DNA from: Neelides folsomi
Taxonomy: Eukaryota; Arthropoda; Collembola; Neelipleona; Neelidae
Assembly: GCA_034687125.1 (NCBI GenBank)
Contig: JAQGBZ010000196.1
Coordinates: 1 to 64,000 of the forward strand
DNA: 64,000 nucleotides
Direction of reading: 5' to 3'
Shown here: one piece after another, positions 1 through 64,000 of the stretch
Layout: each line of letters opens with the position of its first letter
Numbering within the stretch: the first letter of the stretch is position 1
Position numbers and translations under genes: made by a program
The notes under the pieces: generated by a model
The model's database searches: none
What the model was told of the DNA's origin: nothing
Seen by the model: the letters and a program-made list of their open reading frames with translations, nothing else

Positions 1-286
1 AATGAAATTAGGTACATAAGTAGGTAGGTGGAAGGTAGGTAGCAGAGCCGAGGTAAGTAGGGTTATTTTTAAATAATAACCGAGTAAATCCACAATAATT
101 TAAAGGGGGTTTATTGGCCCTGGTGTATCGATACAGGCGCCGTATCGATACATGCTTCTTACTCTTATTATATTTTATTTGTGTATTTACTTTATAGTTC
201 ACTCCAAGTTCTGACTAACTGCTAATTAGAGTATTGCAATATATTAATAAGAAAATAATTTTTTGTGTAATGGCGTATTGTAAAAC
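1..286 (-). other. FANCD2 intron at the left edge, with a paired TATCGATA palindrome
   Basis: This stretch follows the donor of the last visible FANCD2 exon and holds no further recognisable exon. It contains TAGGTAGG-like short repeats (about 20-60) and an 11-bp inverted repeat, 124-134 against 142-152, around a GC-rich 7-base spacer. Each arm carries TATCGATA. Confidence 0.5.
126..150. promoter_or_regulatory. Two TATCGATA (DRE-like) sites in an inverted pair
   Basis: TATCGATA occurs at 126-133 and again at 143-150, inside a larger inverted repeat (124-134 / 142-152). In Drosophila this 8-mer is the DNA replication-related element bound by DREF and overlaps BEAF-type boundary motifs. Whether it acts that way here is inference; it lies in a FANCD2 intron, not at a known promoter. 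Confidence 0.35.
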
Positions 287-2112
287 CTTTGTCCAAATGG
301 CCACGACTTTTGGATTGACAGCAATACAAAATCTCACTTTCTCGTAAATTTCAATCATGTGAGCATCATTTTTTCCATCATCGCCGAGCGGAGTAATTTC
401 AAGCTTCTCTCTCATCTTCATGATATACTGCAAAAAGAAATATAAATAATTAACTAAGTTCTAATTACACAAAAATTAAAACATTTAAATTCATATTTAT
501 GCAAACCTCTGATAAAACATCGGGATCTTCAAGCCGAAGAATAAAGGAAAAATAAGAAGGGTAATCGCTCAGCGGAGCAGAAAGAAATTGCTCAAAAGCG
601 GCTTCCCGAATCTTCTCCCATTCCTCCTCATGAATGTCAATACTAATGTTAAAAGGTCAAAAAAATCAATGAAAGTTTCAATCAATGAAGTCTTTGTCTG
701 ACACAATTCAAATTATGCTAAAAAATGAAATGTTATAAAATAAAAACCTTACCATGAAAAGCAATCAATAAGAGCAGCAATAGCTTCCGAACCATTCTCA
801 AATAATTTGCTGTTAAACATAAACGTTACCGTTTAAATAAATCGTAAGTTTTATCACATTGATGCAATTAATACCAATGGCATTTATAATTATTATAAAT
901 TTAAGTATTTAGCTGACTTACGTCAAAAGTTCTCCAATTATATGATGACATTTTTCTGGGACAACGTCAGCTAAAAATCTCAATAGCTCCTTTTGAGCCA
1001 ATGAATTTGCATTTTCAACGAGTTCAAGAAGATCCCGAGTGAAACCTTCAGGATCAACTAAATTGGGGATCCATCTCATTTGGCTCATAATCATTATGAT
1101 CATTTCTGCTTCTTCTGGAGTACTGAAAATGATATTTGAAGATATTATACAAATTACTAGACTTGTAGTAAAAACCAACTACAATTTCCATTATTAAATC
1201 CGTTTAATTAGAAAATATAAAATTATTTTAATTACTCTGCAGTGTAAGAATATTCGGCCAAATTAGGCATAACAATCTTGAGCACATGAGGTTGAAGTGT
1301 CACATCATTCAAAAGAAAGTTCACAAGGCTCGACTGATAAATTTCTTCGGGATTCTAAAACCAGAGTATTGAATTTGAACTTATGTAATCAACTTAATTA
1401 TTTATTTTGATAATAATTATATTTTACTCTTGTTGGCGTCAATGAGTGTCTAAAGTTGCCTTTATCTGACAAGTATTTCCTCATGTCTTTTATAAAATTG
1501 TCTACTTTTTCAACATGATCTGCATAGTCAGCTCCTTTGCCTTGAACCCAATCTGAGAGATTCATCTTAAAAGTAACTGTATCAACTCCTGCAATGAAAT
1601 CCATTAATTAGCATCAATAAACAATAAACTTTCTAACATTAACAAAGTGTAAGTAAAATAGAAAATTGATAAATTAACATTTTATAAAAAGCAAACTTAC
1701 GGGTAACGTTCCTAGGTTTAGAGATTAAATATCCGTGCTGTTGTAAAACACCAGAAAAAATCGTATGCCCTGTAGACTCAGTAATGTTGACAGGTGGATG
1801 ACGCTGTTGTGAAGGTATTGACTGCGGTTGCACAGACATTGGAATTCCACTCGACTGTGATGGAACATTTGAAGGTTTTGAAGACGGAGGTTGGGATTGT
1901 GATGTTTGAGTTGGAAGAATCGCACGAACATCTTCGTTTTCAATTGGAGTGCAAAATTCTATTTCAAAGTCATCAATTGAACTTTCTCCTCTGGTGTGGG
2001 CTGAAATTTCTCCTGGAGATCGAGGAGTTGAATGCCAAACTGAATCGTTACTTGATTGTGATGTTTGACCCACTGTTGGCCTTTTGAACCGACTTAGCCC
2101 ATGTCTCTTCAT
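287..2112 (-). CDS. FANCD2: Fanconi anemia group D2 protein, N-terminal exons (partial)
   Basis: Seven exons join in phase: 2112-1701, 1588-1428, 1354-1236, 1122-922, 809-753, 642-507, 427-287. The gene continues past the left edge, so only about 400 N-terminal residues are seen. The match to FANCD2 is by order of conserved pieces: a short basic start (MKRHGLSRFKRP), an SGVLQQHGYLI segment matching the LKISGIIL region, then alpha-solenoid segments such as LQPHVLKIVMPNLAEY, a QMRWIPNLVDPEGFT match to QLKWLDRVVDGKDLT, and MKMREKLEI near ELREKLDL. FANCD2 pairs with FANCI; monoubiquitination of the clamp licenses interstrand crosslink repair in the nucleus. The ubiquitinated lysine lies beyond the window. 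Residues about 15-110 are Ser/Pro/Gln-rich and probably disordered. The start is the first ATG of the open exon, and no upstream coding exon is needed. Its 5' end faces THG1 across a shared 0.5 kb. Identification is from remembered family sequence; confidence is good. Confidence 0.85.
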
Positions 2113-2647
2113 TTTTGGATTCTATTCATTATAATGAATAATAAACATTTATTTTATTTAAAGGATAATCAAAATGATTTTTTTATTTAGTTAATATTTC
2201 AAAGAGAAATTGATATTGTTTTGATTTTGTACCTCTACTTTATATCGTGTTTTGTCTTTAATGAAGGGAATGAAATTGATCCGATGAAACAGTTAATTCA
2301 ATACAAATATCCAGAAAACGTCTCTGATTTCTCAATCTCTGTTAATAATTTTTAATTATTTTCATATAAAGGAAAATGATCTCTGGACGTATAAAAGATT
2401 CGTGAATGATCTTGCTTTAATTATTTTCATTACATTCCCGGTATTTTGTGACAAAAAGATGGTTTTGCCGCGCGCGGCTGTTAGCCAATGTGATTCCACC
2501 TTGGAATTTATACAATTTTTGCAGACCTCTGCTCTTCAGAGTTTAATTTTTTAATTATAATTAAGACGAAGAAATAAAATGGGGACAGGTTGGAGCTTTA
2601 GTTAGGATAGAATGGGGATGTCAATTTAATCGATTAACAAGGACAAT
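2113..2647. promoter_or_regulatory. Divergent promoter region between FANCD2 and THG1
   Basis: The two start codons are 535 bp apart and point away from each other, so this interval must hold both promoters and 5' leaders. It is AT-rich with one short GC-rich patch near 2468-2480 (CCGCGCGCGGC). I see no clear TATA box. Confidence 0.6.
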
Positions 2648-3679
2648 ATGAACACGAGATATTTTCTATCACCTTTAAGATTTGTTCCAATCAAGAAGAA
2701 TCAGATCCACCAAAGGTTATCATCTTGTCATTAGGTTCTAAAATTTCGTCATTATAAAATAATTTTATATCGAATAATTATTTATTTATAACATTTAAAT
2801 CATTGTCATCGTGGGTTGGTATTTTAAAATTAATTGGTAATTTATCATTTCAGGTTTAGACAATTTCATGTACAAAGGACCATCATGGCCAATTCTAAAT
2901 TTGAGTACGTGAGGGCGTTTGAAAATGAAGATAAATTGCTTCCAAATTGTTGGGCGATTGCCAGAATTGATGGAAGAACTTTCCACAAGTTTGCTACCAA
3001 ACACAGCTGGGATCGACCCAATGACCATCGTGCATTGGAACTGATGAACAAAGCGGCCAAAGTAGTCATGAGGGAATTTGGGGCCGATATTATTATCGCT
3101 TATGGACAAAGTGACGAATTTTCCTTTGTTTTCCGTCGACAAACTGAAATCTTCGAACGGCGTAATTCCAAAATCATAACAACTTTAGTGTCAAAATTCT
3201 CAGCTGCTTTTGTGTTCCATTGGAGTAGTTTTTTCCCAGAAACTCCTCTTTTGTATCCTCCGTCCTTTGATGGCCGAATTGTCCTTTACCCAACGGACCA
3301 AAATATGAGAGATTATCTTTCTTGGAGACAAGCGGACTGTCACATTAATAACTTATACAACACAGTGTTTTGGAATCTTGTCCTCAAAGGAGGGCTGTCG
3401 AACAACGCTGCTGAGAAAAGGCTCCTTGGGACCTTAGCAAGTGATAAGAACGAGATTTTATTCTCCGAATTCGGAATTAATTATAACAATGAACCAGAGA
3501 TTTGTAAAAAGGGTACGGTGTTGGTTGGAAGGCCGAAGAGAAAAGTTAGAGGGGAATCAGAAGCCGTTTCTTTACAAAAATACGATAAGGAATTCTCAGA
3601 TGATTTTGTCACACAACTTCATTGTGACATTATTGGAGATAAGTTTTGGTTGGAATATCCTTATTTGTTAGCTAGCTAA
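2648..3679 (+). CDS. THG1: tRNA-His guanylyltransferase with mitochondrial-type first exon
   Basis: Two exons, 2648-2715 and 2854-3679, give 297 residues, essentially the length of human THG1L (298). The enzyme adds the extra G(-1) to the 5' end of tRNA-His. Visible family marks are MANSKFEYVRAFE at the core start, RIDGRTFHKF and YGQSDEFSFVF (the two-metal Asp residues), and DYLSWRQADCHINNLYNT, the HINNLYN signature, followed by ADKNEILFSEF and LHCDIIGDKFW. Exon 1 encodes MNTRYFLSPLRF and more: it is Arg/Lys-rich with no acidic residue, as expected for a mitochondrial presequence. The splice AG|GTTATC to TTTCAG|G joins phase 2 correctly. A second in-frame ATG at 2885 starts exactly at the conserved cytosolic core, so two compartments could be served by two starts. 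It is divergent from FANCD2. Confidence 0.93.
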
Positions 3680-3727
3680 TTGCATTTATTTGTTATTATT
3701 ATATTTACAATTTAAATAATTTATCTT

Positions 3728-3733
3728 AATAAA
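3728..3733 (+). terminator. Polyadenylation signal of THG1
   Basis: AATAAA lies 49 bases after the THG1 stop codon. Confidence 0.6.
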
Positions 3734-4600
3734 TTAAGACGCGTTTGAACTTTGAACCTCCTAAAAAGTTATTTTCAAATTGGCATTATAAATAAATGGA
3801 AAACACAAGTGATCTGTTCATCCTAAACCATGCATTTTATTGTCTTTATATTTGGCAAGCTTTCTTCTTGGAGATAAACAACGACAAACGAACTTGACGC
3901 TTGATTGCATTCCAAACATTCCCAAGATGCTGTCAGTACGATATTTCCTCATTACATATAGATTATAGCATATAGATTTGCATTAGATTTTATTTATATA
4001 TTATTTTATTTATTTAAAATTTAAATGAATTTAACTTTTGATAAAACTATTATTTGAAAATTTTTTAATATCACCACTCACAATCAGTAAAGCAAATATC
4101 AACCTAATAAGATTTTTAGTATTATGTTTTAAATATAATTTAATAAATATTATTCAACGGCATATTGTAAAATGTCACCTTTGCCTATTAAATGGTCACG
4201 ACATTAATTTATATTATAGACTATATACTTACAATATAAAATCCCTTTCTCACTTATTTAAAATATCTCTTTTCCTATAAATTCCATAAGTTCATTGACC
4301 TATGACATCACCAATTACATCAAATGCACATCTTAATAAAACCTGTCAAACAGAATCATAAATGCCTTGTATATTTAAATAACATTAAGCTCAAGAACAA
4401 GCAATTTGTAAAGACGTTCATAATCTCTATACTGCTTTATACGGAAAGTATTGGATTTTGATACTGGCAATGCATATCCATTGAACTACTGGAAAAACCA
4501 TCCAACCGTTCGACTTTTCCCCAAAATTGCAGCCAACCAAAGCATTGAACTCCTTCTGGTAAAATAATAAAATCCAAGACCCATTCCATCCCAAATTAAT
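3734..4600. other. AT-rich intergenic spacer, THG1 to EHMT
   Basis: Very AT-rich, many stops in all frames, and no open frame with family likeness. I see nothing further in it. Confidence 0.5.
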
Positions 4601-4639
4601 GCAAATAATTTCAAATTAATTGGTGATTGTCCATTGCCG

Positions 4640-4888
4640 TAAGGACAATAAATGTTCCAAGATGATGATGATTAGTTTTGTAGGCGGGTGGTTCAAAGAG
4701 GATCTCTCCGCTTGTTGGCTGTGTGCGGAAGAGTCTTGTGGGAGAAGGATCCTCCCTCCAGCCACTGCCATCACTCCGTCTGCTCCTCAATCGACTCTCC
4801 TCCATCGTCGATCTACGCCACCAAAATCCACAACCTGCCCAGACCGACTCCTTCGCCGCCACTCCCGGAATTACAATTACAATTAAAA
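4640..4888 (+). other. Probable 5' untranslated exon of EHMT
   Basis: This is a GC-richer island (about 4690-4888) in AT-rich DNA ending in a strong donor, AAAA|GTAAGT at 4889. The next good acceptor, TTTTTAAG at 5456, sits ten bases before the EHMT start codon. A TAA at 5458-5460, in frame with that ATG, rules out coding continuity, so this exon would be leader only. The 5' boundary is a guess. Confidence 0.5.
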
Positions 4889-5295
4889 GTAAGTTTCCAT
4901 TATTTGTTCACCCGTTACAATCATACACTCATTGGGTTCAATTTAATAAACGGCTTAAAGAGCCGAAAGGACAAGTTTTATTAAGGACGGTTGGAGTTTT
5001 GAACAAAAATTATTCCGATTCAATTAATTGGACCCCAGTGACTAAACTTTGGCCCGATTACAAAAGTATCCGACTACTGTTAAAATTTGAGAATTGAGAG
5101 TGAAAGTGATTTGCCGGATAGGAGTTCGTTTTCACTCATCTTCATATTTTAATTCGGTGCTTATACGTAGTAAATTATTAATTAGTATGCAGGTTAAAAT
5201 ATTAAAAGTTGATTATAAGAGCATTAGATTATAAAATAACTTGGTTTTACAATAAATTCACCATATTCATGGTTTTATTGTCATTTTATAATATT

Positions 5296-5303
5296 TATCG
5301 ATA
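5296..5303. promoter_or_regulatory. TATCGATA (DRE-like) site in the EHMT leader intron
   Basis: This is a third copy of the 8-mer seen twice near position 130. It lies about 160 bp upstream of the EHMT coding exon. Confidence 0.25.
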
Positions 5304-5466
5304 CAAACAATTTGGGATTATTTTCTCATATTTCATCATTTATAATCTGTGACAATTAATTTATTCATGTACACAATAATAATTTTTATTAAATTGGTTA
5401 ATTCTTTTAGCCATTTATGCCATGAATTATGAATTTAATTTAATTCTTTTTTTAAGGTAAAATATA

Positions 5467-8400
5467 ATGGAGGAAGGAGTTGTAAGAGAAAGACGGAGCT
5501 TCAAGAGAAGATCAGCTGGACATTTATCCAGCAACTCAACATCTCCATCAGCCTCTGACGATGGCACTGACGGACGACGGGTGAGCAGCCGGCAACGAAA
5601 ACCATCATGGAGGGTTTCCTTCGACCCTTCCGACTCAGCCGAAAAGAACAAACTCTGCGAACGAGAACGAGAGAAACCTGAAAAATTCCCTGCTCCAGTC
5701 GGTCGACCCAGAAAAGTCGGCCGTCCTCCAAAAGAGAATGGACAAAATTCCATTCCATCACCAAGTTCCTCATCAGCTTTACCATTCAGCAATGGCGATG
5801 CAAGGAACGAGGAACTTCCATCAATACAACTAAAATCTCTCCGAAAGCGCCAGGCCGAATCTCCAGCCGAACCCGAAAGCGAAGGCGAGCCGGAAATCAA
5901 CCGAGAAATTAAAATCGAAGATATCAAAATAGAAAGGCCCAACGACGATTTAGAGCAATCCCTCTCTTCCCAATCTCAATCTCCGATCGTCCGAGATGTA
6001 GTGGAGCGTAAACGAGGTCGAGGACGACCAAGAAAAATCAAACCAGTGGAAATGATCGACTACGACTCACCTCAACCTGCCCTTCTCCAAGAACTCCAAT
6101 TGAATACAAGCCAACAGGAAACTAAGACTTTTGAGAAAGCTTCTCCCAAAGTTGAAATTAATGTTAAAGAAGAACCAGAGGAGCCAGAGGAAAATTCCCG
6201 AGTTGAAGTAGAGGAAGAAGATGAAAATGCCTTCGATGCTTGTCAATGCACAAAGAGTTTATTCGACGGGTCTGAGATCCAAGTTGAGAAGAAGGCTTTG
6301 ACTGAGGAGGAAGAACGAAGCGGGTTTTTTTGTCAAGCCGTGGAGCTCATCGATAATCGAAGGATCGGTTGCAGTCGACTGTGTCCGAAAGACCTGCGTT
6401 TATCTCGATCATCCCCAAGGACCATTTTCAAAGCATTCTGTTCTTATCATACGCACAGACTGAAGCTCCATCAGTGTTGTCCTATCTGTGGAGATTTTTG
6501 TACTCAAGGGGAAGGGATCATGCTTTGCACTGCCTCAGGATTTACGAAAACATCCAAGAATTGGACTTCCCATTTGTTCCATAAGAATTGCGCCTTGGAG
6601 GAGGCGAGTCGCGGGTTGGACAAAAGAATTATGGTCAAGCCAGAAGATCAAGTTTCACTGCTCACTCAAGTTGTTTGTCCACACTGTGGGCAAACGGATG
6701 ATTTGAATGAAATTTCGCTCAAGATTAAGGGAGACAAAATGCCGGTGTTTGTTCCGACAAGAGAGCCAGTTGTCAGGTTTGATCCCATACATAATATTAA
6801 TAATTAATCTATTTAAAAATGATTTATACATATTAACTTAGTTATCGTGTATTTTGGGTTGTTTTGTTTTGCTGTTTATTGCTTATTTATGTATTTAGAT
6901 TCCATTATTTATAAAAATTATTATTTTCAGAAATGTGGCTGTCATGATGTTTTCCAAGCAAAAGCCTATCATTTCCACAAAGGACGATATTCTGCATTAT
7001 ATAGAAGACATCACAGCGGTTGAATTGGGAGCAGCAATGGAAAAAGCCAAATCCAATTTAGATGACCTTAAGAAACTCTCCCCGCTCGAAAAAGAAGATT
7101 TGTTGAAGGAAGGATTGAAGAATGTCAAATTACTCGACGTCATGTTAATCCTATGTAAGTTAATGATGAAACATTTACTTTTGTTCTAAAGGGAATTCTA
7201 TCTATAAATAACTTAATTGGGTACTGTAATAATGTTAATAATCTATTTCATCTTATGATTATTAATTTAAATAGTAAACGGACGAGAACCGAACAGGCCT
7301 TTTAAAAGCCCAAATCAAGAATATCCTCTCCATATGGCTGTCTCGTCCAAATCCATGATCCTAATCCACGGTCTCATCGTGTCCGGCGCAAATCCTAACG
7401 TCTGTGATGCGTCGAGATTGACTCCTTTAATGCAAGCAGCGATCGAGAGCGAGTCAAGTATTATCAAATACCTCATTGCTTCCGGAGCCAAGAAGCTTGA
7501 GGTTGGGCCCGGAGGACTCAATTGTCTCCAATTGGCCGTCAAGAGTGGGTCTATTCATGCAGTGGAGAGTCTTCTAGAAGATCACATTGATCTCTTGGAA
7601 ATCCCCGAGGAGAAAGACGGGCTTACGCCGTTGATGTTGGCCGCGAAATTCAAGCAGTCAACCGTTTTGGACATTCTTCTCCGATTCTCTGCAGATGTGA
7701 AGAAATTGGACAAGAAGAAGAACACGGCTCTTCATTGGGCTGCCCATGGAGGATCTCTTCAGAGCATTTCAGCTCTCATTCAACATGGAATCAACATCGA
7801 TGCATTGAATATCTTTGGCAATTCCTCATTGTGAGTTTCGTTGCTTATTCTTTAATTATTTTTTCATTAAATAGAATTATTTAATCTAATTTTAAGTAGT
7901 TTTATTAGCTTATCATCCTTGTTATACACATACTATCAGTATTAATATTCAGTTAGACGTCTTTACTATACAACCTTATTAATGTTATTATTTCAATCTA
8001 AATTTTGACTGGTTTTTGTGTGAAGGCATATGGCTATTGAGAAAGGGCACGACGGAGCAGTATTAACTCTTCTTATGAACGGGGCAGATCCGCTTATTAA
8101 GAATATGGACGGATGCACTCCGCTGGACATTTGTGGAAGGGGAGACGATGCGAAAAAGAAAGCAATCAAAGCAATTATTGAACAAACTATTTGTCTTCGC
8201 CAAGTGTTCGAAAAGAAGAAACCAAAGTACAAGAAATATAAAGCCATAATAAAGTAAGCACTTTCAATAATTATTAACGTCTTAATTGCTTTAAGATTAA
8301 AATTATTAAAAGGCCACATCACAAAGAAAGAATAAAGTTTCCTTCTTACCTTTTATAATACAATCTAAAATTTTAATATTAAAATTAAAATAATATTTTA

Positions 8401-9482
8401 TTTGTCTTAAAGCATTATGTAAATTATTTGTAATTACCTACATATTATTATAATTATAATAATTTATTTTTATTTTTAGTGACGCTTCAAAAGGAAAAGA
8501 ACCTCATGTGAATATTTCTGTTGTGAATGAAGCAGACAGCATAGAATTCCCTACAGACTTTACTTATGTTCGGAATTGCATCCATATGAATTCCTCCATA
8601 AACCCTGAACCAAATCCAGATAAAATTCACAAGTGCCGGTGTGAGGGAGAAAGAGTTTGTAAGGAGTGTCACACAAATCGATATGATTCCTTCCGCCGCT
8701 TAGCCTTTGATTCCTTCGTCGACAATGATCTGAGCATCAGAGAATGCAACGAATTGTGCCAGTGTTCCCCGCGGTCTTGTGCAAACAGAGTTGTTCAGTT
8801 GGGCATAACCCGTCAACTTCAAATCTTCCGGTCGAAGCTCAAAGGCTGGGGAGTTCGTGCAATAGAGAAAATTCCCCGTGGTTCATTTGTCTGCGAATTT
8901 GCCGGAGAAGTTCTTCAAACAAAAGAAGCCGGTAAGAGGGAAAACGACTCATTTATGTTCCAACTCTTTGCCGACAGTGGCGGGTTTGTTGTGGATGCCT
9001 CGAGATATGGAAATGTTGGGAGATTCCTTAACCATTCTTGTGAACCAAATACAATGGCCTTCCCCGTATTCGTTCATCATTCCGATGCAAGGTTTCCAAG
9101 AGTGGGACTGTTTGCCATAAGAGACATCGAAGCCCATGAGGAGATTACATTCGATTACGGAGACAAATTCTGGCAAATGAAAGAAAGTGGAAAAGGATGT
9201 TATTGCAAAAGTGGAGAGTGCCGATACCTACCTGATAAAATTGAAGATCTTAACATTTCCAAAGGAGATGAAGAGGATGAAAATTCGGATGAGGATCCTG
9301 AGGATGTGGAAGAGAGCGATATTCTTGAGAATGGATCTGACATGGAGGACGAGAAGGAAAACGAGGAGAATCATGTGGAGGATGAAGAAGAAGATTTGAT
9401 GAATGATTTTGTTCAGGAAATGGACGAAGGAGAATTTGAAGAAGATGAGGAAAAGGATAATGAGGATGAGACATTAGAGTAA
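5467..9482 (+). CDS. EHMT: EHMT/G9a-type histone H3 lysine-9 methyltransferase
   Basis: Five coding exons (5467-6776, 6931-7154, 7275-7830, 8026-8253, 8480-9482) join in phase to 1,106 residues. Order of parts: two AT-hook-like motifs (GRPRKVGRPPK near 79-89, RGRGRPRKIKP near 182-193); an EHMT cysteine-rich zinc region (about 258-418, from CQCTKSLF to VVCPHCGQ); about six ankyrin repeats (512-770), which in EHMT read H3K9me1/2; pre-SET cysteines (about 812-870); a SET domain (about 890-1000) with KGWGVRA, GRFLNHSCEPN and ITFDYGD, covering the cofactor and catalytic motifs; and a post-SET CYCKSGEC. The protein writes H3K9me1/2 in euchromatin. The start is fixed by an in-frame TAA nine bases upstream. 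It is odd in continuing for about 75 residues of almost pure Asp/Glu after post-SET, where G9a normally ends. Confidence 0.95.
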
Positions 9483-10403
9483 TTTATAAGAATTTAATTA
9501 TATTACTATAAAAATTATATGAATGTTCATTTGTGTACAATATTTAAGAAATGATCAACTCAATGTCAGATAGATATGATTATATTTTATTATGTGTATA
9601 GTTCATAAGATAAATTCTAACTTTTGTGTTATTTCGTTAAAATTCAATAATTAATATATCAATTAATTTTTATCATTCGCCTAAAATGGTATAATAATCC
9701 TAATAATTATGCATTTTAAGGTTAATGTTGTAATTTTAAATTTCAATTACGAGGTATTTTAAGTACGTGTTTTTAATATAAAACTTCAGAACAAAGATAT
9801 TATGTAAAAGCTTATAATAACCAATTTATCAACAAAATTAACTATTAAGGTAATTAAATGATGAGAATTAAATGATTCATTACAAAATATAGTTTTATCA
9901 TTATCATCAATTAGACTCAAATGTTGTCTTTAGATCTCTTATAGGTGTTTTATATGAGAAGAACACCACACTAATAAAATTATTATAACACTTTATAAGC
10001 TTAAATAATAAGCAAATGAGTAAATTCAACCTGATTTTAATTTAAAACATTGGGCTATTTATTTATTACAATAATATTTTCATGTCCATAATCTGTTTGT
10101 GAAAATAATCTTATTTAGTATTTATTTACTTGATACTAGATAATTCTTTAAAATATAACTATCCTATTTATAGTTGTTTAATTCCCAACTCTTTTAAGCA
10201 CTTAAGTTAACACAGAGACATTTCCCGTTGAGTAATAATGCATTGATTTTCCTTTTTCGACACATTGCAATTTAAGATCAGAGTGCCATTTGATATAAAA
10301 TTGACCATAAAAAATAGAATTGGCTATATATAAACATTGACTATAGTTTATCCTATATAAATTTCAAACATTCTTTTGATTTAATAAAAATATAAATTAT
10401 ATG

Positions 10404-10555
10404 GTAGTTCATTCCCGAATAACTTGCGCTCGAGTTATAGGAAGGCCCCTGTGTCTGCATTATTTAAATTTTGTTACCAACTATGCTGAGAATTTTTATT
10501 AATGCACATGATGGGCCAATTTATAACTCAAGCGCAAGTTCCCTGAGAATGAGGT
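10404..10555. repeat. Long imperfect palindrome (foldback/MITE-like)
   Basis: The left arm 10404-10448 (with AACTTGCGCTCGAGTTATA) matches the reverse complement of 10512-10555 (with TTATAACTCAAGCGCAAGTT). Weaker pairing continues inward through TGCATTA/TAATGCA to a short central loop, so almost the whole 150 bp can fold on itself. TATA-like bases flank both ends, as expected for a TA-targeting element. Confidence 0.55.
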
Positions 10556-10825
10556 ATAATATACGGCAAGACTATGTACTTTAACGAAATCATTCATTAA
10601 TGTTTACTTCTTTATCAATAACATATATGGTACATTAAAAGATTAAACGGAAGTCGTTATCATCTTACCATGCCTGGTAATGGATCTATAACTTTAGAAC
10701 ATTGATAATGATTTTTAGGCAACTTTAAATATTAAATACCCTTCTACAAAGATGCGTAAATGAAACACTGGTACACACCTAGACTATTAAAACTATTTTT
10801 TAATATTTCACAACATGCATCGTTC

Positions 10826-10853
10826 TCATTCATTCGTTCATTCATTCATTCAT
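10826..10853 (+). repeat. TTCA/ATTC tetranucleotide microsatellite
   Basis: Seven near-perfect ATTC units with one CATTCG interruption. Confidence 0.8.
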
Positions 10854-13313
10854 AGACATCCTTAAAAATTTGATTTTGATAGTGTAAAACGATAATAATG
10901 ATAATGATCCGCGATATATAATATCTTTCTCAACATTTCTATTTCCGATTTCCAAATTTTGTACTGGAACTTGATGATAATAAAATGAGTTGCTTATATG
11001 CTGGAAGTGTGAAGGAATGTGCTCTCAACATCTGCATCTAAAATGTTTATTTGTCTTTGTTCAATAAGGAGATTTCATTACAAGGCTTCATTTACCTTCT
11101 GCTTCCAATTCTGCTTCAAGTAATTTAACTTCTGTTTCTACTTCATTGTTATCTTCACCATCTTCTGACTTTCGGAGTTTATAATAACAGCCGAAAGAGA
11201 AACACACACGAAGTCGGAATGTCAGATTCACTCACCCATATCACTCCCTTAAATCTCAAAGGAATATTGACAATACAATCGGCTTATTTGGTACAGAAGG
11301 GGAAGAAGATCCTGGAGAAACGGCTTTCTCATTTCAATCCAACTCTCGCCCATCCTTTTATTAGATTTCTAACATTTCACTTACCCACTTTCAGTTTATT
11401 CCTTTCAATGTTCTCATTCTTCCACTACAACGCATTGAATGACAAAAGTGACAAACATGGCTTAAATAAATAAATACCAAATATTATTACTGCATCCATT
11501 ACATGTCAGTTTTTCCTCACGTTTTCGTTGTTTTTTAAGTAAGCCATTTGTAAAATCAAGGCTCACACCGTAGGGGTTTACATTTTAGATGTAATCCATC
11601 CCAAAACCCAACTTCCAGCCAACACCTTCTCACTTGTACAATGTACAACAATACTTGTATTTTTGATCCCTCACCTTCTCATATTAAAACTCACGTTTTA
11701 CATAAAAATGCCTATAAAGCTGAACACTTAAGGACAAGCATAAGGAAGCATATTATTGTAATGCATATTTACAATAATTCCCCAATTGGTATGCCCCTAT
11801 TGTATTATAATTCTACCAAGAGTCACTTTGTCCTTTTGAACAACAATTCCTAAGCATAGTCAAGTAGGTTTACAAAAGGCGGGACGAAGACTTTGCCTCT
11901 ACCCTGGTATAATAATGGTAATAGTGGTAGTAAGTATATGAATTTAACATGGTGTTCCTCAAGTAGTGAAGAGACCTTTTCTTCGCCCCTTGCTTCTTAT
12001 AAGGCTCATAAATAAGTTTATTTTGGTTCCAGAGTTTCGAGTGTCGTCGGCATAAGAAGAACTCATCTGCTTTCCCCTCCCTGGATACCCCAAATATCGA
12101 GACTTTGGTGGGTTTGAATTCATTAGAGCTTTGGAGTGTGCATGAGGCATATCCTCCCGAGCCCTTATCATTTATAAAGTACACATTTTTCATCTATCAA
12201 CCAACGTGGCGTATTGTTATTGACATTCCGAAGCTATGTTTTTTATTTGTGAATTTACGAGGGGCTAAATCAACTCACGTATTTATCTCTTCTTCCTGCT
12301 ACTCCAATCAGTGATTTCCTCCCACTCCCTATCAAAACCTAACTAGTATCTCTATTTTAAGTTCAATCATCCTCTGCGTGAATAAAACCTGTGGTTCAGT
12401 GCTTGAAAATTGTTTTAAAGAAAAATATGATTGAATAGAAAGGACTTGACAATTTATAATTTTGAACATGAAGACCGGACAATTTATTTTATTAATAAGT
12501 TTTAAGACAAGGTACATTTTATCTTTAAGACAGATAAATATGTTTATTGAGCTTTTTTCAAGTTAATTCGATTTTGATTTTGAACAAAGTTTTTGTAAGT
12601 TTTTTGGTTCGAACACTCGCCGTTTCAATAACAAAGTGACTGAGGAAATGAAAATAAACGAATGTTGATCCACGGAAATTCTTCCTTGTAGCAAGTCGGT
12701 GAGCCACACGTTTTCCCAAACTTGTCAACTCCTCAAGGCTTTTTTACGTAATCGTTCGAAATTGCAAAAAAATCTTTATTTGGAATTCTTCGTTTACACA
12801 CTTGCACATCCTTATTCGACCCTTGTGAATTTATTCTCGGTAAATAAATAAAGCTAGCGGTAAAGAAGAGAAAATTCACAGAACCTCCTTAAAATAAATA
12901 AATGGACAACTATTTATTTTTACATTACACAGATGCAGACAATTTGAATTTTGGAATTGAAAGTGGTCAAGTGTAAACAAATCTCAAAACTTCTGAGCAA
13001 TTCAAATTGGACACATTTGTTTATTTACCAATTATCTGCATTTATCCCAATCGTGTTAAAATCATTCCCCTGCAATTCAAAACGTTCATGCACGAAAAAG
13101 GAAATAATCATCCACACTCGCTAGGAAGTTAATTTTACGAGTAAAAAATCACTCGAAGCCAACAACCTGACAGTTTTAGCGTTTTAACTACGTAGTTGTA
13201 TTTGATCCCAAGATCTGTGTCGAGCTAAAGACAATATTTGACATTATTTGAGTAAAGTTAAGTGTCGTTGTCGTCTTTTGAGTCAAGAGAGTAAAGAGCG
13301 ACAATTTATTAAG

Positions 13314-16300
13314 ATGGTAAGAGAAGCCAAGAAAGTTGAAAGTAGGTCGAGAGTCATAAAGAGGCCGGAGACAGTCCCACCAAGCCCACCTCGACTCTTC
13401 GAGGTTCTCGACCAAGATTGGCAGGAACTATATGCAAACATCTCCATCATCTCCTCAATCTCCTCAGCATCGGCTTCCCTTGACACCGAAGCTCCGATTT
13501 ATGACGAAGTGGGGATTGGCCCTCCAAAGGAAATTCCCGGCCCGTCAACTTCAACACCAACAACATCATCACCATCATCACCAACATCAATCTCCGAAGA
13601 CCCAAAATCTGAATCTGCCGGGTCGACCCGAAACTCCCAGAATTCTATACAAACCGAAGGGAGCCCATGTGCAGTTCATTGCCCCGAAGACCGAGAGATT
13701 GAAATAGAACTCCACGCGAAGAGAGATGATCTCAAGTGCCAGGAGGACCTTCTTGAACCTGAAATCTACGAGGAAATACAAGAAAAGATCCACGATGAAA
13801 CTCACAACCAAACCTACAAGGAAATCCACAAAGAACTCCACGAGGAACTCCAAAAGAAAATCCACGCTGAAATCCACGAGAAACTCCACGATGAAATCCA
13901 CGAGGAACAACACGAGCAAACTCAGGATGAAATTCACGAACAAATCGACGGCCAACTCCACGAGGGAAATAATTCTGAACTGCGAAAGGAAACATCCAAT
14001 GAAGATGATGTTAGCAATGAGATCAACGAGATTAATGAACACATTCATCAGGAATCTACTTTGACTAATGAGCCTTCAATTAGCGAGAGTGTTGTCGCAG
14101 AGGGCGGAAACCCAACGAATTTAAATGGAAATGCCCCAATTTCACCTCAATTAAGCGGCGGGCGGATTCGGACCGTTGATGGAATCACGACGATTGAAAT
14201 TGATCCAAACTCAATCTTTGTCAATCCAAGGAAAGACATAGAACTCCTCAGGAAAAAGAAGCAAAAAGGAAATCGAAGTTCAACATTTGAGAAATCTTAC
14301 AGAATAAGCCAAGCAATGGCATCAGAATTCACAACTCGCAAAAATCCTTTTACATCAGCAAAAGAGAAATTAAGGCTCAAACGTCGTTCACGTGACCTTC
14401 ACACTGGAGCTAATGAGGAAAGCGATGACAAGACTTCTCGACGTAATGGCCGGTCTATCATCACTGCCAACGTAGCCCGGGTTAAAAGAACTGTAAGGAG
14501 GAAAATGGGCTCTTGGTATTTAAGAGTCAAATTGCCCGTCGAGTCACAAATTGACAAATTCCAAATGAACTTTTTCCAAGAAAGTCCGGTCGATGTTCCT
14601 GACTCATCTGAACCACAAGGATCTGCAGCACAAATGTGTCATGAAGATGCTCAGAGAAAGGTAATAATTTTTTTTAACTCTTGCTTTAAACCTAACAATA
14701 AGTCATATGTTAATTAAAGCTAAGTTTAACCCTTATTTATGTCAAGTAGAGTAGAGCAATACCCAATTTTATACCAAAAGAAACGAGTTATCTCGCAAGT
14801 TAATTACACTTTTTTATTCGCTATAAAAAATTTAATTATGAATCCAAATCCAATATGAAAGATAAATTATTTAATATTGATAAAAAGCTGTGGCTAGTTT
14901 GATATTGGTCTACTAATTGAATATATGGACCATATGTATTTATGTGTTTAGTTATAGTTGATGATCATTAAATGAAAAATGAGGTTGTGGGTTAGAGATT
15001 ATTGGCCTGGAGGTTGGGAGTTGGTAGGACTCATGGATTTGGACAACCGTAAAGGATACATGTAAATCTCATCATTCGTGCAGGTTGTATTAGTTAGATA
15101 CATCTTTCTGTCAATACCTTTACCTTAATTTTTCCCTAGTAAGGAAGAGAGCTCATTTGCATCTTACATTCTTCGTTCATTATAAGATTATAAACTCCCT
15201 GGTTTGCTCTTTGAATAGGACTGTATAGGAGATTCATATAGGATCTTCTTGGCTGATCCTTGATATGGTCTGTGTGTGTAGAAATTGTATGGTTAAACCA
15301 CGAGCCCCCATTCCCACCTGTTCCTAATAGAAGAGAGAGAGCGAGTGTGGAGGAATCCAGGTGTGCATCCCCCTCCCCTTCTACACCACTTACACCTGAA
15401 TTTATTCGAGGCCTCATTCCCTCTCCTTCTCACCAACACGGCAGTTGAGTTTGAACATCACCCAACTTTACAGTCACTCCCAGTTTGTAAATTAAAAGTT
15501 AAATCTTTCGACTATTTCAACGTCCCCTACAACATTTATCCAAAGAACTTAAACGGGGCAACAAATTACAATTTTAACTATTTTAAAATAAACTATTGTC
15601 AACAAATTCCCAATTTTTTAACATTATTAAATTGTTAATCAATTTCCCATTTTGAAACCATGTAAAAGGGTTAAACATATTTATTCAAGATTAAACCTAT
15701 TAATTCAAGATTAAATATATTAATTTAATCATTAAATAAATAATATATTGTTAAATAAATTATCCCATTGTGTGGAAATTTACTGCTAAAGAAGAAACTG
15801 TCGACTTCTTGTATTTACTCCGATCTATTTTAAGTGAAACTTTGAGAGTCAATAAGAAGATAAGTGAACTTCTCGTCATCTCGTTCAGTTGACCATTGTG
15901 GAAACCAATTGTTTTGGATTTGAATCGTGTTCCTCTCGTTCTAATTGAGAAGGAGGAGAAACGTCCCGTTCGACCTTCCATTCATTTCAATCCTCTCTCC
16001 TTAATTGTTCAAAGATTCTTTTTAAGGCCCACGCGGCCAGTCCAGGAGTTCCCGTTAGCAATTCCTATTCCTAAATCCAATAGGAGGATGAGCCCAAGAT
16101 TTCCATTGTTAACTCATTGGAGTTGAATCCGACTCTGACTGTGTGTAGTGTCTTGGTCTTGTATGGGAATATTCTTTATGAACTATCCTCAACTGTCCTA
16201 AGACCATCGTATTTTTTGTCTTCGTCTCATCTAATAGCCAATCCGAGCCAAAAATGAATATTCTGTGTGGGCTTGGAGGTGTATAAGGAAGAGGGAGAGG

Positions 16301-19300
16301 AAGATCAGGTTTCACACCAAGACCAAGAGATCATCCTGACAGATCACAAAATTCCAGAGTCTCTGCATCACTGAATCAAATATTTTTATAACTCGAGTAG
16401 ATCGTCCGAAGGAAATATCAATTGGAGAAAATCTGCGGCCAACTTTCAATCACAATCTCCTCATCATTCAACCAGACTCGCCACTAATTTCCTTTCCCTC
16501 GTCAATCCTCCCAATCTAGTTGGGTTGGTGGTGGTAGGATATTGAAAGGCATCATAAGAATAATACAAACATATCACAGAGATCATAACAGACAGATCAT
16601 GCAAAGAGTGTTGGAAAATGAACAAGGAATTTGTAAACGATTTGTGATTGGTTTGACTTTTTAAAAAAAGTGTTGATTCAACTGTGTTGTGATTTACCAT
16701 GTCCCAAAGCAAGAAAGTCACTTTAAGGAGGATTAAATCCACCCAGGTAAAATAAATACAAAATTAAATATGCAGACGGGCCAAAGGTCAATATGTAAAA
16801 TACTTTTAATGCTGTACCTTTTTTAATGTTGTTCTAAGAGCTTAGATGATTAAAATGTCGAATGTTCAGAAGCTGAGATCAAATGTATCTAGTTCACACA
16901 TTTGCATTAATTGCATTACATGAAGTTGAGGACGAAGAAGGTCAAATATTACGCCAATAAAATTGAGATTTTCTTCATTTTTGGCATTTTGCCGGACCTT
17001 AAACCTTTCAATCGTTTCCAATATCAAATGAAATACAACAAGGAAATTTAAATGAAATACAGTTGATGTGTTCTCAAGAGATTAACGATAGAATGAAGAC
17101 ATTCGGATGTCTACCATTAATGTATGCAGTAGTGAAGTAGAAACACTTGTTGAATGGGGACAACATTAACAATTTGTTTACATGTTGAAATATTGGAAGC
17201 TAGTAATTAGTAAATAGCAGTAGTCGAATTTGAATCAATCCCTCCTATGTGTATAAACTGTATAACCAATAATGCAGCCAATAATTTATTCAAATATGGA
17301 GATTTTGATCGTTATCAAAAGAAGATTTTTTATGTAATAGACTTAAAAGCAAATGTAAAGGAACCAGAAGTTCATCAGACAAAATATCAAAATTCAGCGT
17401 AACAAATTACAAATTTCATTGTATTCACATTATTCATTAAATTGAAAGGCTTGAATTTTAAATGTGGTTGTTGAGTAATAAGCACATGGATATTTACATT
17501 GTCATTCTCATTAGTAAGTATGAATTATTTATTTTTATGGACCATATTTAATGAATTCATAAATTTCACCTCGCGATGTGAGAAAGATTGACAAACTCTG
17601 AATACTTAGAAAAAATGACAGGGCTAAATAGACAAGGCAAAAAATGTTATAAATACGATTGAGATTGTTAGCCTTAGAAGAATTGGAATTGGAAGTAATT
17701 TAAATGGCTTAATCTTGGCTAATTTAAAAATTTAGAATAAATTGGATTTTGATATTCTGAAGTGATCTGTTTTTAAATTGGTTTTCGGTATAATTATCAT
17801 TAGTGACCCGACGATGTTTATCTTTGATCACCTATCGATTTAAATTTCTCTTCTTGCTTTCTTGTAATTCAACTTGATTTTTCTTTCACAGGGGCAGAAT
17901 GATTTTGAAGATCTTCGAAGGCTCGTTAAGCAAGGCGGAGATTTTTGCAAAGATTTAGCTGCCGTTCTTCAGGAGAGGTAATGAAAGATTTTTATATTCT
18001 TTAAAAATGTAAAGAAACAAACGAGAAGATTTCCATACAAGTTTACTTGTATGGTGACTCTGTAGAACCGCATTCATATTTAAGACAAAAAGTAGAATAC
18101 TTAACTCAATAGAATTAATCTTTCTTAAACCAATGCAATGCCTTGTTTTATTAGAGTATCTGAATAAAAGAAAGATGGATTTATCTGATTTTTATTAATA
18201 CTTTTAAGGGCACAAATAGCATTTAATGCAATTATTACTTTCGACTTTTAATCATTATTAAATTTTTTTATTTGTGCAATAGGAACCAATTAATTTATTG
18301 TTAAGTAAATATAAGGTCCAAGTTGAAAGTTCAATTTATATTTGATTTCTTAAAGCTGATTAGCTCGTTAAATTACAAAGTACTGTCGATATTGTCGATG
18401 GCATTTAAAATTAGTGTCGATTATGATTATGATTATGCCCAATAGCCATTAAACACCATGCGAAATATTATTCCTTTTAGTTACATTTAATATTATGTCT
18501 GATGTTTTCATTAAACATAATTGCAAGGTTTCTCTTTCAGCCCATTACAATTAAATAGGTTTCCAATCACCAATAACATTCTTGATTCCACCTAATTACT
18601 TTACATTTTTGTTTACAATAAAAAGAACAATGATGAACTTATAATTATTAATATAATTAAATTCTTTAATTAAAAAAATTAAAATATTTACATAAGCTTA
18701 TGAAGAATCAAAATGAGACAAATTACAGATATATAAAATTAAAATCAAGAAGTTCGTGGTTCAAATATACTATATGTTTATTTTTACATGTTTTTTGTCA
18801 CTCTTGTAAGTGTGTTATTGTTGGAGTGGAGCTGCAGGAGATCTCACAGCGTGAGATGAGATTCCAATATTGGAATTAAATTTTCCTCTTCGTTCACTCT
18901 CAACTCACTCTGAATCTGTAAGTGAGGATCTGCATTCTGTTTGACATTTACTACTTAAAAGTTAATACAATGAACGTATAGGAAGATGTTGAACTCAAGT
19001 AATTTTCATTCATTCTTGTTACACGTGTGGGATGAAAATGAATAGACCACATGGATGGAATTTGTTTGTTATTTTAATCTTTGCATATGGTGGTAAACTC
19101 GAGCGCTTTCTGAAGAATATTCCTCTTAATTACATAACATATTTTAAATTACAATAGAAAAATTATTACGTATGTATCAAATAATTAGTTAGCGTGTAAC
19201 AATGTTATAACTTATTGTTATTGTTAATTATAATTACTTTCCACATTATTAATCTGTTGAACAACCATCGATTGTTTCATTTGGTCAATTTCTCCTAGTT

Positions 19301-22300
19301 TTTTAAATGGAAAATTCTTCCGAGGGTTGATAATTAAGCATTTCTGTTATTCTTTATATTTTCATCATTTTCAGGAAGTTGTCCATTGAGTAATACTTTT
19401 TTCGACATTATATTTCAAAATTGTAATAAAAACATAATAGGCATACAAGTCAAAATTGGTCTTTGTCAAGTCAAAACGGTTTAATAATTAACAACTGTTA
19501 AACGGGCATTTTTATTAAATTAAATATTTATTGATTTCTTTTCACTTCATCATTTTACTTAATTACTTTAATTTTAATAAACTTAGGAAAATATCGTTCT
19601 GGTGAACTACCTAATTTAATTAGGTTTGTTATTTATTGTCGATGAAAATAAGATCAAACCAATTCAGGTTTCGATGTAATGGCGACTAACACCTTTTGTT
19701 GTTGCATTGTTAGTTTTGTTTAGGGCAAATTGCTATTTGGACGAAATCCAAACTATAGCTAATCTATTGGTATGTTTTCTGTATTAACTCTATTAACTAG
19801 AATAGTATTACATCGTTATTTTTATTCATTTATAGGAAAAATCCTTTTGAGCCTTCACTTCGGTCCATTTCACCTTATAAAGCAATCTCGTTCGTAATTT
19901 GAACTACATTCATATATGAACGTAACCCAAATTATGCATTTGGAGCTTTGATAAGAACAATACCGATTTTAAAATTTATTGCCATAAATGGAATTGCGGT
20001 TTCAAAAAATACTTAATTTCGAATCAAGACATTTAAAACTAAATTTTCAATGTTACTAAATTTTATAAAAATTAATTTATTGAGCGTTTAATGAGTCATT
20101 ATTATTAAAGTGTGCAAGAATCTATACCAGAATGACAAAATTTGAGTATTTCGCAAGTTAATGCAAGATGTTTTTTAATACGCGTGACATTAAATTCATC
20201 TTATTATTTTAATAGGTCAGAGTTGGAGGCTCAGTACGCGAAAGGACTGTCGAAACTTTCAGCCAAACTCCTGAAAGCGTCAAAGGAAGCAACTGGAAGT
20301 GTCGCTCACGCTTGGCAAGCTGTTGCCGTTCAAACTGACACTCAAGCAGAACTTCACAGGTAAATCAGCAATTATCTAAATATAAATTATACATGCTTCT
20401 TTAACTTCATATTTCATTTCTTTAATAATCTTAATTTGTTCTACGTTCAGAAAATTATGGTTAATTGTTGTTTAATTCATTGTTTCAATTATTGGTCAGC
20501 GGTGGATGATAATGATGAAAATGATTTTAAATATTTAGAACCAAATGAACGTTTAGAATTAGATCAAGTTTCCTAACGTCATTGCACTTTTCGCAGTTGC
20601 ATGTTAATTAATTTGATTATCAGATCAAAACTATCACGCCCTCGCGCCCTACTTCCACTTCCTTACTATCATAATGGGTTTGCAATATATCATTAACTGA
20701 GTTTAAATATAACATTTTTACCCACAAACTACAAAACTCACAGTCAAATAATCAGCTCTTATCCTATGTAATACATAATATGTATACAATACTCACATAA
20801 TTGTTTAAAACCTCTTCAAATACTATTTTAGGTGACTCAATTTAATTGTACTTCATAAAAATTAGGTACACCAACATACTAATTCTATTAAACATTTGGA
20901 TTGTTTAAAAGTTTAATTTAATTATGATCAAATTAGATAAATGGAATATTAGATTATTAATTGATATTTTAATAAAATTAACAATGATAATAATAATGAG
21001 TTAACACTGAAAATTAAAGTTTGCATTTAGGACCTAAATTGTATCAACATTTCATCTTTAACCTAAAATTTAGGATAAAGATGAAATGTTAATTCAGAAT
21101 TCTGCTAATGTTTATAAAAATTATATACAGTAATAATGAGTATTAACCAAGTTTTATTATTTATATTGCTGAAAATTCTTTATATGTACAATCTTTTCTT
21201 TTTGATCATAATAAATAAACAAAAATATTTAGACAGGTAATTAGATATAATAGATTGTAGAGAATCTTAAATCTTTTTTTCAATGTTTCCAAAACTAGAC
21301 ATTTACTTTTGTACAACCTTGTGATTCCCTCACTTCCTTTGTAAAGTAAACTTTTATCAATGGGAGGAAAATTGTAATAATTTTCATGTTCCATTTCTGG
21401 TAGTACAAATAATATAAAGCGGTAAAATGCATGAATTGTTTATTAAGATTGATATTCTTATTTGTTCTTTTTGTTATGCCGCATCTTAATGTTAGCCAAC
21501 TCAAAATATTTATATTAATTTATTCTGCATCTAAACTACGTGCTAAAAATTTGTAGAGCGTCATCACGTCAACATCACATCCACCACCTGTGTAGCCCTA
21601 TGATAATAATAATAATAATAGATGCAAGAGCACATGATAAATAATCTTTCATTATATCCTGTTATAGTAAATAATATCAACTTCTCAACTTCAACTTAAC
21701 TTTGTGCTGGTTTTAACTTGAAGGTTTTGAGGCTATTCTTTACATAAAAGGGTTTCAGCACCGTAAATTTATTTGCATACCTTGCCAAAGCCCAAGACTC
21801 AGAAACATGTAAAATAAAGTAGAATATATAAATTTTATCCAATATAACACAAGAATATATAAAACCCCTGTAAGGGTTAAATTATTATAAGTTAGATCTC
21901 TATTAAGGTAAGAGAGCGAAATAGCGTGAACTTGGAATATAAGTAACTTCATTTTTAAACCTTGCACTTTTACATTGACCACACTTAAAAAATTGCTTTA
22001 AAGATTAACGTCTAAAGATAATATGTAAAAGTTTCATAATAAAGATTTCATATGTGAATATAATAATCTTGTATGATTTCGTGTAAATCCATGTTTCCTT
22101 TTAAATTATCCTTTCAAATTATCTATTTTTCGGACGAGAGTTTTTGACCTGCACATTCCATTGTGGTGAATGACGCAGTGGAGGGATATTGTTGCATATT
22201 ATAATATCCTATCTATGGCTCTTATTATGGGTTTCTTTGGAAGGGTGAGCCAGAGATGAAGCGAGTTTGGCCATCACATCCTACTCATTTATCTCACCGA

Positions 22301-25300
22301 TATGGAAATGACAATCCAAAGGAGATTGAGGTTAAAACACGTTTCAACTTATCCTTTGCCAATTTCCAACCCCTTGAACTTAAAAATTGCACACACTCAA
22401 AACCATTTTCTGGTCATTTACTCATAAACTTTTAGCTAGAAACATTTAACTTGAAGATTTGGAGAGCTTTTAAGTTTCTAAACCCTTGATAAAATTTAAA
22501 AATTGATGGTTGGAAAACCGTCGTTTCTTTATACAATGTTCATCCAATGTGTTAAAGAGCAATTTATTTAGCTAACTTTAACATTAAGCAGAAAGGAAAA
22601 ATTTCATTTTGAACCTCCACTTACCATTAGGGAACCACGAAGTTTAATATTCATGCAATGTGTCTTTTATTTCTTCCCCATCCCACTCTAATTCGCACGA
22701 ATGATTCGAGTGACAGCTACGGTAAATTTTCATATGCATTTCTATATATTTTATATTATGGTCATTCTCACAGGGCGGCGAGATTCGTTCATCATGCATG
22801 GAATTTCATTTGAGAGTGTATTTGGTAATTGTGCTGTTAGTCATCTCTTAACTGCGAATAATTTTTATTTCCATCTATCATTACCACCATTTGGTAAATT
22901 CCTTTATTGCGACTAGATCCTTTTTAGTGGTTGTCTTTTAACATTCATAATAAAAATGAATTATTAGGATAAATTTGACTCAATAAAGATGTGTCGAGAA
23001 CAGATGCCTACATAGATGGTTAAAACCGAAGTTTTAAATTAATATTTATATTAAAAATATTTAACTAATATATTTTATTAGATCCTTCTTCTCATTCTTC
23101 TTAATAAATCGAAAAATAAATAGACATTGAATTAAGCAGCATAGCTTACAGCAACCCACACGGTGATATTTGAAGGCGAGCATAAATTTTATAAGGGCAG
23201 AGTTCTTTTACGGCCAAGTTGAAACTTCCAAGTTTAGAAATGGATCTTGAGAGTCGGGTGGTAAAAGAGTTTATGGTTGTAATAGCTCCAAAGGCTCCCA
23301 CACTTCAATTCCCCCACTTGAAGGAGCTGAAGATAAAAAAATTCGTCCTCCACTTTTTTATCCCCTGCTTTATATTTGGGGAAGGCGTTGTTGATCCATT
23401 CGTTGCCCTTTTTAGTTGTTTTTAACAATTACGACACTACCACCCTTGATCCCTATCATTTTCAATGTCTGACATTATCAATTAGTGCCATAGGGCAGAG
23501 AAAATACATACATACGATTGGTTCAAGTCAAGAACTATAATATTATTTACATCTGTGTTTATAATTTAATTTGTCAAATTAATAGTAATCGCCGTTATTA
23601 ATATAGGGAAACTTGTATGTATTTACATAAATGTTTAGATAAGCTTTTCTTCCTTTAATGTTGGATTAAGTAATTAGGTGGTTTAAAAACTTGTCGCTGA
23701 CAACCAGCAAGAAGGCGTTGAGAGATTTCTAATCATTTTAGCTATTTAATTAATTAAAAAAGGTCGTTTTGATGTTTCTTTAACATCTTTTTAAAGTGGA
23801 AGTGGAAATGGCCATTCTCCTCAGATTAAAAGCACTTTGGAATTTTTATAACCGCTTATCTCGCCTTGCTTGTCTTATTAGGTCTTTGATTAGTTTTAGG
23901 TTCATTTGACAAAATAAAGAACCTCATTGTCTTTGAAAACAATTTGTAGTTGGTCCATTGAGAGTGAGATGAACTGTGAAGAAAAAATAATTAATAAAAT
24001 CTAGAGGAGATCAAAATTGAGGTGGCTCAATAAATACGTGCTAAATGAGATTGAATGAACTTCCGTGTTATAATTTTTGTCCGGTCGCAGCAGGAATCGT
24101 TGAGATTGCGAGTGGTACGGTTTAAATCCCATTAGGAGAGATTAACCAGAGAGGTCAAGTGAGATCATTATTTTATAAGGCTTAATAAAAGGAACCGTTT
24201 TTCCTCTGTAATTCAATTCATCCTCTCCCGCTTGAGTTCACATTCAATTTCCTTGTCAGCGGACTTGAATGGTTCTTTGAACATCTTCGCATTCTTTTTG
24301 CTATCACATGAGGATGAAATTCATCACATGGACATCATCACATGTCCTCACTAAGGATTGTTTACATTCTAACTTAAATTATAGGAATTGGTCAACACTT
24401 TGATCCGTTCGTGTAGAAGGAGCTTGGGATAATAAATGCCCTTCATTGTGATGATGAGAATTTTGGCCTGAGGAGATGAAAGATTTTGGCAGTTAAACTT
24501 ACAAGACTAACTTGTAAATTCAACTTATAAGATTTTGGACCTATCAGTTTGGCTTAGATTTTATAAGCTAAGATTTTGGTATAATTTCTTGATCAATTGC
24601 TAGTTTTCTCACAGTCGAACACGAATTCATTTATTAGCCAGCTCTCATCAGTTCTGTTGTTGGGGTCAATTGCTTTTGATCTGACAAGTCACGTCAATTT
24701 GATCCTCAAGCTCAGTCAGTCAGACTCATTGTAAGTCTATCGGTTCTTGGGGGAAATTACGATTGTAAATTTTTTCTTAATATTTAGTGTAAATTCAGGA
24801 ATTGAAGCAATTGATGTTTAAAGCAATAAAAATCGTTATATTTTTTGTTTCTTGACTTTATGAACTTTTCCCTAGGAAGAATTCTCAATACTCTTGGTTT
24901 TTTTCTAGGAATCATAATATTTCCTTTTTTCTGTCTTTTCATTTTCTTGTGCTCATTTCGAATTTTCCTTCGTTGTGATTTAATTATTTTTAGTCTGTAA
25001 ACTAAACGAATGTATATTAGGTATATTCATTTTTTATATGTAGGTTCATAATATTGTAATAGTAATAATATAATATTGTAATGAGGAGGCTCATAGCATT
25101 GAAACTACGAGACCAAACTACTCGTTTAAAATCCTTAAATAATAAATAATTTTAAACTTTAAAAATTAAAAGAAAGGATTTTAAGAAAGATTTTATTTAG
25201 AAATCCTTCATTGTTTTTACTCCGTATTGTCTTAAAATCAAGCCGTATAATTAAGGTCGCCCACGCTAATAAGTAATTAACATTATTACAATAATAATTA

Positions 25301-28300
25301 GGATTTTAATTCTACGAATAAGATGGATCAGATGACTTTCATTAAGATGGCGGCTCAAAAATCCACAAAGGTTGTCAAACGAGATTGAGGACGATCTCAT
25401 TTCATTTTATTGAGATCGGAAGGAAGCGATAAACAAATTCATATTTTTTATCAAATAAACCCATGAAGTAGAAAACACGAAGAGATCAAACTTGATTTTT
25501 GATTCTTTCCCACACGCTTACATTTCATTTCAATTTACTGACAACATTTCATTTACAATTCTCTTTGAATAATAAAAAAATACGCAAATGATCCTGATCC
25601 TGTAGATTCCAAATATCCCAAATAAAAAAAGGAAAAAACCTCACTTTTAATTTCCTTTGCGATCTTCCTTTATAACAATTTCATTTTTTAAAGTGGATCA
25701 TGGAAGTTTGTGGACGGATTCTTTGTGTACTTTATATTTAAATTCATTGTGTTTATTTATTGTTTCGATTTCTATTTCGCTTTCATATTGGGCGATCGTC
25801 GGGTTGATAAAATAACGGGTTGGATGACTCTTTGACTTTCCTCTTCACCTTCATTCTTTGTGTTCTCAAGCGAGTAAACCACTATTTCTATTTTACTCTA
25901 TTTTTCCTATATTATTCTTTGGGGGGTTTGAAAACTTTCCCCATTAAGAGGATTTTTAATTAGTTGAAGGCTCATTTGCTTTTAGCTTATAATATTAACA
26001 TTTATGCTTAGACCTCTAAACGAAAGACGACCACAAGTCCTTTGGTCCCATTAACAAGAATATTTCGAGTTTTTGGAAGAAACTGCACGTGCGTTGAACA
26101 TTATAAATTCAGGACATTTATGAACTTAAACTTAACTGTACAAAGTGGATGAGACAAAGTGGCTGATGAAGGGAAATGACTTGAAATGAGAATCATATGG
26201 TGAATCCCAGTTGGATCCCAATGGTGGGGAAAAGTTAAAGTTAAAGGTCTGATTTATTCAATCGTCTCGGTCTAATTGATAAGAAAAGGAAACTTTCATC
26301 TTCTCCATTCTTTTATACTTAACTTAAATGCATGGCGAGCTGTGGAAATGCAACTTCCTCTGTGGATTTTACTTTTACTTAAAATCTACCTGCCTATTTC
26401 CAATTCACTCAGCTGTCTTTAATTAGGGAGAGAATTCATAAGGATGAGTCTGTATGTAATTAGTAATTATCTCTACACCATAATTACCTCTGAGGTAAAT
26501 AAACTTCCAATTTGGACAATTTGGAGTTCCCAACAAAAGAGTTCAGCTTTAAACCAGTTAACTTTTTACAATGAATATTCCTATTACATACTTGATATTT
26601 GCGAATGAAGTGAAATTGAGCATTATAGGAAAAAATTAGAAAATGTTTATCAGAACAACAACAGTGTCATTTTGAATATGAATAAGTCTACGTAATGTAT
26701 TTATATAATATTGCATCTTGAATTATCTCATCTTTACGCTCATGAATATGAATTGGCATGATTGAAAGTGAATTAACACAATGTCCATTAATGTATTAAT
26801 AACAGATGGGATTCATTTCCTGGAATAAATTAATCTTTGTTAACTGGTCGTAAATAGCATGGGCGTGGGTAGACTTTATTGACATAAATATTTATACATT
26901 CATCCTTTGATTACAAAGTGCAAAATATTATATCATAGGCATATTTATTATTTCAAATGTTTTTTAGTAGTTTGAACTCGTTGCGCCATTGAACTGATAT
27001 TCACTCAGCATTTCAAAGTAGTTTGACTTCATACTTTTATCATTTTATTAGATTTTATTGAAGTTGGCGAAATATTCTGAGCTTAATTTAATGAATTAAT
27101 TGGATTATCTTTTGATTTGCACTAATTATTTAATATTTTTATGTTCTATTTGTTAACATTATTATTATTAACATACGATGGCTTTACTTAAGTTTACACG
27201 TGTGTATCAAATTGTAGTGATATTAATTGATCTTGAAATTCAATTGTAAACTTGAATTGTTTTTATTCCGTATAAGTGCACTAACTACAATTAATAACTA
27301 TTCCACTCTATCAACATCACTTTAGCTAACAATAAGAGAAGTCATAAATTATATTGAAGGAATACTGATACGCATATACTAGGAATGTACAATATTATTT
27401 TATATAATTTTAATACTGACCCAAGATTTACTCCAATGATATATTATTATTAAAAATTTTATATTACATTTACGATTAGTTTAAAATATTAGTTAATATC
27501 TCGAGATGGTCGACAATTTATATAATATTTACATTTACTTTTTTATCTTAATAATCGATTTTTAAGTTTCTTTACACCTAACGTTGGAGAATATTCTCAA
27601 ATAATAAAATATTGAAGGTAAAAATATTTGTTTCAACTTTCTCATCAATGAATTTTGTTTGGAAGTGAAGGTTCTCTCGAACTACTTGAACTGACTCTTA
27701 ATTTAAATTACCAATGCAATGTCATGTTTCCGAAGAGAAAAACCCTGCTAACTCCTTTATAAATCTTCTCTCTCCTCTCGTTCTTATATTCTTCATATCA
27801 CGTCCAAGACTTGAAAAAAGCTCAAATATAAATGAGATATACCTTTGGGGGTGCCTTTGTATGAAGCATTTATAAACGAGGTTTTCATTATTGAACATGT
27901 TTCCTTCATCCAGTTCCTTAATCTCATGGTCTTTATTTGATTCCCACTCTCAAGCTTAAGAGAATTGTGTCTTGCTCTTGGATTCCTCATGTTATAAATG
28001 TGGTTAAATGAAGAGTGTAAGGTGTCTTCCTTTAGATTAAAAAATGATGGGAAGGATTTAGAACAAAATTCCTTAAATATAAATTAAAGAATTAAAAATG
28101 AGTTAAATGTAAGCAGCTAATATTTTCACATCTTCTTTTTATTGCAACCATTTTCTATTTTGTTTTTTCCTATCTTTACCTTCTACCTTTTGTATAATAA
28201 ATTAGTGCTAAAAAATTCCAACTCTGATCTGACCATTTTTGGGTTCTTGTTAAATTGAAACTGTTAAGTGAAAAAAGTTAAAGGGAATGAAGGAGGTTTT

Positions 28301-31300
28301 TTAATCTGATCTAATTTGAATACATTTGAAACTCTGCATACAAAATAAAAAGGCTTGGTTGCGAAACTTCACCCTTTTTGTGAAGAATATTTATTGTTAG
28401 GCAAATTCTCCCTATTTTTGTTGCCCTTTGTAGGTCAATGAAAAGAGACGAAGAGATTCGTATTTCCCATTATTACCATTGCTCACAGGCATTCATTTAC
28501 AATTGAAGATATGAAATATGAAAAGCGAAATTTTTTACCCAATTATTTATTCTATCAATTTGATTCGCTGATCAAGGATATGTTTTTTTATAGAATTTGG
28601 TCGACAGCCCTCTCAGAAGAAGTTTCTCGCCCCCTGAGGAACTCCATTGAGACTCAACACAAGATTCGGAAATCTGTCGAGTCGCTTGTCGAGAAAACGA
28701 CGAGAAACTTGGCCGAATGGAGAACTGCTGAATCAAAAGTATGTCACCTTCAATCTTACATTCATCATTCCTATTGAGCAAAAAAAGGATCCCAAATGCA
28801 AATAATGTTTATTTTATACATTTAAATTAATTGCACCTTCTGACTCTCATTTTTCAATTTCGTTTCATTTATTCAATTTCATTTAGCTCATTTTTCAATT
28901 TCATGAAGATGTTCAAAGTTGGATTTTTCTTATAAATTGACTTTTTCACTTTTAGTCCAAGAGGCAATGTTTCACTTCATCGAAGGAATTTGAAAAATTG
29001 CAAGAAAGTGGCATTGGAGGGAATTCCAACTCAGGCAATGGTAATTTTAATGGAGCACATCTCAACAACAATGCGAATTCAGCCATTGTCTCTCGATCAA
29101 GGCTCCTCAGTTCAGTTCCTCCAATGGACAAGGATCCAATTAAGGTAATTTCCTATTCTAATTTACTTAAGCTTATGGTTTATTATATACTTCAAGATTT
29201 TAATTGAATTGGGTCAAGAAAGGATTTTGAAGAATGACCTTAGATGTGTCATATATAAAATATACATACTAAAATAATATCCTGTTTAATACTGGAGTAG
29301 AATCTATAAAATTCAGATTTATTTTGTAAGTTAATTCCATAAGTAGATACATAAAATTCCTAATACTAGAATTAAGGATTTAATGACTCTAAGTACAATA
29401 TGATACTTAGAGATACTATGATACTTAGTATTACAAGTGTGAATACCTTTAGTGAAAGTTCTTATATGAGACTCAATTTAGAAGATAATAATGTAATTTT
29501 ACATGATATCAATTGATACATTATGTAGTTTTTTTTATATACAAACGGATGATTGAGATTTCTTTTCAATAATAAAAAAAGGTAATGTGCTGACGGTGCT
29601 CTTTTATTACATTAGCTATACATATCTCTTTTCATGAGCATCATGTTTTATATTATCCTTTAGGATTGCAATAATAAATAAATAGAGAGTTATGAAGTTA
29701 AAAGTAAAAAGTAGAAATCCTCAGTGTTTCGAATTGTAGCTACAATTGTAGGTTCGTAGCGTTTGGCCATTTCTGGTTCTGTTATTAAAACCGTAGTATA
29801 CAAAGGCTTGTAATTCATCACTGTTTTCATCCCACTTCCGCCCAATTCAATACTTTTCTATGCAATCCCTCCTCCATAAATCCCTTTTTATTAAGGATGA
29901 ATGAGCCATTGTGAGGGGAAATGAGTCAAGGTGGGTTTGCATGTATTAAGGCATATCTTGATTTAACGGGCATAAATCACTCGGAAAGGATCTTCACTCT
30001 AATTCAGATTTCTTTTTAAATGACACTTTTCGCAATAAAAATGTTTTTCTAAGGACAATTTGGCTCATTTAAAAATTACAGTTTTTTCATAATATTGATT
30101 TATTATTTTATAGAATTTTTCAATGTTATAAAGTTCTTAATTGTATTTTTATTTGTATATGTGATTTTTTATATATTGATCCCATTGGATTGATTTTTAC
30201 CAAATTGTTATAATTTATTTACATTCACGCACGACTACTATAGACACTTTTACTGAACTAAGAATAAAGTTATTATGTTATTATAATGTTATTAATGTTA
30301 TTATAATGTTATAATGTTATTATAATAATAAATTTTAAATATTTAAAACGTTGTATAGTTAATAAAATTAATCATTTTATCCCGTAATCATAAAATTGAT
30401 CATTTTAATAATTTACATCGAAAAAGATTCTCACGATCAATATTAGTTTTTTATGAATGCCATGACCCATCTTTTCCTGTGTAACATTTTCGTTCATCTC
30501 ATTTGTAACGTTGAGTTGGTTAAAGCCGTTGAGTTAGTTAAGTCGAGTTGAGTGAAGTTGTAAGAAATTAGGAGGAAAAAAGTGAGTGTTTTTGCACCAA
30601 TGTAATTATTGCGGATGTCTTGTGTTTATCTGTGAAATAATAAAGAAGAACTCCAGCTGATGTTTTCTATTCTTTACAGTTAGAGGCGAAGCGACGGAAG
30701 GCTGAAGAGGCCGTGAGGAGAGCCGACATCGAATACTACACCTTCTGCGTCAGATCTGAGAGAGCCAGGTGAGGGGAAATGTTCTCCCATGACAATTGAC
30801 AGGAGAGAGATCCTCCGCAGATAGAAACATCCATCCCCCTTTTAAACATCTCAAGATCGCTCCGGCGATGAGGAGGAGTTCGGTGACCTGGCCATTTTCT
30901 CCTTCCCAACTCGCACGAGTTGAGGGAAACGCTTCAACCATTTCAGACACATTTACTTTTAAATCCATTTTCGCTCGAGTTGAAAGGCCTTTGTGGGCAG
31001 GAATTATTTAACCATCTCCTTTATTAAACTTAATTTCATGTACAGTAATCAATCAGAGGTGGATTCAGACGAGTGCTCAATTCGTTGAATATCATTCCTG
31101 TACTAAACTAATGATCAAATGATGATAGTTATCTTCTTTATTACGATGAATTGATGATTCTAACAATGAAACACTCGTTTAACTATTTTATTACCAAAAA
31201 CTCCAATTAAATATTTAATTATATTTTTTTATTAAACCTTCACTCCAATTATTTTTGTTAGTTCAATTTTATTTTCCGGCTTAAATTAAAGGATTTATTT

Positions 31301-33750
31301 CCGATCTAAATTATCCAATTTTAGCATTAATACGAATCCTGTTATATTAGTATTAGTTATAATATGTAATTAGTCTACACTTGAGCAATTCAACCAAATA
31401 ACTATATAATTATCTCAACAATTAGATTAATGTTGATTTGAATGATTTTATAGGTTGGAGTGGGAAGGTGCCGTGAGGAACGGAAGCACATGTCTCCGAA
31501 CTCTTGAAGAAGAAAAGCTTGGGCTTCTGAAGGAATTGGCTCTCAAATATTTTCATTACTTGAGTGATTTGGCTCCCAAATTGGTCCTCAGCACGGAAGC
31601 GCTGGAGGAGCCGGTAAAATCTTCGAGTGTGGACCAAGACATGCATTTCCTGACTGACATCCGGAGCCACGCGGGATCGGAACAGCTCCTTCCTGATTTC
31701 TATGCCGAAGATCCTTCCAACCTCATGAAGAAGGAGAGGAGGAAAGAAGTAAAATCTCTTTAAATGACTCTTTAATTACATAGGAGAAAAACGCTTAAAA
31801 AGTAGTCCGACCCATGACGAACATCTTGATTCTAATTACAATTAGTTCGTGTTTTTTTTGATCCTAAGATCATAATATACAAACTGATATAAATCCAGCA
31901 GTATAACCTACATGTTAAATAAAAGTACATGTTAAGAGACATATTAGCTTTCAGTTAAATGAATACTCTTCGTTTAAGTATGTTGATTCTTAATTCGGGG
32001 ATTGTTTTTAAATTGAGGTTGTAAAATTCACAGTTCATTTTGAACCAACATTTAATTTTGTTCTTTAACTCTTCTTATCGTGAACCTTACCTTTAAACCG
32101 TAAAACTGAGCGTATAGCGAGAATCTTTTATTTCTTTCACTTGGTTGGATTCAAATTAAATATTCAATTGTTCACATTTTAAACATTTTATTAGAAGACG
32201 TTTAAAAGAAGTGTGCCAGAGATTGATTAAATGAACTAGAAATTGGAGATCCACTTTTAAATACTTACATTTATTGTTAGTTGGCAATTAATTCAAATGA
32301 TTCAAATCAATTTCCACATTCTTGGGAAGTGGAGTGAGTTTTATTGATTGGAGCTTATAAACGCTGATCTGAATGACTGAATGGATTATTTCATTGGTTT
32401 GATTTGATTGAGTAATAGAAACAAAGGTTTTTCCTTAATTTGATAAATGGTGGATCTTACGGTTCGGTTTTTGTTTTAATCTAGGCTTTGGAAAAGTTCG
32501 TTTTTCTCATCCGTCAAGATTTGGACCGTGAGAGGAAAGGTGCAGCTGGGGTGGAAACACTCGCAAAAGCAATTGCTGATTCTCCCAAAATCGACAATGC
32601 CCATCATGACATCAGCGATCGACTCTACTACGTGAGAATCTCAATTATATATCCTATTATTACCAAATTTAAAGAGAAACTCATGAAGTGGGTTGAGAAG
32701 TAATTAAATGCATTATTGTAATATAAATGCATTATTGATTAGATGAAATCAATGTTGCTCTACCTGGAGGGATCGAGAACGAAGCTCGACAATGCACTGG
32801 CAGATGTTGAGGGCCGACAACGATGCTCCAATGCTATCACTCAATATATGCGTAAGAACTCAATAATGCTTTTTATACACTTTTTACTCATTTGGAGCAT
32901 CTAACAATACTTATACTTTTTTTTAGTTTAGTTTAGTTTTTATATGGAACATGACTTTTTTAATCTCATTATTATTAAATGGCTCATTAGGTCATCAAAG
33001 GGATAAACAAGGATTGCCTCAAACCATCCTGAAGGTTCCTTCTTGGGCGAGAGATGAATGTTTGACCAGCACTGTGTCAAGTGGTGTTGGATCGGCTGGA
33101 AGCAGTTCACCTGATTGGAATGATAGAGGAGCAGCGGATGGGAATTCACATCAAATCAATGATGACTTTGGTGAGTTAAAGTTTACTATAGGAGTAGATC
33201 TGCCAATTTAAAATTTTAAATCCCATTTCCTGTTTGTTAAATTGTTTACTTTACTTCGAATGTACTATCTGTAGCTAAATTATTAATATGTAATATTTTA
33301 ATTGAATAATAAAATATATTTATTTTAGACGAATTTTCAAGTGAAGGGAGTAGTGAGAACATTGAAGTGTTTGACGAAGAACCTTTGCCACCAGCAACGA
33401 AGGGAGTGAGCAATCTCATCTCAGTCCCTTCAATCGGGAAATGTAAAGCTATCTACGACTATGAAGCCAACATGTTCGATGAGCTAACGATTAGGACTGG
33501 AGACGAAATCAACATTCATGATAAGCAAGATGATGGATGGTGGTTGGGAGAAGCGAATGGAGGTTAATTAATATTAACTTTTTTCATTAATTAGCTACAA
33601 ATTAATTATTGGGCCTTTAAATGGAAGGAAGAAGAGATGGGCTAATTATGAAGAATAATTAAAAGATGTTTCTCTTTTCCAATAGTCATTGGAATCTTCC
33701 CTGCAACGTACGTAGAAGAGCTGAGTCAAGATGAACCCCCGGGCGAATGA
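13314..33750 (+). CDS. Nost: NOSTRIN-like F-BAR, HR1 and SH3 adaptor (long isoform)
   Basis: Twelve exons join in phase to 1,009 residues: 13314-14660, 17892-17977, 20216-20359, 28594-28738, 28956-29144, 30680-30768, 31454-31748, 32485-32631, 32743-32851, 32991-33170, 33329-33562, 33686-33750. Residues 450 onward align with NOSTRIN throughout: F-BAR start (FEDLRRLVKQGGDFCKDLAAVLQER, then YAKGLSKLSAKL), LEWEGAVRNG, FYAEDPSNLMKKERRK, an HR1-like helical stretch (about 767-850), and a C-terminal SH3 (CKAIYDYEANMFDEL ... DDGWWLGEANGG ... GIFPATYVEEL). NOSTRIN binds curved membrane and dynamin/N-WASP-type partners and, in vertebrates, traffics nitric oxide synthase. The first 449 residues, all in exon 1, are not part of known NOSTRIN: Ser/Thr/Pro-rich, then a Glu/His four-residue repeat (about 149-217), then basic. 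Start ATG 13314 is the first ATG of the open frame. Intron 3 is 8.2 kb. Confidence 0.88.
13759..13965 (+). repeat. Coding 12-nt repeat, Glu-Ile/Leu-His-Glu units
   Basis: Within NOSTRIN exon 1 the codons repeat as GAAATCCACGAG-like 12-mers, giving about 15 variants of E-(I/L)-H-(E/D). The protein segment is strongly charged and has a strict four-residue period, suggesting a long single helix or metal-binding face. The antisense strand reads as a false hydrophobic frame because of the repeat. Confidence 0.75.
14661..17891 (+). other. NOSTRIN intron 1, containing a probable internal promoter
   Basis: 3.2 kb. Most is AT-rich without features. About 15760-16750 is richer in GC than its surroundings and ends in the alternative first exon at 16699-16746, so it probably holds the promoter and leader of a short isoform. 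Confidence 0.4.
16699..16746 (+). CDS. Nost: Alternative first coding exon of NOSTRIN (short isoform)
   Basis: ATG at 16699 opens 16 codons (MSQSKKVTLRRIKSTQ) that end exactly at CAG|GTAAAA in phase 0. That is the phase needed to join exon 2 at 17892 (GGG CAG AAT GAT...). Joined this way the protein would be about 576 residues, close to vertebrate NOSTRIN (about 506), with the F-BAR domain near the N-terminus as usual. This exon would therefore give the conventional isoform and the 13314 exon an extended one. Evidence is splice-site and phase fit only. Confidence 0.5.
21046..21090. repeat. 45-bp near-perfect palindrome
   Basis: Arms AACATTTCATCTTTA...CCTAAA and their reverse complement are 22 bases each with one mismatch and a one-base centre. 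It could extrude as a cruciform. Confidence 0.8.
21603..21620 (+). repeat. AAT trinucleotide microsatellite
   Basis: Six uninterrupted ATA/AAT units in intron 3 of NOSTRIN. Confidence 0.8.
29145..30679 (+). other. NOSTRIN intron 5
   Basis: 1.5 kb of AT-rich sequence with no gene. It includes irregular TTATAATGTTA tandem units at about 30271-30331. Confidence 0.55.
30271..30331 (+). repeat. Irregular TTATAATGTTA tandem repeat
   Basis: About five units of 10-13 bases alternating TTATAATGTTA and ATTAATGTTA, inside a NOSTRIN intron. Confidence 0.6.
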
Positions 33751-33889
33751 AAGGAAACTCCAATTTCTTGAGACTCAATAACACTAATTACTAACAACTT
33801 TGACCAATTAATTTATATTTAGTTGTACACGATCACGTTGATGTTCATGTCACTGTTGTTATATTCTGATGTTATAAAAGAACATGTGT

Positions 33890-33895
33890 ATTAAA
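33890..33895 (+). terminator. Candidate polyadenylation signal of NOSTRIN
   Basis: ATTAAA, the common variant signal, lies 140 bases after the stop codon. No canonical AATAAA is nearer. Confidence 0.4.
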
Positions 33896-34642
33896 TACAA
33901 TGAAGCTTATAAATATATATAAATAATAATATTTGCCTACTACATGTATAGCGAATGGATTGTCTACTTACAAAATAGTAATATTCCTGGCGTTGTGTAT
34001 TTGTTCGTCTGTACATGTTTACAATCTTCCTGAATAATCGTTATCTAATTCCAATTTACTTGTAATAATATTTTGTATGATTGGATCTTAATATTTAAGT
34101 ATTTGTTCGGAATTACGTCGCGTTGAAGTTAAATAACAATCAAGTTTAAATATTTCAGAATTTTAGTTAACTCACAGTTTTCATTTTTATCGTTTAGCAA
34201 ATATTGAATGTTATTCGCTTTATTACGTCTTAAAGCACTTGAACAATAACAGATTAATTTATTGATCGAAGTGCCTTGTATTTCTAAAAGATAATTGTAA
34301 GATCAACACATCTGTATTTAAAAATGATACACATTGGTAGCTGCTGGACTGATCATTTTTTTTCAACGAACAAGATCAGCCCCAAGTCTTATAGTATATT
34401 AACTACTACTGCATAATTATTTATATCGTTCGACATGCTATGTGGGATATGAAGATTGATTTTTCAATAATGAAATAAGAGAATAATTATTGTACTATTT
34501 TATTAATAAGATCGAATTCGTATTCGCCATGTTGTAATATTTAACTAATATTGTATTACTAAAAATCAAAACAATTTCGGATTTAATTATCATCATCATT
34601 GAAGACTAATAAAATAAATGAGAGAAGACATTCGTGGAATAA

Positions 34643-34648
34643 TTTATT
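34643..34648 (-). terminator. Polyadenylation signal of the CSalpha/beta gene
   Basis: TTTATT on plus (AATAAA on minus) lies 71 bases beyond the stop codon. Confidence 0.6.
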
Positions 34649-34718
34649 GTCAATCTGTCATTTCATATCAATAGCATTGACATGATAATTAATAAAAAGT
34701 TGATTAAGAACACTTTAA

Positions 34719-36769
34719 CTATTGATCCCTATACATGAAGTTTGACAATGGGACGTGTTGGGGTCGAGCTGGAGGCGACAACGGCGGTCTCACACCTGGA
34801 TCATACATAGCCGCATTTTCATCAACAACCTGGAAAGGGACATTGTTCAAACTCGGATTTTGTCCCATTCCTGGCAAGCAAGAACAATAACAGCCGATTT
34901 CTCTGCAATCGCTCGAACATCCCAAATATCCGCGATTGTCGCATTCCATGACACAACTCGCCGGGGTGCAAAAAGGAACCTGAGAAATTGGCGATCTCCT
35001 TGATCTCTTTTGCCTCTTTTCTCTCACTTCTTCCTCTTCTGGTTCTTGGGTTTGGTCGGAGTCAGGAAGAGCAGCGGGTTTAGATGGGACGGGTTGAAGG
35101 ACTGTGGGTTTATTTGAATTGATTATTGGATGGGTTTGGATAGGAAATGCTTGTTGGTAAAATGGGGGTTTGAACGGAAAAGGAAAAGGTGGAGGAATTG
35201 GATGAGATGGTTCTAAAGATGTGGAGTTATCTTCTTTAAGATCTTCTTGTTGGGGGATTGCTTGACCCGAATGTTGTTGGAAGTTCATTGGGAATCCCTT
35301 GTAGGGGAATGGGAATTGTGAATGAAATGGCGGGTAGTTTCGGATAGAGTTGAACGGTGATTGCGACTGCTGTGGAATGAAAGGCCTTTGTTGCATTTGT
35401 TGTGGTTGTATTTGTTGTTGCTGCCCTTGCTGCATTTGTTGTTGCTGTATTTGTAGTTGTTGCATTTGCTGCTGTTGCAATTGATGTTGGTGTAAATGCT
35501 GTTGGTGCAATAACTGTTGATCCTGAATTTGACCTCGAGTTAAAGGCTCATTCTCAATTGTTCCTTGTTTGAAGACGTTCAAGTTGAAGGTTTCTTTGAT
35601 TTGGGGTTTGAGAAGTTGATAAGAAGGTTTCTCTGTTGCTTCCACGGTCAAAGGCTCGTTTTTGAATGGGATTGGGGTGGATATGGCTGGTTCATGTTGT
35701 GGTTCTGGAAGAGGCATCGGATGGTCTTGATGATGATAGAGATTAGGATTGAAAATGGCAGGAATTGGTTCTAAACAATGATAAATTAATATTATTCAAA
35801 TTGACATTATTCGATAAGGAATGTCAAATATGGTAAACAGCTTTAATCAGAATTTAGTTGTTATTAGGATGTGCCATATCTTGTACCCACAATTTTGATA
35901 AAGTGCATGTGGTTAGGAAGTAAATTTTAAGTAATTAAGTATTGAATTTTGAATTGAACTTACGATCTTGAACTACTGAAGGAGGAACTCCATAACAAAC
36001 GCATTGATAATTTGAAGTATTGCAAATTCCATATTGTGCACTGACGCCGAGACAAAAGGAGTTGCAAACGTTGGAAGCTTCTGCTGATTCATCACATACA
36101 AGAAGTTGAGGACTCATTTGCTGTTGCTCTTTTGGTTCAACGACGAATTGATGGCTCACGTCGGAGGGAGGTTTACTTTGTTGAGGAAGAACTTTCCATA
36201 CAGGAATTGGCTCTTTGCTCTCAACGACACGCACTAAATTATTATATTTTTAAATTAATATCTTATTTTACAGTTACTTAAATTAGATGAGACGTCTTCA
36301 CGCTTGTGTTAATCATTAAAGAAATTTGATTTTCATTAAAACATTAAAAGGGTATAGTAATATGTATTTAAATATATAATGAGGCGTATAAACTGAATGG
36401 TTAATAAGCATTTACCCATAATTGATTTGTTGTCAGAAGTTAAACAAATGCAGGAATTGAGATCTTTTCCACATTTTCCAGAGACCAAATTGCTTGTAAC
36501 GGTTGTGCAATAAGAGGAGCAATACTCATTCGAAGCTTCGTTCCCTTCAATACATTGGAATGACGTTCCTTTCCCAAGCACTTCTCCGTTTGCTGTCAAA
36601 TCGAAGAAAAAATATAATTTTATTATTAAATAAAAATATATTTATCTAACACTGTTAGCTATCTTCAATCATAGAGAATTTTATACAATAAAATAATTAT
36701 GAGTTATGGCTTACTTGTTTGAATGTTATACGCCGTCAATAAAAAAAGAATTGTAAGAACGGTCAACAT
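34719..36769 (-). CDS. Secreted proprotein with three CSalpha/beta (defensin-like) domains
   Basis: Four exons (36769-36715, 36592-36416, 36233-35964, 35770-34719) join in phase to 517 residues. A hydrophobic signal peptide (MLTVLTILFLLTAYN) fills exon 1. Exons 2 and 3 each hold one six-cysteine unit with the arthropod-defensin spacing: C-X10-C-X3-C-X11-C-X6-C-X-C (Cys 32-68) and C-X9-C-X3-C-X9-C-X6-C-X-C (Cys 124-157). Exon 4 encodes a Pro/Gln-rich linker (Gln-rich about 247-303), a basic cluster EKRQKRSRR (418-426) that fits a furin site, and a third, eight-cysteine unit (Cys 435-465, with CX3C and CXC). CX3C plus CXC is the CSalpha/beta hallmark of defensins and related peptides. Function is not proved: antimicrobial, structural or signalling roles are all possible. 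I do not recognise a named family with this architecture. It is tail to tail with NOSTRIN. Confidence 0.75.
35386..35560 (-). repeat. Gln-rich CAA/CAG coding repeat
   Basis: On minus this reads as CAA/CAG codons broken by ATG, CAT and CTA, giving QQQQMQQ and HQQHLHQHQ units in the linker of the CSalpha/beta proprotein. Such tracts are prone to length variation. Confidence 0.8.
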
Positions 36770-37560
36770 TTTAATTAATTATTGTTCTAATTATTAAAGA
36801 TGAAAGTCATGAGTAATTTGTGAGATTTGTGACACTGGAGGGATGGAGAAGATTAATTTCTCTTTTATATGAGGAGTAGAGGGGAAAATCTCATCGTTTC
36901 TTCTCCTTGGTCCCTTCAAGTTTGACAATCCTCAACTTGTTGTTTTCTTCAAGTTCACTGTCATTGAGGAATCGTTCATTGCAGCTGCCTAAATTGACTC
37001 ATTGGCATTGGAAATATTGACCCAGGTTTGGAAACATCAATAGGGCACTAAAGCTCAACTCAATTATAATCAACATTACAAAGCTATAATTAAGTAATAT
37101 ACTACATACATATATAATATTCTATCTACAAATACATAGTTAAAGCCGTTAAAGGTATACGAATTAAATAGCTATTACACATGAGATTATGAATTATGAT
37201 AGTTAAATTATATAAACTTTACTCTACAACACTATACAACTCTCAATGTCAGAAGCATGAAACATCCGATTAACTTCTATTTCCTTATAAAAACTTTATA
37301 ATTTATCAGATAATCAATATTAATTTCGACGTGTTGGTTTTTTCTTTGTGTGATTATTGTACAAGTGTTTTAAGTTTAGCTTTCAAAATTTTATTTATGG
37401 TATTTACGAGAAGAGTAATCATTTCATTCGAACCATTTTTCATCACAATTTCAATTGATTATTAAATTGTCAATCTTTGAATACATAAAATATGATTTGA
37501 AAGTTTTAAGAAAAAATTGCCTAAACGAATCATACAATGTAGATAGAAGAATTTGTTTTT
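36770..37560. other. Intergenic spacer, CSalpha/beta gene to MRPS10
   Basis: AT-rich. It holds the upstream region of the CSalpha/beta gene (36770-37000) and the 3' flank of MRPS10. No further gene seen. Confidence 0.5.
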
Positions 37561-37566
37561 TTTATT
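37561..37566 (-). terminator. Candidate polyadenylation signal of MRPS10
   Basis: TTTATT on plus (AATAAA on minus) lies about 100 bases past the stop. Confidence 0.5.
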
Positions 37567-37665
37567 TTCTAGATAGTAAATGCATCAAATAAGTTATTTA
37601 ATATTTTAATAAGTACAGAAATATTAATTAAACAAGGAACTACATGTTAATTGAATTAAATCTGG

Positions 37666-38274
37666 TTACGAAGGCTGTTCCTTTAAATGTTGAGGTAAAG
37701 GTTGGACTTCTACTTTGGTCACTTTGAGTCCAATCCCTTCCGGTAAATTTCTTTCAATGTACTCCAGAAAAGTGTCCACGGTTGAGCCGGTCATGTTCCT
37801 GAGACTGATGAATCGATGATAGTTCCTCACTTCGTAATGGTATTGATGCTTCTTGTGGACATGTATCGCTTTGAGGAGATTCCAAAGATGCCGATTGTAC
37901 CGAGGCGGAGACCAAACTTTCTCCACTTTGATTCCAAGATGTGTAGCGGCCGTGAGGACGTACCATTGATAACTGTCCAAAGTGGCCAATTCATAACTCA
38001 AGATTTCAAGTTCGACCTTTTTGAACAGTTTGTCGGGTTTCTTCAACGAGGCTTCTAATTTGGTTACATTTGACGTTATAGAGACTTTTTCTTTGGATGC
38101 TGCTTCGAGGGGTTCGATTGGCAAGATGTTTGGAGTTAATTGCTCTGACCCTTCTCCTTGTTCTGTAATTGCTTGAGATGAATAAAGCCCTTGGAAGGGT
38201 CTGGTTGGATTTAATTTGAAGCAGATTCTCGTTTCCGCACAGAAGTTAAATGAGGATCTCGCCAATTTGAACAT
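37666..38274 (-). CDS. mRpS10: Mitochondrial small ribosomal subunit protein S10 (uS10m)
   Basis: A single coding exon of 202 residues. The S10 fold spans about residues 80-190: KLFKKVELEILSYE, LDSYQWYVLTAATHLG, AIHVHKKHQYHYEVR and the near-diagnostic [20 protein letters not shown] region, here MTGSTVDTFLEYIERNLPEG. The first 40 residues are rich in Arg, Lys, Ser and Phe with few acids, as for a mitochondrial presequence. ATG 38274 was chosen because an acceptor (TTTTCAG at 38287-38293) interrupts the open frame just upstream; a leader exon probably ends at 38386. It faces RBM28, with 565 bp between start codons. Confidence 0.93.
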   Translation of the reverse strand: MFKLARSSFNFCAETRICFKLNPTRPFQGLYSSQAITEQGEGSEQLTPNILPIEPLEAASKEKVSITSNVTKLEASLKKPDKLFKKVELEILSYELATLDSYQWYVLTAATHLGIKVEKVWSPPRYNRHLWNLLKAIHVHKKHQYHYEVRNYHRFISLRNMTGSTVDTFLEYIERNLPEGIGLKVTKVEVQPLPQHLKEQPS

Positions 38275-38839
38275 TGCGATATATATCTGAAAATATTTAA
38301 ACTTGTTATAAATACATGTTAAATATGGTACATTTATTAACATTTATTGTTAATTTTAAGGTAAGAACATTTATCAAAAATTTACCTTTTTAGAAAAGAT
38401 GGATGAAATTGAACACTGCTTTTTAAAGTTCTGAGAGCCGAACGACTATTAAAAAGTGTAAATGAGTCATAAAATTGTGCTAATTATTGGAGATTGAATT
38501 TAACATTAAAGAACTTTAGTTCGGGTAATTTTAAATTGGTAATTGATGGAAGGGTTAGAAAGCCGACAATTAAAATATCGACAAACACGATTAAACCCTC
38601 ACACATGGATTGTTTAAAGGGTATAAAACTAGACCCCTCTGAATCGAACTTGCGGGAATAAAGCACATGTACTTTTTTTGAAGCCTGAGGAAACTTCTGC
38701 TTTCTGTTGAAATCATCTTTATGATAATTTTTACTCAATTAAATAAACGACTTTAGTTTTGTTAAATATTAATAATATTTAACTATTAGAGTAAGTATAC
38801 TTTATTAGGAGGTTTTTTTACAACCGTTAGGGTTTGATA
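38275..38839. promoter_or_regulatory. Divergent promoter of MRPS10 and RBM28
   Basis: 565 bp between opposed start codons. It includes the probable MRPS10 leader exon (from 38386 upward on minus) and its intron. No distinct core motif is visible. Confidence 0.5.
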
Positions 38840-41825
38840 ATGGCCGAAGTAACGCAAGTTGAAAATGTTGACGACGACAGACCCAGAACTTTATTTGTTG
38901 GAAATGTACCGAAAGAAGTTACGAAAATGGAAATTGAAAGTATTTTCGGTGATATTGGGCGAATTAAACGTGTTTATCTTCAATATCCACAATCAGGTAA
39001 ATCATTTTAGTGTGGCTTTGCTCCATATTGCAATGTACCTAACAGATCCTCAACTAATTTATATTTTTAAAATATCTTATTTTACTGCTTATAAAGTATT
39101 TATTAAACGGTTTATTGTGGAGTAAAGCTAAGCATCAATTATTTTTATTTACTAGAAAGACGAAATGATCAGAGTAAAGTAGCCTATGTGACGTATGCAT
39201 CTCCAGATGATGCAGTAAAAGCCCTCGATTCTCTTGAAGATCACAGAATTGGAAACAACAAATTGCACATGAAATTTGCAAGAACGAGATCCGAACAAAA
39301 TCGCGAACCTTCTTATCATCCAAACCTCTATCAAAAGCCACGAATTACTTTGAATAGGGATACAAACGGATCGAATAATCCTAATAAGGAACCACGGGCC
39401 AAACCTATCAATAAAAAAGCGAGATTGGTCATAAGAAATTTATCCTTTCAGGTGGTTAATTACATTATATATATATCACATTTCTTAATTAATGAGAATG
39501 TCCTATGATTTATTCGAAATTAAAATGTAATAAATTGACAAATTGATCAGGCTACTGAAGAGAAACTGAGAAAACATTTTCAAAAGTTTGGGAAAATCAA
39601 AGAATTAAATATTTTGAAGAAGCCAAATGGGAAGCTCGTGGGTTGTGCATTCATCCAATATGAAACTGTACAAGAAGCAATTGTTGCCCTAAAAGAATTG
39701 AGTTTGAAGCCGTTTATGAGTAATTATTTTTATACTTTATAGAATTTAGTTAAATATAAATATTACTAAATGTGGAAATATATACGGCAAAACCCATTTC
39801 TAATGTAATCAAGTAATCATTTTTCAAAAATTTATTAATAAATTCATTAATTCATCACAGAGCGTCCCATTGCTATTGATTGGGCTGTGCCGAAGGCCCA
39901 ATTCCAAAAAGTGAAGGAAAAGGAAGGAAACGGGGAAATTACACAAATAGACATTTCTGATAATTCTGAAATCAAAGAGGAAGATGAAGACGAGAAAAAA
40001 GTTGAGTTGTTGGATACATCGGAGATCAAACAAGAAAGTGATGATGATGAATAGTAAGCATTGAAATTTTATGCAATTTGTAACCTTTTACGATTAACAA
40101 TTTTAATTTATTATATTTTAATTATTATATTTAAATAAGTTTACTTTTTATAAGCAATTAACAGATCATTTAATGTTATTTAGCATGTCTGGTGGGATGA
40201 ATTCTTCTAGGGATGACTCTAAAATTAAAGACGAAGACGAAGATGAAGATGACGAAGACGAAGATGACGATGACGAAGATGAAAAGAAACCGTTCTTTGA
40301 AGCTCCGAAAAAGTTTATTTCAAATGATGCTTCCGAAGGGAAAACTCTGTTCATAAGGAATCTTGAATTTGAAACGAGCGAAGAAAATCTTAAAGAATTC
40401 TTTACCAAATACGGAGAAATGAAATACGCCTTGATTGTAAAAGATAAACTCACTGAACATCCAAAAGGTTCAGCTTTCATCAAGTTCATGGTAAAAACAA
40501 TAATTTAATTTAATTTAACTCAATTATTTTGAACTATTTATTTATCTACTTCATTTTTTATACAAATCAAATAATTTAAGTAAAGTAATTTATATTGTAA
40601 ATAGGACTCTGATAGTAGTGAAGCCTGCATGAAAGATTTCAAAGACAATCCTTCTGAATTCATGTTCGGACGGAGGCAAATCATCATTTCAATGGCTTTA
40701 TCAAAAGATAATTTAAACGACAGAGTTCAAGAAACCAAGAAAAAGGAAGCGAAGGACAATCGAAATTTGTATTTGTCAAGAGAAGGATGTAAGATTTAAC
40801 ATTCTTATAATAAGTTTGTATCGAATTATTAACTAGGAAATTCTGAATTTTAATAATTAATATAATACATTTTAAAATTATAGTTATTCGACCTGGTAGT
40901 GGTGCAGCTGAAGGCGTCTCTGCTTCAGATATGACCAAACGAGGACTCATCAATCGTTCAAAGAAGCAAATGATTAAAAATTTAAATACTTTCTTTTCAA
41001 GAACGAGGCTTTGCATTCACAACTTGCCAGAAAATTACGATGATAAGAAACTTCGTGACCTTTTTAAACAACATTCTCCTAAAGGAGCGAAAGTGATAGA
41101 GGTTGGTTATAAATTAATTTAAATGATTAATTTATCACTAAACTTATATCAATAATTTAGATTTTATAGTGAATAATAAGTAATAATGGATTGATTATAT
41201 TTTATTAGGCGAAAGTTATGAGAGATATGAACGAAGCGGATTTAAATGGAGTTGGAAAATCGAAAGGATTTGGCTTCATCTCATTTACTGAACATGACCA
41301 CGCTCTTGAAACACTTCGTTTGTTAAATAACAACCCTTCCATATTCAATCCGAATCATGTTAGTTAAACTGCATTTATAAATTGAATAGCTCTATAAATT
41401 AATTTTTCAATAATTAAATCAATCGAATTTACATTTAACATTAAACATGTTTTACTCAATTTTGTACTTAATTGCAGAGGCCAATTGTTGAATTTTCTCT
41501 TGAGAATCGTGCCGCACTGAAAGCCAAACAAAAGCGAGAAGAAAAAAGTAAAGAAATGTTGAAGAGGAAATTGGCAGAGCAAGAGGAAGCCGCTGCAGAG
41601 CCCAAGAAAAAGAAAATTAAAAAGGTGAAGAAGGGCAAAGATGGTGAAGAAAAGAAGAGGACTCCTGACTTTACTGGTTTAGAAGCCAAATCAGGATTGA
41701 CGACTTTCCCAGGTCTTAAACCAAAGAAGGGAAAGAAAAAGATCACGAGGAACAGTCTGAAGAAAACTAAAAAGGACAAGATCTCGAGGAAACAAAAAAT
41801 AATGAAAAAGAAAAGAGCCGCTTAA
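38840..41825 (+). CDS. RBM28: RNA-binding protein 28 (four RRMs; yeast Nop4 homologue)
   Basis: Nine exons (38840-38996, 39156-39451, 39551-39719, 39861-40053, 40184-40490, 40605-40788, 40884-41101, 41209-41358, 41478-41825) join in phase to 673 residues. There are four RRMs: RRM1 about 17-95 (TLFVGNVPKEV, KVAYVTYAS), RRM2 about 142-218 (RLVIRNLSFQ, GCAFIQYET), RRM3 about 322-400 (KTLFIRNLEFET, GSAFIKFM), RRM4 about 476-560 (RLCIHNLPENYDD, GFGFISFTEHDHALETLRLLNNNP). The stretches GSGAAEGVSASDM, NNNPSIFNP and RPIVEFSLENRAALK are specific to RBM28/Nop4. A D/E-rich linker (about 277-300) separates RRM2 and RRM3, and the last 100 residues are Lys-rich, as for nucleolar proteins. It acts in pre-60S ribosome assembly and as a spliceosomal snRNP component. 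The first exon is short and lies close to the MRPS10 leader. Confidence 0.95.
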
Positions 41826-42701
41826 GAAAATCTTTATTTGTAATAAGTCCTTATAAATAATTATATTTAAATACATTTATAATTATGAATTAAATAATAT
41901 TTTAATACAAAAATTATGTTTCATTTTACTTCTTGCTATTATAAAAGGCTATAAAATATTCGTAAAAGAAAGTTTAAAACTACTTTCGCGATTTTATTAA
42001 TTTTAGCAGAGTTAGTATTTACTATCTTTTAGATTATGAAATTATGATTTATGGTTATAATATTGTATTTTTGATGCACATACATTTGTATAATGAAACT
42101 TTAAATGTTAAAATATTAAATTTTATCATACAAATATTTACACCTTTATGTATTGTTTGAATAAAAGTTTATTTGTAAAAAGATAAAAATAAAGCGATAG
42201 GATTTTATTGAATAAAATTGATAATGGACATATTTTTTTACTTTTGTGCTCTTTGCATTTTTAAACTTCATTCAAGTAGGGTACTTGTTTATTATTTAAT
42301 AACACTTACTGATTTAACCCTCAATTGCATTGAAATAAGAAACGGGATCTTTTGCATGGGGTTAAATGTGAGATTTGAGTAAGGCAAAGTTATAAGCAGG
42401 ATTGGATCTTCTTGGGCCTTCCGCTGAAAATCAACTTTTGTAGTCCATCTTGTAAAAACTTAAAAATAAGTTGAAGGACTCGGCCAATTTTGGTAAAATA
42501 TCGACGGTTGAGTCGGGTGATTGATTGATAGGTGAGCGATTATAATAGTTTACAATTCTAGTACCATATTTTTGATTTTATGATTTATAAATCTCGTAAT
42601 TCGCTTTTGAATGTAACAATGAATTTTACCAAAAGAATTTTTTGTTCTGTTCCGAAAAACCCTTTCCAAAATACTTATTTCGCTAATTTAGAACTTGGAA
42701 A
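41826..42701. other. Spacer between RBM28 and COX6B
   Basis: AT-rich and without open frames of interest. The last 200 bases contain the COX6B promoter and leader. Confidence 0.5.
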
Positions 42702-43080
42702 ATGACAGGTGCAATTAAGATGGGCAAGGGAAAGGAAGAGGAATTTAAACTTGAGACCGCTCCATTCGACCCAAGGTTCCCGAATCAAAATCAGACAAAG
42801 TAAGATTAAAATAATCTATTTTTATTTGATAAATTTTCCTAAATATCATTAGTTTAAGAAAATTGGTAAATTCTGTATTGTAAATTGTAATTATGTGTTC
42901 CTCAATTTTAGGCATTGCTTCACTGGGTTCCTCGATTACAAGCGTTGCGTTAAAATACATGGAGAAGAACACGCTCCTTGCATGTACTTCAAGAAAGTGT
43001 ACACATCCATGTGCCCAAATTCATGGGTTGAGAAATGGGAAGATCAAATTGAAAATGGAAAGTTCCCTGCAAAGATTTAA
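42702..43080 (+). CDS. COX6B: Cytochrome c oxidase subunit 6B
   Basis: Two exons (42702-42799, 42912-43080) give 88 residues, the usual size. The conserved core [23 protein letters not shown] begins the twin-cysteine hairpin, C-X9-C ([11 protein letters not shown]) with C-X10-C (CMYFKKVYTSMC), followed by PNSWVEKWEDQIENGKFPAKI. The protein sits on the intermembrane-space face of complex IV, tethers the dimer, and is imported and oxidised by Mia40, so it has no cleaved presequence. ATG 42702 is the first start; a second ATG at 42720 is also in frame. It is convergent with the atlastin gene. Confidence 0.96.
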
Positions 43081-43288
43081 CTTCACCTTAACTATCTTTA
43101 GTCCATGAGTCGTTTAGCGCTGTTCAAATTACATAAAAGACTTGAAATCAAGTCGAGTTTACAATGAATAATTAAACGTATATGTAAACCAAGAAACAAC
43201 TTCTTCATTTTTAGTTTGTAAATTCATCAGTTCGAAATTATTTTGTTCTTTGTCGGCATTCAGATCATATTTAAAATAGAACATTGTA

Positions 43289-43294
43289 AATAAA
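43289..43294 (+). terminator. Polyadenylation signal of COX6B
   Basis: AATAAA about 210 bases after the COX6B stop. Confidence 0.5.
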
Positions 43295-43498
43295 AATATT
43301 TAAAATACCTATCAAGTCTTTACAGTTATTATTTGAGCTTCATTTTTATATGACACTGCATTGGGTCTTCCACACATAATAAAAATATACCTAGCTATGT
43401 CTAATTCCCGTGCCTGACTAGAATATAATTATTTTTGTCAAATAATAAACTAAAAGATTCTTCGGTACATAAATTGAAGATATTGATGGGTTTTTGTG

Positions 43499-43504
43499 TT
43501 TATT
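43499..43504 (-). terminator. Polyadenylation signal of the atlastin gene
   Basis: TTTATT on plus (AATAAA on minus), 134 bases beyond the atlastin stop. Confidence 0.5.
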
Positions 43505-43637
43505 CAAAAAATTCTATGTTTTATTTCACCAAGCGATTCACTTTTTTACACTTTAAATCACATGAAATTACATTTATACGACAATTTAATAAGGACAAAT
43601 TAAGCGTCTGTAATGATAAAATGATTAGAATTTGTGG

Positions 43638-46600
43638 CTATCTTTTTTTCTTAAGAATTTTTTCTGCTCCTTTAACAAGCAGCTTCGAATAGGTAGGCTT
43701 CAAAATCTAAAAATTATACATTTTCATAAAAAAATATTAAAATAAAAATAATGAAATTCTTTTAATATTTATTTATAAAACAAAATTAAATCTTACATGA
43801 GTCCAAATAAGAGTTGAAAATTGGTCTATTTGTTTAGAAAACCGTGCGTATTTTCCAGTATACCTAAGAAAGAATAAAACAATTAATCTTTATCCTTACT
43901 AAATTTAATTATATGTATATACAGGGTGTTTCATAAAGTACGCGTCATTTTCAAATGACGAGCCATTGAAAATGATGCGTACTTTAAGAAACACATTATA
44001 TATTATTCATTCGCATAACTAATGAAAACTCACCATGTGTAACACCGGAATCCAATTAAAGAAAGGGAAACTCCCATTGATAAATTAAACATATTGGATA
44101 ATGTGGATAATCCAACGAGACCAAAAATCCCTGAAGTGATGTAGCTGATATTCGCTAACGCAAACAATGTCACAGGTGTCCTTGCACTTTTTAAAATGTT
44201 CTTGTTATCGTTTTGTCCTCGGAAATTTAAGTAAAGATCGTCAATCTCCTATAAAGTTAAAACTTTAGTTAATATAACAGTCAACCATTAAAAACAACTT
44301 TAATAGAAACTTATAGTTAAAAATCAAAATACTTTTTCCAAAGCATCCCGATAAATTAAAGCAAATTCTTCTCCTCCCATTTTCCTCCTTGCTTTAAAAA
44401 GATTCATAGCTTTTTCTCGATATCTCTCATGATCAGCTTCAAGCCTTTCCGAAGAGACATATGGCATGCTAGAACCACAAATATCATCCATTGTTGTGGC
44501 GTAAAGTTCACGAGCTGAGGCAGCAGCGAGTAAATTATCTGCTCTGGCCGTGGCTTCAAGCATCGTCTTCGGCTCTGGCAATTCAGTTCCTTTGAACACG
44601 GCTGTGTAAGCTTGGAAATAATGAAGAAGGTCTTTGGTTCGCAACTCCAATCCACCAATATTCTTCACTACAAGATTATCAGGTGCGAGAACAAATGGGA
44701 CTAATGTTTCCAATTGCTTCAAAAATTCTGGTTCAATGTCTAAAATAAAATAAAAGTTAAACATGTTATTATGTTAACATTATTAATTTACTTATTCAAG
44801 AGAAGTAATATGTAAAAATATATTTTCTACCTGAAATTCTCCCATCAAATGAGGGATTTGTGGCTGCTTTAAGGCCTGGATGAGGCATCAGGAAACAACT
44901 AATTTCATTAAAACAAGCTTTGATGTGTTTTCTAAGAGATTGCAATTCATTGTGTTGCTTTTCTGAAACCTGTTTAAAAATATGAATCTTTCAATGAATA
45001 ATAAAGTTAAATCTATTTAATATCTGATTGTTAAATATTTTATAAGTAGATTGTTAAAATCTTACCTCAAGTCTTCTTTCTAAAAGTGTTTTTCCACCTT
45101 CAAAACCATAAGGAGCTTCATATGGATAGCTCCAATCTCTGACCAGAAAACAAAGTTTTTGAAAAGGAGTCTCAGAAGAATCTTTCATGGCGAGGCGACC
45201 GTATTCAGTGAAGAGCTAAATTGTCAAATTATAACAAATTTACATTTTACTGATAATTTATTTAATTCCTTACGATGTGATTTGACTTTAAAAAACTATT
45301 TAACGAATGTTGATTTTGTGATTCGTATAACTTGTTGATTATTACCTGTAAATGTTGTAGATCATCTTCTTGAATATTTTGAGATAAATTGTAAATCTGA
45401 ACTGAACTTGTCATCGTACTTAAAGCAAATATCGTTGCACAATCCCGCACAGTGCTTTGACAATCAAATGCTCCCTAGTTCATTTAAAACTCCGTTTAAT
45501 TATTTAGCAAAACATTAAAATACTAAAAATCTATAACATGAACAAAATAGATTGAATAAATCCCTATTAATGTAAATATTTTGATCATTTAAACCTGCGT
45601 GTCCATTAAAATAACTGCAACTTCTTGACCAGATGACTTTTTAATTTTGAATATTTCCGACCAAAGGAGAATTCCAGTTGTGTCAAGTTCCGAACCTCCA
45701 CGCCAACTAAATCCGACCAGCGGATCATTTGGTTTCCCAATCCAATTTCCATTCCCTGATTGCTACAATATAAAATTTACATTTAAGTTTTCAAGTTCTT
45801 TTTTTCTTAATAAAAATCCTCATATCTAATAAAATATTTTTCAATTTTATATAAAACTCTTGTTTTAAATAAACTTTTACGACCATTTACCAGCGAACGA
45901 AGGTAACGAATAAAAAAGTCAAGTAGAAATGATTTCCCCTTTCGGAAGGCTCCAGAAATGGAAATAATAGCCACTGGGAGATCTTTAACATCATTTTGAA
46001 ATAATAATTTTGATAAGGAGTTTTCATCCAAATGGAACGTTTGTCCGTTTTCGCTATTCACAATTTGAACCGGTTGTAAGTCTTGTAAGTTTAGCGAGGC
46101 TGCAAGATGTTTTGACAGAACTGTCTCATCTTTTTCATCCTTAAAATATAAGCAAAACACAGATTAGGTGAATACTGATTGTAAAGTCATAAACAACCTA
46201 TCATTGCTTCATTAATTCCATATCTAAATGTAATTAATATTGATGAATTAAAAGTGGTTAGAGATTTATCAATGAACAAAACTTACATTTTTAACAGTAG
46301 ATATAGTGGTGAATTTATTCTCTTTGGATTCACTCGTCGAATATTTGAGAACATACTGAGAAGGCTTTGAAGGATCTTGAATAATCGGAAGTTTCCAATC
46401 CTCAATTTGTTCTTGACTTTTAACTTGCTGATAGCAGACAGAACCAGTGGAAATTGGTTTTGTATTCTGAAACACATTTGCAGGTACCTTCATGTTGCTC
46501 ATCTTTTTTAATCGCTTCTTTTGTTCATTTTTCATACTTTTTTCTACTCGAAGAAATAACGCCGCTTCTTTTTGACTCGGAGTGAGCGAATCGTTGTATT

Positions 46601-47222
46601 CTTCTAATATGGAAGAAAATCTTTCCATATCGTTTTTGTAAGCTACTGTGTATGCTTCTTTCTTCACCGGATCTAAAGATTCCCATTGTTGAGCTACGAT
46701 CCTCAAAATTTCTAAGAAATCAAGAAAAACATAAAATTTTAATATTAATTAAATGTTGAAATGTCGTTTAAATTTTTTTAATAATTGATTTTTAAGTGAA
46801 TTAAATGTTGAAATTAAAAGTTTAGAGCATATAGCATTCCATGTACTTATAAAAATTGTACCGGTAGGTGTTGAAGAAGGATTTGCAACTTTGACATCTT
46901 TCCTCACATCCCCAAGATATCGGAAATAAGGAGTAAGGGGACGTTTAGGCTTTGGAATTAACACTTTTTTTTCTCCCACGACTATTTGACTCGAAAAACA
47001 TCTGAAATGTTAAAAAGTACCAATTTAAAAAACGGACAATAAAAGACTAACATTAAGAATAAAAATATTCAAAGAAAATATTTAAGCAATTGCAAGGATG
47101 AAACCTCAATAATCTATGAATTTGTAATAATTAAAGTACCTTGAAATAAAGATCGGCGGTCTGAGCAGATGAAATTTGACATTTTTAACTTGCTTTGAAG
47201 ATATGATTTGCCTCAATGCCAT
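43638..47222 (-). CDS. atl: TFAM-like HMG box joined in phase to atlastin GTPase
   Basis: Twelve exons join in phase to 746 residues: 47222-47140, 47001-46862, 46711-46287, 46139-45891, 45762-45595, 45474-45346, 45215-45066, 44969-44831, 44739-44333, 44248-44034, 43863-43797, 43706-43638. Exons 1-3 (216 residues) look like TFAM: a basic presequence ending ISRCFSSQ, one HMG box (44-114, [13 protein letters not shown] ... [13 protein letters not shown]) and the TFAM-typical LTPSQ, but no second HMG box. Exons 4-12 (530 residues) are a complete atlastin: P-loop GAFRKGKS (279-286), [34 protein letters not shown], a helical middle domain, a two-pass membrane hairpin (about 655-702), and a basic amphipathic C-terminal helix. 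Atlastin fuses ER tubules. No Met lies between the exon 4 start and the GTPase, so its start must come from upstream. If the 146-nt intron 3 is retained, a stop follows within six codons, giving a 221-residue TFAM-sized protein. Confidence 0.8.
43922..43998. repeat. Short hairpin element, MITE-like, in an atlastin intron
   Basis: The arms 43926-43954 and 43966-43994 are 29-base reverse complements with two mismatches around an 11-base loop. The outer end reads ACAGGGTGTTTC next to TATA, a common terminal sequence of Tc1/mariner-like and related MITEs. Confidence 0.65.
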
Positions 47223-49028
<1,806 letters not shown>

Positions 49029-49226
49029 AATGCCCGACATTTTCAATTTTTTATTTGACTTGATTTCTCATATTTAACATCTTTTATTACCTTTTGTTAT
49101 TCCATGTGATCAACTTAAATAGCCAAGTTTCTTGATCACAATTAGTGTCTTAAATGTCTTATATTTGGTGATTAGTTTCAATTCAGATTTTGATATTCAT
49201 CTTGTTATTATAAAGACCTTTCTTAT

Positions 49227-49232
49227 AATAAA
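49227..49232 (+). terminator. Polyadenylation signal of PCNA
   Basis: AATAAA about 200 bases after the PCNA stop. Confidence 0.55.
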
Positions 49233-49492
49233 TAGAAGTTATTTGCACAAAATATTCTAGATTTTTTTTACATTTAATTTAAATTAAACTAACCATAAAT
49301 GTAATTACAGGAATTAGGAATAAGTATGCCATTATCATAACTTATACATAAACCATATAAATAAAATACGAGCTAGATTTATTAAAAATAATAGGATGAA
49401 ATTGTTAAAATTCTAAAATCATTATGAATGAATAAAAAATAAAAAGATGCTTCAATTCAAAATTCAATGTAAGAACTCGAGAATATCAACCA
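49233..49492. other. Short spacer between converging PCNA and RACK1
   Basis: AT-rich 3' flanks only; nothing else seen. Confidence 0.5.
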
Positions 49493-49498
49493 TTTATT
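49493..49498 (-). terminator. Polyadenylation signal of RACK1
   Basis: TTTATT on plus (AATAAA on minus), 43 bases past the stop codon. Confidence 0.65.
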
Positions 49499-49540
49499 CA
49501 AACTTCATGACTTATAGATAAAATAAGATGAAGTGCGTTG

Positions 49541-51407
49541 TTATCGGCTGACGGTTTGGGACACTTGCCAGACCCTAATTGTATTGTCAGAGTATCCGGC
49601 ATATAGCGTCTGCCCATCGGTTGACCACGCGAGGGAAAGGCAGTCAGGTTGAACATTCTTCGACGCTTGGGACACCACCTCCGGCTTCAATTCATCAACC
49701 ATGTTCTTCGTCTCGAGATCCTAAAAATTAAAATTCCAACTCAATTAATTAACGATTTTAATTATATCGTTAAAAATAAGTGATTTGCAAATATATTCAG
49801 TCCCATATCCGCAAAAAGTGTTACTTTTCATGATATTATCAATAAGCCTTTCATTCATCATAATAACTTGTGCACAAAAAGTGCTAAATGAATTTTGTAA
49901 ATTAAAGTTGACAATTACCCAAATCTTCACAGAGGGCCCGGTTGCAGCACAAAGCCAGTATCGGTTGGGAGAGAAGCACAACGCATTGATGATGTCGTTG
50001 TGGTCAAGAGTGTACAAGTGCTTCTCGTCGTGGAGGTCCCAAAGCATGGCCTTGGCGTCTTTGCCTCCAGAAGCACAGAGACTTCCATCAGGGGATACTG
50101 TCACTGTGTTAAGATATCCTCCGTGCTTATCGTGGGATGCCTTGAGCTTGCAATTGGCCAAATTCCAAACCTATGACCAAAATTGATAAAATTATTAGAT
50201 TGACTATTTCAATTTGGCTAAGACTTTGCTATAATTTATAATATTCGTCAGGTATTTATATAGCGAACAAAATTGTTTTAAATCATATCTCTCATACGAG
50301 GGAAAATTTTTCGTCATCATTTGAATATTGTTGATTTTTAATAAGTAGTTTAATTTAATTAAATAATTTTTTATAAACATGATTTTTTTATGTTTTTTCA
50401 CCTTAACAGATTTGTCCCATCCACATGAAACAATGACGGGCTGAGCGATGTTTGGAGAAAACCGAACGCACGAAACCCAATCTGAATGCCCCTCTTCTTG
50501 GATTGTGAATTTACACTGGGCGAGAGTGTTCCACAACTTGATGGTGTGGTCTCTTGACCCGGAAACAATTTGTCGGTTATCAGCGGAGAAAGCAACGCTC
50601 AAAACATCCTATCAAAATTAAACCTCAATTTAACCTCAATTTAATTTAATAACATTTAAATGTAATTGTTTGTATTAAAATGTTCAGTCCCATATCCGCA
50701 AAAAAGTGTTACTTTTCATGATATTATCAATAAGCCTTTCATTCATCATAACTGGTGCACAAAGAGTGCCCTGGATAGGAATTAAATGTGATTTGATTTG
50801 TAAAATACCTTAGTATGGTCTTCAAACCGCCTTGTCGATTTTCCTGCTGCCAAATCCCAAAGTCGAAGAGTTTTGTCCCATGAACCCGAAAGGGCAAAGT
50901 TCCCATCAGAGGAAAGGACAACGTCAGAAACAAAATGAGAATGCCCGTAGAGCCTCTTAACAGGAATTCCAAAGTTTGATTCGTTCCTCGTCAACTTCCA
51001 AACAATGAGGGTATTATCTAAAAAAAATACATTTTTCTTTTTAAACCGGCCATTGAAGTAATCGTTAATTAGGAATAAATATAAAATAATTGTAATATAT
51101 TTGATCAGTATTAAAATTGTTTTTTCAGATCTCACTTTTGTGAGGTCAAGCTTATCAACTGTTTTACCATCATTTCAAGTCCGTTAAACTCATAATTAAA
51201 AATTGTTTTTTTCAATTGGGATCATTGGATTAATGGGGGAGATGATGCTTGAGCATATGCTGAATATGGTGAAAGGGTTTTACCTCGTGAAGCCGACAGA
51301 AGAATGTTTTCATCTTTAGGGTTCGTGGCGATTTGGGTGACCCAACCATTGTGACCGCGGAGAGTCCCTCGGAGTTGAAGGGTCAAGGAGGATCCAGTCC
51401 CGTCCAT
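49541..51407 (-). CDS. Rack1: Receptor for activated C kinase 1 (ribosomal WD40 scaffold)
   Basis: Five exons (51407-51284, 51017-50809, 50608-50402, 50170-49919, 49720-49541) give 323 residues in phase. Seven WD40 blades are readable, with [104 protein letters not shown] and the closing [30 protein letters not shown]1 sits on the 40S head near the mRNA exit and docks PKC and other signalling proteins. Introns 2, 3 and 4 each carry a box C/D snoRNA candidate on the sense strand; RACK1/ASC1 hosts snoRNAs in vertebrates and yeast too. Confidence 0.98.
49793..49868 (-). ncRNA. Box C/D snoRNA candidate A in RACK1 intron 4
   Basis: On the RACK1 sense strand there is a C box ATGATGA (49861-49855) and a D box CTGA (49800-49797) about 60 bases downstream. 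The guide just before D, TTTTTGCGGATATGGGA, is complementary to CATATCCGCA, a segment I recall from the conserved 28S region ACTCATATCCGCAGCAGG. The fifth base before the D box would place 2'-O-methylation on the A of CTCA. About 90% identical to candidate B. The terminal stem is weak. Confidence 0.6.
50240..50329 (-). ncRNA. Box C/D snoRNA candidate C in RACK1 intron 3
   Basis: Sense-strand C box ATGATGA (50320-50314) and D box CTGA (50251-50248) are closed by a perfect 7-bp terminal stem, AATATTC (50329-50323) with GAATATT (50246-50240). Size (about 90 nt) and intronic position fit. Sequence is unlike candidates A and B, and I could not assign an rRNA target. Confidence 0.6.
50680..50757 (-). 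ncRNA. Box C/D snoRNA candidate B in RACK1 intron 2
   Basis: A near copy of candidate A: C box ATGATGA (50749-50743), the same internal sequence, the same guide (one extra T in the T run) and D box CTGA (50687-50684). Similarity runs past the boxes to a shared GTGCAC segment, so a whole unit of about 88 bases was copied between introns. Confidence 0.6.
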
Positions 51408-54290
51408 GATGAACTACTTCTCCTAATTAAATACGATTTTAAAGTCAGTAGGAGTGACGGACACCACGCCGGATTTTGAGCCGAATGGAATATAGGGCTT
51501 GAGAAGAAGATGGAAGAACAAGTGCGGAACAAGTTCTCTGAATCGACGCTAGATGTGGAAATGGAGAACTTCATATGATTTCAATCCCCTTCACATGTCG
51601 TCGCTGAAATCGATCGCAACTTGCCAAAAGGTTGAAAGAGAATTGAACGTTATTTGCACAAAGCAATGTAAGAAGCCGTTTGGATTGAAAAATATTTATT
51701 ATATTTTAATCATTCACTCTAATTTTATTAAAAGTTTAATGCTCCATCTCTGACAATATTTAAAGGTAGTCTGATTGAATTGATTGATACTGTATGTATT
51801 TATTTATATGCAGCATACATACGGTTTGCATACTTATTACTTAACAGAGCTTTTTAGTGCATTTAATGAACGTAAACTTTCTATGAATTATTACTTTTTG
51901 GATTATTTGATAATTTACACATACACATATAGTTTAAAGGAAATGGATATAAATGACACTAACTATGATAGGTATTTATGTACATTAACTAGCATGTGTA
52001 TTTAGGCTTTGATGGATGAATGGTTTTCAAAAGAAATCCGGAACTTTGAACTTGAGAGAAAGTTTTTTTGTATTTTACTTGAAAGTGAGCTAGAGAGATT
52101 CGGATAAAAGGTCATGTTATTCTAATTGAGTTAAAAAACTTATTTTATTTTAATAATCAATTAACAAATTAAATATGGAAAATGATTTAAAAAGCACTAA
52201 CTAAAGAGTGCTTTATTAGTTTAGTTATAAGAAGGAAGCAGCATTTAATAAAATAGAATCGATATGGTAGGTAATTAATTAATTCCGCTTTAGCTGTATC
52301 TTTTGTTTGAAAAGGAGCTCATCAAGTGTATTGACTTAAATTGGATATATCACTTAAATATATCACTTGAATGCTCAAGATCTCAATTTATTCCGGATTC
52401 TTATTTAGACCGGAAGATTTTTCAACTTCATCAAGAAAAAGTCAACATGAAGAAAAGGATGGCTCGGTCTGTTTCCCTTTCTCCCACTCATTCTTAATCA
52501 TTCAACTCCCACATTCCAGGAAAGTTTAGCCAAAATAAACTTCCACTTCTTAGTTAGCCAAATTAGTTCCTTATTTGCATATTTCAATTCAACATGTACT
52601 CAGGCAAATTTCACTGTAGCATAATTATTTAGAGAGCGCCTACCTACATGTATTTGAGTTAGGGTAAAGGGTTACATTTAAAGTTTAATCGATGAGCTCA
52701 AGCTTTTCGTAAAAAATTCTTACGTATTGGTATATTTTGCGAATGAGGTTTTTGAGAGATGTGAGCGTGGGAGTGAGAAGAAGAAAATTCTTTTATTCTT
52801 ATACGAAGCGGCTCACAGTTTAGATAGAATTTCCAAAAGTTACGAGGCCATGACCTACTATACGATTATAAAATAAATAATATCCTGCAAAAGGGTTCAA
52901 AAATTTAAGAATCCTCCAAGACCATTTTTATCATGTAAGACTCACAGTTTAGTATATCAATTTGGATTTCTATGTAATATCTCCAAAAATATTGAACCTA
53001 TCAACTTTCCCCCAGATACGTGAAGTCAAGTTAGGAGTATTTAAATTTAATTATAGTAAATTGACCCGAAAAAAACGATGGCAAATGACGGCAATCAAAA
53101 TCCTTAACAAAATTCAGTGATTTTTCAAAAAATCGGACATTTATTTGATAATTTAATTGTGCTATTGAGACGTCATACATAAAAGTAAATAGAACTAACA
53201 AATTTTACTGTGAGTGAATATTAGAGTAAGGAAAATAATCTTATTAAATTTGGAAATTTAATTATCAAAGGCGGAGATTCACATTGAAATCCCAGTACGT
53301 GAGAGTGAAAGGGATCTGATTAATAATGCATGAAAGGATTGATGTTCATTCCTGAAAAATTCATTCCCCTTATGATGTCATTTATGATTTCGAGATTAAT
53401 GGAAAATTTCTTGACAATCGATCTATTCAAATTAATCCTACACAGTACTCGTAAATACCAATATAAATAAAAGTATTTATTAGAATAAAACATTAAGTAA
53501 ATATAGAGTAGATATCTACTGTAAAGTGTAAGATATGAATTTTATGGTAAAAAGCAAGTTATTTTCTTAATATGGTTATACTTATATAATATATTATATC
53601 CATATCCATCCATATTTTGTTTTGTTGTTCAAAGATGATCCGAAGATCCTTTGGATGTCCCAATTTTGCAAATCCGCTACACATTGTGAGATAAATGGGA
53701 CTAAAGGCTAATATTATGCCAGATCATGCTTATGAATACTAAATTATGTTTCATCCGAGCGTATCATCCGAGTAATCAAAAACTCAAGGGAAATAATTCC
53801 ATGTAATGTACATATCCTGTAAAAATTGGCTATTGACCCATTCAAACTAGAGTGTTTACCAATACAAACCAACAAAGAATATAATATCTATATTAATGAA
53901 GACGCTTAAATACCAAATATAAAGAAGAATAACAGATATCTGTAACTAAAACATTGAAAATGTATGTAATATATCGAGTTATTGAACTCTTTATGAAATA
54001 TTGTGAAGTTAATTGAATTTCTCAGTTTTTGTCTTTAAAGAACCTGGAAAGTGTTTTAGAATCCAAGGAGCAAGAACCGTTTGGGGTGAATTCCCAACGT
54101 GTTCCAGACGCCCCCCCAAGGCCAAACGACGCTTTTCACTTTACCAAAATATTGCGCATGAATCCCTCCCTGTGTGGGTAGATCGGGGGGAGAAATTTCC
54201 TCTCATTCTTCCCGATCCGACGGTGGAGAAATTCCTTTCTTGAATAATTAGCCTTCTTGGACCCGTTGACTCTCTCTTTGGTGGACGAAG
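51408..54290. other. Gene-poor region between RACK1 and allatostatin C
   Basis: 2.9 kb of AT-rich DNA. Open frames (for example 51784-52005, 52303-52497) have no family likeness or splice context. The last 280 bases are GC-richer and probably hold the promoter and leader of the allatostatin gene. Confidence 0.5.
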
Positions 54291-57200
54291 ATGAGGAATG
54301 AAAAGAACAACATGATTTTGTTCCTCCTCCTTGTCATCATCGCCTTCATCGCCGTTCCGTTCGACTGCGTCCCTTTGGCCACCCCGAGTCAAATCTCGAG
54401 CAGCCCCGTGGAGAACAACCAAAGAGGACTCCTGCGGAAGACCAGGAACGTGGATGGAGACGAATACGACGATTATCCTTACAAGGTTTGCCCTAAACCA
54501 AGTTCTTTCATTTAACTTCATTATCATCATTCCATTCTTCCCATTATTCTTTTATCCTCATTTTTAGTCTCATTCTCTCATTAACTTTCATAGCACCGAA
54601 TAATTCTTGATTGTAATTTACAGTAGAAGAATTTAAATAAGATTTAGCCAGACGAAACACTTTAATGTTAAGTGAAATACGTTGAAGGCATTTGGGTCAT
54701 TTAAAAAAGGTCCTTCTAATGAACTTCGAGGAAAATTGTTTTTTCTCCTATTTAATTTTGATGACGAGTGAAATTGAAAGTGGACGATGGATTTTTTTCC
54801 ATCCCACGATTTCCATTCTGTTGAGGACTCTTGTTTTATTCTTTTATAAAAGAGACATGAAATTTTGAATAAATGAACAAGAACTGATAAGAACATGGGA
54901 GGAATAGAAGAATTTGTATCCTTAAGGTAGAAAAGAGCAAGAGATGAAAAAGCATAGGAAATTGAAGAAGGTAAAGTGACGCTGTGATGGAGATGTGAAA
55001 CGTTGGTATTTTTGAATGAAGGGGAACTGCAGAGGACAAGGAAGGATTTCGTGAGTTGGAGGAAGCTCAACATTAAGAGTAACTTGTTGCACGGGAAGAG
55101 AAAATCTCTAGAGATGAAAAGGAGAATCTTCAAAATCCTTTTAACTCATTCAATTCTCCAACCACCTTCACCATTCACTCACTCACATTGGGGAGAGAGG
55201 AAATAATAAAATATTTATGCCTAAACCCACGTACTTTCACACCTATGAATTTTAGACCATTTGCGAAAATTTCCCCGTTTTTACCAACAACTTTATGCTT
55301 TTGAGTTCACACTGAAGAATTCTTATGAATCACTCCTGACTTTTCAATACTACATGGTTTACTATTTTTAATTCTTTAGTTAACCCCATTAACTTAAATT
55401 CTTATATTATTTGGTCAAATATTGCACACATTTTGTTGCAATATTTGAACAAAAAATTTATTTTACCAAATTTTTTAGCCTCTAATGTGTATGTAGGAGA
55501 GTATGAGGATTATTGTGTAAGATTTTTTATAAGTTAGTTATAAGTTATAACCTTTTAATTTTACTCAATTTTTTGCCTTTTTTCTCAGAACAGCTCAGCA
55601 AAAGGTAAATAATTGAAGGTTTGTGTTTTGTTCAATGCATAGAAGCGATGATTACAAGTCTTGTACAGAATAATTCTAATTGCGCATTGCGACGCAAATC
55701 GCAATATCACTATACTTGACTCATGAATATCAATTTAATTTTATCTTGATAAAAAGGTTCACATAACAAGAAATGAATAATCATAAGTGATAAACTGCAA
55801 AATACTAAAAATCGAAAATCAGCTCATTAAAAGTTTGAAATCATTTGAAAAAGTTTCATTTGCACTTTCAATATAGAAAAGTTTGACTTATGTATTTTTT
55901 ACTCTAAAATGCTAACAAAATATAAAGATGTTCTAATGTCGTTCAACTTATTCCTTATGTATAAAAATATGTAGAGTAGTTATTCAATAAATATTTAGTT
56001 TGATGGTTAAAATGGTGGAAGTATATAACAGGCATTGTTAAACTTTTCATGTAGGTAATATACCTATTTATTGATTCAAACTTATGTGAGACGGTAAAGT
56101 TGTGAGATTTGAAGAAGTCTTGAAAGACTCAAAGGCTTAAGGGGAATTCACCTTTTCTTGATCCCTTCTCAAAGGAACCGACATTTTCCCTGTCGCATTC
56201 AGACCCCGTCCGCCCCGACATTTGAACAAAGTCAATTTCTTGCTCCGAAAGATCACTTTCCTCCAGTCTCAACAAGGTTTTTAAAGCTCACTTCTCCCCC
56301 CGCATTCAATCAATTTCCCATTATAGATAAGGAGATTTGGCCCACGCAGAAATAATTTCCAAAGGTTGAGAGATGACCCTCCAATATTCCTCAAGTGGAA
56401 CATGAACATACAAATTTACCTAAAGAGCTTCTCAATGGGATGAGAAACGCTTTTTCACCCTCTTCATATTTGCCAAAGAGAGGAAGGGCAAACAGCTCGG
56501 ACATTCAACAAAATGTATTCTTATAATAAACAAACTCCTCTTTCTTATACCAAACTTCTATTCAGTATTTAATATGAATCATATGAATCATCCAGTATAT
56601 GTATGTATGGTACAACTCGTATTATTTAAACAATTAACATAGCCAGATGCATCCTTAAGGTCAATAAGTACAATGATTGAATTTGACTTATTGTATGTAT
56701 GGTATAGGTAGTCATGATTTGCATAATAAAACTAACCTTTAACTAACAATATTGCAAGGACCAAAGGAAGGAATTTCAGGAGTGTTTAAAAAAGTCCAAT
56801 TTGTATTTATTTACTAATAATGAACATTGTTTGTCTTAGGCCATTGCAGCAAAGAAATCCGCACCGGTTCTGAACAAATTGATGTACGCTCTTAGGGATC
56901 ATTTCTACCAGGTTGATCGGGACTCTGCTGGAAAGGTAAATTGGAGTTCATTAAAGTAGCCAATCTTCTTTACTTAATTTGATATTCACCAGTAAGTTAC
57001 GTGTACGTGCTGAGAGTGTGTCCCATTGTCTATAGTCTCTATAGTCCATTATTTCTCATTCTTCGCGCACTTCTTTTTATCGCTCAACCTTGTAAAACTT
57101 TCATTTACTAACAACATTCATACTTTCTATAAGATCAAAGAGCTTTTAATTACCTAACATTATAAAACCTACACATTATAATACACTGTATATTATAAAG

Positions 57201-57602
57201 TATATTTGCTACTTTATGAGTAATTTAACTTTTCTTATTGTATGTCGAGTTTGTCGGTTTAACCTGATTTTGAATGTGAAGTGAATGTGTTTGTAATGGA
57301 TGGTTTGTAATATTTGTTAAGTTTTAAGTCACTTGTCCAATGTAAAATGAATGTTTACGCTAGATGCATGGCAATGGGGATCGGGTTGAGATCCTCGAGG
57401 ATCCCCGTGAGGAAGGAGGAATCATTTTGAGGAATTTGGTGAGTGGAGAGAAAAGAGAAGAAAAATATTAAAATTTAATTTTTCTTCTAATTAGATGCCC
57501 CTGTATGGAAACCTGGAAGGTGTTAATCTTCAAAGGAGGGGACAAAAAGACAGGAAGAACTTCAGGATTTGTTATTTCAACGCTGTTTCTTGTTTCTCAT
57601 GA
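54291..57602 (+). CDS. AstC: C-type allatostatin neuropeptide precursor
   Basis: Four exons (54291-54485, 56840-56935, 57364-57438, 57495-57602), all phase 0, give 157 residues. An N-terminal hydrophobic signal (MILFLLLVIIAFIAVPF) is followed by an acidic spacer, a helical spacer (LMYALRDHFYQVDRDSAG), and at the C-terminus a dibasic RR (136-137) and RK (142-143) before NFRICYFNAVSCFS. The core CYFNAVSCF, with Cys 148 and Cys 155 forming the family disulfide ring, is that of the AST-C/AST-CC group, somatostatin-related peptides acting through a GPCR on the corpora allata, gut and heart. There is no Gly for amidation, and one Ser follows the usual terminal Phe. Intron 1 is 2.35 kb and contains no other gene that I see. 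Confidence 0.9.
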
Positions 57603-59769
57603 AGATCTTTTAATTTATCCAAATCATTATGATCTTTCGCTTTGATCCTCCTCTGCTTTTCCCGAGCTTTTGCTTCCTCTCAAATGCTTCCTGTGTCCTA
57701 CTCTAATCAAATACTATTTCAAAGATATCATAAATAAATAAATGTAGTTTAAATGCCAAATGTCACTAGCTAATTAATGTAATATAATGATATGTAAGAA
57801 AATGTAAAATAAACTGTAGTTATATGGTATAAGTATATAAACAAAATCTAATCCTTAATAAATGTTCTTCATCCAAGCATCCATGATGCTCATTGGGTTT
57901 TTTTCGAATAAATCAATGAATCTTTTTCAGAATTATATTTAACCGAAAATTATAATTTGAAATTACTGTGTTATTAGCAATTACAATCACTCAAATTATG
58001 CTTCATTAGTCAAATAAAATAAAAATTAGATCACATTTGATTAAATCAAAGTTTAACAACTTTTGTTAGAAAAATTAATGTACCTTGAACATAAAAAATC
58101 TCAGAAAGTATTAGATATATTTTATTATATTTGAATTTCAAGTTAAAGTTAATTTATTATTTATTTAGTGAAATATTTATTATTAAAAATAATTAATGGA
58201 CTTCCAAATATTAATCATGAATGATCGTAATTAACGAATGTACCATATATCTAATAATCTAAAAGTTTATTTTACTAAATATTAAGTTTTATGAATTTAG
58301 TGATCGAGATTATGAGAATGTGCGATTGTGAGAATGAACCAGAGATTTATGGATTAAAAATACAAAAAATATATTAAAAACTTATTAAAGTTTGTTTCTT
58401 TATTTTACTAAACTTATTACATGATATATCAAAGCCATGACCAAGTTATAATTTAAAATTAATAGGCAATGAAACTTTTATGGTTAACTAATTTCTATAA
58501 AATAATACTTCGTTGATTGTAAACCCTTTGATTTGGAATTAATAAAATACAACTTCTTGGTTTCTTGAATAATGAACATTACACACACGGAAGTTTTATT
58601 CATCTCCAATATTAAAGGCATCATTTGGGACTCATTTAATAATAATAATACCATCATTACTCATTCGTATAAACACGACGAATCATTCAAAATGACATTA
58701 AATTGCATTGGTTCATCCCAACAAGTAATAATATCACACTCTCCATTTATACACCGAAAGTTGTCTCTATGAGTCTTCCTCATTAAAGACTTATTACTAT
58801 GCTCATCATTACAATCTCACAATAATGTTCTTGATTGTTGAAATTAATATGTGTCAAAAACTTGCCACTTTCTCCCTCACTTTGGTCATTATCCTTACAA
58901 TAGTAATTTACCATTTGCAGTTCCAACTTTCAAAATAGTCGGCGTAAGAACCAAATTGTGGTTTTAGTTTATTTGGAAGGAATTTATTTAGGAATGTGTT
59001 GATCGCTCCCATCGGACAACAATAATACAATTAAGGTTAAAATGTGTACAAAGAAGGAAGAGCTTGATGGCGCTCACGGGGGGAGTTTGATTGTTCAAAT
59101 GGCATTATTAGGAAAAGATTGCTCTCATCACTCAACTGAAAATTCCTCACCGTTACGCCGAATTACGTTCAAATTTATTACATGTATTTTATTACATAAA
59201 GAAAAGACTAGAAAGTTCGTCGTTGGTTTAAGAAAACATGAGAGGATTTTGTTTGCAAAATAGTATTTTTTTCATAGTACTTTGTAATTACTCTGTACTT
59301 AAATAAAAGTAATAAACATAACAAATACTCATCACATCACTCTGGGTGTCTAAATAATGCTACAAATACTATAACTTTTAAAATGTCTTTAAAGTGCCTT
59401 TAAAACTTTTAAGGAAACTTAACTTTGCAATAAGTAAATAGTAAATAAAACAGTTTATTAAAAAAAACTTTAAAAATGTTTACTGTTTTTACTAAGAACT
59501 GTAATAAAAACATTAAAATTTAATCGATTTCTTCAAAATCCTAAGGTGTAAAATACAAGTAATAAATGCTAAATAACAATAACGTTATTATTTCACTATT
59601 ATTATTATTATAATTAAGTTTAAAAGTAGTTGGGCTCACGCGGCGATGAAAAAGCTTATAAATCTAATGGAGTTGTTCCTTGGTTCAAATCTAGCGAATT
59701 TGGATCCCTCGGCGAGCTTCACTCGCTCCGTTTTAATTACTCAGAGTGCGGTAATGAGGCGGATCGGAA
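57603..59769. other. Intergenic region, allatostatin C to SAM-domain gene
   Basis: Very AT-rich. It holds the convergent 3' ends (AATAAA at 57733 for allatostatin; a minus-strand AATAAA at 59454-59459 may serve the SAM gene). No gene recognised. Confidence 0.5.
57733..57738 (+). terminator. Polyadenylation signal of allatostatin C
   Basis: AATAAATAAA overlapping signals about 130 bases past the stop. Confidence 0.6.
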
Positions 59770-62667
59770 TTATTGCTTATCATTATTGTTCGCTCCTCCA
59801 TTGTTGTTCTCGTGACAGTGGATGCAGTGAGAGCAGAGCGAGCAATTCCCCAGCAGCTTCGCCACGACCGATTTGAACTTCAGGGCTGGCCCCAACTTCA
59901 TGTTCATGTTCGTCATGAGATGATCCTCCGTGAGTAAAGGAAGACTCGAACCGTCGATCGACTGATCTTTGAACGCCTATAAATTGATAAACATCACTCA
60001 ATCAATACAAAGCTATAACCTCAATCAACATAATAAGAAAATGATCTCATCTAATATACTTGAATAAAATTTCCTATAAGCTATAGTTTACTATTTACTC
60101 TCACAATAACAATAAGTAATAAATACCTATACTTATTGTGTACATAGATGTAAGGTGTAATATTAGGTATGTATTTATATTAATCGTCGTCGTTAGTTTC
60201 ATTAAAGACACTTTTTCATAAGGACGAAAAAGCATTTAGATAAAGAAGCTTAAAGAATCACAAGATGTTAGGGATCATAATCCCAAGGTGTGACATTTGA
60301 TGATCTCTTCTAAATTACTATAATTGAGATGATCGCAGGGGATTAGAGATTTGGACAAGAAGAGGACGAGACCAATTTGGCTAAGACCCTCCCACCAGAA
60401 GCTTGTAGAAGTTGAAAGAGATTTGACTCTCTCTCCTTCGCCTATCATCTCACCCCCAGGACTATCATTTGTCAGCCTCTCCTTGTCAAATGGAGGGCGA
60501 ACAATGCGAAATTCAAAGAAGGAAGGAGACAAAAAGCAAAGCACAATGACTCCGTTCTGCTCTCAGATTCTCAAATTTTACTCCTTTGCCATAGACCATC
60601 ATTTCATATGCCTTTTAGTCCAAACAGGTAAACCAAAGTTGTGCTTGTAAACTTTAAGCTTTTTCTTGACGTAAGGTAAGAATATCCAAACTTAAGAATG
60701 TACAGTAGATATAAAATAGGATATAATATAAAATGGCATATAAAAGGACAGGATTGTAAAAAGTGTTTTTCCCTCGAGAATCTTCCTCATTTGAGGGGAC
60801 AATGTTCGTTAAAAATAGGGGAAATTCACGTCTATGTCAAGACTCCGCGTGAGAGGCTCATGTAAAAGACGTTTAGTTCGGAGATTCATGTTGGGATGAG
60901 CACGTCAGGGAAGTGATCGTGTAATAGTGTGTAATCTCCTTCTCATTGAGCATAAATGATGGTCAACCAAAAGCCACAGCCACCAAAGAGAAAAAAACCT
61001 TTCTCGATACTTTTCTCGCTTCAATGAATAGATTGGCCAAATGAGAGAGCTTCTTTATAAATAAAATCTCATTGCCTATTGCAATTTCATACAAAATAAT
61101 CCAACAATTTTCATCCGATGAAACTTTAATTCTCATGCAAAGAAAAGTATAATTTGAACTTTTAAAAAAATATTTCTCGGTTTTTGGGTATGGGAATCAA
61201 TCTGTAATTGAAGTCAGAAATCTATCTACATAGGTATGTATTATGTAGATGAGACAATGTAGGACTACCTGTATGTATGAATACTTTTATTTATTATTAG
61301 CTTGGGAAAGGAATTGGAAAAGAAAGATCATTTGAGTCATTAGGAGAAAAAAAGAAGATGAAAAATAGCCGTTGAGAGAAAAGATGTAAAAGAAATTACC
61401 TGAACATATTCCCTGCACAAGTCGATGGTCTGAACAAATCTACAAACTTCTTCTACACTCCATGAGACCATGGACTGAGCCTCGGTGGAACATCCGGTGA
61501 TGCAGGCAGAGACGCAATTTTTCTTTTTCTTTGTCGGACTCGGAGAGGCGGAGAGGTCCAGGGGGCTGTTGGCTCTTTTCGCGCTCGTCTTAACGTAATT
61601 CTCTGCGATTTGATTCGACTGGGCAGATCGGACCATGGAGAGAAGTGTATTTGTCGAACTCATGTCTATCACCGGAAAAGGCATGTCTTTCTCGAGGTTC
61701 TTCTCAAAGGAGGAAATTAATAATGACGCTGCAGCGGCGGCTTCTCTTGCTCCGGGTTTAAGGAATCGGGAGTCAAAGTCAAGCATTCTTGAAGGATATC
61801 TGCAATGAAAAGATTTTTATTAAAATTCCATAAAAGTGTACTACTGCTACTAAATAATACCAATATAAACTAAAAACTACTAAAAATTACACTTTTAAAA
61901 AAGACTCATCTTTAACTAAACTTTCCTAGTTTAACTAAAATCTGCCTTTTCTCAAAATTGTTCCAAAATACTTGCATGTTTTACAAAAGATGTTCCTTTC
62001 TCCAGATAGAGCATTTTGTTAAATGACTCAAATATTGTCAAAAACTTAATACCTACCTATAAAAGTAGAACTACTGATTGTGAGTGAGTATACTTAAGTT
62101 TACTAAAAATACTTATCTGTACATATGTCTGTAATTAACTAACATTAAGTTATTATAATTATTTATGTGCAATACAATATCTACAACTATGAACTTAAAG
62201 TCATAACGTCATATTTCAATTTTAGCGACTTAATCATTATTAAATACATCATGTTTAATTGTCAATCAATTAAACATCCGCGACATTCAAAGATTGAATA
62301 AACAATAAATATGTGTGCCATGTGGATTTCTTTCGAAGTATTGACACTCAATTAAAGTTTTATTATTTCAGGTGCGGAGCAGAGTCAACAAAGAATAAAT
62401 TAAAATCTTACTCGTTTGGGTTTGTGTGATTGTATTTAGCAGCGAGGTTTCTCATGAGGTCCGAGTAGTTCCTGGTCATCATGTGTTCCATCTGTTTCAA
62501 AGGCGGACTTGTGCTTGCACTCCGCTCTTCCGGACTCAGGCGCTCATTCTTCACAACCTCAGTCTGTTCGCGGTGTCTTTCGACAATCCTCTCAACGTGT
62601 TTGTTCTTTTTCCTTCCCATGCTCGGCTTCTTCACAGCGTCCTCTTGTCCATCAGGGTCAGCGGCGG
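59770..62667 (-). CDS. SAM-domain protein, SAMD7/SAMD11 or polyhomeotic-like (3' exons)
   Basis: Three exons (62667-62412, 61799-61400, 59976-59770) join in phase; the first enters in phase 1, so earlier exons lie further right, probably off the window. The last two join into a SAM domain: WSVEEVCRFVQTIDLCREYVQ plus AFKDQSIDGSSLPLLTEDHL and MNMKLGPALKFKSVVAKLLG. IDG..LPLLTE(E/D)HL and MKLGPALK are shared by SAMD7/SAMD11 and polyhomeotic, Polycomb-linked nuclear proteins that polymerise through SAM. Upstream is a basic region (GRKKNKHVERIVERHRE, then NYSDLMRNLAAKYN), an Ala-rich segment and a nuclear-signal-like SPTKKKKN. After the SAM domain the protein ends in a short Cys/His tail (CSLCSHCIHCH). 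The exact orthologue is uncertain; LPLLTEDHL favours SAMD7/SAMD11. Confidence 0.75.
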
Positions 62668-64000
62668 CTGAAAGGACCAAAATTGTTTACATAACGTCCA
62701 TTTAACCTCTCTCTATGTAGTTGGGGCTAGTTAGTTATTTGCCCATTGGAATTCAGAGAAGATGTCAATATTGAAGACATGTAGCGTGTGAGAGGTCGCT
62801 TTACAACTCTTCTCCTTTACAACTCTCCTACTTAGCAAACCAGGGAAGATTGAAACAGGGAAGAAGTCCATTTGCATAACGACTTGTTGACCCCGACGTT
62901 GGGGCTCTGTGGCTAAAAAGGATGTGTTGAGATGGTTGAATGGAGTCCCTGCCACCCAACCTCATCATCTCCACGGCTCAAAGCGAGAAATTTTCCCATC
63001 CAAATTGGAGAGGATGAAAGTGGTAAAGGAGTCAGCACTTCTTTTAAATCCTACCTGTATATATTTCTCCCCATATATTTCTAATATATATTTTTATATT
63101 TCCTATATCCGTATATCTATCTAGAGACCTTCAATATCTCCACAATAATTTGGCAGTTTCTTTGTGTGTGGCTTAGTTTTTTTTCCCGAGTCCGAAGCGT
63201 GAAAATAGTTTCAGTAGCCGTCTGAAAACGAAGAATCTCATCGTTTTTTCTCATCCATCTGCCCTCGTTGGCTCTCTTTTCTCTCCTTCGTTTCTCTGAG
63301 AGGAGTCGAAGGAGCAGCGATGAAATGAAGATGACGAAGCGAAATTCCCTCTTTACATCTCCCGAGTCCAGATGCATGAATTTCTAAAGCCCCTTTTGAT
63401 TCCTTTCAAATTGTGGAGACGCGAAGGCTCCAACCAACCACTCATAATAATTTCAATCCAAATCCTCGTAAAGTTCCTCAAAAACCCCTCTCTCGGGTCC
63501 AACACGGCCAGAAGATCGGGAGGAAAATGGGGAAAGGACATAAATCACCAACAGTTTCGGATCCTTAATTTGGGGGTGGTTGATGGTTCGGATCTTATGA
63601 CTTTTATATTCTCCCGCCTCTCTCTCGTTCTTCTCAGGGAGTGCTTATTATCTTTCATTCACAACCCATGGGAGAAATTTTTGGACATATCCACCGAGGA
63701 TATTTTTGTATGATAATTGGCCCGTCCCCTCCCCTCTTTTACTTATGCACGTCAATGAACGGAAGATCACGAATAATTGCTCCTTCCACTAATAAGCTCA
63801 TTTGTAGGCCGAGACGCCGAGTTCGAGACTCCAGAAAAAGTTCATACTTTTAAAATACATACCTCAACTAATTCAAACCTCCAAAATAACGTCTCATAAG
63901 TCTCATTTGTCTCATACTCCTTATATTAAAAAAATGATCCCAACACACGTTTTGAGAATGTATGAGAAGTTTGGTTATTTATTTGGAAATTCTTGCCACC
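62668..64000. other. Right end, probable intron or upstream region of the SAM-domain gene
   Basis: No exon could be joined in phase 1 to the acceptor at 62668. Some stretches (about 63180-63540) are GC-richer and could be leader or an unrecognised exon. Confidence 0.4.

Follow-up and report, generated by a model that had tools for sequence, protein, structure and literature searches.

The minus strand of the analysed window, a 64,000-nucleotide stretch of contig JAQGBZ010000196.1 from the collembolan Neelides folsomi, carries between positions 47222 and 43638 a gene that begins like mitochondrial transcription factor A (TFAM) and continues like atlastin, a dynamin-related GTPase of the endoplasmic reticulum (ER). 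The gene was modelled in 12 exons whose boundaries were placed by eye, and the resulting 746 codons are open, with consistent phases and no internal stop or frameshift (Table 1). Residues 1-216 are encoded by exons 1-3 and residues 217-746 by exons 4-12. The top PDB match of the protein from exons 1-3 is the TFAM chain 3tmm (4e-17), which we take to be the human protein, and the protein from exons 4-12 matches atlastin 3x1d, presumably that of Drosophila, at 4.2e-199 (665 bits over 502 residues). An earlier note on this DNA had described HMG-box (TFAM-like) exons spliced in phase to a full atlastin, and the open frame and both matches bear this out. Apart from 3k4x, a 798-residue chain, the PDB chains nearest to the neighboring PCNA are 4cs5 and 4hk1, presumably from shrimp and fruit fly respectively, followed by human PCNA, consistent with an arthropod source. 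Dioxygenase_C, a protein family typical of spider mites, had no match at 0.001. Two repeats were observed in the window. Intron 10 of the TFAM/atlastin gene holds an inverted repeat (43917-44003) with 38-nt arms that are 87% complementary and 11 nt apart, and it resembles a small transposon of the foldback type. Some 95 nt of sequence occur twice (49790-49884 and 50677-50769, 888 nt apart, 51 identical nt included), apparently within introns of a WD-repeat gene that resembles RACK1 and was named by eye.

Table 1. Exons, fusion intron and upstream space of the TFAM/atlastin gene (window positions; C719 and C518 are contigs of the same assembly that carry an unfused TFAM and an unfused atlastin)
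Feature	Position	Strand	Length and content
Exon 1	47140..47222	-	83 nt, ends in phase 2; start codon and basic, acid-free leader; end phase as in C719 TFAM exon 1
Exon 2	46862..47001	-	140 nt, ends in phase 1; CFSSQ.. and first half of HMG box A; end phase as in C719 TFAM exon 2
Exon 3	46287..46711	-	425 nt, ends in phase 0; remaining half of box A, linker with LTPSQ, about 70 codons of eroded box B
Intron 3 (fusion intron)	46140..46286	-	147 nt; donor agrees in place and phase with that of C719 TFAM intron 3
Exon 4	45891..46139	-	249 nt; 22 codons without Met, then atlastin core PVQIV.. and P-loop GAFRKGKS
Exon 5	45595..45762	-	168 nt; atlastin GTPase, ends ..DTQ; length of C518 exon 2
Exon 6	45346..45474	-	129 nt; atlastin GTPase; length of C518 exon 3
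Exon 7	45066..45215	-	150 nt; atlastin GTPase with VRDW; length of C518 exon 4
Exon 8	44831..44969	-	139 nt; later part of atlastin GTPase domain; length of C518 exon 5
Exon 9	44333..44739	-	407 nt; end of GTPase domain and middle helical part; aligned to 3x1d; length of C518 exon 6
Exon 10	44034..44248	-	215 nt; last of the middle part, then the region of the membrane hairpin (placed by position); aligned to 3x1d; length of C518 exon 7
Exon 11	43797..43863	-	67 nt; C-terminal tail; length of C518 exon 8
Exon 12	43638..43706	-	69 nt; C-terminal end KILKKKR and stop; C518 last exon longer, 123 nt
5' intergenic space	47223..47717	.	separates the gene from divergently oriented PCNA (ATG 47718, + strand); presumably serves both genes as promoter region

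The amino-terminal half resembles TFAM through its first HMG box. In the joined protein the Pfam HMG_box profile matches box A at residues 46-113 (1.4e-12, above the Pfam cut-off), and nine of the best 10 PDB matches of the HMG part are TFAM chains, the remaining one being mitochondrial Abf2. By composition count, the leader contains six K/R and no D/E within its first 36 residues. The window was missing from the matches of a genome-wide search with the HMG_box profile, which works exon by exon, as exons 2 and 3 each hold only part of the box. The TFAM half is identical to the TFAM encoded on contig C719 at 73 of 207 aligned residues. Nucleotide differences from that gene peak at third positions both in box A (0.43/0.31/0.64 at codon positions 1/2/3) and in the tail of exon 3 (0.48/0.47/0.72); the leader has no third-position excess (0.66/0.54/0.63).

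Beyond residue 113 the HMG profile finds no match in the joined protein. The second HMG box, which the earlier note had taken to be absent, is in fact eroded: the exon-3 remnant aligns to box B of C719 with a score of 29 (shuffle mean -9.5, SD 9.8), a value reached by 1 of 5000 shuffles in a test that was run after the likeness had been noticed by eye. Against box A the tail of exon 3 scores -1, as do 401 of 2000 shuffles or better. Judged from these alignments, box B has decayed in place, past recognition by the HMG profile, and a clean deletion is ruled out by the alignable remnant. A reading of the tail as Gcw_chp was rejected, its Pfam match (17.5 bits against a cut-off of 24) being taken as chance. 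We saw no counterpart in the window gene of C719 exon 4, which encodes the TFAM C-terminal tail.

The carboxy-terminal half is a complete atlastin in all but its start. The predicted fusion protein contains a GBP-type GTPase domain (Pfam GBP, 2.4e-88), and the P-loop, DTQG and RD motifs, which serve catalysis in this family, can be read from the translation. The match to 3x1d is colinear over residues 23-524 of the 530-residue atlastin half and takes in the middle helical region, the membrane hairpin region and the C-terminal tail. Identity to the unfused atlastin encoded on contig C518 is 293 of 530 aligned residues, and change at third codon positions exceeds that at first and second positions. 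The observation that the atlastin exon has no Met before its GTPase holds, as exon 4 has no in-frame ATG ahead of the domain and the frame closes upstream at a TAA within intron 3. A start codon before the GTPase core is thus absent from the window gene; C518 has one in the corresponding exon, and a further atlastin-type gene on contig C245 has one in its open frame. As predicted from its translation, the whole protein is not a TFAM, failing at box B and the tail, and it qualifies as an atlastin only in the part encoded by exon 4 and later exons.

Both parent families are also present unfused in the same assembly. The earlier note had proposed a search of the genome for a separate two-HMG TFAM, and C719 encodes one of 250 residues in four exons, matching 3tmm across both boxes at 2.5e-30. 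Its first three exons close in phases 2, 1 and 0, the same as in the window gene, and its third donor lies after box B, in phase 0 and at the same place as the fusion donor; exon 3 measures 446 nt in C719 and 425 nt in the window gene. C518 encodes an unfused atlastin of 555 residues (695 bits against 3x1d) with its ATG in the first GTPase exon. Exons 5-11 of the fusion gene equal C518 exons 2-8 in length and phase in seven of seven cases, both exon models having been drawn by hand, the window's first. A third, diverged gene with an atlastin/GBP domain was observed at C245:51466-55046 on the minus strand, with a changed P-loop, GSTREGKS, and a lysine-rich start (MKNKEKIKKKKKTFHGVQIV); its in-frame ATG lies shortly before the core, as far as the open frame can be read, and it is possibly a fast-evolving or non-canonical atlastin.

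Just downstream of the C719 TFAM (about 4836-4925) we observed a dispersed, partly palindromic repeat of about 90 nt, which looks like a small non-autonomous transposon. It is found on at least 15 other contigs, some of which carry it on both strands in overlapping positions; neither C196 nor C518 is among the contigs listed. This repeat led us to reject C719 as a foreign contig: the dispersed element beside its TFAM recurs elsewhere in the assembly, which makes it very likely that C719 is part of this genome. When C719 was compared locally with the window and the other fetched loci, three short TFAM loci left out, no match emerged at 1e-8. Since the same assembly holds the two-box TFAM of C719 and the unfused atlastin of C518, the window gene can be neither the only TFAM nor the only atlastin of the organism and is, on this sequence comparison, an additional chimeric paralogue.

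The presence of copies with clear full architecture elsewhere in the assembly could also suit an assembly artefact or a non-functional relic, an explanation to which we assign next to no probability. The 746 codons have stayed free of frameshifts and stops despite the low identity to both paralogues, and each half retains its exon-intron organization right to the joint. Furthermore, a search of the genome with the TFAM half listed just one contig, C719, with similarity outside the HMG box; for the rest of those listed, the match was confined to the box (best 3.4e-5).

The two halves meet at intron 3, where the donor AAAAAT|GTAAGT ends exon 3 at 46287 and the acceptor TTTTAAG| opens exon 4 at 46139. 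These sites and their shared phase 0 are as first reported, except that the intron between them measures 147 nt, not 146 nt, within the range of the other 21 introns of the three genes (84-244 nt). On splice-site matrices built from these few genes, the donor, at 7.6 bits, outscores at least 15 of 22 other donors; the acceptor, at 5.6 bits, outscores 7 of 21 other acceptors and is outscored by 14. Within 5 kb on the same strand, sites scoring as high number 10 of 227 GT and 26 of 279 AG, real sites included. An acceptor ending in AAG is uncommon and is also found in intron 1 of the C719 TFAM and in the modelled intron 1 of PCNA.

Coding potential was scored per codon as a mean log-odds value; the training set comprised PCNA, C719, C518 and the atlastin core and excluded the stretches under test. 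The exon-3 tail scores 0.47, the top of the six frames, against a maximum of -1.14 for intron segments of like length (5 segments only); this is low among coding segments of like length (mean 0.87, minimum 0.33, 259 segments). The head of exon 4 scores 0.67, again the top of six frames, against an intron maximum of 0.36 (203 segments). At intron composition, 69 open codons would arise by chance with a probability of 7e-4. Both sides of the joint therefore look coding in the fused frame. Taken together, the coding scores, the open-frame probability and the third-position change support selection that preserves the frame as far as the donor and again downstream of the acceptor; that one transcript joins the two does not follow from this. 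An origin of the first 22 codons of exon 4 in the last exon of TFAM or in the N-terminus of the C518 atlastin was tried and rejected: 1332 of 3000 shuffles were as good against TFAM exon 4, as were 605 of 3000 against the C518 N-terminus. This head is thus unlike either candidate, and the source of the joint itself was therefore not seen.

An atlastin that begins elsewhere would give the locus a different product. The claim that no other in-phase first exon is visible up to PCNA proved too strong in its wording, since a scan from PCNA to exon 4 for stretches running from an ATG to a phase-0 donor listed 17, most of them weak or inside TFAM exons; it stands in the sense that no well-supported separate atlastin first exon was found in that interval. 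The best candidate upstream of the gene is 47688-47596, with 31 codons and a donor of 5.0 bits. Intron 1 holds an in-phase ORF of 11 codons (47053-47021, 5.6 bits). A further ORF, of 12 codons and in a different frame (46897-46862), ends at the exon-2 donor (7.7 bits) and is in phase if exon 3 is skipped. The right phase of the 31- and 12-codon ORFs is what commends an alternative first exon, whether the upstream one, a start in exon 2 (46897) that bypasses exon 3, or an AUG brought in by a trans-spliced leader. We nevertheless regard this as very unlikely. Among 1000 dinucleotide shuffles of the 495-nt upstream stretch, 41.4% contained one or more ORFs of this kind with a donor of at least 4.9 bits, and 4.9% contained one of at least 31 codons; the coding score of 47688-47596 is uninformative because it is high in all six frames. 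A trans-spliced leader would itself have to bring the start codon, exon 4 having no in-frame Met before the GTPase.

Exon 3 offers starts of its own. In-frame ATGs occur from 46628 on, upstream of the phase-0 donor, and would permit an atlastin without the leader or a full box A. The locus could then be read as a degenerate paralogue of TFAM overlapped by a separate atlastin gene, which starts in exon 3 (at Met 46628 or later) and has neither a leader nor a complete HMG box. A box-B region that has lost its domain character yet keeps an open, coding-like frame is what would be expected if only the frame mattered. Against this, the profile still recognizes box A as an intact HMG box and its change is rich in third positions, for which reasons the TFAM half is not simply decaying, and we consider the overlapping arrangement unlikely. 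A second good phase-0 donor, AAG|GTACCT at 46488 (7.2 bits), was observed near the border of the linker and box B; if used, it would yield a shorter in-phase fusion that lacks the box-B remnant.

Retention of intron 3 would leave the TFAM half to end on its own. The frame then continues for five codons and a stop (NVSFVH*), and the protein is of 221 residues, as the earlier note had proposed in suggesting that one locus makes two proteins, a single-box TFAM-like form when the intron is retained and the fusion when it is spliced. While this frame is confirmed, the reading built on it is weaker than it seemed, and we judge it improbable. The note had seen no polyadenylation signal between the halves; this is correct for AATAAA and ATTAAA, neither of which occurs in the 147-nt intron ahead of the acceptor, and has to be amended by one GATAAA at 46270, which could speak for the short form. 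A retained-intron message that continued into atlastin would expose a premature stop, and the short form would have no recognizable box B or C-tail in a genome that has a full two-box TFAM on C719.

A true fusion, the other possibility raised at the outset, is the best reading of the locus: the donor sits where C719 TFAM intron 3 has its own, and the ATG that both other atlastin-type genes carry in the first GTPase exon is missing here. We conclude that this is probably a chimeric gene at the level of the DNA, with a TFAM-boxA-atlastin protein as its main predicted product.

Compared with TFAM (3tmm and others), the window gene shares a putative leader, box A and the LTPSQ linker, and has the exon phases and intron-3 donor of the TFAM of its own genome. 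It differs in that box B is eroded past HMG-profile recognition, the C-terminal exon is missing and the frame runs in phase into atlastin. With atlastin (3x1d, 3q5d, 5vgr) it shares the complete GTPase with VRDW, the middle region, the hairpin region and the tail, as well as, for exons 5-11, the lengths of C518 exons 2-8, but it has no start Met of its own and is preceded by 216 TFAM-derived residues and 22 of other source. Chimeric genes that arise through duplication and readthrough splicing are a known class. As in that class, both parent families are intact elsewhere and the fused copy uses an old splice site; what sets this case apart is the pair, a mitochondrial nucleoid HMG protein and an ER membrane-fusion GTPase. 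Searches of open-licence papers turned up no atlastin-TFAM fusion, no atlastin chimeric gene and nothing that links atlastin with TFAM and mitochondrial DNA nucleoids, and the papers listed for a single-HMG-box TFAM do not appear to concern such a fusion. Both halves come from known families, and the combined architecture was not found in print in these searches of open-licence papers.

The chimeric gene may have arisen when a TFAM duplicate came to sit just upstream of an atlastin duplicate in the same direction, with loss of the last TFAM exon and of the atlastin start codon, although the order of these events is conjectural. The old donor of TFAM intron 3 would now splice in phase to an acceptor 22 codons ahead of the atlastin core. 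The promoter region shared head to head with PCNA may drive a single chimeric message as the main transcript, from which one 746-residue protein would be made and, if stable, would consist of a mitochondrial-type leader, an HMG box, a decayed box-B spacer, and the atlastin GTPase, middle region, hairpin and tail.

Because the leader of the chimera, like presequences in general, would be expected to act before the late atlastin hairpin emerges, some routing to mitochondria is plausible, although the protein may instead stay at the ER. There, box A could bind mitochondrial DNA (mtDNA), the GTPase domain could dimerize and the hairpin could anchor the protein in a membrane. That an imported chimera holds mtDNA through box A while anchored by its hairpin in the inner membrane, with GTP-driven dimerization of the heads tethering or moving nucleoids, is a tentative proposal that we consider doubtful, and we know of no precedent for an atlastin behind a mitochondrial leader. 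If that reading were true, this organism would have turned a membrane-fusing apparatus of the ER into a membrane-bound, GTP-powered mtDNA anchor.

If the protein is made, it would join a nucleoid DNA-binding module and an ER membrane-fusing GTPase in one chain, and targeting, membrane anchoring and nucleoid binding would be testable in one natural construct. The locus also illustrates clearly how a chimeric gene may be born, since a single genome shows both parent families, the donor put to new use, the loss of the start codon and a domain in decay.
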